Positions 1 through 64,000 of a stretch of DNA of 64,000 nt are shown here, one piece after another. Within the stretch, counting starts at the first letter, position 1. Each line of letters begins with the position of its first letter. A model generated the notes under the pieces. That model was not told where the DNA came from and did no database searches. It worked only from the letters and a program-made list of their open reading frames with translations. Source of the stretch: Deltaproteobacteria bacterium (lineage in GTDB: Bacteria; Desulfobacterota; Syntrophobacteria; Syntrophobacterales; Syntrophobacteraceae); contig JAAYVE010000021.1 of assembly GCA_012517315.1 (NCBI GenBank), positions 62,001 to 126,000 on the forward strand, written 5' to 3'. A program made the position numbers and the translations under genes.

Positions 1-216
1 TGCCGTTTCATTGCGGAGAATTGACTGTTCCGTGCGGCCTTTGGGGACCGACACGGCAACGCCTCTTCGCCCATCCGGATATAACGATTTCGATCATCAC
101 CGATGTCGATTCTATTCTCATGCCCTGGCAGGTGAGGGATTCCTCTCTTTCCAGGGCGCCTATCCCGCCCGAGTTTTCCCATAAGGGAATGAGGGCATGG
201 AAGGCTCCGTCCCGCC

Positions 217-3200
217 GTGATTCGCATTGTCCATTGTAAAATTAAGGGAAGGGCGAGATACAAGATCCCCGATCTCTATCGCAGCAGGCCCCTGAAGGAA
301 TACCTGGAAAGCCGCCTTTCCGCCAACGGGGACGTGCTCTCGGTGTTTGCGAGCGATCTCACGGGGAACGTGTTGCTCCTTTTCAACTCGGGCAATTCGT
401 GGCAATCCATGGGGAAAGTCCTGACGGATCTCATGGAGGAATACCATTCGAGGTCTGCCGCTGCGTCGGGTGGGGTGAAGTGCGGGCTCCATTCCCTTCC
501 GGCTCAAGAAACCGGGGAAGCGCAGTCGAGGGAGTCCAAAGGGGAGTTGAAGCTTTCCCTCGGGAAGATGTCGAAATCGCTCCTTTCCCTCGTGGGACGA
601 GAGGAGCAGCCCGCCCATTCATGGCATGCCATGACAGCCGAGGCGGTTCTCTCCGCGTGCCGGTCACGGTGGAAAGAGGGTTTGTCCCAGGAGGAAGCTC
701 GTGCCGGCCTCCTGAAATACGGCGCCAACGCCCTTCCTGAACCTGCCGTTCGCTCGAGGCTCGGCATGTTTGTGGGGCAGTTCCTGTCCCTCCCTGTGGC
801 CCTCCTGGGGGCTGCGGCGGCGATTTCCATCGCTACGGGAGGCATTGCCGATGCCCTGGTGATCCTGGGCGTGGTGGGCATCAACGCGGCCATCGGTTTT
901 GTCACCGAAAGCGAAGCGGAGCGCACCATCGCCTCCCTCAAGCACCTCGTGAAGCCCAACGCCCACGTGATCCGGGAGCGGGTCACGCGGGAGATTCCCG
1001 TGGAAGAGGTGGTGCCGGGGGACCTCGTCGTGCTGCGTCCGGGAACGTATGTGCCTGCGGACGCCCGTGTGGTGGAAGCCTACAATCTCAGTGTGGACGA
1101 GTCGGCCCTCACGGGGGAGAGCCTCCCCGTGCACAAGAGTTGTGAGGCCCTGGCCGGGGAGGACCTCCCCCTCGCGGACCGGGTGAACATGGTCTTCATG
1201 GGGACGCTCGTGACAGGGGGGCAGGGGGTTGCCGTCGTAGTGGCAACGGGCGGGCATGCGGAAATGGGGCGGCTCCAGAGGCTCGTCGGCGAGGCTTCGG
1301 CTCCGGAAACCCCGATGGAGAGGCAGTTGGAGCAGATGGGCAATCAACTGGTCCTCATCAGTGGGGGGGTCTGCGCTGTCGTGTTTTGCATCGGGTTCCT
1401 GAGGGGCTACGGTCTGCTGCAGATGCTCCAGAGTTCCATTTCCCTGGCTGTGGCGGCTGTTCCCGAAGGGCTTCCCACCATCGCCACGATGACCCTCGCC
1501 CTGGGCATCCGTAAGATGCGCCGCCACCAGGTGCTCATTCGCAAGCTGGATGCGGTGGAGACCCTGGGGGCCCTCCAGACCATCTGCTTTGACAAGACGG
1601 GGACGGTCACCGAAAACCGCATGTCCGTGCGCAGGGTGTACGCAGGGATGCGGCACGTGACGGTTGTGGACGGAACCTTTCGATGCGATTCCGGCCCGCT
1701 GGATCTGCATAATTTTGAGGACCTGCGGCAACTTCTGAAGGTGTGCGTCCTATGCAGTGAAACCCACATCATTCGCAAAAACGAAACATACAAGTTGAAG
1801 GGCACTTCCACGGAAAACGCCCTCGTTTGGATGAGTCTCTGTTCCGGGTTGGACGTCGTGGGGCTGCGGCGTGCGCATCCGTTGATCAAAACGCGGCACA
1901 GAACGGAGGACCGCCATTTCATGGCGACCCTCCACCGGATGGAGGACGGCAGGAGGCTCATGGCCGTCAAGGGGAGCCCCCTGGAGGTCCTGGCCATGTG
2001 CAACCGGCACCTTCGGGACGGGGAAGAGCTTCCCCTGATGGATGCCGACCGGGAAAACGTGGAGATCGTCAACGAACGGATGGCGGGTGAGGTCTTGAGG
2101 GTCCTCGGGTTTGCCTTTGCCGTGGTGGAGGACGGCGAGGCGTTCGAGAACCATGAAGGTCTCACCTGGCTTGGTCTCGCCGGTATGGCGGACCCCGTCC
2201 GTCCGGGAGTTAAGGAACTCATTCCGCGGTTTCACGAGGCGGGCATCGAAACCATCATGATCACGGGGGACCAGACGTCCACGGCCTACGCCATCGGGAA
2301 GGAGCTCAATCTGAGCGGGGATGAACCCATCGAGATCCTGGATTCCTCCCATCTTACCGCAATGGACGCCGACGCTCTTCGGGCCCTTTCGGAACGGGTC
2401 CATGTGTTTTCCAGGGTGAGCCCGGCCAACAAGCTCCAGATCGTGCAGGCGATCCAGAACTCGGGCCGCATTGTGGCCATGACGGGAGACGGCATCAACG
2501 ACGGGCCGGCTCTCAAGGCGGCAGACATCGGGGTGGCCCTGGGGGAGTCGGGAACGGACATCGCCAGGGAAGTGGCCGACGTGGTGCTGGAAAAAGACGA
2601 TCTTGAGACCATGATCGTCGCCGTGAGCCATGGGAGGACGATCCATCGAAACATCCGGAAGTCCCTCCACTTTCTCCTGTCCACCAATTTCAGCGAGATC
2701 ATGGTCATGTTCCTGGCCACGTCGGTAGGGTTGGGACACCCCTTGACCGCCATCCATCTCCTGTGGATCAATCTGATGTCCGACGTCTTTCCGGGACTGG
2801 CCCTGGCGTTGGAGCCCCCGGAACCCGACGTCATGAAGCATCCGCCGAGAGACCCCCATGAACCTATGGTCAAGCCGTCCGATTTCAAACGCATCACTTT
2901 CGAAGCGGCGACCATCAGCGGGGGGGCCATGACGGCCTACGCTTACGGGGTTGCCCGTTACGGGGTGGGGATGCAGTCGAGCACACTGGTGTTTCAAAGC
3001 CTGACCTTGGGCCAGTTGCTTCACGCCATCAGTTGCCGGTCCGAAAGTCACAGCGTTTTCAGCAGGGATCGTTTGCCCGCGAACCATTATCTGACCCTGG
3101 CCCTGGGGGGGTCTCTCGCCCTACAGATGGCAACCATGGTCGTTCCGGGAATGCGGAGCCTCCTCGGAGTTGCTCCGCTGGGGATCACCGACCTGCCGAT

Positions 3201-3282
3201 CATCGCCGGAGCCGCTGTTCTGCCTCTTCTCATCAACGAGGGGACCAAGAATCTCCCACAAGGTGAACACCATGAAAAGTGA
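217..3282 (+). CDS. P-type cation-transporting ATPase (P2-like) with N-terminal HMA-like domain
   Basis: Membrane pump of about 1021 residues that probably moves a cation at the expense of ATP. The N-terminus (about residues 1-75) looks like a degenerate HMA-type ferredoxin fold with a GRARYK signature and no CxxC metal site. A cation-ATPase N domain follows, then the actuator TGES near 299, a PEGLP transmembrane motif near 416 (typical of P2 pumps rather than CPx heavy-metal pumps), the phosphorylation site DKTGT near 459 and GDGIND near 757. The C-terminus is a hydrophobic multi-helix block. A GTG start is chosen because it begins the HMA-like fold; no strong ribosome site precedes it. The next gene overlaps its end by 11 bases. 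Cation unknown. Confidence 0.9.
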   Translation: MIRIVHCKIKGRARYKIPDLYRSRPLKEYLESRLSANGDVLSVFASDLTGNVLLLFNSGNSWQSMGKVLTDLMEEYHSRSAAASGGVKCGLHSLPAQETGEAQSRESKGELKLSLGKMSKSLLSLVGREEQPAHSWHAMTAEAVLSACRSRWKEGLSQEEARAGLLKYGANALPEPAVRSRLGMFVGQFLSLPVALLGAAAAISIATGGIADALVILGVVGINAAIGFVTESEAERTIASLKHLVKPNAHVIRERVTREIPVEEVVPGDLVVLRPGTYVPADARVVEAYNLSVDESALTGESLPVHKSCEALAGEDLPLADRVNMVFMGTLVTGGQGVAVVVATGGHAEMGRLQRLVGEASAPETPMERQLEQMGNQLVLISGGVCAVVFCIGFLRGYGLLQMLQSSISLAVAAVPEGLPTIATMTLALGIRKMRRHQVLIRKLDAVETLGALQTICFDKTGTVTENRMSVRRVYAGMRHVTVVDGTFRCDSGPLDLHNFEDLRQLLKVCVLCSETHIIRKNETYKLKGTSTENALVWMSLCSGLDVVGLRRAHPLIKTRHRTEDRHFMATLHRMEDGRRLMAVKGSPLEVLAMCNRHLRDGEELPLMDADRENVEIVNERMAGEVLRVLGFAFAVVEDGEAFENHEGLTWLGLAGMADPVRPGVKELIPRFHEAGIETIMITGDQTSTAYAIGKELNLSGDEPIEILDSSHLTAMDADALRALSERVHVFSRVSPANKLQIVQAIQNSGRIVAMTGDGINDGPALKAADIGVALGESGTDIAREVADVVLEKDDLETMIVAVSHGRTIHRNIRKSLHFLLSTNFSEIMVMFLATSVGLGHPLTAIHLLWINLMSDVFPGLALALEPPEPDVMKHPPRDPHEPMVKPSDFKRITFEAATISGGAMTAYAYGVARYGVGMQSSTLVFQSLTLGQLLHAISCRSESHSVFSRDRLPANHYLTLALGGSLALQMATMVVPGMRSLLGVAPLGITDLPIIAGAAVLPLLINEGTKNLPQGEHHEK

Positions 3283-4507
3283 TTTCATTTTCACGTCGGA
3301 ATCGGTGACGAGGGGGCATCCGGACAAACTGTGCGATCAAGTCAGTGACGCCATCGTGGATCATTTTCTCGAGCAGGACCCGTATTCCAGGGTGATCGCC
3401 GAGTGCGCCGTCTCCACGTCCATTCTGTTCATCGCCGCCCGATTCGCTTCCGATGCGGTAGTGGATTTCCCCAACGTGGCCCGTCGGGTCATCAGCTCCA
3501 TCGGTTACACTCAAGGGGACTTCAATGCCAAGACCTGCAGCATCCTCACGAGTCTGAAGGAAATGCCCGTCGACGAGCACTGCTGTTTTGACGAGATGAA
3601 GCTGGACGAAGAGGGGATCGAGCACATTCCGGCCAAGGACCAAGTGAACGTGTTCGGCTTTGCCTGCAACCAGACGCCGATTTTCATGCCACTGCCCATA
3701 TGGCTGGCTCACAAACTCGCAAGGCAAGTGGGAACGGTGAGAAAGCAGAAAATTCTGCCTTATCTTGCACCGGAGGCAAAGACGAACGTGGGCATCGAGT
3801 ACCGGAGCCGTCGTCCCTATCGCATCCACAGCATCACCATTACGGCGAGCCAGCACCAAGAAGGAAAACCTGACGTGAAACGGTTGAGAGAAGACCTCAT
3901 GGGGACCGTTGTGCAGGAGGCCTTCAACGATGAACCGATCAAACCGGACAAGAACACGGAGATTTTTATCAACCCGGAAGGGCCCTTCCTCCACGGGGGC
4001 CCTTCGGTGCACTCGGGTCTTACCGGCCGAAAGAACGCCATCGACACCTACGGGGAATACTCCCGCCACAGCGGTGCGGCTCTCAGCGGAAAAGATCCCC
4101 TGCGCATCGACCGCATCGGTGTCTACGCAGCCCGCTACGCGGCGAAAAACATCGTCGCCGCGGAACTCGCCGATCAGTGTGAGGTCCAACTGAGCTATTC
4201 CATCGCCCGTTCGGGGCCGGCGAGTGTGCAGGTGGAAACCTTCGGCACGGGGAAGCTGCCGGACGAAGACTTGGCCGTCCTCCTGGAAATCCATTTCGAT
4301 TTCAGGCTTGCGGCGGTCATGAAGAATTTCCAACTCCGCCACCTGCCATCCAAATTCAAAGGGGGCTTCTACCAGAAACTGGCCACCTACGGCCAGGTAG
4401 GGCGGGTGGACATGGACCTTCCGTGGGAAAAGACGGATCGGGTGGAGCTGTTGAAGGACGCCGTTGCGTCACGGGTGAAGAAGAGAAGGAGGGAAACGCG
4501 CCCGTGA
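3272..4507 (+). CDS. metK: divergent S-adenosylmethionine synthetase (MetK-like)
   Basis: The protein of 411 residues aligns along its whole length with methionine adenosyltransferases, which make S-adenosylmethionine from methionine and ATP. HPDK (16-19), GLTGRK (249-254), SGKDP (272-276) and a C-terminal PWEKTD are kept. Aligned by eye to the E. coli enzyme, pocket positions differ: the GEIT loop glutamate is Arg57, the GGPxGD aspartate is His247, and a lysine near 278 is arginine. The usual GDQG reads KDQV. It may be a specialised paralogue or have altered activity. The ATG lies inside the 3' end of the upstream ATPase gene, implying translational coupling. Confidence 0.82.
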   Translation: MKSDFIFTSESVTRGHPDKLCDQVSDAIVDHFLEQDPYSRVIAECAVSTSILFIAARFASDAVVDFPNVARRVISSIGYTQGDFNAKTCSILTSLKEMPVDEHCCFDEMKLDEEGIEHIPAKDQVNVFGFACNQTPIFMPLPIWLAHKLARQVGTVRKQKILPYLAPEAKTNVGIEYRSRRPYRIHSITITASQHQEGKPDVKRLREDLMGTVVQEAFNDEPIKPDKNTEIFINPEGPFLHGGPSVHSGLTGRKNAIDTYGEYSRHSGAALSGKDPLRIDRIGVYAARYAAKNIVAAELADQCEVQLSYSIARSGPASVQVETFGTGKLPDEDLAVLLEIHFDFRLAAVMKNFQLRHLPSKFKGGFYQKLATYGQVGRVDMDLPWEKTDRVELLKDAVASRVKKRRRETRP

Positions 4508-4513
4508 GTAGCC

Positions 4514-4534
4514 GGGCACGCGGCTTTCGTGCCC
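4514..4534. terminator. hairpin between convergent genes
   Basis: A 7-bp perfect stem (GGGCACG/CGTGCCC) with a 7-base loop lies just after the MetK-like stop and before the end of the convergent small membrane-protein gene. No T-run follows, so it is only a possible terminator. Confidence 0.4.
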
Positions 4535-4596
4535 TCCTCGAGTCAGCGGCATTGCCCCTGTGAATGAAGGGGACCCATGCATCCACAGGGGGGCGG

Positions 4597-4845
4597 TCAA
4601 TGGATGGAAGCGGAGGGTTCCGACTTGACCTCGGCCACCATGTCCTCAACGCCGTCCTTTGCTTCACAGGCAACCTGTCTTGCTTTCGTGCAGGCCACCA
4701 TGCCCCCTTTGATCACTGCCTTGACCAACGGTCTCAGGGCACTGCCCACGAAGGGGATGAGCACGGGGACGAGCACCACTGCGCTGATTCCCACCAGCAG
4801 CCCTTTGCCCCATCCCATTTTGGCCACATCATCCAAGAGACCCAT
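4597..4845 (-). CDS. small membrane protein, DUF5132-like
   Basis: The protein has 82 residues, with a hydrophobic helix at about residues 15-38, then a short region rich in Leu, Val, Lys and Gly and an acidic/polar tail containing two cysteines. The pattern of one helix followed by LRPLVKAVIKGG resembles the DUF5132 family, known to me only as a protein of unknown function. The ATG is favoured by a perfect AGGAGG seven bases upstream (4853-4858, complement). It lies between two P-type ATPase genes on the opposite strand, so it could be an accessory or regulator of these pumps, which is inference. Confidence 0.7.
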   Translation of the reverse strand: MGLLDDVAKMGWGKGLLVGISAVVLVPVLIPFVGSALRPLVKAVIKGGMVACTKARQVACEAKDGVEDMVAEVKSEPSASIH

Positions 4846-5111
4846 GATCACACCTCCTCTGAAATGGCAGGGAACTTCGAAAAATCCTCCTTCCGGTGAC
4901 TTCCCCGGCGAGACCCCGGTTCGAGGACTTCATGCGTTTCCCAGGGATCCCGTGCAATGGCGGAGCGCTTCAAAGGCATTCGTCTTCGTGCTGCACATCC
5001 AGCCAAAACGTTGCTCATCGTCAATCGGCGGGCTTTGGGCTTGGACCGAAATCGAGCCATGTGGGGAACCCGGGACGGAGAGGGGCAGTTGGGGAAGGGG
5101 ACGCCGGAAAG

Positions 5112-7340
5112 ATGAGAAAAATGAGTTGCGGGGACAAGGGTGATTTCCTGGAAGTGAAGCATTCCATTCCGGGTCGAATCCGGGTGAGAGTCTCACCCCG
5201 GGGGGTGATCCGTTCCTGTCGGCAGGAACTGGCGGAGCGGCTGGTGCGCCAGGATGGGGTCACGAGCCATGAAGTGCGGGAAATGACGGGAACGGTCATC
5301 GTCCATCACGATCCCGGGCGAGTAGAGGTGTCGCAACTCTTGGAGCTTCTCGTGGATGGACTCCGGATCTGTGGCAAGGAACATAGAACCGTGCCCCCCC
5401 AGCAGGTCAACCCTCTGGAACCTCTTTTGCGGAGTCGGGTGAAGGGGGCTTTTGGCGGCCTCGCCGTGGGGGGGCTATGGAATCTGATCGGCTTGACGGG
5501 CTTCCTCTTGTTCAGCCTCGCCCGGAGGTTCTGGTTCCGAAGTCCTTTGGCCGAAAACGCCGGTTCGGTGACGGGTATACTTGCAGGAGGCCTCACCGTC
5601 TCTTTGGCATTAAAAACTTGGGTGGGCCGGAAGGAGGGAAAGAGATGGGGACTTCTTCCGTTCCTCACCCTTGCCTGCGGCCTGGCGGTGTTCCTGGGTG
5701 AGGCGCTGACGGCGCTGGAAATCCTATGGGTCCTCTCTCTTGGGGGGGTCCTGGAAGGGTTCATCGCGGAGAGATCCCGTCGAACCATCTCCGAGGCTTT
5801 GGGATCGCGTGCGGAGAGCGCTTACTTGGTCATGGATGGGACGGAAGTGGAAGTTCCCGTTTCCCGATTGCAGGTGGGGGACTTGGTCTGGGTGGCAAGC
5901 GGGGCGTACATCCCTGTGGACGGCATGGTCGAGGAGGGAGAGGCTCTCGTGGATGAATCGCAGATCTCAGGGCGGGCCATGCCGGAACTCCGGCGAGCCG
6001 CAGCCCCCGTTTTTTCGGGTACCCGGGTGGTGGAAGGCTTCCTTTACATTCGCGCCGAGAGGGTGGGCTCGGACACCTACCTGTCCCGAACACTGCAGCT
6101 TGTGGAGGACTCCCTCGCCCGCAGGGCGGACGTCGAGAAAAGGGCCGACCTTCTGGCGGCGCGACTGACGCGGATGGGAATTCTGGCGACAGTCGTCACC
6201 CTTGTGGTGACCCGAAGCCTCCAGCGGGCTTTGAGCGTCGCCCTGGTCATGTCCTGTCCCTGCGCGACGGTGCTCGCCACCTCCACGGCGCTGGCGGCGG
6301 CAATCGCCAACGCCGCCCGAAGAGGCATCATCATCAAGGGAGGCATGTCCCTGGAGCGGCTCAGCGAGATCGATACGGTCTGTTTCGACAAGACGGGAAC
6401 GCTCACTTCCGATGTGCCGGAAATCGTGGAGGTGGTTCCAAGGGCTCCCTGGATGGATGAAGGGAAAATTATGGAGTTGGCCGCTTGGGCGGAACAGAAG
6501 AGCAACCACCCTCTTGCCAAGGGGGTCATGAAGGAAGCAGGACGCCGTGGAATCCGGCCGGCTCCGTTGGAGGAACTCGAATCTTTCATAGGGCGGGGGG
6601 TCGCCGTGCGCCGGGGTGGGGAAGAAGTGCTGGTGGGAAATCGCGCCTTGCTGGAGGAGCGGGGAATCGGCACGGGGTATTTCAAGAAGCGCAGGGAGGT
6701 CCACAGCGGGGCGGGAAGGACCGTGATCTACGTTGCCAAAAACCGCCGACTGCAAGGAATGGTCGTCATGGAGAACCGCGTGAGACCTGGGGCGGAAGAG
6801 CTGGTGGGGAGGCTCCGCGAATCGGGTGTCGCGCGGATGGAAATCATGAGCGGTGATTCGGAACAGGTGGTTGAGGTCCTTGGGGAGTCGCTGGGCTTGG
6901 ATGCCTTTCAAGGAGACCTTCTGCCGGAGGAGAAGGCCGCCCATGTGCGTCGACTGGAATCGTCGGGCAGGCGGGTTCTCATGGTGGGAGACGGAGTCAA
7001 TGACGCCCTGGCCCTGGCCGAGGCCACCGCGGGAGTCGCCATGGGAGTCGGCGGCGCCGAGGTGGCCCTCATCGCGGCGGACATTTGCCTCCTCACGAGC
7101 GACCTCCTGGACCTTGCCTACGCCCGGGACCTGAGCCGGAGATGCCTTCAGGTGATCGAGCAGAATTTCTGGTTGGCTGTCGCGACGGATCTCGTGGGTG
7201 GGACGATGGCGGCCCTGGGTCGATTACCTCCCTTTTTGGGAGGGATCGTCCACGTGGCTCACTCTCTTCTCATCGGATGGAATTCGGGACGACTCGTGAA
7301 CTGGGATCCTTCCGTGCGTGCCAACGTGAAGAAAGGGTGA
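5112..7340 (+). CDS. heavy-metal-type (P1B) P-type ATPase with HMA-like N-terminus
   Basis: Metal-transporting ATPase of 742 residues. Residues about 10-85 form an HMA-like domain with an IPGRIRVRV signature and no CxxC. Core motifs are in order: actuator DESQISG, membrane CPC (SCPCA near 381), DKTGT near 426, the HP dipeptide of P1B pumps near 466, and GDGVND near 626. It is shorter than many P1B pumps and likely has few N-terminal helices. The ATG at 5112 gives a sensible HMA domain; the frame stays open further upstream but carries no family-like sequence. The substrate cannot be read from the sequence; CtpC-like manganese or zinc pumps are possible relatives. Confidence 0.88.
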   Translation: MRKMSCGDKGDFLEVKHSIPGRIRVRVSPRGVIRSCRQELAERLVRQDGVTSHEVREMTGTVIVHHDPGRVEVSQLLELLVDGLRICGKEHRTVPPQQVNPLEPLLRSRVKGAFGGLAVGGLWNLIGLTGFLLFSLARRFWFRSPLAENAGSVTGILAGGLTVSLALKTWVGRKEGKRWGLLPFLTLACGLAVFLGEALTALEILWVLSLGGVLEGFIAERSRRTISEALGSRAESAYLVMDGTEVEVPVSRLQVGDLVWVASGAYIPVDGMVEEGEALVDESQISGRAMPELRRAAAPVFSGTRVVEGFLYIRAERVGSDTYLSRTLQLVEDSLARRADVEKRADLLAARLTRMGILATVVTLVVTRSLQRALSVALVMSCPCATVLATSTALAAAIANAARRGIIIKGGMSLERLSEIDTVCFDKTGTLTSDVPEIVEVVPRAPWMDEGKIMELAAWAEQKSNHPLAKGVMKEAGRRGIRPAPLEELESFIGRGVAVRRGGEEVLVGNRALLEERGIGTGYFKKRREVHSGAGRTVIYVAKNRRLQGMVVMENRVRPGAEELVGRLRESGVARMEIMSGDSEQVVEVLGESLGLDAFQGDLLPEEKAAHVRRLESSGRRVLMVGDGVNDALALAEATAGVAMGVGGAEVALIAADICLLTSDLLDLAYARDLSRRCLQVIEQNFWLAVATDLVGGTMAALGRLPPFLGGIVHVAHSLLIGWNSGRLVNWDPSVRANVKKG

Positions 7341-7451
7341 GGAGGACAGGGGGTCGGGGACCACCCCGAGGTGCGGAAAATATAGATCTAATTGCTTTGA
7401 TTTATTGTTAAAAAATGATTTCAGATGGGTCTTGCAGTTCCCTTCCCTTCA

Positions 7452-7480
7452 TTGACATGGGCCTCGTCGTCTGTTAATTT
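7452..7480 (+). promoter_or_regulatory. sigma-70-type promoter in the 380-base gap 7341-7720
   Basis: A perfect TTGACA at 7452-7457 is followed after a 17-base spacer by TAATTT at 7475-7480. It lies in an otherwise gene-free, locally AT-rich gap. It would drive the small gene at 7721 with a leader of about 230 bases; I see no recognised riboswitch or strong terminator in that leader. Confidence 0.55.
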
Positions 7481-7720
7481 TGAGGTGCTGAAGGGGAAAA
7501 AAGCCTCCGGCATTGCCTAGGGGGCCTTTCACAGCCTGCAATCACCGAGTGAACCGACTTTATCGCAGCGCGTCTTTCATGCGTGTATTTCCAATGATGT
7601 CAATCTCGTTTCTCTGATCCACATGTGGACCTTTGGGACAGGGAAAGCTCCATCCGACCAAGGCGCCAGGGTTTGATGGCATGGACCGAGACGAACTTGC
7701 ACACGATGGAGAGAATCAGC

Positions 7721-7957
7721 ATGGAGATGGAACTCAGGACAGCCGTTTTCAACATCGGCGACGACAGGATCGTGCATTACCCACTGCCCCCGGACAGGGC
7801 CGTGGTCGCCGCCTATGAGCAATACGAGAAAGGAAACTGGGAAGCGGACCAATACCCCGATCCCAGTGAGCACCCCGCATTCGGGGTTTACAAGCGAGGG
7901 GTCGCCTGTGGGGATTGGATCGCATACACCGAGTCTGCGATGATGTCTTCTGAGTGA
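7721..7957 (+). CDS. small uncharacterised protein
   Basis: A 78-residue soluble acidic protein that I do not recognise. It begins MEMELRTAVF, contains a central region rich in Tyr, Asp and Pro, and ends with a short Cys-Gly-Asp-Trp motif. A GGAGAG seven bases before this ATG supports the start; the frame stays open about 96 bases further 5' but without a ribosome site. It stands alone, convergent with the lipoprotein gene that ends six bases after it. A plausible sigma-70 promoter lies about 240 bases upstream. Confidence 0.6.
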   Translation: MEMELRTAVFNIGDDRIVHYPLPPDRAVVAAYEQYEKGNWEADQYPDPSEHPAFGVYKRGVACGDWIAYTESAMMSSE

Positions 7958-7962
7958 ACGCG

Positions 7963-8571
7963 TCATCGTAAACCGTTTTTTCCCCGCCAAGTCTCCTGCG
8001 GAGATCGTTCTTCGTCCGGAACCCAGGGGTATTTGTCTTTTTTCACAGGGCACCAGAAAAGCCTTCCCGAGTGCCTCCACCCATCGAGAACGATCCCTTC
8101 TTCAAAGGGCCGCCCCTTGGCCGTGACCACCACGCTGCTGTGGTATCTCCAGGCGGTTTCCCGGTGGGCCACGCCCCAGTGGAAATCAAAGCTGCTTTGA
8201 TCCAGCCTCGTGAGATAACCCATGAGGTCCTTGGTCCAATGGAAGCACAATCCCCGTTGCCGCTTTCCCTTATTGACCAGGTGGTTGTGCCACAGGGGCG
8301 GAGTGACCAACTGGTATTCATTGGCCAGGGCCATGGGGACGGCGACGGCCGATTCAGCCACGAGGAGGGCGTCGGTTTCCCGCACCCGGGGGCCGAGGGC
8401 CAGCAGGTCATCCTTGAGGGCCAGTACTCGGCTTCGGGACTCTGCGTCCACCGGATGCAACTGCAAAGTCCCATCGACCTTTTTGTCCACATAGCTGTAA
8501 TGGACGCTTGCGCAGCTCTGGATGAAAAGCGGGGCAATGATCAGGAGAAGAAGTGTCAGCCGTTTATACAT
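7963..8571 (-). CDS. predicted lipoprotein of unknown function
   Basis: A protein of 202 residues beginning with a signal peptide (KR, then a run of Leu and Ile) and a lipobox ending QSCAS, so it should be lipidated at Cys19 and held in a membrane. The rest is soluble with several Trp/His-rich stretches. I recognise no family. The start is the ATG that places the signal peptide at the N-terminus; GGAGG lies only two bases before it. The next gene upstream on the same strand begins 160 bases away. Confidence 0.7.
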   Translation of the reverse strand: MYKRLTLLLLIIAPLFIQSCASVHYSYVDKKVDGTLQLHPVDAESRSRVLALKDDLLALGPRVRETDALLVAESAVAVPMALANEYQLVTPPLWHNHLVNKGKRQRGLCFHWTKDLMGYLTRLDQSSFDFHWGVAHRETAWRYHSSVVVTAKGRPFEEGIVLDGWRHSGRLFWCPVKKDKYPWVPDEERSPQETWRGKNGLR

Positions 8572-8733
8572 GGCCTCCGTCCACCGATCAGAAAAAAAGA
8601 GATGGGCCTTCCCATCCTCCCGCCCCTGGGTCGCGTCGCCGGGAATGCGCCATGGACCTTCCATGCCCCCAATCCCTGAATGGTGGGAGGTGTGAACACA
8701 GAGGGTGGAAGGATACACCCACGAGGGATTGTT

Positions 8734-9765
8734 TCAACCGAAAAGCGACGGTATGGAAGAGGAAGGGGGGAACAACAGCCCGTCGATCCACCTTCGGGGG
8801 AAGCCTTCCATGCCGTTGGCGGCACCCAGCAACGCCCCCAGTACGGCCCCCCTGTATGCGTTGTCCCCCCCCAGGTTGGTGTTGGCGATGAGCCCCTCTT
8901 CCGGGCGGTCTGCATATTTCATGGCGAGGTAAAGGACGGTCGGCACGGACTGGTCCACGTAGCAAGCGCTGCTGAGGATTTCTCCGACCACTGTCTCATC
9001 GGCCAGGTCGAGCCACCGGCGAAAGGGATGAGTCAGGAAGGGGCTTTGTCGCCTGGACACGGCCTGGAGGATCAGCTCGCCCAGGTGTCCGCCCTCCAGG
9101 GTGCCGAGGAGGAGTTCCACCACGAGTCTTCCCGCCGCCTCCATGAGCGTCCCTTTATGGGTCAGGGCAAGGTGTGTCAAGGCTGCGTCCATGGCTTCCC
9201 TAGGGTCGTTGCGGTAGAAGACCCCCAGGGGCACGACGCCGGGGAGCCCGCCGATGTGCTTTTCTTCAGTTCCGCATCGTTCCGGAGGAATCCCCCGACC
9301 GTAACGTTGGAAGAAGGCTCGGTGACACTCCTCGATGTAGGTGTCCCGGTGCATGCCGGGGGTGGTCATGAAGTGGATGTAGCGCTCCAGGTAATCCTTT
9401 GGGTCGTAGCACCCTTTTTCGTGCAGGCTTTCCATGAGCAGGCGACAGAGCTGCACGTTGAGGGTGTTTTCGCCCGGCTCCAGGAACTGGTGGTAATGGA
9501 TCCCGCGCTGCCCCCAGTACTGTGCCTGGTCGTGGAGGATGTCGGTTTTCCGGCTTGAGGGGGTGTACCGGGATCTCCAGAGGATGCTGTCCGGATGGGG
9601 GTTCCGGGGTTTCAGGAAGTCCTGCACACGCCCGTAGTCGCGAAAGAGTGCCCGGCGGTCATAGTACCAGTGGACAGGCATGGCCAGGGCGTCGCCGATG
9701 CAGAGGCCGGTCAAGGCACCCTGGGCCCTGGACGCCTGTGATGGGGAACGATTTCCGGTGGTCAT
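8734..9765 (-). CDS. ADP-ribosylglycohydrolase family protein
   Basis: A 343-residue protein resembling the ADP-ribosylglycohydrolase (ARH/DraG) fold, which removes ADP-ribose from proteins or small molecules using a two-magnesium site. The N-terminal GALTGLCIGDALAMPVHW matches the family's GAxxGxxxGDALG opening, and the C-terminal NTNLGGDNAYRGAVLGALLG matches the second metal-binding block, although the usual GGDTDT is GGDNAY. Its start overlaps the stop of the upstream SRPBCC gene by four bases, so the two are co-transcribed. No ADP-ribosyltransferase is visible nearby, so the substrate is unknown. Confidence 0.85.
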   Translation of the reverse strand: MTTGNRSPSQASRAQGALTGLCIGDALAMPVHWYYDRRALFRDYGRVQDFLKPRNPHPDSILWRSRYTPSSRKTDILHDQAQYWGQRGIHYHQFLEPGENTLNVQLCRLLMESLHEKGCYDPKDYLERYIHFMTTPGMHRDTYIEECHRAFFQRYGRGIPPERCGTEEKHIGGLPGVVPLGVFYRNDPREAMDAALTHLALTHKGTLMEAAGRLVVELLLGTLEGGHLGELILQAVSRRQSPFLTHPFRRWLDLADETVVGEILSSACYVDQSVPTVLYLAMKYADRPEEGLIANTNLGGDNAYRGAVLGALLGAANGMEGFPRRWIDGLLFPPSSSIPSLFG

Positions 9766-10328
9766 GGGAATGTCCTTATCCTCGACTGATTCTGGTCGCG
9801 GTCGTAAAAAGTCAAACGGATGGGGGAATCTGCTTGAATGTCGCTTCTCAGCAGAATCGCGGCTGTCTTCTTCTGCCTGTAGGAAAAGATACGGCGAAGC
9901 TCATGGGCGACGAGGGGAAGTGCCGCTTCCCCTAGGGGCCAGAGGGGAAGCCGGAACCGTACCGTGTCCCTGATGACGGTTTCCCCGTCCTCCTCCTGGA
10001 AGGCATGTTCGTGAACCCACATGGCGTAAGGGCCTTGCAGTTGCTTGTCAATGAAACGACAGGGTGGTTCCCACACAGAGATGACGGTTTTCCAGAGGAG
10101 GGGGACACCGAGGAGTCGGAGTCGGTAATCGATGAGGGTTCCGGTCTTCATGACAATGGGTTTGGGAGTGGTGATGTGGAAATGAAGCTCGGGAGGTGTG
10201 ATCCGTTCCAGGTTCCAGGCGTCCCCAAAAAAGGAGAATACGTCGTGAATTGGCAGGGAAAGCCGCAACGCCGTGCAGATTGTGTGGACAGAGGTTTGTC
10301 TGGGGGGCAACTCAAAGGCCATGGGCAT
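9762..10328 (-). CDS. SRPBCC-fold ligand-binding protein
   Basis: A protein of 188 residues with the pattern of START/SRPBCC small-molecule-binding proteins: an early helix FSFFGDAWNLERITPP, then alternating strands with LLGVPLLWKTVISVWEPP and FIDKQLQGPYAMWVHEH. Homologues usually bind hydrophobic ligands and occur next to SDR or photolyase genes. The start is the first of two in-frame ATGs two codons apart. It shares a four-base overlap with the downstream ADP-ribosylglycohydrolase gene, forming a two-gene operon transcribed away from the SDR at 10541. Confidence 0.72.
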   Translation of the reverse strand: MPMAFELPPRQTSVHTICTALRLSLPIHDVFSFFGDAWNLERITPPELHFHITTPKPIVMKTGTLIDYRLRLLGVPLLWKTVISVWEPPCRFIDKQLQGPYAMWVHEHAFQEEDGETVIRDTVRFRLPLWPLGEAALPLVAHELRRIFSYRQKKTAAILLRSDIQADSPIRLTFYDRDQNQSRIRTFP

Positions 10329-10540
10329 TCCTCAACCAATCACTCCCACAAAACTTAAGGACGCACCCCTTCATGCTCAATGGCGGCGACGCCGGAAAGT
10401 CCACCGAGGCATCGCAGACGGGGGCTGTTGCCCGGCATCCCACATGGCACTTGATTTCAATCCGTCCCGCTGGAATACTCGCCAAAGGCAACCGCTCCGT
10501 ATTTCCATGGACTGATGACGTTCCAGGAGGAGAAGGTCTT

Positions 10541-11254
10541 ATGAAGGAGGGCCGCTATCTGGTTTTGGGGGGGAGTTCCGGGATCGGGCTGGCCATCGCC
10601 CTGCAGCTGCGCCGAAAGGGGGGAGAGGTGACCGTGGTTTCCAGAAGCCGTGGCAGCCTCCCTGAGGGGGGCGGGTTGCGTCACATCCCCCTGGACGTCT
10701 TGAGGGAGGAGATGCCTGCGGCTGCTCTCCCCGATGGGCTGGAGGGATTCGCCTACTGTCCCGGCACCATCAACCTCCGTCCCTTCCGCCAGTTGAAAGA
10801 AGAGGATTTTCTTGAAGATTTCCGAACAAATGTCCTCGGCGCAGTGAAGGGCATACAGGCCTGCCTGCCGCTTCTGAGGAACGCTTCCACGGAGACGGCC
10901 TCCATCCTGCTTTTCAGCACGGTGGCGGTCCAAACGGGGATGGCCTACCACGCGTCGGCGGCCAGTGCCAAGGGTGCCGTAGAGGGTTTGACGCGATCAC
11001 TAGCCGCTGAGCTCGCCCCACGGATCAGGGTCAACTGCATCGCCCCGTCCCTCACGGACACGCCACTTGCGGAACGGCTGCTATCGAGTGAGGAGAAGCG
11101 GCGGAACGCCTCCGAGAGACACCCCCTGAAGCGCTTTGGCACCCCCCGGGACATTGCGGCCTTGGCCTGCTTTCTCCTGGGGGATGAGTCGGACTGGATC
11201 ACCGGCCAGATCATCCATGTGGACGGGGGAATGTCCTCCGTTCGGCTGTTCTGA
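10541..11254 (+). CDS. short-chain dehydrogenase/reductase family protein
   Basis: An SDR of 237 residues. It has the nucleotide-binding GGSSGIG near residues 10-16, the structural segment YCPGTIN in place of NNAG, and a conserved C-terminal IRVNCIAPSLTDTP. The catalytic YxxxK is abnormal: the aligned lysine is Lys144 but position 140 is Ala, and the nearest tyrosine is eight residues before the lysine (Tyr136). Activity may be lost or use another residue. I recall a subfamily with this feature. The ATG follows AGGAGGAGAAGG. It is divergent from the SRPBCC/ARH pair. Confidence 0.82.
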   Translation: MKEGRYLVLGGSSGIGLAIALQLRRKGGEVTVVSRSRGSLPEGGGLRHIPLDVLREEMPAAALPDGLEGFAYCPGTINLRPFRQLKEEDFLEDFRTNVLGAVKGIQACLPLLRNASTETASILLFSTVAVQTGMAYHASAASAKGAVEGLTRSLAAELAPRIRVNCIAPSLTDTPLAERLLSSEEKRRNASERHPLKRFGTPRDIAALACFLLGDESDWITGQIIHVDGGMSSVRLF

Positions 11255-11332
11255 TGCGCCCCATGAGCCGTCAAATTTTTGGCAGATTCATTGGGGGGCC
11301 TTGTAAGGAATCACGCCAAGAGAGGGGCAATC

Positions 11333-11746
11333 ATGCGTTCCACTCCATTCAACCCAGATACGGACCTGGAGCCGATCCCGTTCGATGAGGAATGCCTCCG
11401 GGCGGCGAAGGAGATGAAGCTTTGCGGGCTTAAATGGACCCCTCACGTGGGGTGCTTCGTGTGGGACGAAAAGGGAGTCATCCAGGTCAGTTCCCCCTTT
11501 CCCAAACGGGTCTATTTCATCCTGAACATGGGGCACTTTTTAAAGATCTTCGGATCCTTGGAGGGGATGCAGGAGCAGTTGACTTGGGTGCCCACCTGGC
11601 ACCAGGCGAGGCTTCTCTGTGGACGAGTCGGCGTGGAAAAAGAAGCGGTTCGGAATATCCTGGATCCTCGAGGTGGAGCGGAAAACCAGGGGAAAGAACT
11701 GCTAGGCCTCTACCGTCTCATCGCGGAGCGCTTGCGTGGGGCATGA
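11333..11746 (+). CDS. conserved-looking hypothetical protein
   Basis: A soluble protein of 137 residues that I cannot assign. It begins MRSTPFNPDTD, has an aromatic core (WTPHVGCFVWDEKG) and a helical C-terminal half ending LIAERLRGA. The ATG is supported by AGAGGGG six bases upstream; the frame stays open 54 bases further 5' without a ribosome site. It lies 78 bases after the SDR gene on the same strand and may be co-transcribed. The 234 bases that follow, up to the convergent thiolase gene, show nothing I can support. Confidence 0.6.
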   Translation: MRSTPFNPDTDLEPIPFDEECLRAAKEMKLCGLKWTPHVGCFVWDEKGVIQVSSPFPKRVYFILNMGHFLKIFGSLEGMQEQLTWVPTWHQARLLCGRVGVEKEAVRNILDPRGGAENQGKELLGLYRLIAERLRGA

Positions 11747-11980
11747 TCCGCGGCCGGCCTTTCCTCAACGACTTGGTTTCGGGTTTCCTCACCGTCACCT
11801 GCGCGGGTACGCTGGGAGGAGACGATGACAACAAAGCGGGTCCGTCTGGAATGGGTGATGAGCCATGGGAAAAGGATGCACAGCCCCATGCAGACAGTCC
11901 GGCAGTGTGCCGATCCAGGCACTGGATGACTTCGAAGCCGTCTAGGATGTCGACCGGCCGAGTGGTGTTCCGGTGTGGAT

Positions 11981-13186
11981 TCACACGTCGCGAGTCCACA
12001 AAGACGCCATGGCGGGACCTCCACCGGCGCACAGGGATGCTCCTCCCGTCTTCAGTCCTAGACGCTCCATTTCGTAAAAGAGGGTGACGATGAGACGGAG
12101 ACCCGTGCTCCCTACAGGGTGGCCAAGGGAGATGCCCGACCCGTTGTGGTTCACCCTCTCCGGATTGAGAGTCATTTGAAATTCCTCCTCGAGCATCCTG
12201 GAAACCCCCAGCCATTGTGCTGCAAAGGCTTCGTTCACTTCCCAGTAGTCAATGTCGCCAAACTGCATGCCGGCCTGACGGAGGCACTTTGGAATGGCCA
12301 CGGCGGGGCCGAGACCCATAAACTTCGGGTCCACTCCCGCCCCGCAGATGTTGACGAGCTTCATGAGAGGACGGATACCCAGTTGTGAGGCCTTCTCCCT
12401 GGACATGATCACGACCGCTGATGCTCCGTCGTTGATGCTCGAGGCGTTGGCCGCAGTGACGACCCCGTCTTTCCCGAAGAGGGGGGGAAGTCCGGCCATG
12501 GCTTCCACGCTGGTTTCCCGCATGGGATGTTCGTCTACATGGAAGACTTGCAAACCTTTTCTTCCCTTCACCTCCACGGGGACGATTTCCCTCAAGAAGC
12601 GACCCTCGTCGATGGCTGTAACGGCCCGCTTGTGGCTCATGAAGGCGAGGGCGTCACATTCCTGCCTGGAAATCCCGTAACGCTGCGCCACGTACTCTGC
12701 AGTCAGCCCCATATGGCCAGGAACGAGTTCGTCGTGGAGACCGTCGTGGATCATGTGATCCTCGATGACACCTGAACCCATACGGTATCCCATACGCCCC
12801 TTGGACAGAAGGTGTGGTGTATTGGTCATGCTCTCCACCCCCACCACTAGGGCGGTTTCCGTTTTGCCCAACATGATGTTGTGACTGGCGATTTCCAGAG
12901 CTCGCATGCCGGAGGCGCAGTTCTGATTGACGCTCACGGCGCCGCTCCTGTGAGGCAGCCCTACGCGCAGCCCCACCTGCCGGGCGGGGAGGGAACCCTG
13001 CATCGCCGTGTAGAGCTGACCCATGCAGATCTCGTCGATCATCCCGGGAGTTATTCCTGCCCTCTGGATGGCTGAACGGGCGACGGTGACGGCCAGATCC
13101 CTGGCTGGAACCTCCTTCAGGGCTCCCATGAAATTCCCGATCGCCGTGCGGCAGGCACTTACGACAACAACTTCGTTCAGATGCAA
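11981..13186 (-). CDS. acetyl-CoA acetyltransferase (thiolase)
   Basis: A thiolase of 401 residues that condenses or cleaves acyl-CoA. The nucleophile Cys90 is in NQNCASGMRAL, the NEAF block and the GHPVGSTG histidine block are present, and the C-terminal Cys lies in CAGGGPAMA (family: CxGGG). A TTG start is chosen because GGAGGGGGG lies just before it and because translation then begins at the conserved HLNEVVVVSACRTAIG; an in-frame ATG 90 bases upstream would add a tail foreign to the family. It is a single-gene unit, divergent from the secreted-protein gene at 13489. Substrate chain length is unknown. Confidence 0.92.
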   Translation of the reverse strand: MHLNEVVVVSACRTAIGNFMGALKEVPARDLAVTVARSAIQRAGITPGMIDEICMGQLYTAMQGSLPARQVGLRVGLPHRSGAVSVNQNCASGMRALEIASHNIMLGKTETALVVGVESMTNTPHLLSKGRMGYRMGSGVIEDHMIHDGLHDELVPGHMGLTAEYVAQRYGISRQECDALAFMSHKRAVTAIDEGRFLREIVPVEVKGRKGLQVFHVDEHPMRETSVEAMAGLPPLFGKDGVVTAANASSINDGASAVVIMSREKASQLGIRPLMKLVNICGAGVDPKFMGLGPAVAIPKCLRQAGMQFGDIDYWEVNEAFAAQWLGVSRMLEEEFQMTLNPERVNHNGSGISLGHPVGSTGLRLIVTLFYEMERLGLKTGGASLCAGGGPAMASLWTRDV

Positions 13187-13424
13187 AGATCCCCCCTCCG
13201 CAATCCTCGTGACATCCTCCGGTTCCGTCTCGTCCACGCAAAGGCATCCCCGTTGGCTTGACATTGCCATCTTCACCTGTCCGATTCATTGATCCCTGTT
13301 CAGGATAGTCCTCCCCCAAGTCCCCCGTCCAATGGAATCCAGATGCATTCCCTTCGGATGGCATTGCAGGGAAGACATGCAACCAGAAGATACAGCTTTG
13401 ATGCAAGACCGCCGACTTCTTGTC

Positions 13425-13430
13425 TATAAT
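13425..13430 (+). promoter_or_regulatory. possible -10 element in the thiolase/secreted-protein gap
   Basis: A perfect TATAAT lies about 60 bases before the ATG at 13489, but no good -35 hexamer sits at the usual distance. It is the only promoter-like signal I see in the 302-base gap 13187-13488. Confidence 0.35.
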
Positions 13431-13488
13431 TTGCTGTTTGCGGCTTCAGGTTGTTCACATCCACCGGACCGAAAAACGAGGAGAACTC

Positions 13489-13833
13489 ATGAAGGCAATC
13501 ATTCTCACGATCGGTTTCTTGCTACTGGCAGACATGGCTTTAGCATCCAACCCCGTACACGTCAAGATCACCGGCTGTGTGCAACAGGGCGTTCTCATTT
13601 CCGAACGAACGGATTTTGGTGATCATGTCAGCGTCGGGGGGTATAGGATCAGGGTAACGGACCGTAGGGGATACACTGTCGATCTTAATGATTATGAGGC
13701 GAAACGCATTGTGATGAGGGGCCGTCTCCTCCCTGGAGACAGGTTCATTCCAGACCCGGGAGTAATCCAGATCCTGGGTGATTGCGGCCTGACGCCAGAG
13801 GGTCGCCAGAGAAACCTGAAGAACAAGTGGTAG
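13489..13833 (+). CDS. small secreted protein of unknown function
   Basis: A protein of 114 residues with a clear signal peptide (MKA, a run of Ile/Leu, then ALAS) and probable cleavage near residue 20. The mature part is about 94 residues and has two cysteines (in ITGCVQQG and ILGDCGL) that could form a disulfide, with a beta-rich pattern between them (GYRIRVTD, IVMRGRLLPGD), as in OB-fold-like periplasmic proteins. The ATG is preceded by GAGGAG. I cannot name a family. It stands alone and is followed by a strong hairpin. Confidence 0.65.
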   Translation: MKAIILTIGFLLLADMALASNPVHVKITGCVQQGVLISERTDFGDHVSVGGYRIRVTDRRGYTVDLNDYEAKRIVMRGRLLPGDRFIPDPGVIQILGDCGLTPEGRQRNLKNKW

Positions 13834-13842
13834 GCGACGCTG

Positions 13843-13880
13843 GAATGCCTCCTGCCACGAGAAAACCGCCGGAGGCATTC
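13843..13880 (+). terminator. inverted repeat after the secreted-protein gene
   Basis: A perfect 10-bp inverted repeat (GAATGCCTCC / GGAGGCATTC) with an 18-base loop begins nine bases after the stop codon. It is terminator-like but lacks a following T-run. The rest of the gap up to 14284 shows no gene I can support. Confidence 0.5.
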
Positions 13881-14284
13881 AGCTTTCCGAACGTTGCGAC
13901 GCCGTCCTTCAGAAAGAACTCATCGGGCAAAGAGACAGCCCACCGAGCATGGAGTCCTTGACCATCCATAAGGGAATATCTTGCGCAGTCCATGCGGCCG
14001 GGCGCAGGATCAACCCTGTTGCTCGGAGACACACTATCTGTCCAGCCTGGAGACGATATGCCGGCCCGTCGGTCGAGCAACCGGCGATGAACGGGTGATC
14101 GAGATGGTGTTTGCTCCACGGCCGCAAAAACGCTATGAAACGTTGTGAAAAAACGCAGGTCCGACGCGGAAGAAAAGGAACACGCGGCCGGAATGGAGTG
14201 AACTGCCCCCTGCGGACCACTTGCACGGCGGGCTGGTTTGATCATTTCATTCTCGCTACTGTGGGTGAACGGAAATTGAGTGGC

Positions 14285-16078
14285 ATGGAGAGCGTGAGGT
14301 TGGAAATGGGGGATGCCCGGTCGCCGGTGGAGACCGGCGTCATGCACGACCTGTTATGGGATGCGGCCCTTGATGCCTCCCGAAACGGGATCATCATCGT
14401 CGATACGGAAGGAAAAATCCTCAAGTGCAACAAAGCGGCCATGCGTGCCCTGGGGCGCCCGGATTTGGCCCCGGGCCAGTTCCACAGAGATATCGTCCCT
14501 TCCGCCTGGCCCGACCTGAAACATGTCATGGAGACCGGGATTCCGCAGACGGGGGTCCGGCTGGAACTGCCCCACGCCCACATCATCGCCAACCGTTCCC
14601 CCATCTTCATGGACGGTCGGGTTGTCGGGCTCATCAGCGTCTTCCAGGACATCTCCGAGTACGAAGCGATCATCTCCGAACTCAAGGGATACCAGGAACT
14701 GCACCAGGAGCTTGCCGCCATCATCGAGATTTCCTCGGACGGTCTCTACATCACGGACGGCGACGCAAACACGATCCGGGTCAACCAGGCCTATGAGCGG
14801 ATCACCGGCCTCAAGCGCGAAGATCTCATCGGGTACAACATGAGAGATCTGGTTGCCCGCGGGGTTTTCGACCGGTCCGTGACCCTGGAAGTGCTCAAGA
14901 GGCGGGAGCAGGTGAGCATCATGCAGAGGGTGCTCGGGAACAAGCTTGTCATGGTGACGGGGAATCCCATCTTCAACGAGAAGGGGGAGATCGCCCTTGT
15001 GGTGACCAACGTCCGGGACATGACGGAACTCAACGAACTGCGCTCGAAGCTCGAGGAAACGCAGTTGCTCAATGTCCGCTTTCAGGAGGCGCTGCTCGAA
15101 CAGGAGCGATTCGAACACGTCTTGAAGGACATGGTGATCAAGAGCGAAGCCATGGTGCGCGTCGTGCGCCGGGCCGTGAAGGTGGCGGGGGTGGAAACGT
15201 CGGTTCTCATCACGGGAGAGTCCGGGGTGGGGAAAAGCATGCTGGCGAGGATCGTGCACCAGCTCAGTCCGCGTAAGGACGGCCCCTTTGTGAAGATCAA
15301 CTGCGGGACCATCCCGGAGTCTCTCATGGAAAGCGAGCTTTTCGGCTACGAGAAAGGGGCGTTCACGGGAGCCTCCGCCGGGGGAAAGGCGGGACTCGTG
15401 GAAATGGCGCAGGGGGGCACGGTGTTTCTGGACGAGATCGGTGACCTCAAGGTGGACATGCAGGTGAAGCTGCTCCAGGTCATCGAGGAGAAAAGCTTTT
15501 CCAGGATCGGGGCCATGAAACCCCAGTCCGTGGACGTGCGAATCATCGCCGCGACGCACCACGATCTCAAGGAACTCACCGACAAAGGGCTCTTCCGCAG
15601 TGACCTCTATTACCGGCTTCACGTGATCCCCATCCATATTCCTCCCCTACGGGAACGGAAAGATGACATTCCCATCCTCGTCCAGAGAATCCTTGCGAAA
15701 TTCAACCAAAGCTTAAAGTTGAAAAAAAGGCTTGCCCCGGAAGTCGTGTACCGCCTGATGGAATATCCCTTCCCTGGGAATGTGCGGGAACTCATCAACA
15801 TCATGGAACGGATGATCATCCTGAGCGAAAGCCAGGAGATCACTTTGTCTGACCTTCCCATGGAGCTGTCCGGTTCTTTTTTCAGGGAAGGTGCGCCTCC
15901 GGAAAACGGCCTAAGCCTAAAGGCGATGCTCTCTGCCATGGAATCCAGGATCCTTTCCCGGGTTCTCGAGGAGAGTCGGAGCATCACGGAAGCGGCGCAC
16001 CGTCTGGGCGTTCACCCTTCCACCCTTTGCCGCAAGATGACGCGGCTGAGGTTGGGAAGTTTTGCAAAAAAGCAATGA
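14285..16078 (+). CDS. sigma-54-dependent transcriptional activator, PAS-PAS-AAA-Fis
   Basis: A bacterial enhancer-binding protein of 597 residues. Two PAS sensor domains occupy about 20-130 and 140-260 and should bind a small ligand or redox cofactor. The AAA domain has Walker A GESGVGKS near 311 and the sigma-54 contact loop GAFTGA near 358-363. The C-terminus carries a Fis-type helix-turn-helix (ITEAAHRLGVHPSTLCRKM). The ATG at 14285 is chosen because family-like sequence begins there; an in-frame ATG upstream adds 58 basic residues. It lies directly before a sigma-54-type promoter and an ABC importer operon, so it probably controls that operon. Confidence 0.88.
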   Translation: MESVRLEMGDARSPVETGVMHDLLWDAALDASRNGIIIVDTEGKILKCNKAAMRALGRPDLAPGQFHRDIVPSAWPDLKHVMETGIPQTGVRLELPHAHIIANRSPIFMDGRVVGLISVFQDISEYEAIISELKGYQELHQELAAIIEISSDGLYITDGDANTIRVNQAYERITGLKREDLIGYNMRDLVARGVFDRSVTLEVLKRREQVSIMQRVLGNKLVMVTGNPIFNEKGEIALVVTNVRDMTELNELRSKLEETQLLNVRFQEALLEQERFEHVLKDMVIKSEAMVRVVRRAVKVAGVETSVLITGESGVGKSMLARIVHQLSPRKDGPFVKINCGTIPESLMESELFGYEKGAFTGASAGGKAGLVEMAQGGTVFLDEIGDLKVDMQVKLLQVIEEKSFSRIGAMKPQSVDVRIIAATHHDLKELTDKGLFRSDLYYRLHVIPIHIPPLRERKDDIPILVQRILAKFNQSLKLKKRLAPEVVYRLMEYPFPGNVRELINIMERMIILSESQEITLSDLPMELSGSFFREGAPPENGLSLKAMLSAMESRILSRVLEESRSITEAAHRLGVHPSTLCRKMTRLRLGSFAKKQ

Positions 16079-16083
16079 TCGCG

Positions 16084-16178
16084 TTGCAATCAAGCAAAAC
16101 GCCTCGAGTCGTTGACTAGCGTCTTCTCAATCCCTTGTCTCCCCTCCAGGGAGCACCGTTTCATTGCATAAACGCAAT
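16084..16178 (+). promoter_or_regulatory. two TTGC-N6-GCAA inverted repeats, candidate activator sites
   Basis: TTGC-N6-GCAA occurs at 16084-16097 and again at 16164-16177, where the arms extend to ATTGC/GCAAT. The two copies are 80 bases apart and lie roughly 90 and 170 bases upstream of the predicted start of the sigma-54 promoter at 16241. That spacing suits enhancer sites for the activator encoded just upstream. Confidence 0.55.
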
Positions 16179-16240
16179 CCACTCGGGCTGTTGCCGCGCC
16201 CGTTCCCCGTGAAAATCCCGGTTCCCGGACGTTCGCCTAA

Positions 16241-16255
16241 TGGCATGGTCCTTGC
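16241..16255 (+). promoter_or_regulatory. sigma-54 (-24/-12) promoter
   Basis: TGGCATGGTCCTTGC matches the consensus TGGCAC-N5-TTGC, with exactly ten bases between the -24 GG (16242-16243) and the -12 GC (16254-16255). It lies about 130 bases before the first importer gene and directly after the activator gene. Confidence 0.75.
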
Positions 16256-16382
16256 CCCCCCTATGGCGCGGCAGGGAAGTGCTGCGGTCGTTGACCGGTC
16301 CTTCCAAACAACCCATCCAAACAACCCATTCACGCGAATCGGGCTGAAGCCTGTGGCGGCCGGCCCCGAGAAGGAGAGAGGG

Positions 16383-17636
16383 ATGCAGAGAAACAGTTGG
16401 AGTGTTTTCCTGGCAGTGGTGGTTGCATTGGCGGTGTTGCCTTCCCATGTGTGGGCACAGGAAAAGGTGATCAAGATCGGCGCCATCTATCCCATGACCG
16501 GGCGCGCGGGGCTCTACGGGATGGATTCCGTGGCCGCGATGGAGATGGCGATGGAAGAAATCAACGCCAAGGGCGGTGTCGCCGGGTACAAGCTGGATGC
16601 CCTCTCAACCGACAGCAAGGTGAAGCCCGATTACTCGGTGCGCATTGCCAAGCGCTATATTGAGGAAGACAAGGTTCATTTCTTGTTCGGGGTGGTGAGT
16701 TCCGGCGTGGGGCTCGCAGTGACGGAAGTCTCCAAGCAGTACAAGAAGATCTTCATCGGAACCGATCACGCCGCCACGGAACTCACGGTGGACAATTTCC
16801 AGCCGTACTACTTCCGGGTCTCCAACAACACGTTTCAATCCATGGCTGCCGGGGCCATCTATTTGAAGGAGCTGCAGGCCCAGAAGCCCTGGAAGCGCAT
16901 CGCCTACATCGGGCCGGATTACGCCTACGGCCACAGCCAGTGGAATGAGCTGCGCTACTGCCTGGACAGGCTGGGCGTCCAGTACGAGGTGGCCGGTGAG
17001 CATTGGCCGAAACTGGCTCAACCGGATTACACGCCGTTCATCACGACCATCATGAAGGACAAGCCGGACATCCTTGTGAGCGGTTTCTGGGGTGGAGACA
17101 CGGTTGCCTTCATCAAGCAGGCGATTCCATACGGACTTCTGAAAAACGTTCTCTACTTCCATCCTGACGCGGGTGGGAACTACGAGCTCATGAGTTCCAT
17201 GGGAGACGAACTTCCGGACGGCCTTGTGCTGAGCGCCCGCCATCACAACAATTGGCCGGATACGGAGCTGAACAGGAAATTTGTCGGCGACTTTTTCAAG
17301 CGCACGGGAAGATACCCCTCCTATGCGGCTGAAGGGGCATATGCGGGCGTCTACGCCATCGCCTACGCGGTGGAAAAGGTGGGCAATCCCGATGATGCCG
17401 ACGCCCTGGTGAAGGCGCTCGAAGGCATGAAGCTCAAGCTGCCGGAGGATCCGGAAGGTTTTACCTCCTATATGGATCCGGATACCCACCAGATCGTCCA
17501 GATGCAGGCGATCGGCGTGACGATGCCCAACGCCGATTTTCCCCCCGCCAAGAAAATGCTTGGAAACTGGAAGATTTACAAAGCGGAGGATCTGCTGCCT
17601 CCCAAGGAATACATTGAGATGAAACGAAAGAAATGA
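16383..17636 (+). CDS. branched-chain amino-acid-type ABC transporter substrate-binding protein
   Basis: A periplasmic receptor of 417 residues of the LivJ/Peripla_BP_6 type. The signal peptide (MQRNSWSVF, then a hydrophobic run to WAQ) is cleaved near residue 24. The mature protein opens VIKIGAIYPMTGRAGLYG, the family's ligand-cleft start, followed by a two-lobed fold. The ATG is preceded by GGAGAGAGGG. It is the first gene of an operon with two permeases and two ATPases, behind a sigma-54-type promoter. This family also takes up aromatic acids, amides, urea and alcohol-derived ligands, so the substrate need not be an amino acid. Confidence 0.9.
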   Translation: MQRNSWSVFLAVVVALAVLPSHVWAQEKVIKIGAIYPMTGRAGLYGMDSVAAMEMAMEEINAKGGVAGYKLDALSTDSKVKPDYSVRIAKRYIEEDKVHFLFGVVSSGVGLAVTEVSKQYKKIFIGTDHAATELTVDNFQPYYFRVSNNTFQSMAAGAIYLKELQAQKPWKRIAYIGPDYAYGHSQWNELRYCLDRLGVQYEVAGEHWPKLAQPDYTPFITTIMKDKPDILVSGFWGGDTVAFIKQAIPYGLLKNVLYFHPDAGGNYELMSSMGDELPDGLVLSARHHNNWPDTELNRKFVGDFFKRTGRYPSYAAEGAYAGVYAIAYAVEKVGNPDDADALVKALEGMKLKLPEDPEGFTSYMDPDTHQIVQMQAIGVTMPNADFPPAKKMLGNWKIYKAEDLLPPKEYIEMKRKK

Positions 17637-17803
17637 ACCCTCCCGGAGTGTGAATCGGCGCATGAAGGGCTGGACGCTCGAGGCGGACATGGGGATCTTT
17701 CGATGTCGCCGCCTTGCTGCCGGAGCCGGGCGGCCACGCCTTTGAGGAGCAAAAAACGCTTGTCCCGGGTCGATCTTAACGGCCCGGGACGATGGGATGC
17801 CAT

Positions 17804-18691
17804 ATGGATCCTTCTTTTCTTGTCATCCAGGGAATCAGCGGCCTGACGATGGCGATGATCCTCTTTCTCGTAGCCAGCGGGCTGACCCTCCTTTTCGGTG
17901 TCGTCAACGTCTTCAACTTCGCCCATGGTTCCTTTTACATGCTCGGGGCGTATTTCGCCTACACGTTCGTCTCGATCCTCGGGTTCAACTTCTGGGTCTC
18001 GCTGCTGCTCGCGGGCGTTGCTGCGGGGGCGTTCGGCATGCTGATGGAGATGCTGTTTCTTCGGCGCATCTACGGCCGTGCAGAAGAGGCCGGTTTTCAA
18101 ATCCTGCTCACCTATTCGTTCATCCTGATCATCGACGATTTGGTGAAAATGGTCTGGGGAACGGAGTACAAATCCCTGCAAAGGCCGGACGGGTTTTCCG
18201 GCTCCGTGGAACTGCTGGGCATGGTTTTGCCTTCGTACAACCTGGCCATCATCGTCCTGGGGCTTCTGGTCGCCGTGGGTTCCTGGCTGGTGCTGAGCAG
18301 GACGCGGGGAGGCAGGATCGCCAGGGCGACGGCCATCGACCGGGAGATGCTGAGCACCCTCGGGGTGAATGTTCCCCTGACGCTGAGCCTCACCTTCGGG
18401 ATCGCAACGGCTCTTGGGGGAGTCGCCGGCGCTCTTGCCGCACCCCTCCGTTCCGTGACTCCCGGTGCGGGCATCGAAGTCATCATCGATTCCCTCATTG
18501 TGGTGGTGCTGGGGGGGATGGGCAATTTCTGGGGTGCCCTCCTGGGTTCCCTCATCATCGGTGAGGTCACCGCCTTTGCCGTGGCTTTTGTGCCGGACTG
18601 GGCTTCGCTGTTCAGCTTTCTCGTCATGATCGTGGTGCTCATTTTCAAGCCGGAGGGCTTGTTCAGCCCTGCGAAAGTCAGGAGGGCTTGA
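17804..18691 (+). CDS. livH: branched-chain-type ABC transporter permease, LivH-like
   Basis: An integral membrane protein of 295 residues with about eight hydrophobic helices and the LivH signature near the N-terminus (GLTLLFGVVNVFNFAHG). The GGMGNFWGALLG block close to the C-terminus is the conserved coupling region. An in-frame ATG four codons upstream (17792) is an alternative start. It follows the substrate-binding gene after 167 bases without an obvious terminator and precedes the LivM-like gene by four bases. It forms one half of the membrane channel. Confidence 0.9.
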   Translation: MDPSFLVIQGISGLTMAMILFLVASGLTLLFGVVNVFNFAHGSFYMLGAYFAYTFVSILGFNFWVSLLLAGVAAGAFGMLMEMLFLRRIYGRAEEAGFQILLTYSFILIIDDLVKMVWGTEYKSLQRPDGFSGSVELLGMVLPSYNLAIIVLGLLVAVGSWLVLSRTRGGRIARATAIDREMLSTLGVNVPLTLSLTFGIATALGGVAGALAAPLRSVTPGAGIEVIIDSLIVVVLGGMGNFWGALLGSLIIGEVTAFAVAFVPDWASLFSFLVMIVVLIFKPEGLFSPAKVRRA

Positions 18692-18695
18692 GGGG

Positions 18696-19661
18696 ATGGA
18701 ATCGAACAAAAGAGGGTGGACGACACAGTGGGCCGGGATCGCGGTACTGGCGCTCTTCGCGCTACTGCCCCTCGTCAAGACCTCGGACTATCAGTTGACG
18801 GTGGCGAACAACGTGCTCCTGTGGGCCGTCTTCGCCATGTCCTTCAACATGCTTTTCGGCGTCACGGGCATGCTTTCATTTGGGCAGGCCCTCTATTTCG
18901 GCTTCGGAGCATACTCTGTCGGCCTTTTCGCATACTACCAGGGGACATGGTGGTTCCTGCCGGCACTTTTCCTGGGGATGGCGGGCTCGGGGATCCTGGC
19001 GCTTCTGATCGGCCCTCTCGTGCTGCGACTCACCGGAGTGTATTTCACGATGCTCACCTTGGCCTTCGCCCAGTTGGGGTGGGGTATTGTCGTTAAGTGG
19101 TATGACTTCACCAACGGGGACGACGGCATTCAGGGAATCATGCCCCCGGCTGCCCTCAGCAACAAGGTCGTCTACTATTACTTCTGCCTCGTCCTGGTTT
19201 CCGTGTCCGTTTGGTTTCTGTGGCGCATCTCCCGTTCTCCCTTCGGCCTCATGCTGCGGTGCATCAGGCAGAACCCGAGCCGGGTGCGATTTCTAGGCAG
19301 AAGGGTCAAGCGCAACCAGTTGCGCATCTACGTCATTTCGGCGGTGTTCACGGCCCTTGCCGGGGGACTCATGGCCGGAGTCGACAACTCAGTTCACACC
19401 GGCATGTGGTACTGGACCACCTCCGGTGAGGTCATCCTCATGTCCATACTTGGAGGCATGGGCCAGTTCTTCGGGCCTTTCGTGGGGGCCGCCATCATGA
19501 TTCTCATCGAGGACATGGTGGGTGCGCGGACAGAATTTTGGAGCATGGTCATCGGCATCGTCATGTTGACGATGGTGATTCTCCTGCCCAAGGGAGTAGT
19601 GGGTGAGTTGGTCCAGTTGAAGGAACGCCTTTTCAAGAGATCGTCTGCCCTGGGGGTGTAG
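18696..19661 (+). CDS. livM: branched-chain-type ABC transporter permease, LivM-like
   Basis: A membrane protein of 321 residues with about nine hydrophobic segments. LivM hallmarks are NMLFGVTGMLSFGQALYFG near residues 50-68, a central GDDGIQG and the C-terminal GGMGQFFGPFVG. GAGGGG precedes the ATG and the gene starts four bases after the LivH stop, so the pair is translated together. It is the second permease of the importer. The C-terminal KERLFK tail is cytoplasmic. Confidence 0.9.
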   Translation: MESNKRGWTTQWAGIAVLALFALLPLVKTSDYQLTVANNVLLWAVFAMSFNMLFGVTGMLSFGQALYFGFGAYSVGLFAYYQGTWWFLPALFLGMAGSGILALLIGPLVLRLTGVYFTMLTLAFAQLGWGIVVKWYDFTNGDDGIQGIMPPAALSNKVVYYYFCLVLVSVSVWFLWRISRSPFGLMLRCIRQNPSRVRFLGRRVKRNQLRIYVISAVFTALAGGLMAGVDNSVHTGMWYWTTSGEVILMSILGGMGQFFGPFVGAAIMILIEDMVGARTEFWSMVIGIVMLTMVILLPKGVVGELVQLKERLFKRSSALGV

Positions 19662-19662
19662 C

Positions 19663-20415
19663 TTGGAACCGGTACTCGTTGTTGACGGCATCGAAAAGTC
19701 CTTCGGTGGGCTCAAAGTGACCGACAAGGTGAGCTTCAGCATGTTTCCGGGTGACCTGACGGCCATCATCGGCCCCAACGGTGCGGGAAAGACGACGCTG
19801 TTCAACATCCTGACCGGCCATCTCGCCCCCGACGCCGGAAGCATCCGTTTCGAGGGGAAGGAGATTGCGGGGGCTAGGACCCAGGACATCGTCACGATGG
19901 GGATGGGCAGAGCATTTCAGATCACCTCCATCTTCCCCGAGGAGACGGTTCTCGACAACGTTCGCGTGGCCTGCCTGTCGAAGCTCAGGGAGGCCACGGT
20001 GTTCATCCGCCCCATCAGTGCTCACAAAAGGGCGACGGACCGTGCTTATCAGATCCTGGAGAGTCTTGGCCTGGAGAAGTTTTCCGACCGGCGGGCCTTC
20101 GAGCTCTCCCACGGGGATCAGAAGCTCCTGGACATCGGCATCGCCCTCGCACTGGAGCCCAAGCTGCTCCTCCTCGACGAACCGACTTCGGGGATGTCCC
20201 CGGAGGAACGGCTGCTCACCCGGGAACTCATCAAGAAGCTCTGGAGCCTTTTCAACCTCACGCTCCTCTTCATTGAACACGACATGGACATGGTGTTCGG
20301 CATCGCTTTGAAGGTGCTGGTCCTCCAGCAAGGGGCGCTCCTGGTGGAGGGCACTCCCGAGGAAATCAGGAGCAACCCGGAGGTGATCACCGCTTACCTG
20401 GGGGAGGAACTCTGA
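19663..20415 (+). CDS. livG: branched-chain-type ABC transporter ATPase, LivG-like
   Basis: An ATPase of 250 residues. Walker A is GPNGAGKTT near residues 37-45, the signature is LSHGDQK, Walker B is LLLLDEPTSG and the switch histidine is in IEHDMD. MGMGRAFQ is the Q-loop region typical of LivG. A TTG start one base after the LivM stop is the only start that keeps the conserved N-terminus. Its stop overlaps the next start codon (TGATG). It energises the importer together with LivF. Confidence 0.9.
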   Translation: MEPVLVVDGIEKSFGGLKVTDKVSFSMFPGDLTAIIGPNGAGKTTLFNILTGHLAPDAGSIRFEGKEIAGARTQDIVTMGMGRAFQITSIFPEETVLDNVRVACLSKLREATVFIRPISAHKRATDRAYQILESLGLEKFSDRRAFELSHGDQKLLDIGIALALEPKLLLLDEPTSGMSPEERLLTRELIKKLWSLFNLTLLFIEHDMDMVFGIALKVLVLQQGALLVEGTPEEIRSNPEVITAYLGEEL

Positions 20416-21119
20416 TGGGAGTGATTCTGGAGGCGACCGGCCTCAACACGTACTATGGGCGCAGTCACATCCTTTTCGACGTGAACCTCGACGTGAGGGC
20501 AGGGGAGACGGTCTGCTTGATGGGGCGGAACGGGGCCGGGAAGACGACGACTTTCCGCTCCCTCATGGGTCTCACTCTGCCGCGGGAGGGCAGGGTGATG
20601 TTCCGCGACCGGGACTGCACAAGACTGCCTCCTTACAGAAAAGCCAGGTTGGGAATGGGACTCGTACCGGAAGACCGGCGCGTCTTCGGTCCGTTCACCG
20701 TTCGTGAGAATCTCGAAATGGGAAGAATCCCCGGCCGAAAAGGCCCATGGGATCTCGATACGGTGTTCCATCAGTTTCCGGTGCTCGAACGCATGGTGCA
20801 TCGCCTGGGGGGCACCCTTTCAGGAGGTGAACAGCAGATGTTGGCCATAGCCCGGGCACTCATGGGAAATCCCGACGTGCTGATGCTCGATGAACCCTCG
20901 GAAGGACTTTCACCGGTCATCGTGGTGAGACTCAAGGAGCTTATACTCAGCCTCAAGGAGCACAAGACCACGATCCTGCTTTCGGAACAAAACATCCGGT
21001 TCGCCATGGCCGTTTCCGACCGGGTGGTTGTCATCGACAAGGGCCATGTGGTCTACAAGGGCGCTATAGAGGAATTCAGGAGGGAAGAGTCCATTCAGAA
21101 ACGATACCTGGCGGTGTAG
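20415..21119 (+). CDS. livF: branched-chain-type ABC transporter ATPase, LivF-like
   Basis: An ATPase of 234 residues with Walker A GRNGAGKTT, LivF-type segment GMGLVPEDRRVFGPFTVRENL, signature LSGGEQQ, Walker B LMLDEPSEGLSP and a terminal SEQNIRFA. The ATG overlaps the LivG stop by one base. It is the second nucleotide-binding subunit. The following dehydrogenase gene starts 17 bases after its stop, so the operon continues into catabolic enzymes. Confidence 0.9.
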   Translation: MGVILEATGLNTYYGRSHILFDVNLDVRAGETVCLMGRNGAGKTTTFRSLMGLTLPREGRVMFRDRDCTRLPPYRKARLGMGLVPEDRRVFGPFTVRENLEMGRIPGRKGPWDLDTVFHQFPVLERMVHRLGGTLSGGEQQMLAIARALMGNPDVLMLDEPSEGLSPVIVVRLKELILSLKEHKTTILLSEQNIRFAMAVSDRVVVIDKGHVVYKGAIEEFRREESIQKRYLAV

Positions 21120-21136
21120 AGAAAGGAACAGATGCA

Positions 21137-22294
21137 ATGCAGAATATCACTTGTTTCCAGACGACCGGGCGTATCGTTATGGGTCCCGGGTCTTTGAGCA
21201 GGCTGCCCGATGAAATAAAGCGCCTGGGGGCCTCCAGGGTCTTCATCGTCACGGATCCGGGGCTGGTGCAGGCCGGTGTCGTGGACCGACTGGAGAATGT
21301 CCTGAGAGATGCCGGGATCCCTTTCGGACGCTTCGACAGGGTGGAACCCGACCCCCGCTATGAAATCGTGAACGAGGCGCTGCAAAGGCTGAAGTCCGAG
21401 CAATGGGACCTTGTGATCGGGATTGGAGGGGGGTCTTCCATAGACATCGCGAAAGTGGTGGCGGTCCTCGCCCTCAATGACGCCCCCGTCACCTCCTATT
21501 TTGGGGTTGATCTCATTCCCAAACCGGGATTGAAGACCATCCTCATCCCCACCACGGCGGGCACCGGCAGTGAAGTGACGCCCATCGCCATTCTTTCCGA
21601 TCATCACGACAAATTGAAGAAGGGTGTCGTCAGTCCCTATCTTCTCCCCGGCTGCGCCTTGCTGGACCCTGAGCTCACCTTGGGGCTGCCCGCCCACGTG
21701 ACCGCCGCCACCGGCATGGATGCCCTCATCCACGCCATCGAGGCCTACACGTCAAAGAACGCCACGTCCTTCACGGATCATCTCGCCGTGCGCGCCATGG
21801 AGCTCATACACGGAAACATTCGCACGGCCTGTGCCGACGGGTCCAACATCGACGCTCGGGGGAAGATGCTGGAAGGGAGCCTCCTTGCCGGAATGGCCTT
21901 TGCCAATGCGGGGGTGACGGCCGTTCATGCGTTTGCTTACCCCATCGGCGCTGAGTTCCACATTCCTCACGGCATTGCCAACACCATCATGTTGCTGCCC
22001 GTCATGGAATTCAACCTGATGGGCAATCTTAAGAAATTCGGGGACATTGCGAGGATTTTCGGGCAGAATACGGAGGGTGTCTCGGAGCGCAAAGCGGCTC
22101 AACTGAGCGTCGAGGCGGTCCGGGAACTCACGGAGGACTTAAATGTCCCGCGGAGTCTCCGTGATTACGGGGTCAGGGAAGAACACGTCCCCGATCTTGC
22201 CGAGGGGGTCATGAAGGTCACCCGGCTTCTGGTGAACAATCCCAGGGTGCTTGGACTCGAAGACGCCAAGTCGATCTATCGCAGGGTCCTCTAA
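21137..22294 (+). CDS. iron-containing alcohol dehydrogenase
   Basis: A group III alcohol dehydrogenase of 385 residues, interconverting an alcohol and an aldehyde or ketone with NAD(P). GGGSSIDIAK is the nucleotide-binding loop, TTAGTGSEVTP the conserved central motif, and the metal ligands come from DALIHAIEAY and two histidines in AVHAFAYPIGAEFHIPHG. It is placed between the importer and an aldehyde oxidoreductase, so it may oxidise an imported alcohol or reduce an aldehyde. Its start follows GAAAGGAACAG. Confidence 0.9.
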   Translation: MQNITCFQTTGRIVMGPGSLSRLPDEIKRLGASRVFIVTDPGLVQAGVVDRLENVLRDAGIPFGRFDRVEPDPRYEIVNEALQRLKSEQWDLVIGIGGGSSIDIAKVVAVLALNDAPVTSYFGVDLIPKPGLKTILIPTTAGTGSEVTPIAILSDHHDKLKKGVVSPYLLPGCALLDPELTLGLPAHVTAATGMDALIHAIEAYTSKNATSFTDHLAVRAMELIHGNIRTACADGSNIDARGKMLEGSLLAGMAFANAGVTAVHAFAYPIGAEFHIPHGIANTIMLLPVMEFNLMGNLKKFGDIARIFGQNTEGVSERKAAQLSVEAVRELTEDLNVPRSLRDYGVREEHVPDLAEGVMKVTRLLVNNPRVLGLEDAKSIYRRVL

Positions 22295-22310
22295 CGCAAG
22301 GAATGAGACG

Positions 22311-24086
22311 ATGAAAGGGTTTTCCAACCTGGTCCTCGTTGCGGATGTAACGCAGAAGTCCTTCGACATCAAAATCGTCTCCGACGAGATCCTGAGAGGG
22401 TCCCTCGGCGGCAAAGGACTGGCGACCCATCTGCTCCTGGAGTGCAATCCGGCAGGGGTGGATCCTTACGGAGAGGAGAATCACCTCATCTTTGCCGTGG
22501 GTCCCGTCTCCGGAACGGGGGTCTGGGGCGGCTGCCGCCACGGTGTCTACACCAAGTCCCCTCAAACCGGATTTTTCGCGGAGTCCTATTCCGGTGGAAC
22601 CACCGCCGAGTTCATGGCCGCCACCCGTTTCGACGCATTCCTGATCAAGGGCGTGTCGGCCGACCCCATCTGGCTGGAAATCGCTGAAGACCAGGTCATC
22701 TTTCATCCGGCGGAAGAGCTCTGGGGCCTTGAAACGTATGAGGCGGAAGACCGGGTCAGGGAGTGGATCCGCAAGAATCGACCCCAAGTTCCCAAATGCG
22801 GGGTGGTGGTCATCGGTCCCGCAGGGGAGAACCTCGTGAGCTACTCCGTGATCGAAAACGATCACTGGCGCAGTGCCGGGCGGACCGGGGTGGGGGCGGT
22901 GATGGGGTCCAAGAGGATTAAGGCCGTGGCCTTCTGGGGCAATCGCCGCAAGGAAATTGCAGATCCAAAGCTCATCGCGGAATTCGCCAAGAAAATGGCC
23001 TCCATCGGCAAGGAAAACCCGGGGGTGCGCGCCTACAAATCCATGGGAACCCCCATGCTCGTGGATATCATGAACGAAGCCGGGGGATTTCCCACGCGAT
23101 ACTGGAGGAAGGGCCGGAGTGAACACCGTGAAAGCTTCAATGCATCGGCTCTTCTGGAGCGGGCTCATGTGACCCCCCACGCGTGCCTCAAATGCTTCAT
23201 GGCCTGTGGGAGACTCTCCGTCGTGAAGTCCGGGCGCCACAAGGGGCTCAAGATTGAAGGACCGGAATACGAGACGATCTATGCCTTCGGTGGCCTTTGC
23301 GAAGTGAGGGACATCGAGGACATCATGTATCTCAACGACATCTGCGACCGCCTGGGAATGGACACGATCACGGCGGGCAACTTGGCGGCGCTGACCATCG
23401 TGGCCGCCGAGGCCGGCCGTATCGATTACCGGATCAGCTGGGGGGACGTGGATGCCATCGCCGGGCTTCTCCATGACGTGGCCTACCGGCGGGGCTTAGG
23501 GGATCTCCTCGCAAAGGGTATCAAGACCGTGGCGAGGGAATGGGGCATGGAAGATGTGGCGATCCACGTGAAAGGCTTGGAGCCGGCCGGGTACGACCCG
23601 AGGGTGCTCAAGGGGATGGGCCTTGCCTACGGGAGCTCCGCCAGGGGTGCGTGCCATTTGCGGGCGACGTTCTACAAACCCGAGCTCGCCAACATGATCC
23701 CCCCCGACCAGATCGAGGGCAAGGCAGCCATGTTCGCCGAGTGGGAAGATCGACTGGCCCTCTTCGACACCCTCATCCTTTGTCGGTTCTACAGAGACCT
23801 GTACCAGTGGGACGCCTTGGCGACGATCATCAGGGGGACGACGGGTCTCGATCTGGATGTGGCGGCGATGCGCAAGCTTGCCTCACACGTCATTGACAAC
23901 ACGCGTCGTTTCAACGTCCGGGAGGGCCTGACCATGGAAGACGACCGGATCCCGAGGCGATTTGCGGAAGAGCCCCTCCCCGAGACGGGCAAGGTCATCA
24001 CGGAACAGCAGATGGACCGGCTGCTGCGGGATTATTACTCAACGCGAGGCTGGGATGCGGAGGGGGTGCCTCCCGCCGAGGAATAG
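22311..24086 (+). CDS. aor: aldehyde ferredoxin oxidoreductase
   Basis: A tungstopterin enzyme of 591 residues that oxidises aldehydes to acids and reduces ferredoxin. The N-terminal domain has GGKGLATHLLL and the middle IGPAGENLVSYS, both cofactor-binding. The [4Fe-4S] cysteines are in CLKCFMAC with a distal Cys in LILCRF. The length is close to the usual 600. The ATG lies 17 bases after the dehydrogenase stop; GGAATGAGACG precedes it. It is the last gene of the operon. With the alcohol dehydrogenase it would convert an imported substrate to a carboxylic acid. Confidence 0.92.
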   Translation: MKGFSNLVLVADVTQKSFDIKIVSDEILRGSLGGKGLATHLLLECNPAGVDPYGEENHLIFAVGPVSGTGVWGGCRHGVYTKSPQTGFFAESYSGGTTAEFMAATRFDAFLIKGVSADPIWLEIAEDQVIFHPAEELWGLETYEAEDRVREWIRKNRPQVPKCGVVVIGPAGENLVSYSVIENDHWRSAGRTGVGAVMGSKRIKAVAFWGNRRKEIADPKLIAEFAKKMASIGKENPGVRAYKSMGTPMLVDIMNEAGGFPTRYWRKGRSEHRESFNASALLERAHVTPHACLKCFMACGRLSVVKSGRHKGLKIEGPEYETIYAFGGLCEVRDIEDIMYLNDICDRLGMDTITAGNLAALTIVAAEAGRIDYRISWGDVDAIAGLLHDVAYRRGLGDLLAKGIKTVAREWGMEDVAIHVKGLEPAGYDPRVLKGMGLAYGSSARGACHLRATFYKPELANMIPPDQIEGKAAMFAEWEDRLALFDTLILCRFYRDLYQWDALATIIRGTTGLDLDVAAMRKLASHVIDNTRRFNVREGLTMEDDRIPRRFAEEPLPETGKVITEQQMDRLLRDYYSTRGWDAEGVPPAEE

Positions 24087-24158
24087 GCGTTCAGTTGAGG
24101 GGATTCGCGCCACTTCGCCCCGGCTGGGCGGGGAGAGTTGTGCCCGGTCCGTATACCC

Positions 24159-25280
24159 TCAGGGTCGCCCCGTCCAGAACATGGAATCCCGGACCGCTTC
24201 CAGCAGCCGCAAGATGTCCGCCCGGTGGATATCCCCGATGTTTCCCATGCGGAAAGTTTCTTTCGAGGTGACTTTTCCGGGGTAAATGACAAACCCCTTG
24301 GCCTTGAGTGCTTCATAGAAGCGGTGGAAGTGAAACTCCGGGTTTTCGGGGTTGTGAAACGCGGTGATCACGGGAGACTGAAGGGATTTTGGGAGCAGGC
24401 ACCGGAATCCCAGGGCTTCCATGCCCTCCACGAGGATCGTCTGGTTTTCCCGGTAGCGCTCCCAGCGCTTCTGCACTCCCCCCTCCTCTTCCAGTTCCAA
24501 GAGCGCCTGGGCAAAGGCCCGCACCACGTGGGTCGGCGATGTGAAACGCCATTTTCCCGACTGATCTTCCATGGTTTTCCATTGGTCATGGAGATCCAGG
24601 CTCACAGATCTCGCCTGCCCCCCGATCCTTTCCATCTCGTCTCGCCTTGCGATGACGAAACCGAATCCCGGAACTCCCTGAATGCACTTGTTGGCGCTGC
24701 TGATGAGGTAGTCGGCCCCCATTGCGTGTATGTCCATGGGGATTCCACCGAAGCTGCTCATGGCGTCAACGATGTAGATCCTCCCCATGGACTTGACGAG
24801 GCGACCGATGGTTTCTACAGGATTGAGCATTCCCGTGGTGGTTTCACAGTGGACGACGGCCACGTGGGTGACGGAAGTATCCGAGCGGAGTATGGATTCC
24901 AGGAGCGACAGATCGGGGGGGGCCACTTCTCCGCTGTCGAGAACCTGCACGGGGATGCCCAGACGCCCTGCGATCTGGACCATGCGGTTGCCGTATGCTC
25001 CGTTGACCAAAACCAGCAGTGTCCCGTTTTCCGGGATGGCTGTGCCGATGACGGATTCCACGCTGAAGGTGCCGCTCCCCTGCATGAGGGTGCAGGTGTA
25101 CCCTGCGCTCGTTGTCGCCAGTTTCACGAGCCTTTCCCGGATGCCCTGGACGATCCCGTTGTAATCCCTGTCCCAGGTGCACCAGTCCTGCAGCATCGCG
25201 GCCTTGACCGTCGGGGTGGTCGTGAGGGGGCCCGGGGTCAGGAGCAAATAGGGGTTTTCCGGGATTCGGGGGTGTTCCAT
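24159..25280 (-). CDS. phnW: 2-aminoethylphosphonate--pyruvate transaminase
   Basis: A class V PLP aminotransferase of 373 residues. It moves the amino group of 2-aminoethylphosphonate to pyruvate, giving phosphonoacetaldehyde and alanine. The N-terminal LLLTPGPLTTTPTVK and TWDRDYN are PhnW hallmarks. Asp in VDAMSSFGG and Lys198 in SSANKCIQG hold the cofactor. The ATG is chosen because it starts just before the conserved region; AGGAA precedes it. It is the last gene of a minus-strand phosphonate operon, 249 bases after phnX, a gap in which I see no gene. Confidence 0.93.
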   Translation of the reverse strand: MEHPRIPENPYLLLTPGPLTTTPTVKAAMLQDWCTWDRDYNGIVQGIRERLVKLATTSAGYTCTLMQGSGTFSVESVIGTAIPENGTLLVLVNGAYGNRMVQIAGRLGIPVQVLDSGEVAPPDLSLLESILRSDTSVTHVAVVHCETTTGMLNPVETIGRLVKSMGRIYIVDAMSSFGGIPMDIHAMGADYLISSANKCIQGVPGFGFVIARRDEMERIGGQARSVSLDLHDQWKTMEDQSGKWRFTSPTHVVRAFAQALLELEEEGGVQKRWERYRENQTILVEGMEALGFRCLLPKSLQSPVITAFHNPENPEFHFHRFYEALKAKGFVIYPGKVTSKETFRMGNIGDIHRADILRLLEAVRDSMFWTGRP

Positions 25281-25529
25281 GGAGACGATTCCTTTCTTCC
25301 GTGCAGGATGGAAGGACACCAGCCGGGACGGGTGTCCGTGTTCACCTCGCCTTTCCCGGAAAGCCCGCTCCTGCAAGGGGCGGTCTTCAGCAGAAAGGCG
25401 GCGTGCGGTCGTCGTCGCTTCCGCTTCCATGTCAAAGCCGACGGGGCAGCCTGCCGGACAGGGCGGAGCGTGTTCCGATGCCCTTGGACCCGTCGCTCCA
25501 CCTTGTCGCCCCTGCAGAAGAGGGACCCC

Positions 25530-26348
25530 TCAGGCGATCATCCGGTTGATTTCGTCGATGATGGGTGGGCAATCCGCGATGCTCTCCGCCACGAAATGGG
25601 CCCCGGCACCGCGGAACCGTTCCTCGATCCGCGCCAGCCTCGACCGGAGTTCTGCCGGCTCGAGACGCCCGACCTCCTCTTCCGTCAGACCCAGTTCATT
25701 GCCCGTACGGGTGACTCCGATGGTCCACATGCCTGCGTTGAGGCCTTCCTGAATGTCGCTCACCGTGTCACCGATCTTCACCATGGCCTCCAGTGGATAG
25801 ACCTGGAGGCGGATGGCATTGAGGTAGCACATCCAGGGGTAGGGCCTTCCAGCGGGAACATCCGTCGCGCAGACGATGGAATCGGGTCGGTACCCGTGAG
25901 TCGCCGCCTCGGCAGCCAGGACTTCCATCATTGGGCCCGTGTAGCCGGTGCAGGAGCCGATTCTAAGGCCCTGTCCCCGGAAAGCTTCCACAGCGTCCAT
26001 GAGCCCTGGAACAGGGAGGCAATGGCGCCTCAGAGCGCTCACCATGAGTGGCTGCAAACGGTTGTAGAGTTCATCCACGTCTTGATCCCCCGGGGGGGTG
26101 CCGTGGACGGAGCGCCAGCGCTCGGCCACCGGTTCCATGGCACAGATGGCCCGGATGTGGTCCTTCTTCATGAGCCCCATCGGCGCTCTCGCCTCCCCCA
26201 TGGACACCTCCACCCCTGATTGCCTGAAGACCTCCTGAAAGACAGCCACGGGCCCCATGCAGCCGAAATCAACGGCCGTTCCCGCCCAGTCGAGGATGAC
26301 CGCTTGAACGGCCCCCCTGTATGTTGGGCCAGAGCATTTCGGTTTCAT
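25530..26348 (-). CDS. phnX: phosphonoacetaldehyde hydrolase
   Basis: A HAD-superfamily enzyme of 272 residues that splits phosphonoacetaldehyde to acetaldehyde and phosphate. HAD motif I is DWAGTAVDFG near residue 20, with Asp as nucleophile. The PhnX cap carries the region around MGLMKKDHIRA, which includes the Schiff-base lysine. Motif II is in GSCTGYTG and motif IV in KIGDTVSDIQEG. It completes aminoethylphosphonate breakdown with PhnW. The ATG is the one nearest the conserved N-terminus. The upstream permease stop lies about 60 bases away. Confidence 0.93.
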   Translation of the reverse strand: MKPKCSGPTYRGAVQAVILDWAGTAVDFGCMGPVAVFQEVFRQSGVEVSMGEARAPMGLMKKDHIRAICAMEPVAERWRSVHGTPPGDQDVDELYNRLQPLMVSALRRHCLPVPGLMDAVEAFRGQGLRIGSCTGYTGPMMEVLAAEAATHGYRPDSIVCATDVPAGRPYPWMCYLNAIRLQVYPLEAMVKIGDTVSDIQEGLNAGMWTIGVTRTGNELGLTEEEVGRLEPAELRSRLARIEERFRGAGAHFVAESIADCPPIIDEINRMIA

Positions 26349-26410
26349 TGAGATTCTCACTCCTTTGCGGTTAGGTTCCTGTGGAAGCGTCCCCACAGTC
26401 CGATCTCGGT

Positions 26411-28150
26411 TCAGGGAGCCGTCCATGCCTGGGCGCTTTGCTTCAGGCTTCGGGTGAGGAGCGTGTAAACCAGCCGGACCAAGATATTGGTGAAGACGAT
26501 GAGCATGGACATGGCCGCGGCTGGGGCCACATCCCCTGCGTCGTCCATGTTGGCCACGGCGACGGAGGCGAGGGGGATTTCCGCCGAGTAAAGAAAGATG
26601 ACGGCCGATACCGTCGCCATGGAATTGACGAAATAGTACAGGGCGATCTCAAGAATCGCAGGAAGGCACACGGGAACGGTGACCCTAAAGCAGGTCCTGT
26701 AGAAGGGAACTCCCATGGATTCGGATACCATTTCCAATTCCTTTTCCAGTTGTTTGAGCGCGGTGGTGGCCGTCAGGAAGCTCACAGTGTAGAAGTGGAC
26801 GATATTGCAGAGAATCAGGATTCCCATGGTTCCATAGAGGAAATTGAAAGGGTTGGGAATGCCCGCCGGAAAAAAAGGGAGATCCAGGTGAGGGTTGTTG
26901 AAGAAAAAAATGTACGCCAACCCGATCACAAGACCCGGCAGGGCTAGGGGGATGATGGAAAGGAAGTATCCGATTCTTCTCAACAAGGGCGTTTCCTGGA
27001 GTTTCTCGAGGAGGTAGGCGCTCCCGAAAGTCAGGCATGTGCCCAAAAGGGCCGTGTAAAAGGACATGCGCACACTGTTGAAGAAGGCCGCGTAGCCGCC
27101 CCCTCCCGTATCGTGAAAATGGTAGTGTTTCCATGTGAGAGTGAAATCGTAGGGCCAGACGTTCACGAGGGAGACGAAAAAAGCGGTTGTGAGAAAACAC
27201 AGGACGGCGCAAGATATGACGATGCAGTAGGTCAGAAACAGGGCATCCCGCAGGGGGTGGCGCCGGGGAGAATAAGGCACCGATCCGGTGCCGACGACGG
27301 CTTGCTGCCTTCCTTGACAAAAGCGGTCGATGGCGAAGGCGATGACGGTGGGAATGAGCAGGATGACACTCACCGTGGCTCCCATGGAGAAGTTCTGCTG
27401 CCCGATCACCTGCTTATAGATGTCAGTCGCCAGGACGTTGTAATTCCCCCCGACCACCTTGGGAGCCCCGAAATCCGTGAAGCAGAGGACAAAACTCACG
27501 AAAACGGCGCTGATGAGGCCGTACCTGATCCCTGGGAGCGTCACGGAGATGAAACTGCGCCATGGGGAAGCCCCCAGGGATTGCGCCGCCTCGTAGAGGC
27601 GGGCGTCGGTCATGCGCAGGGCGATGGATAAAATGAGAACCACCTGGGGAAAGGTGTAGAAAGCCTCGGCCAGGATGATGCCCACCGGTCCGTACAGGCC
27701 GATGTCCGCTCTCAGCGCCATTCCCGTTACCCTCTCCAGCAGGCCGAAAGCGCCAGTCGTCACCACCCCCTTCTTGCCGAACAGATAGACGAGCACAATT
27801 CCATTGAGGAGGGTCGGGGCGAAAACCGGGACCATGGCGATGCCGAGAAAAAGGGTTTTTCCCGGTATAGCGGTGCGTGTGAGGGCATAAGCGAAAAGAA
27901 ACCCCAGGGAGACGGAGACCATCGTCGTGATGAGGGAGACGGTGAGGCTGTTGGTGAGTGAACCGGCGAGGGCGGGAGTCCGGAAGTAGCGTGAAAAATT
28001 GGCCAGACCCGTAAACTCCCCCTGGGCGTTGGAGAGACTTCTGACAAGCAACTCCAGGACGGGAAAGACGACGGCCACGGTCATCCAGAGACAGACGAGA
28101 ACGATGAGTCCGCCCTTGATGAGCCGATCCAAGTCCATCGCTTGAGACAT
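26411..28150 (-). CDS. 2-aminoethylphosphonate ABC transporter permease (fused two-domain type)
   Basis: A membrane protein of 579 residues with about twelve helices and two binding-protein-dependent permease modules. The first EAA-type loop is around LYEAAQSLGASPWRSF and the second around LEMVSESMGVPFYRTCF. This double-length permease is typical of the alternative 2-aminoethylphosphonate importer; the single-module PhnU/PhnV proteins are the other form. The start is uncertain: ATG at 28150 has AAAGGGG very close, and ATG at 28138 is the alternative. It lies between the ATPase gene and phnX. Confidence 0.87.
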   Translation of the reverse strand: MSQAMDLDRLIKGGLIVLVCLWMTVAVVFPVLELLVRSLSNAQGEFTGLANFSRYFRTPALAGSLTNSLTVSLITTMVSVSLGFLFAYALTRTAIPGKTLFLGIAMVPVFAPTLLNGIVLVYLFGKKGVVTTGAFGLLERVTGMALRADIGLYGPVGIILAEAFYTFPQVVLILSIALRMTDARLYEAAQSLGASPWRSFISVTLPGIRYGLISAVFVSFVLCFTDFGAPKVVGGNYNVLATDIYKQVIGQQNFSMGATVSVILLIPTVIAFAIDRFCQGRQQAVVGTGSVPYSPRRHPLRDALFLTYCIVISCAVLCFLTTAFFVSLVNVWPYDFTLTWKHYHFHDTGGGGYAAFFNSVRMSFYTALLGTCLTFGSAYLLEKLQETPLLRRIGYFLSIIPLALPGLVIGLAYIFFFNNPHLDLPFFPAGIPNPFNFLYGTMGILILCNIVHFYTVSFLTATTALKQLEKELEMVSESMGVPFYRTCFRVTVPVCLPAILEIALYYFVNSMATVSAVIFLYSAEIPLASVAVANMDDAGDVAPAAAMSMLIVFTNILVRLVYTLLTRSLKQSAQAWTAP

Positions 28151-28225
28151 TCCCCTTTGTGTCAGTGAGGAGGCGAATCGGGTTTCTCGCATGTGGCAAT
28201 CGGATCTCTCTCGGATGGGCGTGGG

Positions 28226-29425
28226 TCAAGCCGCATACACGTGAATCCTGTCGGACGGGAGTTCCACATCCAGTTGACCGTTCTCCGATATGCCGAATCG
28301 TCTGATCTTTTCCGTTGGGATATCCGCTTGAAGAAGGCATTGTTCCGCCGCCCCCAGGGGCAGCGATAGAGTCGCCCTGTAAAGGGGACCCCGGAATTCA
28401 AGGCTCACGACCTTGGTGGAGAGGGAGTTCTGGGAATGGGAGATGCGGTTCACGACGATGTCCTCGGGCCGAATGGCAATGGTCGCATGGGATCCCTGCG
28501 TCACGTGATCGCCTCTGGACACGTGCAGGCGGATTTCTCCCAGGCGATACACCCTGTGGGTCTCCTTCAGGGCTCTCCCCATGAAGTTCATGGAGCCGAC
28601 GAAGGAGGCCACAAAAGGCGTTGCGGGTTTTTCATAGATTTCCATGGGCGTTCCTATCTGAACCACTTCCCCCCCTTCCATCACCAGGATGCGGTCAGCC
28701 ATGGTGAGCGCTTCCTCCTGGTCGTGGGTGACCATGAGAGTGGTGATGTTGAGTCGGCGCTGGAGTTGCTTCACTTCCCCTCTCAGCATGAGGCGTACCT
28801 GCGCATCCAGGGCGGACAGGGGCTCGTCCAGAAGCAGGAGGTGGGGAGAGAGGGCCATGGCCCGTGCGAGGGCGACTCGCTGCTGCTGGCCGCCCGATAG
28901 CTGCGCCGGGAATTTGGAACCGAAACCGCTCAGCCCCATCAGGCGAAGGAGGCTCTCCACGCGGTCCTGGATGGATGCGCGTCTTCTGCTCCGGATCCTG
29001 AGGCCGTAGGCGATGTTCTGAGCCGCCGTCAGGTTCGGGAAGAGGGCGTACGACTGGAAAACGATGCCCACGTTGCGCTTGGAAACGGGAACGTTGGAGA
29101 AATCCTCCCCCCTCAAGTGGACACTCCCCGCATCCTGCTTCTCGAGACCGGCGATGATGCGCAACAGGGTTGTTTTGCCGCATCCGCTCGGCCCCAGAAC
29201 ACAGAGGAATTCACCCTTGTCCGCCTGGAAAGAGACATCCCGCAGGGCGTTGGAGCGCCCGAATCGTTTGGTGATGCCTCTTGCCTGGAGATAGGGTTCC
29301 TCTGGGGCAACGGGGAAATCCTCAATGCCCCTCTTCCCATTCCCGTGGGGCAGGCGGGGGGGTGAAACCTTGTCACCGGATGGGGAATTCGTTTCCATGG
29401 TCGGGTGTTCAGGGTATTGACCCAT
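28226..29425 (-). CDS. 2-aminoethylphosphonate ABC transporter ATP-binding protein
   Basis: An ATPase of 399 residues of the CysA/PotA group: Walker A GPSGCGKTT, signature LSGGQQQR, Walker B LLLLDEPLSAL, switch VTHDQEEA, then a C-terminal TOBE-like domain from about residue 290. The first ATG directly abuts the stop of the substrate-binding gene; a second at 29398 would shorten the protein by nine residues. The first 40 residues are a low-similarity extension. It energises phosphonate uptake. Confidence 0.88.
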   Translation of the reverse strand: MGQYPEHPTMETNSPSGDKVSPPRLPHGNGKRGIEDFPVAPEEPYLQARGITKRFGRSNALRDVSFQADKGEFLCVLGPSGCGKTTLLRIIAGLEKQDAGSVHLRGEDFSNVPVSKRNVGIVFQSYALFPNLTAAQNIAYGLRIRSRRRASIQDRVESLLRLMGLSGFGSKFPAQLSGGQQQRVALARAMALSPHLLLLDEPLSALDAQVRLMLRGEVKQLQRRLNITTLMVTHDQEEALTMADRILVMEGGEVVQIGTPMEIYEKPATPFVASFVGSMNFMGRALKETHRVYRLGEIRLHVSRGDHVTQGSHATIAIRPEDIVVNRISHSQNSLSTKVVSLEFRGPLYRATLSLPLGAAEQCLLQADIPTEKIRRFGISENGQLDVELPSDRIHVYAA

Positions 29426-30463
29426 CTATTTCTTGGGCTCGCTCTTGGCTCCGTATCGCCGGGTCCATTCGTCGAGGATCGCCGAACGGTTCTTGGCGGC
29501 CCAGTGGAGGTCGTTCTTGATGAGCTGCTTCATGGGTTCCTTCGGGAAGCCCTCGGGCACGGGATCCACCGTGGGGGCGGCGACAATGGCGAAGCTCTTG
29601 GCGTATTCCTTCATGGCAGGCTCACTGATGGCCCAGTCGAGAAAGACCTTCGCTTCAGGCTTGATCGCCGTCTTTTTCACCAGGGCATTGGCCTCCAGGT
29701 CCCAGCCCGAACCCTCTTTGGGGAAAACGGTGAGGATCGGTTCCCCTTTCTGCTTCTGAATGATACCCCGGTACCCGAAGGAGATGCCTATGGGGAATTC
29801 CCCCGCTCCGGCCATCTTGCATGGCTTGGAGCCGGAATGGGTGTAGATGGCGATGTTATCGTGGAGTCTGTCCAGATATTCCCAGCCCGCTTTTTCCCCC
29901 ATCAGTTGTAAGACGGCGGAAATGGTGAGGTAGCCGGTTCCGGAGGAGGCCGGGTTGGGCATGGTGATATGCCCCTTGTACTCCGGTTTGATGAGGTCCG
30001 CATAGGACTGGGGAGCGGGGAGCTTGTTCTTTTCCATTTCCATGGTGTTGATGCAGAAGCCCGTCTCCCACGCGTCGATTCCCACCCACCTGGGGGGATG
30101 GGCCGTGTCTTTGAACTGTGGAAGGATCCGTTCCACTCCCTTCGGGGCGTAGGGTTCCAGCATCCCTTCCTGCTCGAGAATGAGCAGACTTGTGGCGGCG
30201 GTGCCCCAGACGACGTCGGCCTGCGGGTTGGCCTTTTCCGCCAGCAGCCTCGCCGTCACGATTCCTGTGGAGTCCCGGACGATCTTCACTTGGATTTCGG
30301 GGTGCTGCTGCTTGAACGATTCGAGATAACGGGGAATCTGATCATCTTCGAGGGCGGTGTAGACCAGAACCTCCGCCGCCTCGGCGAGAGGGTGAAAAAC
30401 GGATGCAAACAGAACGACGGCGGCATAGAGGGAATGAAGGATAAACCGGCTTGGTTTGCTCAT
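29426..30463 (-). CDS. 2-aminoethylphosphonate ABC transporter substrate-binding protein
   Basis: A periplasmic receptor of 345 residues from the iron/phosphonate (SBP_1-like) group. The signal peptide runs to about residue 29 (HPLAEA). The mature N-terminus [12 protein letters not shown] and the [11 protein letters not shown] and GYRGIIQ segments match the PhnS2-type receptors that accompany the double-module permease. It is the first gene of the phosphonate operon. Its upstream region carries four tandem 11-base GTCAC-like repeats, suggesting phosphate control. Confidence 0.9.
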
Positions 30464-30542
30464 ATGCTCTCTCTTTCATGGCTGAAACGGGGATGTGTAC
30501 TGGTGGAGGCGTCGACTGCATCGATCCATTCCACCCTACAGC

Positions 30543-30586
30543 CCGTTTGTGACGGTTCCGCGGCGATTTTGTGACAACTGTGCGAC
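30543..30586 (-). promoter_or_regulatory. Pho-box-like array upstream of the phosphonate operon
   Basis: Read on the minus strand, four consecutive 11-mers start GTCGC, GTCAC, GCCGC and GTCAC, the two best copies reading GTCACAAA. Known PhoB boxes are 11-base direct repeats with a CTGTCAT-like half. It lies 80-123 bases before the receptor start codon. Confidence 0.55.
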
Positions 30587-30611
30587 GGACAGAGACGGGG
30601 AAAACGGCGTC

Positions 30612-31664
30612 TTAGATGCGATCCTCCAGGACGTGGAACGAAATGGAGGATCGGGTGACCATGCTTCTTCCCGTGTAGAGGAAAACGCTCACCCACAGGA
30701 GCTGAATGAAGAGGATCATGGACGGTGTCCAGATGGAGAGGATTCCCGAGACGATGTCCGGAACAATGGCCGGGGGGTTCGGAAGGAGGGGGGGGAGTCC
30801 CAGAGAGTAGAAGACCGCCCCAAGGCTCATCCATTGATAGATGGAAATGTGCCCACCCCCTCGGTGGTCGGCCCTCAGAATCTCTGAAAAGGTGCGCCAA
30901 AGCTGGGTGCTCACCACCACGAAAAGAAGGGCGGAAGTGAAGAGGCCGTCGAGGAAGAGCACGAGACCTACAAGCCCTACTGCAACAAAGAGGATGCATG
31001 TGGCCCCCTGCACCGGGATGACCCTCTGGCCGTCAAGGCTGCTTTCGTAGGCAATTTTCTTCGTTTTTCCCGAAAAGACAAAGGAAAAGTCCGAAAAGAG
31101 CCTTTGGACGATGGAAGGACACTCCGTGAGGGGTTTTCCGTAACAGCACCCGAAACTGATGCACGCCAGGCGACCGGTTCCCTCCCCGAAGGCGTAGCCG
31201 ATGCTGAGGGCCGCCAGAGACGGAATGACGGGTATTTCCAGGTCGAGCCAGTGGCGGGTCATGGCGTTGGCCGACACAATGGTCCAGGGAGCGATGACCA
31301 TCCCGAGAAATGAAGCTCCACCCACTGTGAACGTGTAGCGTCTGTTTTCCACGTAGGAGGCGATCCACCTGGATGCCGGAGCGCAGACGGCGAGAAGGAC
31401 CAGGGTGAGGAGCAGGGTTGCCTTCAGGGGCAGGCCCAGGGATCCCATGAGCACAAAAACGAGGATGACCCCCACCGAGTAGGCGTTGGCATTGAAAAAA
31501 CCGTAGTAGGTGAGGTTCAGGCCGGTCCAGTGACCGTGGGAGTCTTTCCGGAGGGGAAAGGAAGCGATGAATTGCCATTGCTCGCGGGGCAGGTTCCTGA
31601 ACCCCCAGTTGAAAAGGAGAGAGAAAAGACCGGCCAGGGCCAGCACGAAAAAGAGGTTCGCCAC
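30612..31664 (-). CDS. Lgt-like integral membrane protein
   Basis: A membrane protein of 350 residues with about eight helices. The segment GRLACISFGCCYGKP near the middle resembles the Arg/Gly signature of prolipoprotein diacylglyceryl transferase (Lgt), which moves diacylglyceryl from phosphatidylglycerol to lipoproteins, but the GCCYG form is that of Lgt-family paralogues of unknown role. The N-terminal half is extended compared with Lgt. A GTG start follows AGAGGAG six bases upstream. It lies 78 bases after the decarboxylase gene, so it belongs to the lipid-gene operon beginning at 35280. Confidence 0.65.
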   Translation of the reverse strand: MANLFFVLALAGLFSLLFNWGFRNLPREQWQFIASFPLRKDSHGHWTGLNLTYYGFFNANAYSVGVILVFVLMGSLGLPLKATLLLTLVLLAVCAPASRWIASYVENRRYTFTVGGASFLGMVIAPWTIVSANAMTRHWLDLEIPVIPSLAALSIGYAFGEGTGRLACISFGCCYGKPLTECPSIVQRLFSDFSFVFSGKTKKIAYESSLDGQRVIPVQGATCILFVAVGLVGLVLFLDGLFTSALLFVVVSTQLWRTFSEILRADHRGGGHISIYQWMSLGAVFYSLGLPPLLPNPPAIVPDIVSGILSIWTPSMILFIQLLWVSVFLYTGRSMVTRSSISFHVLEDRI

Positions 31665-31742
31665 GTTACACTCCTCTGGGGAAAGCCGTCATGAAGGTTG
31701 GCTCCACTGACGGCGGGATAGATCTCCTGTTGCCTCGGCTCG

Positions 31743-32798
31743 TCACCGCCACCAGGGGCAGGTGCCGCTCTCGTCGCCCTCCGGGTTCGTTCCTGCAGGA
31801 CGGGCGATAGGGGAGCGCACCTTCAGTTCCGTTTCCACCAGGGTCTTCCCGAATCCCCTGGAGAATCGGCTTTGGACTCCCGGCAAGCCTGTATTGCGCA
31901 GGAGATCCGGAGCGAACTCCACACGCTCCTCCTGAAACAGAAGCACATCGGTGCTGCTTCCAGGTCGGTAAAGACTCTTGGGGACTCCTTTCCGGAGAAA
32001 GTCACCTTTCCTGACAGGTCTTGGGGCTTCATAGCGTTCCTCGCTGTAACACTGGACGATATCCCCGATCATGAGGGCGACGATTTCCACCATGGCCACG
32101 AGCCCCACCTGGGAACCTCCCGCCACGTCCGTGTCCATGAGGGTCACCACCCGTTTGTTTTTGGAATAGGGAGTAGCCAGTGCCACCACCGCACCAGGGT
32201 TGCACGAGTGATAGGGGCCGTCGATTTCGTAGAAGTCCACGACGCAACCCGCCACGGGAGTGTGGTTGTAATGGTACTTCTCCGGCGTCAGGCGAAAGAC
32301 GGCGAACGCCCCCCCCTGAAAGACCCGTGCCCAATCCTCTTTTCGGGGACCCAGGAGTTCGTCGGCGTCGAAGAACTTCCCCTTGAGGAAGAGGGGAGAA
32401 GACTCCGCAAGGGATCCCACGATCACCCGGGAGTCCGCGGGGGACACCACGATGCGCGGGTCGCCGGGCATGGGGCGGCATTCCCAGTAGCGGATCTTTC
32501 GCTCGAAGAACGCCCTTGCGGTGCTGAAAACTGCGCAGTCCTCAACGCATTCGGACAGGTCGACCCCGGACTCCCGGAGGAAACCGGAAGCGCCGAAAAC
32601 CCTCGAACTCAGGAGTGAGTCGAAGTTGATAAACCCGAGAAGGGAGGAGATGCGTGCGCTCGTGAGAGCCCGGAAAAGCTGGGGAGCGGACTCCCGCACA
32701 TGTGAATAGATGAGGTTGACAATCGTGTCGCCGTATAGTTTTTCATCGATCACTCTACCCGTGTGCCGCTCGACGTACTGGTGCCTCCGGTTCCCCAT
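31743..32798 (-). CDS. psd: phosphatidylserine decarboxylase family protein
   Basis: A pyruvoyl-type decarboxylase of 351 residues that should convert phosphatidylserine (or a related lipid) to the ethanolamine form. Self-cleavage should occur at Gly280-Ser281 (GSST, compare the family's LGST). HYNHTPVAG matches the HYHR-type catalytic region and SPADSRV the PADG block. The N-terminal region to about residue 110 is a separate conserved-looking segment. ATG 32798 is chosen because family-like sequence starts there. It overlaps the upstream 841-aa gene by 44 bases. A second decarboxylase of another type lies at 40744. Confidence 0.88.
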   Translation of the reverse strand: MGNRRHQYVERHTGRVIDEKLYGDTIVNLIYSHVRESAPQLFRALTSARISSLLGFINFDSLLSSRVFGASGFLRESGVDLSECVEDCAVFSTARAFFERKIRYWECRPMPGDPRIVVSPADSRVIVGSLAESSPLFLKGKFFDADELLGPRKEDWARVFQGGAFAVFRLTPEKYHYNHTPVAGCVVDFYEIDGPYHSCNPGAVVALATPYSKNKRVVTLMDTDVAGGSQVGLVAMVEIVALMIGDIVQCYSEERYEAPRPVRKGDFLRKGVPKSLYRPGSSTDVLLFQEERVEFAPDLLRNTGLPGVQSRFSRGFGKTLVETELKVRSPIARPAGTNPEGDESGTCPWWR

Positions 32799-35280
32799 GT
32801 TTCCTATTTTCCTCCAGGGTCTTGGCTGCCTGTATCTTGTCGTTTTCAATACTCAGGAGCAGGAGGTGAATCGTGGTGAGGAGTTCCCGTCGGGAAGCGC
32901 CCTCCGCCAGGATCGCCTCTTTGGCGCCTCCGAGAAACCGCAAGGCGCTTTGTCCTTCAGGCAGGATGGAACGCAGGGACTCCCGAAAACGGTTCCCGTC
33001 CCCACCTCTCCCCGAATCCATGGCGCGCAGGTCCTCTTCCAAGAAAGCCAGGGCTTCCGCCAGGTGCTTGGCCCGCAGGTGTCGCCGGTAGTACTCCTCC
33101 GCAGCCATGTTGAACTCCCGTGCCCCCGCCCTCAAGGGAGAGGAAGCCCCAAGCGTGTTCAGGATGCCCCCCGTGAGTCTCCCCGCCGCGGAGAATTCGT
33201 CCGGGGACTCCATGCGCAGGCGGAGGTCGTTGACCGTTTCTCCCATTCCCAGGAGATCGAGGAGGTCCCTGCCGTCTTCCTGGAGGATCTCGAGAAGGGC
33301 CCTGCGGTATTCAAGGTTGTACACTCGGTAGTGATTGGGATAGCGTCGACTTTGCCGGACCTTCCGGCATCGTTCCAGAATGCGAAATAGAAAGGCGTTC
33401 CCCGTGTTCTTGTGAACATAGAAAGTGGGAATGCCGATGGCGGTCCCGAAAAAAATCTGCCTGCGTTCGCTCTCGATCGAGGGACTGTCGGGAATGTGGC
33501 GGTGGGCCACTTTTCCCGTTGCGATGTATTTCATGGCGAGGGCGGTGACGAGGACTTGAAGATCCACCGCTTTCCCCATATCTCCCTCGAGGCTTTCAAA
33601 AAGGCTGTAATAGCGCCCTTCGAAACCGCTGAACCCCCTCACGTGACACTCACGAAGGCGGTAAAGGAGGTAGACGGGCATGCGGGTGTCAAAGGCGCCC
33701 AGTTCGAAAAGATCCCGCTTGAGTCTTTCCCCGTTTCCCATCGCCCCGTTGAGGGCAGGACTGCTTTCCGTGCTCATGAGGCAGACGAAATAGTCGATGA
33801 GCCTGAAATCCTGGATGAAATCGCCCTTCAATGAGAATAGGGTCTTGATGACCTCGTCCAGCCACCCCGGACCGAAGGGGGTGATGGGACGGCCAAAAAC
33901 CTTCAGTCGCGCCTTCTTCTTCCAGCGGCGCCAGATCATGCGCAGATGGGTGTAATCCAGTTCGTGGGGAAGGTATCCAAGGGCTCTTTCCGGGTGGAAA
34001 TCACAAAAGTCCATGCGGTAAGGGGCGGCGCTGTAGGTTCCCACAAACAGGGGAAGGAAATGCTCGACGATCTTGATGGCGAGGTCCCCCACGAATTTCT
34101 CGTCTGCCCTGGCGTGGGGATGGGAGGGATCCTTGAACGCTTCGGTCAGCTTCAGGCTTCCGACGCTCACGTGAATCCCGTTATTGGCGAGACTGACGTT
34201 GGACAGATTGGGGAGCACCACGAGGTTGTTGGCGATGATGCCGGCTTCCCGGAGTTTCACCACGGCGTTCAATTGGCTCCTGCTCAGCACCTTGTGACAA
34301 AGAACCATGTAGCGGTGTTTTTCCTCGCCCCGGTCCCAACCGGAGAGACATGGACTCATGAAGAGTTCCCGGTAGAAGGCATCGGAGACGCACTCGTTGA
34401 GCTCCTTTTGCCGAATGGGAGGGTGAGGGGCGAAGTAGATGATCGCCTCCTGGCCCATGGATCGAAGCCCGAAGGCTTCGTTGGCGTACATCGTGAGGAG
34501 TTGCGTCAGGAGGTACCGCTTGGAGGTTTCCCGGGCGACGGCCCTCCCGGAGCCGTTCCGGACATTGAGAGGGACCACGTGGAAAGAGGTGGTCTCCGGC
34601 GATGTGTTGTCGTTCAAAAAATGATGCAGCAGGCTCATACCGGCTTCCCGGATGGTCCCGTCCACCGTTTCACGGGATCCGAGGAGATGGGCCAGGGAAA
34701 GCTTGATGAGATAGCTGACGGGAATGCGCAACCATCGCTCCCCTCCCTGGTGGAAAAGGAACCGATCCACGTCGCTTCGGGTTCCCCCATGGGGATCCGA
34801 TTTGTCCGCCAGCAGGTCCGTCTCGAGGGTGGAGGCTGCCAGGGGATTGAGAAACCTCAGGGGAAAACGCACCCAGCTGTTTTCCCAAATGACATGGGAC
34901 TGATCCTGAAGATACTTCTCCAGATCGGTCATGACCGTTCTGGGAGTCTCCCCCGCCTGGATCCGTCGCAGGATGTTGCGGTAATAATTGGATTGCTCGA
35001 TGACGATGGGAAGGTCCACGTCCCCTTTCCTCCCCTTCACGACAGCCTGGAGTTCACTTTCGGACCCGGCGGTGACATCACCGAAGGAAAAGGGAAGGGT
35101 CGCGGTGACACGAAAAGAGTTGGTGAAATCCACCCCTGCGCTTTGGAAGAATCGGGTGATAGAGTGGGATCGGTCCAGCCCCCCTTTGCTGTGGAAGGAC
35201 TGAAACCCTGCCTGAACCAGCTTTCTCGACGGCTCCACGGGCACCTCGTGAAAAGGTTTGTCCTCGCTGCACCGTTCCAT
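32755..35280 (-). CDS. large protein of unknown function (841 aa)
   Basis: I do not recognise this family. It is a largely soluble, Arg/Leu-rich protein without a signal peptide or clear transmembrane helix. Noticeable segments are GYLPHELDYTHLRMIWRRW and GIIANNLVVLPNLSN in the middle, a tyrosine-rich region (RYPNHYRVYNLEYRR), and a helical C-terminal 150 residues. I found no Walker, HX4D acyltransferase or Rossmann motif. No ribosome site precedes the ATG; GTG codons 12-14 codons later are alternatives. It overlaps the decarboxylase gene by 44 bases, so the two proteins probably act together. Five GTG repeats lie just upstream. Confidence 0.7.
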   Translation of the reverse strand: MERCSEDKPFHEVPVEPSRKLVQAGFQSFHSKGGLDRSHSITRFFQSAGVDFTNSFRVTATLPFSFGDVTAGSESELQAVVKGRKGDVDLPIVIEQSNYYRNILRRIQAGETPRTVMTDLEKYLQDQSHVIWENSWVRFPLRFLNPLAASTLETDLLADKSDPHGGTRSDVDRFLFHQGGERWLRIPVSYLIKLSLAHLLGSRETVDGTIREAGMSLLHHFLNDNTSPETTSFHVVPLNVRNGSGRAVARETSKRYLLTQLLTMYANEAFGLRSMGQEAIIYFAPHPPIRQKELNECVSDAFYRELFMSPCLSGWDRGEEKHRYMVLCHKVLSRSQLNAVVKLREAGIIANNLVVLPNLSNVSLANNGIHVSVGSLKLTEAFKDPSHPHARADEKFVGDLAIKIVEHFLPLFVGTYSAAPYRMDFCDFHPERALGYLPHELDYTHLRMIWRRWKKKARLKVFGRPITPFGPGWLDEVIKTLFSLKGDFIQDFRLIDYFVCLMSTESSPALNGAMGNGERLKRDLFELGAFDTRMPVYLLYRLRECHVRGFSGFEGRYYSLFESLEGDMGKAVDLQVLVTALAMKYIATGKVAHRHIPDSPSIESERRQIFFGTAIGIPTFYVHKNTGNAFLFRILERCRKVRQSRRYPNHYRVYNLEYRRALLEILQEDGRDLLDLLGMGETVNDLRLRMESPDEFSAAGRLTGGILNTLGASSPLRAGAREFNMAAEEYYRRHLRAKHLAEALAFLEEDLRAMDSGRGGDGNRFRESLRSILPEGQSALRFLGGAKEAILAEGASRRELLTTIHLLLLSIENDKIQAAKTLEENRKHGEPEAPVRRAAHG

Positions 35281-35322
35281 CTCGGAACGTCGTGCACACT
35301 ACCGGAGGAAATCGTCGGGATT

Positions 35323-35371
35323 GTGAACTCCGTGTGACCGATTGTGTCTTTTCCGTGACTTTCCTGTGAAT
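35323..35371 (-). promoter_or_regulatory. Pho-box-like array upstream of the 841-aa protein operon
   Basis: On the plus strand GTG trinucleotides lie at 35323, 35334, 35344, 35355 and 35366, four of them GTGA. The spacings are 11, 10, 11 and 11 bases. On the minus strand this reads as repeated TCAC. It ends 43 bases before the start codon, as a PhoB-type activator site would. The rest of the 316-base gap 35281-35596 shows nothing else. Confidence 0.55.
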
Positions 35372-35596
35372 CCGGGATCTCCTCCACCGCAGAGAGGGGA
35401 CATGACCCCTGGCTTCACCCGGAGGAAGGGGATGGGGGGAGATTCCGGCTGGTTCTTGGGGTGCACGCGGTTGGGGGAAACACGAGGATGATGAAATGAA
35501 ACCGCAGCCGATCCCCTTGCCGGGGAAGGGTGGCGGGTGTATTGCGCGGAGGTGACGCTTGCAGGAAGCGTCCGGAGCCCTTGCGGAAAATGCGGC

Positions 35597-35968
35597 TCAG
35601 ATGAGAACGGTCAACAGCGAAAGAGCGGAACCCTCGAATGCCTTTTCGAGGACGAGGCCCAGGATGGCCTTCCCAATGACTCCTCCTGCCCTGGACGCCG
35701 CGACCTGAAGGGCCTGCTCGTTAGTGGAGACCCTTGAGAGGTCGATATAGCCCTTCTGATTCAAAGTCTGCAGCAATCGCGCCGAATCCACGGCCTTGGC
35801 GTTGTAGTTGACCACGACGCTCCCCGTCAGGGTGTTGACCGCTGTGGAGTCCACCCCTTCGATGGCTTCCAGGATCTTTTGAACGCTTTCCGCTGCGGAG
35901 TTGTTCCCTTTGATGATCGGTGTCTTCACACGCAGCCTTCCCGGGATGTCATGGATGTACAGACCCAT
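35597..35968 (-). CDS. small HMA-like domain protein
   Basis: A protein of 123 residues. Residues 1-75 resemble the cysteine-free HMA-like domain at the N-termini of the two ATPases at 217 and 5112 (IHDIPGRLRVK here), and residues about 90-123 form a hydrophobic, membrane-active stretch. This suggests a membrane-associated partner of a P-type pump, or a lipid or metal sensor. GGGAGGAAG precedes the ATG. It overlaps the upstream zinc-ribbon gene by 20 bases, forming a two-gene operon. Confidence 0.7.
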   Translation of the reverse strand: MGLYIHDIPGRLRVKTPIIKGNNSAAESVQKILEAIEGVDSTAVNTLTGSVVVNYNAKAVDSARLLQTLNQKGYIDLSRVSTNEQALQVAASRAGGVIGKAILGLVLEKAFEGSALSLLTVLI

Positions 35969-36263
35969 TGCAGTCTTCCTCCCTTGAGACCTTCATAAAA
36001 GTTCGGCATATGGGATAGTTGGAACAGCGGAACCGCAACGCCCTCTTTTCCCGCTTGTAAGCATGCATCGGCTTTCCGCATTTGGGACACACGGGTTTGT
36101 CGGACAGGACGTGCCTGCTGGAGTGACGGGAAAACTGCCTCTTGCACACCAGGCAAATGAACCTCTGTTTTCCATTCCTGGTCTTTCCGTACTTGTAATA
36201 AGCCTCGGAGTCGCAAATGGGGCAGCGGACTCCATGAAGAGACCCGCTCGAAGAGGTTTCCAT
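35949..36263 (-). CDS. double zinc-ribbon protein (InsA-like N-terminus)
   Basis: A protein of 104 residues with two zinc ribbons. The first, CPICDSEAYYKYGKTRNGKQ then CLVC, looks like the zinc-binding start of IS1-type InsA transposition proteins. The second, CPKCGKPM then CSNYPIC, resembles topoisomerase-type zinc ribbons. No InsB-like transposase partner is present, so it is probably a free-standing DNA- or RNA-binding protein rather than an insertion element. It is the first gene of the operon with the HMA-like protein. AGGAAAGCC precedes the ATG. Confidence 0.7.
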   Translation of the reverse strand: METSSSGSLHGVRCPICDSEAYYKYGKTRNGKQRFICLVCKRQFSRHSSRHVLSDKPVCPKCGKPMHAYKREKRALRFRCSNYPICRTFMKVSREEDCNGSVHP

Positions 36264-36396
36264 GGCTTTCCTGTATCTTCGGGGCGGCTTGAAGGGGATT
36301 GCCCGATCCCCGGCACCCCCCCGGCGAGAGGGGACAGCTCATACAATGAAGAAACGGCATTGGGCAAGGTTCCACTTCTTTTCATGTTTCCAATCA

Positions 36397-36410
36397 CCAA
36401 CTGCAGTTGG
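36397..36410. repeat. 14-bp perfect palindrome
   Basis: CCAACTGCAGTTGG lies in the 416-base gap 36264-36679, between the Pho-box-like array and the zinc-ribbon gene. It could be an operator. The rest of the gap shows no gene. Confidence 0.4.
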
Positions 36411-36430
36411 CGCAACTTTAGGAGAGATTT

Positions 36431-36468
36431 GTTACAGATTGGTGAACATCATGTGAAGATTGTGAAAC
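36431..36468 (-). promoter_or_regulatory. Pho-box-like array upstream of the zinc-ribbon/HMA-like operon
   Basis: On the plus strand GTTAC at 36431 and GTGAA at 36442, 36453 and 36462 are spaced 11, 11 and 9 bases apart. On the minus strand they read TTCAC repeats. The nearest gene they could serve is the minus-strand zinc-ribbon gene, whose start lies 168 bases away. Confidence 0.5.
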
Positions 36469-36679
36469 GGCACCGCAGGGAGTGTGGGGGCAAAGATGGT
36501 GTCGAGAGGAGACTGAAGGGGAAAACCTCGGTGGGGATGCGAAATTCCTCTTGCCTAAGAAGGATAGAGAGCGGAGGCAGCCTTTGCGGAAGGCGCTTCC
36601 CCCGACTCTTGGCAGGGGGTTGCCGCCACGGTAGAGATGGACTCGCGGCGGCTTCCCCTGCCATGGGCCGCCCGAAGAT

Positions 36680-37981
36680 TTAGAGGAGTCTTGCACCCAT
36701 CTCCGCCACGCGGGAACGCTCCCCTTTCCTGAGGGTGATGTGCCCCGCCAGATCCTCGCCCTTGAGTTTTTCCACCAGGTAGGACAAACCGTTGCTGCTT
36801 GCGTCCAGGTAGGGGTGGTCGATCTGTTCGGGATCTCCCGTGAAGACGATCTTGGAGCCTTCGCCCACCCGGGTGATGAGGGTCTTGATCATGTGAGGCG
36901 AAAGGTTTTGCGCCTCATCGCAGATGATGAACTGCCTGGGGATGCTCCTCCCCCGAATGTAGGTCAGGGCTTCCATTTCCAGCACTCCGCGCCGCCTGAG
37001 ATCTTCCATGATATCAAACGGATCCTGGCAGTCGCGCAGGAGATACTCCAAGTTGTCGTAAATCGGTTGCATCCACGGCCGCAACTTCTCTTCCTTGGAT
37101 CCGGGCAGATAGCCCAGATCATCCCCCATGGGGATGACGGGGCGCGTCACCAAAAGCCGGGTGTACGTGTTTTGCTCCACCACCTTTTCCAGCCCCACGG
37201 CGAGGGCGAGGAGCGTCTTGCCCGTGCCTGCCCGGCCCACCAGCGTGACCACCTTGATGCTGTCATCCAGGAGGAGTTCGAAGGCGAACCGCTGCTCCTT
37301 GTTGAGGGCACGGATTCCCCAGTTGATGGAGTCCCCGTGGGCGAGGGACCAGAGCGTGTTCTGGGAGTACCTGCAGAGGGCGGACTGGGAGGCGGTGTTG
37401 CGGTTTCTGAGAACGAAAAATTGGTGGGGCAGAGCGTTACAGTGGCCGTTGACGCAAAGCTTGCCTTCCTGGAAAAATGTCTCCATTTCTACCGTAGAAA
37501 CCAAGATTTCACCGGCTCCGGTGTAAAGCTGATCGTAGTCCACCTTGTCGTTGATGAAGTCTTCCGCGGGGATGCCAAGGACGTCCGCTTTCAAGCGGAG
37601 GTTGAGATCCTTGGTCACCAGGATAACGGGACTGTGGTTTTCGCGCTTCAAATTGTAAGCGACGGTGAGGATGCGGTTGTCGTGTTTCTTGGAATCCAGC
37701 CCCAAGCCGAATTCGCCGGGGTCCGAATGGTTGAGTTCGATCCAAAGCTGCCCCCCGTTGGGCAGCGGCACGCCTTCCGACAATCGCCCGCTCAGTCGCA
37801 GACCGTCCAGTTTCTGGGATACCACCCGCGCGTTTCGTCCAATTTCGTCTTGACGCTTCTTCTGGTTATCCACCTCCTCGATGACGGCGAATGGAATCAC
37901 CACGTTGTTTTCCTGGAACGCAAACAGGGCCTCGGGGTTGTGCAGCAACACGTTGGTATCCAAAACATAGGTCTTGGGCAT
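36680..37981 (-). CDS. phoH: PhoH-family protein with N-terminal PIN domain
   Basis: A protein of 433 residues of the PhoH2 type. A PIN ribonuclease-like domain covers about 1-140, with acidic residues in YVLDTNVLLH near the start and VTKDLNLRLKA. A PhoH ATPase follows, with Walker A GRAGTGKT near 249-256 and Walker B IICDEAQN. Such proteins are RNA helicase/RNase fusions; PhoH was first seen as phosphate-starvation inducible. It is a single-gene unit between the zinc-ribbon operon and the glycosyltransferase gene. I see no GTGA array directly before it. Confidence 0.92.
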   Translation of the reverse strand: MPKTYVLDTNVLLHNPEALFAFQENNVVIPFAVIEEVDNQKKRQDEIGRNARVVSQKLDGLRLSGRLSEGVPLPNGGQLWIELNHSDPGEFGLGLDSKKHDNRILTVAYNLKRENHSPVILVTKDLNLRLKADVLGIPAEDFINDKVDYDQLYTGAGEILVSTVEMETFFQEGKLCVNGHCNALPHQFFVLRNRNTASQSALCRYSQNTLWSLAHGDSINWGIRALNKEQRFAFELLLDDSIKVVTLVGRAGTGKTLLALAVGLEKVVEQNTYTRLLVTRPVIPMGDDLGYLPGSKEEKLRPWMQPIYDNLEYLLRDCQDPFDIMEDLRRRGVLEMEALTYIRGRSIPRQFIICDEAQNLSPHMIKTLITRVGEGSKIVFTGDPEQIDHPYLDASSNGLSYLVEKLKGEDLAGHITLRKGERSRVAEMGARLL

Positions 37982-38168
37982 AAGGGGTTCTCCTCACAGG
38001 AAGGTAGGAAAGGTAGGGTGGCTCCGTCTGACGCCCCGGAGTCCATTTGGGGAAATGAAAGAAATCGGGCATGGAAGAAAACGCCTCTGACCGGCATTTC
38101 AATGGAGACGCACCGATTCTAACCGAGAAAAGCGGCTACAGCAAGAAAACGTTTGAGACGACACGCCG

Positions 38169-40649
38169 TCAAACCGCCCGATCCATTTGGATCGGCAGCG
38201 ACAGGGAATTGTCCCGGTACATTTTCCACGTCCGATCAAAGGCTTCCTCAAAGGAGCGGTCTTCCATGTATTTGCGGGCGGCACAGCCCATTTCTCTCAG
38301 TCGCTCGGGAGATTCCAGGAGGCGCTCGATGGCGGCGAGGAGGCTTTCGGCGTCATCCCCCTTTACGACCACGCCGGTTTTGCCGGGAATCATGTTCTCC
38401 CTTGGACCACCGCAGTTGCTCACAACGACGGGAATCCCCGACGCCTGGGCCTCCAGGACAACGTTTCCGAACGTGTCGGTGGTGCTGGGAAAAACGAAAA
38501 GATCACAGGAGGCGTAGATCTTGGCGAGTTCCTCACCCTCTACATATCCCGTGAAATGGGAAGGGGTCCCCCGCATCATTTCCTGAAACTCCTCGTGGTA
38601 GGGACCGTCCCCCACGAAGACGAACCCTACCTCTGGATGGGTCCGGAGGAGCCGGCGGCAAACGTTTCCAAGAAGCTGGAGGTTCTTTTCCTTGGAAATC
38701 CGCCCAACGTAGAGGATCTTCGGTCCTTTCGGAAGCCCCGTGCGATCAGCGAGAAAGGGGAGGTCCCGCTTGGAGGGATGAAAACGCTCCACGTCGATGC
38801 CCCTGGGGAAGATGCGGATTTTTTCCGGCTTGATCCCTCTGTCAAGGAGTTCCTGACCGGTGCTCCTGGAGGGAACGTAGACGAAGTCCATTTGTTCATA
38901 GTACCAGAGTGTGTATTTCCACACGAGGTCCTGGATGCCGGAATCCCCGGTGAGGTGCCACGCGTACTGGGGCAGTGCCGTGTGATAAGTACCCGTGATG
39001 GGGAGTTTCAGGATCCTTGCGATGGCGAGGGCCGCCAGACCGATGGGGCCGGGGGTCGCGGAATGGATATGGGTGAAGTCCATTTGAAAGCAGTAGTCCA
39101 GCATTTCAAGGAAGGGAGGATAGAAAAGCTTTTGCTCCGGGTATTCCGGGAGTTCATAGACACCGATGGGTTTGAAGTTGCGGATTCCCTCCCTCTTTTC
39201 ACGCATTTCGGCATCACAGGTGATCACTGTGAGGTTCTTACCGGTTTTCAATGCCATGCGCACCTGGTGCTGCAGGGTGAGCGCCACCCCGTTGACTTCG
39301 TAAAACGTGTCCGTGAAGTGCCCGACGCGGACCGGCTTGCGCCCTGACTCGCCTTGGGCCTCGCCGTCACTGAAGCGTTTCACAAGAGCATCGCAGAAAC
39401 ATCGGTCCTTGGTGAACACGGAGAAGGAGACGAAGTAGGGGGCGAGAAGAGAATAGAGGGAGCCCGCGGAGCCGATGGTCTGGAAAATGTTGAAAAGCTG
39501 GCCGCCCGACAGGTGGTCGAGGAGATGGTTCCCGAAATGCAGCAGGGCCTTGTTGGATACCTTGTTGACGAAATGGAACCACGTTTCTTCCACATGGCCG
39601 GGCTTGACTTTGCCATTGCCGTTCCCGGCGCCGTTTCCGTTCCTGAATGCGTCAACGAACGCGGGATCGTCTGAAATGAGTCGCCGGGTTTCGTACCGGA
39701 GCAGATCCTGGAGCCGTTTTCCCTTGGCAGGCTCAAAGCGCCGGGTCCTCCTGGAATTCCAGAACCAGTAGAACCTTTTCAAGAGCCCGTTGTGTTCCTG
39801 GGAATCGGGATCGAGGAAACGGTCGATGAACTGGAGGAAGGGGTCCTTGTTCACGTGGCGGCCTATTTGGAAACGGTTCTTGTAGAACTGGTACGCGATG
39901 CCGTAGAGGTTGTGGGCGAGGGTCCGGGGAGTGGAACCCTCTCCCCTCACCTTTCCGCGCCCCTGCCGGATCCCCAGGAAAAAGCCTTGGATGTCCATGG
40001 CATCCGGGACCTCGGTGAAGTGCCTGGCGATGTTGAGTGCGCTATGGTCGTCTGAGCCGCCCGTGAGATGTTTTATCCAGGGTTCGTCATGGAGCGGGTT
40101 CATGCGGTGCTTTTCCGCCAAACGTTCCATGTCCTCCGGTCGCAGGCGACCCAAGACTTCCTCCAGGCAGCGGTTCTGCGAAGGGTCCCGTGAACCGTTG
40201 ATCTCAAAATTCTTGAACAGGAGGAGAAACTGTTCGAAATGGTCGACGGTGAGCCGATCGTTGATGGAAAACAGGGGGTGTGCCAGGACATGGTGGATTC
40301 CCTTTTCATGGAGATAGGCCGCCAATTCAAAAATGTCTCGGCGCAGGTCCTGGATCTCTGAATGGATCGCTTCGTCGATGTCGTAAACGAGGACGTGTAC
40401 CTTGCAACCCCCTTCGGGAAAATAGGTTGTGACCTCCTCACTGATGAATACATTGGGCAGATGGGCGATTTCGAGGCATCCTTCAATGGAATTGTGATCC
40501 GTGATGGTGACATGGGTCATGCCTTTTTCCAGTGCGATGCGGTGGAGAACGGAGGGCTCGGTGAAGCTCTCCGGACATCCGAACTTCTGCAGGACCCACT
40601 GAGAGGGTCTCCGGGAGAACTTGGAATGGACATGAAGGTCGATTCGCAT
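38169..40649 (-). CDS. PHP-domain / GT4 glycosyltransferase fusion
   Basis: A two-enzyme fusion of 826 residues. Residues 1-240 form a PHP phosphoesterase domain with metal-binding DLHVHSKFS at the start, TDHNS and GSDDH. A linker follows, with a short NGNGAGNGNGK stretch. From about 450 there is a GT-B glycosyltransferase of family GT4, with TFYEVNGVALT, PRGIDVERFHPS and the E-x7-E region ending DTFGNVVLEAQASG. The GT half resembles lipid glycosyltransferases of phosphate-starved bacteria, which is inference. ATG 40649 is chosen because PHP domains begin there. It follows the small Psd gene by 94 bases. Confidence 0.88.
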   Translation of the reverse strand: MRIDLHVHSKFSRRPSQWVLQKFGCPESFTEPSVLHRIALEKGMTHVTITDHNSIEGCLEIAHLPNVFISEEVTTYFPEGGCKVHVLVYDIDEAIHSEIQDLRRDIFELAAYLHEKGIHHVLAHPLFSINDRLTVDHFEQFLLLFKNFEINGSRDPSQNRCLEEVLGRLRPEDMERLAEKHRMNPLHDEPWIKHLTGGSDDHSALNIARHFTEVPDAMDIQGFFLGIRQGRGKVRGEGSTPRTLAHNLYGIAYQFYKNRFQIGRHVNKDPFLQFIDRFLDPDSQEHNGLLKRFYWFWNSRRTRRFEPAKGKRLQDLLRYETRRLISDDPAFVDAFRNGNGAGNGNGKVKPGHVEETWFHFVNKVSNKALLHFGNHLLDHLSGGQLFNIFQTIGSAGSLYSLLAPYFVSFSVFTKDRCFCDALVKRFSDGEAQGESGRKPVRVGHFTDTFYEVNGVALTLQHQVRMALKTGKNLTVITCDAEMREKREGIRNFKPIGVYELPEYPEQKLFYPPFLEMLDYCFQMDFTHIHSATPGPIGLAALAIARILKLPITGTYHTALPQYAWHLTGDSGIQDLVWKYTLWYYEQMDFVYVPSRSTGQELLDRGIKPEKIRIFPRGIDVERFHPSKRDLPFLADRTGLPKGPKILYVGRISKEKNLQLLGNVCRRLLRTHPEVGFVFVGDGPYHEEFQEMMRGTPSHFTGYVEGEELAKIYASCDLFVFPSTTDTFGNVVLEAQASGIPVVVSNCGGPRENMIPGKTGVVVKGDDAESLLAAIERLLESPERLREMGCAARKYMEDRSFEEAFDRTWKMYRDNSLSLPIQMDRAV

Positions 40650-40743
40650 GATGGAGAATCCTTTCAACATTGAGCTTGCACCAACTGAAACTGACGGTAT
40701 GCCTCCCGCAGCCGCCGCATTTCCATGGCTGTCCGGCAATCCT

Positions 40744-41457
40744 TCACTCGACGAGGATCGTCTCCCCCGCGCGAACTCTCTGGCCGGGACGGACCCGCAT
40801 CACCATTTCCTCGTCCCAGGGAAAAATCAGGTCCACCTGCGACCCGATGCGGATCATCCCGAAGACCGTTCCTTTCTCGACGCGATCTCCAGGCCGGAAG
40901 TAGCTTTCGATCCCGCGCACATTGAGCCCCGCAATCTGGACGACGTAGAAGGGAAGACGTTTCCCCGCGAAGATCCCGTCGATCTTGGTCACCGTTCTTT
41001 CGTTTTGAACGATGTGCATGGAGTTCTTGTAATGGGGCAACCGGCCCAGGATGGTGCGAAGATGCATGGGCCCCATGTGGACGTTTTCGCCCGCGGGCGG
41101 ATGATGACGAATGAACCGGATCTCGCCTGTCACGGGTGAACGGTTGTAGTGCACGTCGAAAGGGCTCATGAAGACGCCGATGACCGCCTTTCTGAGAGAC
41201 ACGTCTTCCTTGAGAATGTCGCGCACGGAAATGGGAACACCCTGTTTCACGGACACCACCTCTTCGTGGGGCTCAACCACTTTTGCATAGACCACCGTCC
41301 CGTCGGCAGGGCTCACGATGTTCTCACCCGAAGGAGGGGTGCGTGGAGGGTTGCGAAAAAACCAGATATATCGCCAGAAGAGGAAGGCGAACACGACGAG
41401 GAAAACGAGAGCGAAGAAGACGCTCAAGGGTGTGATCGTCAATCGGTATAATTCCAT
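40744..41457 (-). CDS. psd: phosphatidylserine decarboxylase, short (PSD-B) type
   Basis: A pyruvoyl decarboxylase proenzyme of 237 residues. Two adjacent hydrophobic stretches near residues 8-34 anchor it in the membrane. SPADGTVV (49-56), FDVHYNRSPVTG (100-111) and the cleavage site Gly205-Ser206 (RIGSQVD) mark the family. It is much shorter than the other decarboxylase at 31743. Its ATG overlaps the end of the methyltransferase gene by 19 bases, and the glycosyltransferase gene follows. Archaetidylserine-type activity cannot be excluded. Confidence 0.9.
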   Translation of the reverse strand: MELYRLTITPLSVFFALVFLVVFAFLFWRYIWFFRNPPRTPPSGENIVSPADGTVVYAKVVEPHEEVVSVKQGVPISVRDILKEDVSLRKAVIGVFMSPFDVHYNRSPVTGEIRFIRHHPPAGENVHMGPMHLRTILGRLPHYKNSMHIVQNERTVTKIDGIFAGKRLPFYVVQIAGLNVRGIESYFRPGDRVEKGTVFGMIRIGSQVDLIFPWDEEMVMRVRPGQRVRAGETILVE

Positions 41458-42131
41458 ATTTTGTCTTGAAGCACTCTCACCAGGGCGACCCCGGAGGAGA
41501 AAGGAAAGTTGACCACTTCGAAGAACGCCTCCTCTTTTTTCAGAATTTTCAGCCAGCGCTTGACGCCCGAATGACGGATGAGTTCCCGGACGTAAATGTT
41601 GGTGTCATGGAGAAAGAGGTAGGTATTCTTGTGGGAATGCTCCAGAATGTGCAGGAAATCGTACTTCACGTCCCTGAAGGAGTGGCTGCCGTCGATGAAG
41701 GCGACATCGACCTGGGGAAGGCTCAGTTGCCGGTAGCGGGGAAAGAACTCATCATTGCGCATCTTGTAGTGCGTGACAATCTTTTCCACCCCGAACTGCC
41801 GGAAGTGCTCCAACACTCTCTGCGGTTCATCCCATTTTCCATTCCCCCCCAACGTTTTGAAAGGCCCGTCCTTTAGGAGTGAATAGGAAGGATCCACGAA
41901 GGTGAGCCGACCTTCGCCATTGTCCTTGATGCCCAGGGCGAGGCAAACGACACTGAAGCCGTAACCCGAGCCGATGACCAGTGTGTGGGCGGGGCGAAGG
42001 GCACGCACGAGGCCGTAATACAGAAAACCGAAACCCAGGTTGAGGTCCCCCGGTCGTTCATTGTGGCCCAGGGGCTTTGCGTGCTTGAAAATGTCACTGA
42101 GGAGCGCTTCGTTGAGGCTGATCGGTTCCAC
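41439..42131 (-). CDS. class I SAM-dependent methyltransferase
   Basis: A protein of 230 residues of the Methyltransf_24 type. The SAM-binding loop is LVIGSGYGFSVV near 51-62, an acidic residue follows in LTFVDPSY, and VAFIDGSHSF is the metal-binding-like segment found in sugar- and catechol-type O-methyltransferases. A GTG start is chosen because AGGAGG lies four bases before it. It is the first gene of the operon with the short Psd and the PHP/GT4 gene, so it may methylate a lipid headgroup or its sugar, which is inference. Confidence 0.8.
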   Translation of the reverse strand: MEPISLNEALLSDIFKHAKPLGHNERPGDLNLGFGFLYYGLVRALRPAHTLVIGSGYGFSVVCLALGIKDNGEGRLTFVDPSYSLLKDGPFKTLGGNGKWDEPQRVLEHFRQFGVEKIVTHYKMRNDEFFPRYRQLSLPQVDVAFIDGSHSFRDVKYDFLHILEHSHKNTYLFLHDTNIYVRELIRHSGVKRWLKILKKEEAFFEVVNFPFSSGVALVRVLQDKIWNYTD

Positions 42132-42176
42132 TGCACCTCCTGTCTGTTTTTTTCGGGGGATTCATAGTCCGTGCTT

Positions 42177-42226
42177 TTGACAGGAGTGTGGCGATTTGAA
42201 GGACTTTTTGTGACAAACGCGTGGAG
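42177..42226 (-). promoter_or_regulatory. possible Pho-box-like array upstream of the methyltransferase operon
   Basis: On the plus strand TTGAC at 42177, GTGGC at 42188, GTGAC at 42210 and GTGGA at 42221 share an 11-base register; the copy at 42199 (AAGGA) is degenerate. Weaker than the other arrays. It lies 46-95 bases before the GTG start. Confidence 0.35.
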
Positions 42227-42270
42227 TGCCTGGTGGGCTCTGCCTTTCCGCGGAGGGTCCATCTGGTGTC

Positions 42271-43173
42271 TCACCCCACGGTCAGGCGGTTTCTTCCTCC
42301 TCTCTTGCTCTGGTAAAGGAGGGTATCGGCTCTTTTCAGCAAGGTCTCCAAGCTCTCATCGCTCCGAGTAGGGGTCCCTCCCATGGATAGGGTGACGTGG
42401 AGATCCTCCTGAGCGATTCGAAGGTAAGAGTGCTCCACGAGAACGCGCAGGCGGTTCCCGATATTCTCGAGCTGGCGAAGCCTCACATTCCTGATGATTC
42501 CCAAGAATTCCTCGCCTCCCCATCGGCCGATGACGTCAAAAGGCCTTGCGTTTTTGACCAGCGTCTCGGAAACGAACTGAAGGACACGGTCCCCGACGTC
42601 ATGGCCGTAGGTGTCGTTGAATTGCTTGAAGTGATCGATGTCCATGAAGAGCACGCCGAAGGGGACACCGAAACGCTTCTGCTCCTCGAAGCGAACGAGC
42701 ATCTCCTTTTCCATGCCACGTCGGTTCGCCAAGCGGGTGAGATGATCCAGGAGGGCCATTTCCTCCAGTTCCTTGATCCTCTGTTCGGAAGCCCGCTGGT
42801 TGCTCAGGTCGGCAAAAAGTTCGATGCCCCCGATCACCCTGCCGTCTTCATCGGTGAGCGGGCTGGTCCGCACCGAAACGGGAACCCTGTGACCCGCCTT
42901 GTGATGCAGGTAGACTTCTGCTTCTCTATCCTTTCCATCCGCCATGGTCATGGCGAGGGGGCACATTCCCCTGCAGAGTGAGCGGCCGCTGCCGTCCACG
43001 TGGGTGAGAATGCTGTCTGCGCAAGACGTCCCGAGGACCTCCGCCGCCCGGAATCCGGAGATCCTCTCGGCGGCCTTGTTCCAGTAGCGTATGATCCGCT
43101 CCTTGTCCACCACGTACAACCCGTCATGGAGGTTTTCCAAAACCCGTCCGTAGGAACCCCCGTCAAATTGCAT
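42271..43173 (-). CDS. PAS-GGDEF diguanylate cyclase
   Basis: A probable c-di-GMP synthase of 300 residues. A PAS domain covers about 8-130 (GLYVVDKERIIRYWNKAAERISG) and contains two cysteines in LCRGMC. The GGDEF domain begins near 145 and carries the active GGEEF, with the inhibitory RxxD site five residues before it (RPFD), so product feedback is likely. The start follows AAGGGTG. An in-frame ATG 93 bases upstream is less likely. Single-gene unit. Confidence 0.9.
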   Translation of the reverse strand: MQFDGGSYGRVLENLHDGLYVVDKERIIRYWNKAAERISGFRAAEVLGTSCADSILTHVDGSGRSLCRGMCPLAMTMADGKDREAEVYLHHKAGHRVPVSVRTSPLTDEDGRVIGGIELFADLSNQRASEQRIKELEEMALLDHLTRLANRRGMEKEMLVRFEEQKRFGVPFGVLFMDIDHFKQFNDTYGHDVGDRVLQFVSETLVKNARPFDVIGRWGGEEFLGIIRNVRLRQLENIGNRLRVLVEHSYLRIAQEDLHVTLSMGGTPTRSDESLETLLKRADTLLYQSKRGGRNRLTVG

Positions 43174-43296
43174 GGCACGTTCACCCTTCCCTGCAGACTC
43201 TCTTGAATGCTGGTCGTGTTGTATGAACATCAACCCTCGGGTGCAACAGATTTCTCCGGCCATCACAACCGAAACACGGCATGAACCGATCCCGGT

Positions 43297-44853
43297 TCAT
43301 GGAAGCAGGAGAGCCAGGTGGGCCAACTCCCCCAGCACTTCCTCCAGCACGCGGGCCTTTTCCTCGCGGAGGGAAGCCGGAGTCCCCTCCAGACGATTTT
43401 GACGTTCGTGGATTGTCCCCTCGAATCCTTCCATGGAATCCATCAGGGTTTCCCGATCCCGCGTTCCGTCCAGCAACCGAAGGACCTGGCAGGCCACGGG
43501 ATCCTCCAGATGAACGGTCCCATGGCACAGGTTGGTGAGGAAGTTTCCGTTTTCGATCTGCAACCGCGCCAAGGGGCTCGCTGAAGGGCGCTCGCCGGGG
43601 GATCGGGAGAGTCGGACGGGGCTCAGATGCGGCTGTACGAGACCCACCCCGAACGTCTGTACCAAAATCTCTCCGAGGAGACGCCGTTGCTCCCCGTTGG
43701 TTTCCCTCCCATGAAGCGCCGCAGCCCCGGTGAGGAGTTGATCGAAGGAGAGCGCACCCGGCCAGGCATTGGCGAGACAAACCATGACCGCCTTCGCCAG
43801 GGGGTGACCGGTCTTCATGCGAGCCCCAGCAGGCCCCGCAAAGGTCTCCTCGGCCTCTGATGCGATTTCCGGGTTCTCGGAAACAGGACGCGCCGGGGAA
43901 GAGAAGAAAAAGCGCTGCATACGTTCGCTGCGAACGTCCCGGTCCAGCCGGACAGTGCGCCGGCACAGCAGCGTCTGGCGGAACCTTCTGCATGTGAGGA
44001 AATCCAGGTACTGCTCCCGGGCAACGGGGTTCTCCTCTAATGCTTCCATGGCTTTTCGGGCCGCGTCGGAAATGTGGTCCACCTGCATCGTGTGGTACTC
44101 GGCCTCACACAGGTATTGCATGTCGTGACGCCCTGCCTGTTCCATGAACTCGTGGAAATAGAAGGGCTGGTTGATGGGGGCGAGATCGTCGTGGAAGAGG
44201 TGGTGATCGCTCTGCTTCAGGACACGATCGAGTTCCTTGTGCAACAAGAGGTCGTACGGGTCCCCGTCCCCCGGCCGGGCCTGGACGAGAAACCTGAGGA
44301 GCGCACGTGCCTGACTGATCTTTGTCACGGGATCCGGAGCGTTATGCACGTGATAGCGCATCATCTCCCGGACCATTTCCCGGATGTGACAGCCGGGGTA
44401 GGTGTTGTAGCTGACGAAGGCGACACCGTGTGGAGAAAGAAGCGCCTCCATGATCTGAAGCAGTCTTTCCCTCAAGGGTGGGGCAACCCAGGAATAGAAA
44501 CCATGAGCGATGATGTAGTCGAACTCTCCCATTGCTTCGGGAAAATCCGCCAGGTCCATTTCCAGCAACTGAAGGTTCGCGAACCCGAGGGCTTCCCTGA
44601 TGGAGAGACCTGTTGCGATGGCGCAGGAGGAGGTGTCGATCCCCACGAACTCTGCTTGCGGGAAACCCATGGCCATGGGGATGATGTTCGCTCCATCACC
44701 ACAGCCCACTTCCAGCACGCGGCAATGTTCCACCGGGGGAGGGGTCATGCCGAGCAATGCGGCGAGTGTGGAAAGCCTGTCGGGATGAGTGTGGGGGCGA
44801 GGTCGGCCTGGGTAGGGAACCAAGTCGTAAAGGTGGGACCTTTGGAGGCTCAT
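43297..44853 (-). CDS. methyltransferase with C-terminal regulatory domain
   Basis: A protein of 518 residues. The N-terminal SAM-binding domain (about 40-200) has VLEVGCGDGANIIPMA and an acidic partner in EFVGIDTS. The C-terminal region (about 215-380 onwards) resembles the methyltransferase regulatory domain found in proteins such as Rickettsia protein-lysine methyltransferases. Probable protein or small-molecule methyltransferase; substrate unknown. No partner gene is close. Confidence 0.78.
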   Translation of the reverse strand: MSLQRSHLYDLVPYPGRPRPHTHPDRLSTLAALLGMTPPPVEHCRVLEVGCGDGANIIPMAMGFPQAEFVGIDTSSCAIATGLSIREALGFANLQLLEMDLADFPEAMGEFDYIIAHGFYSWVAPPLRERLLQIMEALLSPHGVAFVSYNTYPGCHIREMVREMMRYHVHNAPDPVTKISQARALLRFLVQARPGDGDPYDLLLHKELDRVLKQSDHHLFHDDLAPINQPFYFHEFMEQAGRHDMQYLCEAEYHTMQVDHISDAARKAMEALEENPVAREQYLDFLTCRRFRQTLLCRRTVRLDRDVRSERMQRFFFSSPARPVSENPEIASEAEETFAGPAGARMKTGHPLAKAVMVCLANAWPGALSFDQLLTGAAALHGRETNGEQRRLLGEILVQTFGVGLVQPHLSPVRLSRSPGERPSASPLARLQIENGNFLTNLCHGTVHLEDPVACQVLRLLDGTRDRETLMDSMEGFEGTIHERQNRLEGTPASLREEKARVLEEVLGELAHLALLLP

Positions 44854-45013
44854 GGGACTAAACGCTCCCTTCTTGCCGCATATCCCGGCTCAGGATTCAC
44901 GGAAGTGATTGCACGCTGCTCCACGGGTGCCCCTCTGGAGGGAAGACGGCCAAAAGCCGATGCGCCCCCTCCATGGGAAGTGCGTGAGGTGCCCCTGTCG
45001 ACGGCCCTGAACT

Positions 45014-46030
45014 CTAATTTTCATGGGCTTCAGAGGAGCATTCCAGGTACTTGGGTTCCACTTTCCGCCATGTCTTGTCCGGATCGAAGATCCTCATGGA
45101 CTGGGCGACTGCGGAAGTCTTTCTTCCCAAGTCCTTCTCGTACACGTCGCCGTGGTGACTCACCATGAAAGTCATGACGCCGGATGAACCGTATTGAGCC
45201 GGATAGGCAATCAGCGCGAACCCGCCGATCATGTCCTTCCCGGCCGTATACTCGTATGCTCCGTCGGGGGCGTGCCTGCCCTGGGCCTTCAGGATCCGGT
45301 AGTAGTATCCATGGTACGGCGCTGCCTCGTGCTCATCCCTCGCCCCTGGGTAGCCTTCCTTCCTGGCCCTTGCTGCCAATGGACCCAGCGGGCTCCGCTC
45401 CTCGTTTTCAGCCGCCTCCCAGTAGAGACCATCCTTCTTACCGGAGGCACTGGCAAACTTCTGGGCGTATTCGAGCACCCCGTCGCCGTCGCGATCTTTG
45501 GAAGCATACTCCCGCTGTGCATCCACGTATGCCAGGCAGGTCTGGATGGCGCTCAGTTCGTTTCTGCCGATGCGGCGGTTGAGGATTTCCTCTTTCCCCG
45601 CCCTGGTATCAAAGACCCAGCCGCCATTCGCTTTCACAAGGGGGATGGGGAACGGCCAGTCGTCATTGCCCAGAGTGAGAATCGCCTTCCTGTCGGTCTC
45701 CTGTTTCAGCCCGTTTTTCTGTTCAAACAAGCTGACGAAGCGCTCCCGTCCTTGCTTGTCCGCGATGTCATCGCCCGAAGAGATGATCTCTTTGCTTTCC
45801 GGCCCCAGGATGGCCGAAAGCGCGACCAGGTTGTCCGCCTTCACAGCGGAGGCCAGAGCGGCGACAGCCTCCTGAGGGGAGGGGAAGCTTTGTTGAGAGG
45901 GGCTTTTTCCCCGGCTTGCCGCGATAGCACTCCCGCCTAAGGAGATTGCGGTCAGGGAGAGGGCAGCGACAACGGCCAGGCCAGTGGGGAGCCTGTGGGG
46001 TTTTCCTCCGTTTTTCGCGCACAGAAACAT
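45014..46030 (-). CDS. DUF2950-type secreted protein
   Basis: A protein of 338 residues with an N-terminal signal region (KNGGKPHRL, then a hydrophobic stretch to AIAAS). The mature part has the DUF2950 pattern, with PSPQEAVAALASAVKADN near the start, WPFPIPLVKANGGWVFDT, and a C-terminal GFALIAYPAQYGSSGVMTF. Function unknown; it usually sits next to DUF3300 as it does here. GGAGG eight bases before the ATG decides the start. Confidence 0.82.
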   Translation of the reverse strand: MFLCAKNGGKPHRLPTGLAVVAALSLTAISLGGSAIAASRGKSPSQQSFPSPQEAVAALASAVKADNLVALSAILGPESKEIISSGDDIADKQGRERFVSLFEQKNGLKQETDRKAILTLGNDDWPFPIPLVKANGGWVFDTRAGKEEILNRRIGRNELSAIQTCLAYVDAQREYASKDRDGDGVLEYAQKFASASGKKDGLYWEAAENEERSPLGPLAARARKEGYPGARDEHEAAPYHGYYYRILKAQGRHAPDGAYEYTAGKDMIGGFALIAYPAQYGSSGVMTFMVSHHGDVYEKDLGRKTSAVAQSMRIFDPDKTWRKVEPKYLECSSEAHEN

Positions 46031-46106
46031 GGTGAAAGCCTCCATGAGAAAAAGACCTGCGGGATAGCGTCAGGTTCGAGCCATTCCATTGCGGAACGCA
46101 TCACGG

Positions 46107-46128
46107 ATAGGCGGTTTATAGGCGGTTT
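46107..46128. repeat. 11-bp tandem duplication
   Basis: ATAGGCGGTTT is repeated twice in a row just downstream of the DUF3300 stop codon and about 80 bases before the DUF2950 start. It is too short to name. Confidence 0.5.
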
Positions 46129-46134
46129 ATGGTA

Positions 46135-47463
46135 TTATCTACGGTTGCCTCCTCCTCGCCCCCCGGTGCTCCGGTCGGCCCCTCCGGACCTGCTGCCCCC
46201 CTGGAAGCCGCTGCGGCTTTCGCCTCTACCCCCCCGAAAGCTCCCGCCTCCCCCGACGCTGCTCCGAACGGGTGCGATGCTCCGGTGACGGGGTCCGGAA
46301 GAGGAAAATTCACGGCTCGTGCGGCCACGGTCCGACTGCAGCCGGGTTTCCCGACCTCTTCCCACGTCCTGCAGAGCTCCGGGACTTCGGTCCTGCTGGA
46401 TTCCCTGACGCGGCTGTTGTCCTTGACGGACCGAATCATTGCGGGGTCTGGGGACGGTGCCTGGGAAGAGTCCCTGGGAGGGGCCGCGGTCGAGACGGGT
46501 ACCCCCCTGCTGTCGTCCGGGATCCTTCAACGCGGGGGCAGCCTCCTCTCTGGAGTAGCCCCGAAAATTCCGTCTGTTCTCCACCGAACCCACTCCACCC
46601 CCGCCATAGCGCTCACGGGTCGTTGCATCGCGATATGCCACACCCCGGCGGTGGTAGGCGTCATGCCGCCACCTGCCCGTTTGAAGGTTTGAGACATTGA
46701 TGTTGCGGTTGATGTTGATGTTGCGGTTGAAGGTCGTGTAGACGGTGCGGTCACGCCAATCCCAGTACCCCCATCCCCGATTCCACGCGGACCCAACCAG
46801 CACCCCTGCCGTGAAACCGAGGATTCCTGCCGTCACGGCGGTGCCCAGGGGGTAATAGACGTAGGGAGGGTATGCGGGCCACCACCAGGAACCGTAGACA
46901 ACCGCAGGGTTGTATGTGGGGACATAGACCAGAGTGGGGTTGGCGGGTTCGATGATGACGGTCTTTTCCCTAACGATGACCATCTGTTCCGGGGTCGTCT
47001 GGAGGTTGCCCTGGGCGTAGGCCTTGTAGCGGAGGCTTTGAACGGTGTCCATCACCTGCTCCGGCTGGGCAAGAAAGGCATCACCAAGCATTTGGGTCCA
47101 GTCCAGCTTCTCACTCATCATGGCGAGCACCTGTGGGAAGGGCACCAGGGCCTTGACACTGAGGTCCCAATCCACGGCGTCCAGGGCCGCATTCAGTCGC
47201 TCCCCCCTGAGATGTTTGTTTCGTCTCACCCATCGGTCCGCCTGCACCACCTCGAGGGGATACGTCGCGGCCATGAGGATCTGCGCCAACAAGGCATCCG
47301 GGTACAGGGCGATGGGGGCGAGGATTTGATCCAGCTCCGCCTGACTGAATGCCGGATTCACCCCGGGAGTCTGTGCGGGAATTCCGGGAGGGAGTGCCAT
47401 GAGTAGAACGAGCAACCCGACTAGAGCGGGCCTGTGCAATGTGGGCCGATCCATTATGGTCAT
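46135..47463 (-). CDS. DUF3300-type secreted protein with Gly/Arg-rich tail
   Basis: A protein of 442 residues. A signal peptide runs to about residue 30 (GIPAQT). The DUF3300 domain (about 40-180) contains LAPIALYPDALLAQIL and ATYPLEVVQADRW. A Trp/Tyr-rich stretch and a short Gly/Ala hydrophobic segment follow, then a low-complexity Arg/Gly/Ser tail of about 190 residues that looks disordered. The DUF is of unknown function. It precedes the DUF2950 gene by 104 bases. Confidence 0.85.
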   Translation of the reverse strand: MTIMDRPTLHRPALVGLLVLLMALPPGIPAQTPGVNPAFSQAELDQILAPIALYPDALLAQILMAATYPLEVVQADRWVRRNKHLRGERLNAALDAVDWDLSVKALVPFPQVLAMMSEKLDWTQMLGDAFLAQPEQVMDTVQSLRYKAYAQGNLQTTPEQMVIVREKTVIIEPANPTLVYVPTYNPAVVYGSWWWPAYPPYVYYPLGTAVTAGILGFTAGVLVGSAWNRGWGYWDWRDRTVYTTFNRNININRNINVSNLQTGRWRHDAYHRRGVAYRDATTRERYGGGGVGSVENRRNFRGYSREEAAPALKDPGRQQGGTRLDRGPSQGLFPGTVPRPRNDSVRQGQQPRQGIQQDRSPGALQDVGRGRETRLQSDRGRTSREFSSSGPRHRSIAPVRSSVGGGGSFRGGRGESRSGFQGGSRSGGADRSTGGRGGGNRR

Positions 47464-47834
47464 CGTCGTCCCTCCTTCCTTTTCGTGAGGTCGTGGCAGA
47501 GTCCCATAGACGGAACTGCTTTTCCAGAAGACGACTGAAAGACGACTAGTGGAAGAATAACACGGAACCTATCAATTCCAACGGGGTATCCAAAAATGGA
47601 GTTGAATCGGCCGGAAGACCTCCAACCCAGAGGGTTCACCGGCAGTTTGGGGCGAAAAGACGAGAGAATCGACTTGATGGGAGGGAAGCGGCCGCTTTCT
47701 CGGGACGACTCCCGCCTTTGGGTGGAGAGCCCGGGGAAGGCCTATTTGTTCGACGTCCGGGGGGTGCATACCGGAGAGGTTGGGCCGGTGAAAGCTTGGG
47801 GAACGGCGGCCGAGGCTTTGTACAAAAGGCGGTC
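47464..47834. other. gap without a supported gene
   Basis: A 371-base stretch between the cytochrome c gene and DUF3300, both on the minus strand. An open frame on the plus strand runs into the cytochrome gene, but it has no family-like sequence and looks like chance. The gap must hold the DUF3300 promoter, but no convincing hexamers are seen. Confidence 0.5.
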
Positions 47835-48362
47835 TCAGCCCCCCGGCTTGCGGATTCCAAGGGACTGGACGAAGGCGACGATCTTCCATCGGTCCTGGAT
47901 TTCGATGGTGGTGGCCAGAGCCGGCTGCCGCCCTTTGCCCCCGATGCCGTAGCTGATGTGCTGGAAGAGCCTTCCTTCTGACTGTTCTTGCACGTATTCG
48001 CTCCGCAAGTCGGTGGGAAGGGGGGCGAAACTCTGTCCCACTGTTCCGTTTCCATCAAAGTGCTTCCCGTGACACTGGTGACAGTAGGTGAAATAGAGTT
48101 TTCTCCCGGACTCTATCAGAGCGGCGTCTTTCGTGATGAAAGGGGATTTGAGGGTTTCTGGAGCTGCGGCGCGATACAGGGCCTCTCCTCCTTGGAAGGG
48201 CACAAGACCGGATTCCATGACAAGGATGGGGTTTTCATGGGGGCGCACGGCGGGTGTTTCCCGCATGCGCCCGAAGGGAAAATCGTTGTCGTAGGTCATG
48301 AGGAGCTGGTAAGCCGCCGCCAGGAGCAGCAGCGGCAGGCAGAGCATGAGAAACCGTTTCAT
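47835..48362 (-). CDS. monohaem cytochrome c, ActE-like
   Basis: A protein of 175 residues with an N-terminal membrane anchor or signal (MKRFLMLCLPLLLLAAAYQLL) and one haem site CHQCH near residue 94. The fold around it (GKLYFTYCHQCH-like, then FVQSLG at the end) resembles ActE of alternative complex III. The segment where the sixth-ligand methionine is usually found reads GKGRQPAL, so no methionine is present there. It is the last gene of the respiratory operon. Confidence 0.78.
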   Translation of the reverse strand: MKRFLMLCLPLLLLAAAYQLLMTYDNDFPFGRMRETPAVRPHENPILVMESGLVPFQGGEALYRAAAPETLKSPFITKDAALIESGRKLYFTYCHQCHGKHFDGNGTVGQSFAPLPTDLRSEYVQEQSEGRLFQHISYGIGGKGRQPALATTIEIQDRWKIVAFVQSLGIRKPGG

Positions 48363-48590
48363 CTACTCTCCTTTGTCTCCCTTCACGTGCTGCGGATGGG
48401 GTAGGGGGGCGTAGATGGCGTAAGGGGATTCCCCCGGCACGTCCCTGGCTGGACGGTAGTCCCAGGTGGGCTGGCCCGGATCCCCCACAAAAACATAGGT
48501 GAACATGCCTTTCACGAGGATCAGGATCAGCAGGGCGACGATGACCAGCCACGTTGCCCGTTCCGATTGGCTGTGGTTTCCGGTCTCCAT
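48363..48590 (-). CDS. small membrane protein of the respiratory operon
   Basis: A protein of 75 residues with one hydrophobic helix near 13-35 and a Pro-rich tail (RPARDVPGESPYAIYAPLPHP). It abuts the cytochrome c gene at one end and the next small membrane protein gene at the other (stop/start within a few bases), so it is a subunit or assembly factor of the oxidase. I cannot name it. Confidence 0.62.
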   Translation of the reverse strand: METGNHSQSERATWLVIVALLILILVKGMFTYVFVGDPGQPTWDYRPARDVPGESPYAIYAPLPHPQHVKGDKGE

Positions 48591-48591
48591 G

Positions 48592-48867
48592 TCAGATTTT
48601 CACTCCGTAGATTCCATGCGCCACGATGTACCCGACCGCCCACAGGACGGTTCCCACAATGACAAGGATGAGAAAGAGAGGGAAAGGGGCGTTACGCTCC
48701 CGGATATCGGACGGGTAGGTGTGGATCACTTTGTCCATCCGCGTTTGCGAATCTTTCCCCCGGAAATGGGTGAAACCAAGGGCCAATGCCACGAGCACCA
48801 CCGTGACGATGGCAGGAAAGAGGTAGAGCACGAAGTGCTGGATGTTCATGAGTGTGAAGAAGCGCAT
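48592..48867 (-). CDS. small two-helix membrane protein of the respiratory operon
   Basis: A protein of 91 residues with two hydrophobic helices (about 10-32 and 62-85) joined by a charged loop (GKDSQTRMDKVIHTYPSDIRERNAPFP holds the middle). It resembles short unnamed subunits found beside alternative complex III and haem-copper oxidases. Its stop lies one base before the next gene. Confidence 0.62.
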   Translation of the reverse strand: MRFFTLMNIQHFVLYLFPAIVTVVLVALALGFTHFRGKDSQTRMDKVIHTYPSDIRERNAPFPLFLILVIVGTVLWAVGYIVAHGIYGVKI

Positions 48868-49055
48868 GGCTCACTCCCTTCGTCGGTCGGCCCCCTACCG
48901 GGGCAATAGTCTTTGCCCCTCATGGGGGACCGGCTCTGCCAAGACATGACGCTTGACGATCGGCAAGGGTCTCCCCCCTGTGTGCGGGACCGACTCCATA
49001 AAGTCCTTTGATGGCAGTGCGCATTTCGTCTCCCCCCTTGTAGGGAACCGCCCCT

Positions 49056-49313
49056 TCATCCCCGCAGCAGGGAAAAGATCAGGACCGCCCCGCTCGCGAG
49101 GAGCCCGGAAAAGGCGACGGCGAGGAGAGCGTAGATCTCCAGGCGCTTCATGCCTGAAACCCGGGTGGGCGTCGGGTCAAGATCCTCGTCCAGAGGCAGG
49201 TACCTTGCCCTTTGCTGGTCCCGGAACTGGCCCTTTCGGAGGGCCCAGAAGAAAAACAGCAGGCTCAGGAAAAATCCCGCGATCATATAGGCCAAGAAAT
49301 AGGGAAAATACAT
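49056..49313 (-). CDS. CcoS/CcoQ-like small membrane protein
   Basis: A protein of 85 residues with two hydrophobic helices. The segment FFFWALRKGQFRDQQ after the first helix recalls the FWAV-x-GQFDD pattern of CcoS, which helps assemble cbb3 oxidase, but the second helix is extra. GGAGG five bases before the ATG decides the start; the frame stays open 90 bases upstream. It follows the CcoO-like gene by about 120 bases. Confidence 0.6.
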   Translation of the reverse strand: MYFPYFLAYMIAGFFLSLLFFFWALRKGQFRDQQRARYLPLDEDLDPTPTRVSGMKRLEIYALLAVAFSGLLASGAVLIFSLLRG

Positions 49314-49432
49314 GTGGTCCTCCAGGTGGTCCGACACTGATCCCAGTGGTCCGGCGCACAACCCGATACGCGCCCGCATTGTTTGTAGGAACAGCGCCCT
49401 CACGAAACTCGGTCAGTGTGCCGTGCCCCCCC

Positions 49433-50371
49433 TCAGGGTTCATTGGATGCGTCGATGCCGCGGGGTTCCCCGTTGGCATCCGACTGGTTGATGAAGTAGA
49501 CGGCCACGTAATTTCCCACGTCCCAGAGTTTCTCCGATTCCAGGTCTTTCTTGAAGTACGGCATGGCGGAACCCGTGATGCCGTTCATGAGCTGGTAATA
49601 GATGATGCCGCCGCTGATTTCCCGGTCTTTAAGGATGGTGAAGTTGAGAGGCGGAGGATATATCCAGGGCTGAGCCGGACCCATGCCGTCGCCGATGGGC
49701 CCGTGGCAGCCGAGGCAGAATTCCTGGTAGATCTTGTGGCCTCTCGCCAGCCCGACCTCAGTGGTGGGGTATGGGTTGGGGATCCTGCGCCACCCTTCGG
49801 GTACCTGCTCCGCCAGCCAGCGGACATTGTATTCGGGGCCGGCTTCGTAGGCTTCAATGACCTTTTGTTTCCAATGACGCTGACGTTCCATGCGCCGGTC
49901 GGCGTTTTTCATGCCGAGGCCCTGAACGTAATCGGTGAGGAGTTGGATCTGTTCCATGCCCAGCCATGCGAAGGGAGGCATGATGGAACTGGGACGGGTG
50001 TATCGAGGATTGATGAAGTGGGCGATGTGCCAGTCGTCGGGATGTTCGCCGCCCTCCTGAGAGAGATCCACGCCGGTGCGGGCAGACCCCAGCAAGATGG
50101 GAGAATCTCCCACGTAATCGCCCGCCTGGGCGATCCTGCTTGCTCCGTGACCCCAGTCGATGGTGCGGATGGACTGGCTGTGACAATAAACGCAGCCGTT
50201 TTCCATGTAGATGCGGCGTCCGGCCGCCTCCCGGGCCGTGCGGGACCGGAAAATCTCCGACGGGGAGTCTTCCATGGTGGCCCATGGCCAGAAGACGACC
50301 ATGAAGACGATGGTCAGCAGGATGGCGAGCGATCCCACCACAACGGCGGTGGGGGTCATTTTCTGACTCAT
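49433..50371 (-). CDS. ccoO: CcoO-like cytochrome c subunit with a second cytochrome domain
   Basis: A protein of 312 residues. An N-terminal helix (about 10-30) anchors it. The first haem domain has NGCVYCHSQ near 60 with a methionine ligand in SSIMPPF, which is the CcoO/FixO pattern. A second monohaem domain has CLGCH near 220 and a ligand methionine in GSAMPYF. Normal CcoO is monohaem and CcoP carries the other haems, so this looks like a CcoO-CcoP-type fusion. It overlaps the CcoN gene by four bases. Confidence 0.85.
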   Translation of the reverse strand: MSQKMTPTAVVVGSLAILLTIVFMVVFWPWATMEDSPSEIFRSRTAREAAGRRIYMENGCVYCHSQSIRTIDWGHGASRIAQAGDYVGDSPILLGSARTGVDLSQEGGEHPDDWHIAHFINPRYTRPSSIMPPFAWLGMEQIQLLTDYVQGLGMKNADRRMERQRHWKQKVIEAYEAGPEYNVRWLAEQVPEGWRRIPNPYPTTEVGLARGHKIYQEFCLGCHGPIGDGMGPAQPWIYPPPLNFTILKDREISGGIIYYQLMNGITGSAMPYFKKDLESEKLWDVGNYVAVYFINQSDANGEPRGIDASNEP

Positions 50372-51741
50372 GGCCGTTCAGTCTCTCCGTTGAAAAACAG
50401 GGTCCTCACCACATTGTACAGTCCGACGTATGCTCCGGCGGCGATGAGAAACCCGATGGAGACCCGCAGGACGTAGTAGGGATGGATCTCGGGGAGGACC
50501 CGGTAGACGGTTTCACCGTTCAGCCAGGCGTTGCCCTGGATGAGGCCGACGATGGTCAGCACCACCGTGAAACCGCTCACCCCGATGAGGACCAGCCAGT
50601 ACTGGAGATCGGCCAGGAACCGGCTGTAGAGAGGTTTTCCCGTGATGCGGGGAAGGATGTAGTAGAGTCCCCCGAGGGCGATCATGCCCGCGAAGCCGAG
50701 GACTCCCACATGGGCGTGCCCCACCACCCAGTTGTTGAAATGGGTGATGCGCTGAACCTGGGGCAGGGCCATCATGGAACCCTGGATGCTCACGAAAAAG
50801 TACAGAATCGTCCCCGTGAAAACGAACTTGCCGGCGATGTCCCCGTGGATCTCCCCCAGTCGGTCCCTGGCCGTGTACCAGATGTTGATGAGAAAGACCA
50901 TGACGGGGATCACCATGGCGATGCTGTCCACGATGGCGATGACCTTGAGCCAGGTGGGTACGGGAACCTGGAGCAGATGGTGCGTGCCGATGTGCGTGTA
51001 GACGACCAGGAGGCCCCAGAACCCGAGGAGGCTCAAGGAGTGGCTGTAAAGGGGGTTTCGGGTGACCTTGGGGATCACGTAGTAAGCCACACCCAGGGCG
51101 AGGGGAGTGAGGAGGAGACCAAAAATGTTATGGCCGTAAAACCAAAGGAGGATCGCGTCGGGGATGCCCGTGAGCGCCCCCGTGTCCGGCCTCCAGACAA
51201 CGTTGCCGATGAAATAGGTCGTCCCCGTCATGACAACCGCGGCACAGGCGTACCAAACGGAAACGTAGAGTATGGGTTCACGACGGTTGCGGATCGTCAG
51301 GATCATATTCACGAAGACGAGAGCGAAAACCGCCACCACCATGACGTCCACTGGCCAGATGAGTTCTGCGTATTCCCGGGCTTGAGTGTGGCCCGCGGAG
51401 AGGGCGATGACCCCCGTGACCAGGGTGATGTTCCACAGGATCACCGTGGCCAATCCCAGTTTCTGGCTGTAAAGAGGGGTGCGCATCAACTTGGGGATGT
51501 AATAATGGGCGGCGCCAAGGAGTCCCGGGGTCACGAATCCGAAGAGCACCAGGTTCACGTGAATGGGCCGGATGCGCCCGAACTGCAGGAATCCGATGTT
51601 CGCCATGAAATCGGGGGCGATGAGATACCCTGCGGCCATCATCCCCACAGTGGTCGCCAGGGCGAACCAGACCGCCGAGGTGAGGCAAAACGCCCGGGCT
51701 GTAAGATGGCTTTCCAGTTCCTCAGTGGGGATGCCTGGCAT
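50368..51741 (-). CDS. ccoN: cbb3-type cytochrome c oxidase subunit I
   Basis: A membrane protein of 457 residues with about 12 helices, reducing oxygen to water and pumping protons. Ligand histidines are visible: RPIHVN for low-spin haem, FYGHNIFG and THIGTHHLL for copper B, and WVVGHAHVG for the haems. The tyrosine six residues before the HH pair, which is cross-linked in cbb3 enzymes, is kept (VVYTHIGTHH). It is shorter than many CcoN proteins. Located just after the ActA gene. Confidence 0.9.
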   Translation of the reverse strand: MPGIPTEELESHLTARAFCLTSAVWFALATTVGMMAAGYLIAPDFMANIGFLQFGRIRPIHVNLVLFGFVTPGLLGAAHYYIPKLMRTPLYSQKLGLATVILWNITLVTGVIALSAGHTQAREYAELIWPVDVMVVAVFALVFVNMILTIRNRREPILYVSVWYACAAVVMTGTTYFIGNVVWRPDTGALTGIPDAILLWFYGHNIFGLLLTPLALGVAYYVIPKVTRNPLYSHSLSLLGFWGLLVVYTHIGTHHLLQVPVPTWLKVIAIVDSIAMVIPVMVFLINIWYTARDRLGEIHGDIAGKFVFTGTILYFFVSIQGSMMALPQVQRITHFNNWVVGHAHVGVLGFAGMIALGGLYYILPRITGKPLYSRFLADLQYWLVLIGVSGFTVVLTIVGLIQGNAWLNGETVYRVLPEIHPYYVLRVSIGFLIAAGAYVGLYNVVRTLFFNGETERP

Positions 51742-51840
51742 GTTTCCCTTCTCTTGATGTGTTCATAAGCTGCCGATTCATTGTTCCAACGATCCCAAGA
51801 TCCGGAGCCGCTGAAGCCGGAGACCTTCTGCAGGCCGGTT

Positions 51841-52440
51841 TCAATTGTGACAGGAGAGCCAGCAGTCCAAGTTGGCATTCCGCTGCCGGTGGCACGTGAT
51901 GCAGAACTCCATGTAGAAATATTTGCCGCGGATGCGATCCATGGTTTCCACTGTACCGTGGCATTCCCGGCAAGCCACTTCCTTCTTGATGTGCCTTTGG
52001 TGGTTGAACACCACGTGCTCGGCAAGGTAATTGGCCTTCTTCCAGGGCGTGGGGGCCCGCATGTCGTAGTACCAGTGCTCTTTGACGATTTCCGGGTGCT
52101 TGGCGATGATATATTTATGGCAGTGGAGACATTTTTCCACGGGGGGGAGACCGGGGTGGATCGACTGGGCCACGTAAGGGTGACAATACTCACACTGGAT
52201 GTTTTTCACCCCTGAATGCACCCGGTGGCTGAAAGGGATGGGCTGGGCCACCCCGATGTCGGTTCCCGGCGTCCGGTAGAAGAGGAAAAGGAACCCCACC
52301 ACGGCAGCGGCGCACACAAAAACGGCCAGAACCGGTCCTCGGTTTGCGGAAGGGGCGATTCCCCGAAGCCTGCTCAAGACCATGAGCAGCCCGGCGGCCG
52401 AAAGGGCGAGGGTCAGAAGGGTCCACAGGAGCTGCGTCAC
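51841..52440 (-). CDS. actA: multihaem cytochrome c subunit of alternative complex III (ActA)
   Basis: A protein of 199 residues with two hydrophobic helices (about 4-22 and 37-55). It carries four canonical haem sites, CEYCH, CLHCH, CRECH and CITCH, and ends in CWLSCH, which has three residues between the cysteines; ActA normally has five CxxCH sites. The GTG start overlaps the upstream ActF stop by four bases. It passes electrons from the quinol site to the cbb3 oxidase or a cytochrome c. Confidence 0.85.
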   Translation of the reverse strand: MTQLLWTLLTLALSAAGLLMVLSRLRGIAPSANRGPVLAVFVCAAAVVGFLFLFYRTPGTDIGVAQPIPFSHRVHSGVKNIQCEYCHPYVAQSIHPGLPPVEKCLHCHKYIIAKHPEIVKEHWYYDMRAPTPWKKANYLAEHVVFNHQRHIKKEVACRECHGTVETMDRIRGKYFYMEFCITCHRQRNANLDCWLSCHN

Positions 52441-53639
52441 TTTGCCTCTCCCTCTCCAAAGCGCCAGGTTTCCGGGAATTCCTTGAGAAAGAAAGCCACG
52501 GCCGCCAGCATCAGGCCGAGGAAACCCAGGGTGATGGCCACATCGCTGATTCCAAAGGGTAGGCTTTGAGAGGATCCGCTCAGGGGAGAACCCAGGAGTA
52601 GCAGGTGCTCGAGCCAGATGCCCAGTATGACCCCCGAACAGAGGACGACCATCAGACGGGGCATGGTCTTGACCTTCTTGTTGAGGAGTGTGAGGAAGGG
52701 GATCACGAAGCACACAATGAGCACGGTCCAGGCCAGGGATTTCCAGGGAGAGGCCATGGTCCGCCGGATGACGTAGGCGGTCTCCTCCGGGATATTGCCG
52801 TACCAGATGACCACCAGTTGCACGTAGAAGAAATCGGCCCATACGAGGCAGAATGCGAAAAAGAGCTTGCCCAGGTCGTGGAACTGATTTTCCGCCAAAC
52901 GGAAGCCGCTGTCACGCTGCAGGTGCAGAAGCGAAGCGACAATGATGAGACCCCCGAGGCCGATGTAAAAGGCCTTCACAAAAGTGTAAGGGCCGAAAAG
53001 GGTGGAAACCCAGTGAGGATCCGCAGCCATGATCAGGTCGTAACCCACGAGAGAGAGAACGAGGGTGAAAGCCGCCATGTAGCACACGCCGATGGCCCGC
53101 ATGCGGCCGACAATCTGTTTTCTGTTTTTTCGGCTCGTTTCTCGCATGCGGTCCAGCGCAGAGCGCAGGAAACCGCCGGAGACCCCCGCTTCCGTTTTGA
53201 GGAGGAGGGCATGATAGACATACAGGATCCCCAGGAGGTAGAGGATAAGAAGGCCGACGCAATCTCGGGCGAGGAGGAATGGGACGTTCAGCCACACCTC
53301 TTTCCCGTGGAGATGGTGATCGTGGAGCCACGGGAAGATGTGGGAAGTTCCAGGAATGAGGAACAGAAAAAGGAGGAGAGAAACGGGAAAGAAAGCGGCG
53401 AACGCCTCGGAGAGCCCCTCCAAGGGGCGGCTCCAGCGGGCCCTGACGGTCGTCATGATGACGGAAAAAAGGAGGGCCCCCTGAGCGATAGCCGACCAGA
53501 AGCAGAAATTGATGAGGTATGCCTGCCACGCGCGACCGGCTTGCTCACCCGCCGCTCCGTAAAGGAAAGCCCCGAATCCGACGGCGAACAGGGCGGCGCA
53601 TAACCTGCGGTACGGCATGTCTTTCGCTAAAATGATCAT
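52437..53639 (-). CDS. actF: alternative complex III quinol-binding membrane subunit (ActF)
   Basis: A membrane protein of 400 residues with about ten helices, of the NrfD/ActF type. WLHDHHLHGKEVWLN near residue 105-120 and a helix pair with VRRTMASPWKSLAWTV are typical. The start is uncertain: ATG 53639 has GAGGG upstream, while ATG 53618 (MPYRRL) is family-like but lacks a site. It overlaps the ActA start. Confidence 0.85.
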   Translation of the reverse strand: MIILAKDMPYRRLCAALFAVGFGAFLYGAAGEQAGRAWQAYLINFCFWSAIAQGALLFSVIMTTVRARWSRPLEGLSEAFAAFFPVSLLLFLFLIPGTSHIFPWLHDHHLHGKEVWLNVPFLLARDCVGLLILYLLGILYVYHALLLKTEAGVSGGFLRSALDRMRETSRKNRKQIVGRMRAIGVCYMAAFTLVLSLVGYDLIMAADPHWVSTLFGPYTFVKAFYIGLGGLIIVASLLHLQRDSGFRLAENQFHDLGKLFFAFCLVWADFFYVQLVVIWYGNIPEETAYVIRRTMASPWKSLAWTVLIVCFVIPFLTLLNKKVKTMPRLMVVLCSGVILGIWLEHLLLLGSPLSGSSQSLPFGISDVAITLGFLGLMLAAVAFFLKEFPETWRFGEGEAK

Positions 53640-53819
53640 GTATGATGCAACCCTCTTTGAGGATCCGAAAATCTCCTCTCCCCCTCAACCGCCTGTCTTT
53701 TTCAACAGTCCCATGGGACAAAGCTCCTTCTTCCGCCTGCTTTCCTTTCACATGGCGGCAGGGCTGGGGCGGTCATTCCCCGGAGGGCGGGAATGCCCGG
53801 GTTTTTCCCCCATGCCCTT

Positions 53820-54332
53820 TCAATCCAGCACCCTGATTACGCCACCCCGCTCAGTGAAGAAAGCGCAGAGGTGATCCTTGTCGGTGGCGGAACACGAAGC
53901 CAGGATTCCAAAATGCTCTCCCGAACAGCGGGGGTCGTAGCAGGCCAGATTGGCCAGACGGGGCAGTCGCGCCTGGGTGAGAAAACCCATCAGGTTTCCC
54001 AATATGGCAAAAAGAATCGTGAACTCAAACCCCACGATGACAAAGGGAACCAGGGCCACTATGGGCTTACCGCTGACGATCAGTTTCCAGCGCAGGGCGG
54101 TGAACGCGGCCAGGGCGAAGCCGGTGAAAAAGCCGATGATGCCTCCAGCCAGGGTGAACCAACCCACTCTGCTTTTTTTCACGTGCATGGCCTCGGCCAG
54201 AGCGCGACTGGGAAAGGGGCTGTGTACCCCGTGAACCGTCCACGCCGTGGGCGGCCGTCTCAGTTCCTCCACTGCCTGCGCGGCCCTGTTCTCGTCCTTG
54301 AAGAGTCCCATCACGTAAACTTCAGTAACCAT
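53820..54332 (-). CDS. actD: alternative complex III subunit ActD (DUF3341)
   Basis: A protein of 170 residues with two hydrophobic helices (about 57-79 and 92-116). The N-terminal VYVMGLFKDENRAAQAVEEL and the ligand-free soluble tail match the ActD subunit. No cofactor site is seen. Its start lies inside the end of the ActC gene by 11 bases. The 180 bases before ActF show no gene. Confidence 0.87.
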   Translation of the reverse strand: MVTEVYVMGLFKDENRAAQAVEELRRPPTAWTVHGVHSPFPSRALAEAMHVKKSRVGWFTLAGGIIGFFTGFALAAFTALRWKLIVSGKPIVALVPFVIVGFEFTILFAILGNLMGFLTQARLPRLANLACYDPRCSGEHFGILASCSATDKDHLCAFFTERGGVIRVLD

Positions 54333-55638
54333 CTCCGGACCCCTCCACGAGAGTCTCCTTCATCTCCGTCATGGACACGGACGGGAGATGCTTGCAAAAG
54401 AGCATGAACAGAAAAAAGAACAGGCTGAAGCTGCCTAACATGATCCCCAATTCCACCCATGTGGGACCGTAGAGCCCCCACGCGTGGGGCAGGAAGTCGT
54501 GAGCCACCGCCCCGATGATGATGACGAAACGCTCGAACCACATACCGATGTTGACGATGATGGAAATGACGAACAGCCATGGAATGGAGGTTCTTATCCT
54601 CCTGAAGAAAAACAGGATGGGGACGGCCACGTTGCACAGGACCATGAGCCAGAAGCCGTAGGCGTATTCGCCTGTGAGCCTCCAGCGGAAAGTCTCCATC
54701 TCCACGATGTTGCGGCTGTACCAGGCGACGAAGAGTTCCGTTCCATAGGCAAACCCCACGATCAGCCCCGTCAGGATGATCGTCTTGGCGACACTCTCCA
54801 GGACGTGGAGGGTGATGAGCCGTTCGTAGCCGAAGATCCTGCGCAGAGGGATCATGAGGGTCAATACCATGGCGAGCCCGGAGTGGATGGCCCCGGCAAC
54901 GAAATAGGGGGCGAAGATGGTGGTGTGCCAACCCGGGACGATACCGAGGGCAAAATCCCAGGAGACGACGCTGTGGACGGACACCACGAGGGGAGTTGCG
55001 AGGGCCGCGAAGAAGAGGTAGATGCGGGTGTAGTGCCGCCACTGCTCGTGGGTCCCAGTCCATCCCAGAGAGAGGATGGTGAAGACGCGTTTGCGGAAGC
55101 CTTCAGCCGTGTCCCTCACCCGGGCCAGGTCAGGAAGCATCCCCGTGTACCAGAAAAGGGAACTCACCGTCAGGTACGTGCTGATGGCCACCACATCGAA
55201 CATGAGAGGCGACTGGAAGTTGGGCCACAAGGTCCTCTGGTTGGGCAAAGGCAGCATATAGTGGACCACCCAGACCCTTCCGAGATGAATGAAGGGGAAG
55301 AGGCCCGCGGTACATACGGCGAAAACCGTCATGGTTTCGGCCGCCCTAGCGATGGGATTGCGCCACCTGGCCCTGAGCAAGTGAAGAATTGCCGAAATGA
55401 GGGTTCCCGAGTGGGCGATTCCGACCCAGAAGACAAAGTTGATGAGATACGTGCCCCAGGCAACGGGGATATTCTGACCGCCGACGCCTATGCCCGTTGC
55501 GATCTGATAGGCCCAGCACGAGGCGCCCACCAGAACGCCGGCAAAAAGGATGCCCACCGCCGTCCAGTAGCCTCTCCCGGCCGGTCTCAGTGTCTCCAGG
55601 ACGGTATGGTCGATTTCAGAGAACGTCAAGCGGGTCAT
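54322..55638 (-). CDS. actC: alternative complex III quinol-binding membrane subunit (ActC)
   Basis: An NrfD-like membrane protein of 438 residues with about ten helices. Conserved pieces include GVGGQNIPVAWGTYLINFVFW near residues 51-71, FIHLGRVWVVHY and SVHSVVSWDFA. The His and Asp residues in the first helices form the quinol site and proton path in solved structures. It starts 180 bases after ActB ends, and the ActD start overlaps its stop. Confidence 0.9.
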   Translation of the reverse strand: MTRLTFSEIDHTVLETLRPAGRGYWTAVGILFAGVLVGASCWAYQIATGIGVGGQNIPVAWGTYLINFVFWVGIAHSGTLISAILHLLRARWRNPIARAAETMTVFAVCTAGLFPFIHLGRVWVVHYMLPLPNQRTLWPNFQSPLMFDVVAISTYLTVSSLFWYTGMLPDLARVRDTAEGFRKRVFTILSLGWTGTHEQWRHYTRIYLFFAALATPLVVSVHSVVSWDFALGIVPGWHTTIFAPYFVAGAIHSGLAMVLTLMIPLRRIFGYERLITLHVLESVAKTIILTGLIVGFAYGTELFVAWYSRNIVEMETFRWRLTGEYAYGFWLMVLCNVAVPILFFFRRIRTSIPWLFVISIIVNIGMWFERFVIIIGAVAHDFLPHAWGLYGPTWVELGIMLGSFSLFFFLFMLFCKHLPSVSMTEMKETLVEGSGDGY

Positions 55639-55817
55639 GGCAAGGAATCACCCCGCGAGGGTTGTGTGTGCTGCCGCAGACCCGGCCGCTGCTGTCGGGA
55701 CCGGTCACTTCGGCAACTCGAGCCACGAGGGCGTTCGTTCTGCCTCGTTTGTTTATTTCTTCCCCACCAGTCCATCGTGTTTTTCCTGGGAACCACGCGA
55801 TCTTCCCGCTCTTTCGC

Positions 55818-58790
55818 CTACAGCTGCTGGATGACCTTTCGCAAGTAGATCACGGCAGGTTTGGTGTTGAGATACCCTAAGATCTGATATGCCCTGGGGT
55901 CGTCCACGAGTCTCCGCGCCCGGCTCTCGGGGTCCATGAGACTACCGAAGGTCAATGCGCCCGTGGGACAGGTCTGAACGCAGGCGGGAACAGCCTCCCC
56001 GTCCCGGATGGGCCGCTTTTCATTTTCCGCCCGGCCGTGGACTTCCTTGATCCTCTGGATACAGAACGAACACTTCTCCATCACTCCTTTGGACCGTACG
56101 GTCACGTTGGGATTCAACTGGAGCTGCAGGGGCTCCGGCCACTCCCAGGCGAACCAGTTGAAGCGGCGGACCTTGTAAGGGCAGTTCTGGGAGCAGAAGC
56201 GGGTGCCGATACAGCGGTTGTAGATCTGGTTGTTCATCCCCTCTTTCCCGTGGTGGGGAGCATAGACCGGGCAGACGGATTCACAGGGGGCGTTGTCGCA
56301 GTGCTGGCACATGAGAGGAAGGAAAGTCACCCGCGAGGCGTCCACGGGGTCCAGATAGCGTTCCACGCTGAGCCAGGCCATTTCACGCCCCCGCCGCACC
56401 TGTTCTTCCCCCACGATCCCGATGTTGTTCTCCGCGTAGCAGGCGGCGGCGCATGCCCCGCAACCGATGCAGCGATCCAGGTCCACCACCATGGACCAGC
56501 GGTACCGGTCGTGGCCGTGAGGAGGGTAGAAGTCCCGCGTGGGATCGTACCCCTCGGGAAGCGGCAGGGTCATGGGAAAGTCCCACATGGTCAGGCCGGG
56601 CAGGCGGAGCTGCTTCAGTTCCTCCAGGCCGTCCAGGGGAACACTGAGGGCGATCTTGCGGCCGTACGGGATCCTCGCTCCATCGGTCCTGGCGAGGGGC
56701 TCCCGGCTGCCGGTTCGCCGCAGGAAAACACCTGAGATCACGTGGACGGGACCATCCCCGGCCTTTTCAGCACCAGCGGGGAGAAGGGCGAGAGGATTGA
56801 TTCCCTTGTCCTTGGCGTACCGGCCGTAGGCGAAGTGGCCCTGTCCCATGGGCATGACGAGCACCCCCGGTTTTACCCAGGGGGCGTCGTAGATGGGGGC
56901 CTCAATCCCCTTGCCGGCGTGGGAGATACGGACACGATCCCCTTGCTGCAATGCCTCGGCCTTCATGGTTGCCGGATGCATGAGAACGGGAGTCTGCCAG
57001 GCCACACGGGTGAGGGGGTCGGGAATCTCGCACAACCACGGCCGGTTGGCGCCACGTCCGTCGAAAAAGCGAAGGGAAGGAGCCGCAACAAACGTAAAGC
57101 CCGAGCGATCCCCTTCGGGAATTTGCCTCAGGGGGTTGAGCCGGGAGGGATCCGGCTGGGGAACTGGAGAGCGGCTGTTTGACGCCCCCAGGTCTCTTTC
57201 CCGGAACACGCCGCCCTGTTGCAGGGTGCGAAGCCATTCCCCTTCATCCTTCACGATGCCCTGATTCAGAAACCGCGACACCAAGAAGGCCTTTGCCTTC
57301 CCCTCCTTCAAATCCGTTCCCCCATACGCCGCCAGAAGCACGTCTCCCAGTTGAGGGGCTTCCGTGAGTCGTCCCATGGCCGGCTGAAGGGTGGAGGGAA
57401 GTCCTTCTTTTCCAGCGTATTCGTCCCAGCACTCGAGGGGAAGTCGCACGGGAAAGACCAAATCCGCCAACTGCGAAGTTTCGTCCAAAAAACAGCTGAA
57501 AGAAACCGTGAAAGTCCTCTCATTGGTGATGGCCGCCTCAACGCTTTCCACCCCGGGCATGGCGTATACCGGGTTGACGTTATGCAGCAGAAGCACTTGA
57601 GGGGCCGTGTCTTTCATGGAGCGAAAGAACTCCACCACCTGCGAACGGGTGGATGCCGTCTGGACTCGGTGGGGATGGGCAAAGTCCAGGCGGCTCAATG
57701 CAGGATCCAGGACCCAGTTGAGACAGTTCGCCGCCATGTCGGTGAGGACCGCCGAGGCGTCCGCAGCAGCCGCGCCGGTTCCCAGCACCAGAGGGCGCCT
57801 GGAACGCACCAGCGCCTCGATGAGCCTCGCGTAATCCCCGGGGGCGATTCCTGTGCGCTCGGCCACCAGTTCCCGGGTGAAGGGGGGCGCGAGGATTTCA
57901 AGTTCCGCGAGGAAAGGGCGGGGAAGTCCCGAGCCCAGCCCGGCCGCCAATGCTTCCCGGAGCAAACCGAGAGCCACCACTGACTCGGTCCCGGGGTGGC
58001 AGGCCAACCAGAGGTCGGCGTTGGCTCCCGTAAGGGATTGAAAGGGAGAGACGTGGCAGAAGAACCCCTTTTCCCCCTTATCGTTGATGGAGTGCATGGA
58101 CTTGAACCGTCGGGCGTATTCCACGGGGGAGAGCCAAGTTTCCAGGAAATCGGCTCCGAAGGCAACAAGAAGGTCTGCGCTCTCCATCCGGTAGGAAGGC
58201 AGAACTCGCCGGCCGAAGACCGCCTCGTTGGCACCCTTGAGAGACTCGTAGGCAAACGGTTCGAAGATGATGGGGGGAGATGCCTTCCAGGCATCCAGGC
58301 AGAGTCTGAACAGGTCCATTTGTGTCTGGCCCACCGTCTCGGTGACCATGGCGATGCCATCCCGACCTCCCTGGGCAGCTGCCGCAAGCCTCCCGTTGAG
58401 AAGATGCTGGGCCTCGGCAAAGCTGATCTTCCGCCACTTGTTCCCCTCTTTCACCATGGGGGTTTGGAGGCGGTCGGGGTGGTAGACACCCTGCAGGGCA
58501 GCCTGTCCCCGCATACAAAGGCTCCCCCGGTTGACGGGATGGAGCGGATTGCCTTCGAGCTTAATGACCCGGCCCTCCCGGTTCTTGGCCAGAATGCCGC
58601 AGCCGGCGGGACACTCACGACACGTTGTGGCATACCAGGTCGGTGCGCCGGTGACCATATCCTCGGGAGCATTCACCAGGGAATAAAGGGTCTTGTCAGG
58701 CCTTGAGCCTCCGTAGGGATCGGGTGAATAGCCCGTCGCAAAACCGACGCTTCCGGAGGCCAGAATTTTGAGAAAGGTGCGACGGTCCAT
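55818..58790 (-). CDS. actB: alternative complex III iron-sulfur subunit ActB
   Basis: A periplasmic protein of 990 residues. It begins with a Tat signal (MDRRTFLKI, then an Ala/Gly-rich stretch). A molybdopterin-oxidoreductase-like domain follows, with an intact CxxCxxxC (CRECPAGC near 57-64), usually an [4Fe-4S] site, and MopB-type folds to about 750. The C-terminal part from about 755 carries ferredoxin cysteine sets (CIGCGAC; CQHCDNAPCESVCPVY; CIGTRFCSQNC; CSFCIQRI with CVQTCP) for four more clusters. Molybdenum cofactor is usually absent in ActB. First gene of the operon. Confidence 0.92.
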   Translation of the reverse strand: MDRRTFLKILASGSVGFATGYSPDPYGGSRPDKTLYSLVNAPEDMVTGAPTWYATTCRECPAGCGILAKNREGRVIKLEGNPLHPVNRGSLCMRGQAALQGVYHPDRLQTPMVKEGNKWRKISFAEAQHLLNGRLAAAAQGGRDGIAMVTETVGQTQMDLFRLCLDAWKASPPIIFEPFAYESLKGANEAVFGRRVLPSYRMESADLLVAFGADFLETWLSPVEYARRFKSMHSINDKGEKGFFCHVSPFQSLTGANADLWLACHPGTESVVALGLLREALAAGLGSGLPRPFLAELEILAPPFTRELVAERTGIAPGDYARLIEALVRSRRPLVLGTGAAAADASAVLTDMAANCLNWVLDPALSRLDFAHPHRVQTASTRSQVVEFFRSMKDTAPQVLLLHNVNPVYAMPGVESVEAAITNERTFTVSFSCFLDETSQLADLVFPVRLPLECWDEYAGKEGLPSTLQPAMGRLTEAPQLGDVLLAAYGGTDLKEGKAKAFLVSRFLNQGIVKDEGEWLRTLQQGGVFRERDLGASNSRSPVPQPDPSRLNPLRQIPEGDRSGFTFVAAPSLRFFDGRGANRPWLCEIPDPLTRVAWQTPVLMHPATMKAEALQQGDRVRISHAGKGIEAPIYDAPWVKPGVLVMPMGQGHFAYGRYAKDKGINPLALLPAGAEKAGDGPVHVISGVFLRRTGSREPLARTDGARIPYGRKIALSVPLDGLEELKQLRLPGLTMWDFPMTLPLPEGYDPTRDFYPPHGHDRYRWSMVVDLDRCIGCGACAAACYAENNIGIVGEEQVRRGREMAWLSVERYLDPVDASRVTFLPLMCQHCDNAPCESVCPVYAPHHGKEGMNNQIYNRCIGTRFCSQNCPYKVRRFNWFAWEWPEPLQLQLNPNVTVRSKGVMEKCSFCIQRIKEVHGRAENEKRPIRDGEAVPACVQTCPTGALTFGSLMDPESRARRLVDDPRAYQILGYLNTKPAVIYLRKVIQQL

Positions 58791-58934
58791 TCAGGAATGC
58801 ACTCCGAAAAGAGGTGCGGTTTCTGTTGGGCGGCGCCGAAGCGGTTGCCTCTTGTGGGAGCGAAGGTGGGGAGAAGTGCCGTTGATATCTGCACAGGCGC
58901 TCTCGCTTCTGCGTGAACTCCACAATTCAGAGAA

Positions 58935-58963
58935 GAATTATTAGAAATGCTCCAGTGTGTCAA
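58935..58963 (-). promoter_or_regulatory. sigma-70-type promoter of the respiratory operon
   Basis: On the minus strand a perfect TTGACA (58963-58958) is followed after 17 bases by TAATTC (58940-58935), in a locally AT-rich stretch. It lies about 145 bases before the ActB start codon. No other convincing signal is seen in the 361-base gap 58791-59151. Confidence 0.6.
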
Positions 58964-59151
58964 GGCTGACCTTGGAAACCCGCCCTTCCTGGTTCCCCCG
59001 AAAGGTTCGTGTCGTGGAAAACGTTGGAGTTGTTCACGGTCGTGTTTATTGTTAGCAATGGGCAAAACGATTCCGCCGGTTGAGGAAAACATGCTGTATC
59101 TTGTGTGGTGAAAGGGGAAGCATTCGTTGATTGAGAGGGTGAGGAGGAGCG

Positions 59152-59400
59152 ATGCAGTTCGAATACAAAATCACCAGGCATGCCTCGGATGAGTTCAACG
59201 AACTCGTTTATGTCTGTTCTTCAAACGGCCAGTGCAGCATCGAGAGGGTTCCCGGTGACCAGGTGGAGAGGATTCAGGGAATCCTGAACCAACAGGGTCT
59301 GGAAGGCTGGGAACTTGTCCAGGTGTCGTTCGGGAAAGACGGCGTGATCATTTTCTGGAAAAGGAAAGTGGGAGGGATTTCCGAGGTCGAGGTCGGTTGA
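59152..59400 (+). CDS. small DUF4177-like protein
   Basis: A protein of 82 residues. The C-terminal half (QGLEGWELVQVSFGKDGVIIFWKRK) matches the short DUF4177 pattern of unknown function; the N-terminal strand region FEYKITRHASDEFNEL fits the same small beta-alpha fold. It is preceded by GGAGGAGCG. It leads a probable operon with the copper genes, 22 bases before CopZ. Confidence 0.72.
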   Translation: MQFEYKITRHASDEFNELVYVCSSNGQCSIERVPGDQVERIQGILNQQGLEGWELVQVSFGKDGVIIFWKRKVGGISEVEVG

Positions 59401-59422
59401 GCCTCAAGAAGGAGGCAGGCAA

Positions 59423-59626
59423 ATGAAAACGGTCAAAATCAAGGGAATGTCGTGCCAGCATTGCGTCAAGGCCGTCTTGAAAGCCCTGGGCGAAATCGAC
59501 GGCGTCGTGCGGGCTCAGGTGGATCTCGACCGTGGCGAGGCCACTTTCGAAGAACTGCATCCCGTTGATGACGCTCTCATCCGGGAAAAGATCGCCAAAG
59601 CGGGGTACGAAGTTGTCCAGGAGTGA
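59423..59626 (+). CDS. copZ: copper chaperone CopZ
   Basis: A 67-residue HMA-domain protein with the metal site GMSCQHC near residues 8-14 and the ferredoxin-like beta-alpha pattern. It binds Cu(I) and hands it to the CopA pump encoded directly downstream, whose start overlaps its end. Preceded by AGAAGGAGG. Copper delivery or export fits a window with a cbb3-type oxidase. Confidence 0.9.
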   Translation: MKTVKIKGMSCQHCVKAVLKALGEIDGVVRAQVDLDRGEATFEELHPVDDALIREKIAKAGYEVVQE

Positions 59627-62105
59627 TATTCCCATTGAAGGAATGACCTGTGCGGCTTGTGTGCGGCGGGTGGAACAGGGGATTCGGGATCTCCAAGGGG
59701 TCCGGGACGCATCGGTGAATCTGGCCACCTCCAAGGCCACCGTGGAATACGACGGGGAAAGGGTCAGCGAGTACGCCATCAGGGAGAAGATTCGGGAGAT
59801 GGGCTATGCGACGCCCTCGGCAGAGGCGGATGACGAGGGCGGGCTGGCAACGCTCCACGTGCTGGTGGGAGGCATGACCTGCGCCGCCTGTGTCCGCCGG
59901 GTGGAACGTGTGCTCTCCGGTTTGCCGGGGGTGAAGGAGTCTTTCGTCAACCTGGCTACTTCCCGGGCCTCCCTGAAGGTGGAAAGCGTCCATTTGGATC
60001 TGGAATCCATCAGGAGGGCCATAGAGGAAAGCGGCTACGAATACCTCGGACTGCTCCAGGACTCCCGCCGGGACCCCCTTGAGACGCACCGGATCAAGGA
60101 GATCACCCGGCTCAAGAGAAAACTCTGGGTGGGGGCGTTGTTGAGCGCCCTCACCATGGTCGGCTCCATGCCCCACTGGTTCCCATTTCTCGAAAACATT
60201 CCTCCGGGCGCTCTCAACTGGGTGCTGCTGGTCCTCACCACCCCGGCGGTCTTTTGGGTGGGAAGCCGTTTTTTCTCCGGCGCTTGGAAGGCCACCCTCC
60301 AGAAAACCGCCGACATGAACACACTTGTGGCCATTGGGGCTTCTTCGGCCTATGTCTATTCGGCGGCGGCCACCGTCCGGCCCGAGTTTTTCACCGGGGC
60401 TGGCCTGAATCTTCACGTCTATTTCGATGGGGCCGCCATGATCGTGACGCTGGTTCTCCTGGGCCGCTTCCTGGAAATGAAGGCGAGGAGCAGGACGTCC
60501 AATGCTATCAGGCGGCTCTTGGGGCTCGCCCCCCGAACAGCTTTGGTGATCCGCAAAGACAAGGAATTGGAGGTGCCAGTGGAGGAGGTCCGCCCCGGGG
60601 ACGTCGTGGTGGTGAAACCCGGGGCCCGTGTTCCCGTGGACGGAGTCTTGAGACTAGGGGGATCGGCAGTGGACGAGTCCATGCTCACAGGGGAGAGTCT
60701 GCCCGTGACGAAGTATGAGGGAGATCCCGTCTTTGCCGGCACGATGAACCTCACTGGCAGTTTTCAGTTTGAAGCCACGAAGGTCGGCGGCGACACGACG
60801 TTGGCACAGATCATCCGCCTCGTGGAAGAGGCTCAAGGTTCCAAAGCCCCCATCCAGAGGTTCGCCGACAAGGTGGCCTCCGTTTTCGTGCCGGCGGTCA
60901 TGGGCGTGGCGGCGGTGACTTTCATCGTGTGGTATTTTTTCGTTCCCGGGTCCGGCCTAAGCCGTGCTCTTCTCAATTTCGTTTCGGTCCTCATCATTGC
61001 ATGTCCTTGCGCCATGGGACTTGCAACGCCCACCGCCGTCATGGTGGGGACGGGTCTGGGCGCGGAGAGCGGTATCCTCATCAAGGGCGGTGAAACACTG
61101 GAAAAGGCTTGCCGCTTGACCACCGTTGTCTTCGATAAGACAGGGACCCTGACACGGGGAAAACCGGTTGTCTCGGACATCGTGGCGGTCGATGGCATTG
61201 ACAGGGGTGAACTCTTGCACCTGGCCGCTTCACTGGAAGCCGCTTCCGAGCATCCCCTGGCCAGAGCTGTCGTGGAGAAAGGCCGTGAGAGCCAGGTGCA
61301 GCTCCTCCGGGTGACGGAATTCGAAGCCCTGGCCGGTCTAGGGGCGCGGGGAAAAGTGGGGGGGAAGAAGGTCTCGGTGGGCAGTCTTCGTCTCGTGGAA
61401 AAAGACGGGGTTGTTCCCATGCCGCTGCGAGAGGAGGCGGAGAGAATCGCCTCGAGAGGAGCAACTGGTGTGTTCGTGGCTGTCGACGGTGAGGTCGTGG
61501 GTCTTATAGGCCTTTCGGATTCCCTGAAGGAGTCGGCGGTTGCCGCCGTCTCCCGCCTTCGGGCCTTGCGGTTGAAGGTGGCCATGATCACGGGAGACCG
61601 GCGATCGGCCGCTGAGAACATGGCGAGACAGGCGGGCATACGGCATGTGATGGCGGAAGTGATGCCGGAGGAAAAGTCCCGGGAGATCCGCCGCCTCCAG
61701 CAGGAAGGGGAGGTGGTGGCCATGGTGGGTGACGGAATCAACGACGCCCCGGCCCTCGCCTCCGCCGATGTGGGCATCGCCATCGGCGCGGGAACCGATG
61801 TGGCGGTGGAAGCGAGCGATATCACCCTCATCAAAGACGATCTCGTCCTCGTGGGATCGGCCATCCATCTTTCGGCCCTCACCATGAAGGTTATCCGACA
61901 GAACCTCTTCTGGGCCTTCTTTTACAACAGTCTGGGCATTCCCGTCGCGGCGGGGGTTTTCTATCCGTTCCTGGGCATTCTTCTCAATCCCATGTTCGCC
62001 GCTGCGGCCATGGCCATGAGTTCCGTCTGCGTCGTTGGAAATGCATTGCGCCTGAGGCGCCTTTGGAGGCGCCAAAACAGACGCACCTCAGCCGATCCCG
62101 CCTAA
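59613..62105 (+). CDS. copA: copper-exporting P1B ATPase
   Basis: A copper pump of 830 residues. Two N-terminal HMA domains each have GMTCAAC (near 10 and 86). The Cu motif CPC is in IIACPCAMG, the phosphorylation site is DKTGT, SEHPLA is the HP motif, and GDGIND is in the hinge. The TTG start at 59613 is chosen because it places the first HMA domain at the N-terminus and overlaps CopZ by 14 bases; the frame is open about 80 bases further upstream but inside CopZ. An ATG at 59643 would cut into the HMA fold. Confidence 0.88.
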   Translation: MSRSDIPIEGMTCAACVRRVEQGIRDLQGVRDASVNLATSKATVEYDGERVSEYAIREKIREMGYATPSAEADDEGGLATLHVLVGGMTCAACVRRVERVLSGLPGVKESFVNLATSRASLKVESVHLDLESIRRAIEESGYEYLGLLQDSRRDPLETHRIKEITRLKRKLWVGALLSALTMVGSMPHWFPFLENIPPGALNWVLLVLTTPAVFWVGSRFFSGAWKATLQKTADMNTLVAIGASSAYVYSAAATVRPEFFTGAGLNLHVYFDGAAMIVTLVLLGRFLEMKARSRTSNAIRRLLGLAPRTALVIRKDKELEVPVEEVRPGDVVVVKPGARVPVDGVLRLGGSAVDESMLTGESLPVTKYEGDPVFAGTMNLTGSFQFEATKVGGDTTLAQIIRLVEEAQGSKAPIQRFADKVASVFVPAVMGVAAVTFIVWYFFVPGSGLSRALLNFVSVLIIACPCAMGLATPTAVMVGTGLGAESGILIKGGETLEKACRLTTVVFDKTGTLTRGKPVVSDIVAVDGIDRGELLHLAASLEAASEHPLARAVVEKGRESQVQLLRVTEFEALAGLGARGKVGGKKVSVGSLRLVEKDGVVPMPLREEAERIASRGATGVFVAVDGEVVGLIGLSDSLKESAVAAVSRLRALRLKVAMITGDRRSAAENMARQAGIRHVMAEVMPEEKSREIRRLQQEGEVVAMVGDGINDAPALASADVGIAIGAGTDVAVEASDITLIKDDLVLVGSAIHLSALTMKVIRQNLFWAFFYNSLGIPVAAGVFYPFLGILLNPMFAAAAMAMSSVCVVGNALRLRRLWRRQNRRTSADPA

Positions 62106-62149
62106 AAAGACTTGGAACGGTTGCTGTCGATGGTATAAGTGCTTAACGT

Positions 62150-62162
62150 CGCAATGATTGCG
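62150..62162. promoter_or_regulatory. 13-bp palindrome upstream of rubredoxin
   Basis: CGCAATGATTGCG is a perfect palindrome with a central G, lying 138 bases before the rubredoxin ATG and 45 bases after copA. It could be a dimeric repressor site. Confidence 0.35.
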
Positions 62163-62299
62163 AATGTTCCTTGTGTGACGTAAGGCATGGGGAACAGGCC
62201 TCTCACTTGACTGTCCAAGTTGTTGTGCGTCGCGAGGGTTCCCAGTTGGGAACATGTCAATCAAGATCTAGTGAAACAACCAAGAAGGAGGATGGGTGT

Positions 62300-62458
62300 A
62301 TGGAACGTTGGGTTTGTCAGGTATGCGGGTACGTATACGATCCGTCCAAGGGGGATCCGGACAGCGGCATCGCCCCTGGAACGAAATTCGAGGACCTTCC
62401 GGAAGACTGGGTTTGTCCCATCTGCGGGGCGATGAAGAGCGATTTCGAAAAGGAATAG
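62300..62458 (+). CDS. rubredoxin
   Basis: A 52-residue rubredoxin. The iron is held by CQVCGY (6-11) and CPICG (39-43), with the family aromatics and [17 protein letters not shown] in place. It carries single electrons in the cytoplasm, typically to rubrerythrin or superoxide reductase. AAGGAGG before the ATG decides the start; the frame is open 129 bases upstream. The rubrerythrin-like gene follows after 56 bases. Confidence 0.95.
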
Positions 62459-62514
62459 GGTCCCTCACATTACCAAACAGCCTTCAATGGGCTTTCCAGG
62501 CAGGAGCTTTCCAC

Positions 62515-63006
62515 ATGATGTTCAATTTCAATGCTGCAGAAGTATTCAAAGTGGGCGTGAAGATCGAGGAGAACGGCAAGGCTTTTTATGAGAAGGCCCT
62601 GAGGGTCGTTGACAACCCAGAAATCAAGAAGCTTTTCGAAGAACTGGCCCTGGAAGAGGTGGGACACAAGAGGAAATTCGAAGAACTCCTTGCGCAACTG
62701 CCTCCCAGGGCAACGGAAGCCACCGTGTGGGACCCTCAAAACGAAACGGACCTCTACATCAAGATGATGGCCGATCAGCACGTGTTCGTGGGCGGTGAGA
62801 GCATCGAAACCCAGGTCTCCCGCTTGAGGGACGTGAAAGATGCCTTGAAGCTTGCCATCAATTTCGAAAAGGACTCGGTCATTTTCTTCCTGACGGTTCA
62901 GGACGCGACGGATGAAACCAAAGGCCGTGAATTCATCGGGCAACTGGTGAAAGAAGAGCAGGAACACCTGAGACGTCTGTCCCTCGAACTGAAGAAGCTG
63001 GGATAA
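62515..63006 (+). CDS. rubrerythrin-like ferritin-family protein
   Basis: A four-helix protein of 163 residues with diiron ligands in EENGKAFYEKA (helix 1), EEVGHKRKFEE (helix 2), EKDSVIFF and EEQEHLRRL (helices 3-4). It lacks the C-terminal rubredoxin domain of full rubrerythrin, so the separate rubredoxin encoded upstream is its likely electron donor. It probably reduces peroxide. Two ATGs in tandem at the start; the first is used. Confidence 0.85.
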   Translation: MMFNFNAAEVFKVGVKIEENGKAFYEKALRVVDNPEIKKLFEELALEEVGHKRKFEELLAQLPPRATEATVWDPQNETDLYIKMMADQHVFVGGESIETQVSRLRDVKDALKLAINFEKDSVIFFLTVQDATDETKGREFIGQLVKEEQEHLRRLSLELKKLG

Positions 63007-63211
63007 AAGACCCGCGGCCGATCGGGCGGCTCTTCGCGAGTCGCTCCGCCGGCATGGAGGGCAGAGCGGAGAGCCTGGGCCCGGTGGGAAATTACGGCCG
63101 GAGATGGTGCCACAGTTCCATCGATTGTGGGCGTCTTTACATAACGGTCCGTCGCGCCCCTTTTTCCAGGTTCAAACGATTCCAACTCGGTTGAGTCGAG
63201 GTTGCACTGCA

Positions 63212-63457
63212 ATGGAAAAAAAGGTGAAGATTTACACAACGCCAGGGTGTCACTACTGCCAGCAGGCAAAAGAGTACCTGACCGGGCGCGGCGTCGCGTT
63301 TGAGGCATTGGACGTCAGCCAGGACCGGGAGGCACTCAAGGAAATGAGGTCCATCACCGGCGGGGGCAGGAGCGTTCCCGTCATCGCCATCTGCGACCAG
63401 GTCATTCTGGGATTTGACCAGGAAGCCATCGAGAAGGCACTCAATTGCCTGCAATAG
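63212..63457 (+). CDS. glutaredoxin family protein
   Basis: An 81-residue thioredoxin-fold protein with an active-site CHYC near residues 13-16 and the cis-proline segment SVPVIAICDQ, typical of small NrdH/glutaredoxin-like proteins. It reduces disulfides. The ATG is placed to begin the fold at KKVKIYTTPGC. It precedes the glutaredoxin-thioredoxin reductase gene by 30 bases, so the reductase may recycle it. The 205 bases before it show no gene. Confidence 0.85.
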   Translation: MEKKVKIYTTPGCHYCQQAKEYLTGRGVAFEALDVSQDREALKEMRSITGGGRSVPVIAICDQVILGFDQEAIEKALNCLQ

Positions 63458-63487
63458 GGAAATTCACTATATCCGGAGGTCCCGCCG

Positions 63488-64000
63488 GTGGATGTCACTC
63501 TCTACAGTCTGGAAGCATGTCCCTTTTGTGAGAAGGCCAGGATCTTCCTACGGGAAAAGGGGATTCAGTTCGCTGAACTCAAGGTTGTCCCGGGATCTGC
63601 TTCGTGGGAGGAGATGAAGGTCAAGACGGGAAGCGGGACCTTCCCCCAGATACTTGTAGGGGAGGAGTCCATCGGGGGGTACGCCGACCTGGTCGACCTG
63701 GAGGCAAGCGGAAAACTCTACGAGAAGCTGGGCATCGCGGACAGAAAGAGCGACACGGTTCTCTACGACGACATCATCCTCGGCGCAGGTCCAGCGGGGC
63801 TCAGCGCGGCCATCTATGCCATTCGTAAGCTTCTGAGGACGCTTATCATCAGCAAAGACGTCGGCGGGCAGGTGACCTGGACATCCGACGTGGATAATTA
63901 CCTTGGGTTCAGCCAGGTCAACGCCGCCGAACTGGTCTCCAAGTTTGAAAGCCATGTGAAAAAGTTCGACGTGGAAACGATCATCGGCAGGAGTATCACC
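63488..64000 (+). CDS. glutaredoxin-thioredoxin reductase fusion, 5' part
   Basis: The first 171 codons of a longer gene cut by the window end. Residues 1-82 form a glutaredoxin domain with CPFC near 11-14. An FAD-binding domain starts with DDIILGAGPAGLSAA near 98-112, with GGQVTW following, as in thioredoxin reductase. The reductase CxxC lies beyond the window. A GTG start is chosen because GGAGG lies eight bases before it. It should reduce its own glutaredoxin domain with NAD(P)H. Confidence 0.88.
   Translation, partial: MDVTLYSLEACPFCEKARIFLREKGIQFAELKVVPGSASWEEMKVKTGSGTFPQILVGEESIGGYADLVDLEASGKLYEKLGIADRKSDTVLYDDIILGAGPAGLSAAIYAIRKLLRTLIISKDVGGQVTWTSDVDNYLGFSQVNAAELVSKFESHVKKFDVETIIGRSIT

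Follow-up and report, generated by a model that had tools for sequence, protein, structure and literature searches.

Gene layout and co-occurrence

The locus considered here raises the question of which process joins a large protein that no sequence family accommodates to two enzymes of apparent lipid metabolism. The window, i.e., the whole stretch of 64 kb of DNA that was analyzed, contains three neighboring genes on the minus strand. The first (32755..35280) encodes a protein of 841 aa, interpreted below as a putative ligase from its ORF translation, an AlphaFold2 fold and invariant residues. The second (31743..32798 from its ATG, with a longer TTG start possible at 32849) encodes a Psd-like pyruvoyl decarboxylase, and the third (30612..31664) a putative Lgt-like diacylglyceryl transferase whose acceptor site is altered and whose topology is predicted to be inverted. 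The ligase and psd genes overlap by 44 bp, and a gap of 78 bp separates psd from the Lgt-like gene. The same layout had been described in a sequence-only reading of this DNA, whose observation is confirmed from the open reading frames; its interpretation as a lipid-forming pathway is partly supported, and the guess proved largely right.

The three genes are conserved as a unit. When species genomes were scanned, homologues of the large protein turned up at 36 loci, some of them in Spirochaetes and Kiritimatiellae; searches among relatives and within the phylum added more. In 43 of the 395 phylum genomes the large protein is full-length or nearly so, and these were counted as ligase genomes. 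The special Lgt-like gene is found in 43 of these 43 genomes and in only 1 of the 352 without the ligase (Fisher test, 6e-57), where two of the 43 (G375 and G390) contain the Lgt-like gene as fragments or in interrupted form only. The special Lgt-like proteins are set apart from canonical Lgt by their scores: the weakest intact match reaches about 378 bits, whereas no canonical Lgt exceeds 41. The lone additional genome (G170, locus L121) harbors the Lgt-like and psd genes on a contig that ends between psd and the position of the ligase. The conserved pairing with Psd and Lgt-like genes, on whose absence the sequence-only reading would have abandoned its proposal, is therefore present in other genomes.

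The triad also occurs in Spirochaetota and Kiritimatiellota, and the order and strand ligase–psd–lgt are kept in almost every locus whose contig is long enough, be it of the Desulfobacterota type or from Spirochaetes or Kiritimatiellae. Examples of cultured carriers are Desulfocarbo indianensis and Geomesophilobacter sediminis. Other genes separate the members in G251, G384 and G436, and in G390 the region of the Lgt-like gene is split by an insertion carrying a transposase-like ORF. A genuine exception is found only in Desulforhopalus singaporensis (locus L027), whose genome carries the ligase without a psd or lgt partner. Between the three proteins, distance matrices are correlated (Mantel r 0.65–0.77, null maximum 0.23). 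Recurring neighbors, none of them found in most loci, are pst/pho genes, response regulators, a PHP/GT4 glycosyltransferase, arsenate-reductase-like genes and GGDEF/EAL proteins; the survey of these neighborhoods revealed no gene for a small conserved protein that recurs beside the triad.

The large protein as a putative carboxylate-amine ligase

The sequence-only reading could not assign the 841-aa protein to any family. As far as sequence goes this holds: phmmer and profile searches of Pfam, NCBIfam and the PDB sequences returned no match, either for the single protein or for its family of 33 members. None of these 33 members matches the GCS-related Pfam families PF04262 and PF04107, and a comparison by hhalign with the single E. 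coli GshA and YbdK sequences is not significant (P<1%). PF04107 ligases as such are encoded in 2 of 60 relatives and are absent from the genome of the window. An initial guess, a PlsB-like acyltransferase, found no support.

By predicted fold, the protein can be assigned. The AlphaFold2 model (mean pLDDT 83, pTM 0.88) was compared with known structures using Foldseek and VIA-align, and the top 19 entries all belong to GCS, YbdK, GshF, PafA or Dop. The Z score is 17.1 for E. coli gamma-GCS (1v4g; rmsd 4.1 over 411 residues), 15.8 for YbdK and 14.6 for PafA, with PafA/Dop in the range 14–15; glutamine synthetase is a weaker match (Z 6–8), and entries outside the fold remain below 5. The defining motifs of the carboxylate-amine/ammonia ligase superfamily, which has the GS fold, have been described (PMC2588565), and sequences resembling them occur in the expected order along the 841-aa protein. 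The strand-1 motif GhExE is present as G72-S-E74-S-E76, whose Gly and both Glu are invariant in 54 of 54 homologues. The acidic positions of strands 2 and 3 may correspond to two invariant residues, E133 in the strand that follows the first helices and E229 in one of the later strands. The strand-4 motif [HD]x[NH] may be represented by GIHVS (368–372), with an invariant H370 but Ser or Thr at the second position (HxS). Candidates for the strand-5 Arg and the strand-6 motif Ex[RK]x2D are the invariant R543 and E554-G-R556 (FEGR, 553–556), the trailing Asp being absent. In addition, SAAP at 417–420 resembles SAASP of YbdK and GASP of GshA. Altogether E74, E76, E133, H370, R422, R543, E554 and R556 are invariant among the 54 homologues; the statement that the large protein shows no catalytic motif was wrong.

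Since the GS fold is combined with invariant residues of catalytic type, we consider the protein a new family of putative ATP-dependent carboxylate-amine ligases, an assignment that is well supported as to fold. As the profile-profile comparison is not significant, the assignment is based on predicted fold and motif order; given HxS and the missing trailing Asp, the protein is classed in the superfamily by its fold and main motif and not as GCS1 or GCS2. With GshA, YbdK/GCS2 and PafA/Dop it shares, besides predicted fold and motif order, the strand-1 GxExE and probably the invariant His, the strand-5 Arg and ExR. It differs from them in its large inserts and helical C-terminal part, in HxS instead of HxN/H, in the lack of significant sequence or profile similarity, and in being genetically tied to lipid enzymes.

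The Psd-like and Lgt-like proteins

The Psd-like protein shares its domain (PF02666, 6e-35; hhalign to E. coli Psd, P 98.9%) and the catalytic Asp/His/Ser with phosphatidylserine decarboxylase of the PRK00723 type, D122, H176, H179 and S282 being invariant in 54 of 54 sequences. It differs in scoring far below every NCBIfam equivalog cut-off and in being the third psd copy of the genome. The genome can thus rely on its two other copies for the ordinary synthesis of phosphatidylethanolamine.

The Lgt-like protein matches PF01790 (4e-7, 30 bits versus a gathering score of 24.9), whereas hhalign against the single E. coli Lgt sequence was uninformative. Its predicted model resembles E. coli Lgt (5azb) with Z 13.2, the next match reaching 5.1. 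In E. coli Lgt the residues R143, R239, E243 and R246 are essential, and they hold and activate phosphatidylglycerol (PMC4728403). These align with R165, R257, E261 and R264 of the Lgt-like protein, which are kept in 52–53 of 53 sequences; with the equivalent of Y26 included, all five positions are invariant or nearly so. The donor-site residues are thus shared, but N146 and E151 are replaced by C168 and C173, the HGGL motif is missing, and the protein has extra N- and C-terminal helices. Because of the loss of N146, E151 and HGGL, the acceptor and even the chemistry could differ from those of Lgt. The protein probably works like a diacylglyceryl transferase, but is not classed as Lgt proper; a second, canonical Lgt is encoded in the same genome.

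The charge pattern of the Lgt-like protein is likewise opposite to that of E. coli Lgt, whose cytoplasmic loops are rich in positive charges and lie opposite to the active site. In 15 Lgt-like sequences, the loops carry 13–22 Lys+Arg on the active-site side and 1–3 on the other side. By the positive-inside rule this suggests an active site facing the cytoplasm, i.e., a topology inverted relative to E. coli Lgt, with the reservation that the active site itself holds several Arg.

Evidence for phosphate control

The repeat array that had been seen ahead of the gene set exists and is a Pho-box array (35322..35370, minus strand). It consists of the hexamers TTCACA-GTCACG-GACACA-GTCACA-TTCACA at a spacing of 10–11 bp, approximately 50–90 bp before the ATG of the ligase gene, and was missed by generic tandem-repeat and repeat finders. 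Arrays were scored with a small matrix of 23 hexamers from seven loci, taken only from pstS promoters of other genomes, so that the window was not part of the training set. The array of the triad (window z 6.7) is the second best in the 64 kb; the best (36430..36468, minus strand, score 24.5) is located 1.1 kb further upstream.

The signal extends beyond the window. Among the upstream regions of 54 triads, 30 reach p<=0.05 against shuffles (2.7 expected), and as a group these regions outscore 484 other upstream regions (rank test, P 6e-16, for loci that are related by descent). The signal is confined to period 11 (mean 8.35; periods 6–10 and 12–20 do not exceed 0.07) and to the sense strand (P 8e-7). 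Fifteen of 76 strong arrays are found within 300 bp upstream of the ligase, a region that makes up 0.9% of the sequence. Immediately ahead of the ligase, a clear Pho box is absent in about half of the loci. In the window's own genome, the stretches retrieved around pstS-like genes yielded no strong array.

Phosphate genes are also found in the neighborhood. Ten of the 54 triads, one of them in a Kiritimatiellae genome (L172), have pst, phoU or phoBR genes at a distance of no more than about 10 kb (family models applied to examples), whereas approximately 0.3 loci are expected by chance for one pst operon per 4-Mb genome (binomial 2e-12, ignoring relatedness). In the window, the next operon downstream (24159..30463, minus strand) is a complete phosphorus-scavenging set for the uptake and breakdown of 2-aminoethylphosphonate (PhnS2, PhnT2, PhnU2, PhnX and PhnW, NCBIfam equivalogs over cut-off). 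Elsewhere, phnX accompanies the triad in L130, and L123 has an alkaline phosphatase gene close to it. Control of the triad by a PhoB-type phosphate-starvation response, as predicted from Pho boxes and pst/pho neighbors, is well supported. Together, the conserved unit, the kept donor site, the Pho boxes and the pst/pho neighbors fit the earlier suggestion of a diacylglyceryl-type lipid group that is made or attached, perhaps, in phosphate-poor conditions.

A proposed route to a phosphorus-free aminolipid

We consider it reasonably probable that the triad is a phosphate-starvation operon of the PhoB type whose product is a phosphorus-free, diacylglycerol-based aminolipid, a product deduced from the predicted enzymes. 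The ligase would join a carboxylate to an amine at the expense of ATP and so form an amide head group. The Lgt-like enzyme, with its active site toward the cytoplasm, would transfer the diacylglyceryl moiety of phosphatidylglycerol to this head group, releasing glycerol phosphate, and the Psd-like enzyme would strip a carboxyl group and thereby set the final charge; the steps may occur in a different order. A head group of glutamate and cysteine would fit all three steps: its thiol is the natural acceptor of Lgt, and loss of a carboxyl group would convert a lipid of net negative charge to a zwitterion comparable with the betaine lipid DGTS. The specific product would then be S-diacylglyceryl gamma-glutamyl-cysteamine, a DGTS-like zwitterion whose 32:0 species would have the formula C42H80N2O7S and a monoisotopic mass of 756.569; that this exact compound is made is perhaps a guess with little chance of being right. 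The broader claim, advanced tentatively and with less than even confidence, is a new class of phosphorus-free lipids in anaerobic Desulfobacterota, Spirochaetota and Kiritimatiellota, in which an inverted Lgt-type enzyme turns phosphatidylglycerol into a thioether (or ether) diacylglyceryl aminolipid, a new GS-fold ligase builds the head group, and Psd trims it, all under PhoB control.

Within the phosphorus-free reading, the steps might also be reversed: the Lgt-like and Psd-like enzymes would first make diacylglyceryl-cysteamine or -ethanolamine, a thio- or oxy-ether analogue of phosphatidylethanolamine, and the ligase would then cap the amine. Psd enzymes usually work on membrane-bound serine lipids, and the active sites of the three proteins can all be located at the cytoplasmic face of the membrane, but GS-fold ligases mostly take small soluble substrates, and we regard the reversal as rather unlikely. 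If phospholipids were modified instead of replaced, Psd would produce phosphatidylethanolamine or an analogue, the ligase would aminoacylate its amine, the Lgt-like protein would only bind or move phosphatidylglycerol, and Pho control would adjust membrane charge. The intact catalytic residues of Psd are compatible with such a scheme, as is the ability of GS-fold ligases to take large amine substrates, for example proteins in the case of PafA (PMC2588565). Two other Psd copies are already available, however, the Lgt donor residues are all kept, and a product that contains phosphorus would leave the Pho boxes unexplained, which makes modification distinctly unlikely.

Slightly less credible again is the starvation-induced lipidation of a peptide or protein, in which a conjugation like that of Pup ligase is followed by addition of a lipid anchor by the Lgt-like enzyme. 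PafA/Dop are indeed among the best fold matches, and canonical Lgt lipidates peptide-bound cysteine; yet the neighborhoods surveyed contain no recurrent small protein gene beside the triad, the acceptor motif of Lgt is lost, its active site is apparently cytoplasmic, and Psd would not be needed. That the ligase makes a soluble glutathione-like thiol against arsenate or metals entering through Pst, the lipid enzymes being secondary, would agree with arsenate-reductase-type genes near the triad in approximately 6 loci and with the solitary ligase of L027, but is very improbable in view of the near-perfect co-occurrence of ligase and Lgt-like gene and of the many loci, the majority, without an arsenic gene.

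Relation to known lipid replacement pathways

The aminolipid route, as proposed, would share Pho control and the replacement of phospholipids with the pathways for ornithine lipids (Ols), DGTS (BtaAB) and glycolipids (PlcP/Agt); to our knowledge, none of these involves an Lgt-type transfer, a Psd or a GS-fold ligase. Anoxic waters contain phosphorus-free lipids in abundance, and only a few biosynthetic routes to them are known. If the proposal is correct, the triad provides a new such route, built from enzymes not before linked to lipid replacement and found in lineages common in anoxic waters. It would extend Lgt chemistry from protein lipidation to the synthesis of membrane lipids, enlarge the carboxylate-amine ligases by a new family, and offer a marker gene that can be sought in environmental data and matched to unidentified lipids. 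Our literature search found no paper that combines three of the key terms of the triad. For comparison, lipid replacement in the sulfate-reducing D. alaskensis G20 makes use of Agt and OlsF (PMC5193443).

Two small genes, both on the minus strand, follow the second, stronger Pho-box array of the window. The first ORF (35949..36263) encodes a small zinc-ribbon protein, and the other (35597..35968), located between this array and the triad, a small protein resembling heavy-metal-associated domains, a homologue of which is found downstream of the triad in L126.

Neighbouring genes of the triad

A recurrent neighbour of the triad (ligase, psd and lgt) is a PHP-domain/GT4 glycosyltransferase, which in the window lies at 38169-40739 on the minus strand. 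It is found near the triad in approximately 6 of the 54 loci, including L114, L153 and L176, and is placed between psd and lgt in L114; the glycosyltransferase is perhaps a glycolipid partner of the triad. A second Psd gene of canonical domain (40744-41457, minus strand), located 5.5 kb upstream of the triad, adjoins a methyltransferase gene.

The PIN-PhoH gene (window 36680-37981, minus strand) is likewise close to the triad, as it is in the loci L133, L151, L153, L154 and L022. In L151 this gene shares the strand of the triad, lies immediately upstream and is itself preceded by a strong Pho-box array. The strongest Pho-box-like array in the window (36430-36468, minus strand) precedes two small minus-strand genes, encoding a zinc-ribbon protein (35949-36263) and a heavy-metal-associated-domain-like protein (35597-35968), respectively. 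Both are possibly further members of the Pho regulon; a homologue of the latter is found downstream of the triad in L126.

Other small genes recur close to the triad or within it. Arsenate-reductase-type small proteins are encoded nearby in L151 (9103-9537, between psd and lgt), L143, L133, L137, L158 and L179, and in two related genomes psd and lgt are separated by an inserted small zinc-finger gene of DksA/TraR appearance (L117, 4161-4562; L118, 2091-2492).

Directly downstream of the triad, a complete 2-aminoethylphosphonate ABC transporter is encoded together with PhnW and PhnX (24159-30463, minus strand). This set is not kept beside the triad in the other loci, the sole exception being phnX in L130.

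In G015, a genome of the window's family, the sole trace found of the ligase is a 32-residue remnant with a stop (G015:C1:3048051-3048146), a sequence that suggests recent loss of the ligase.
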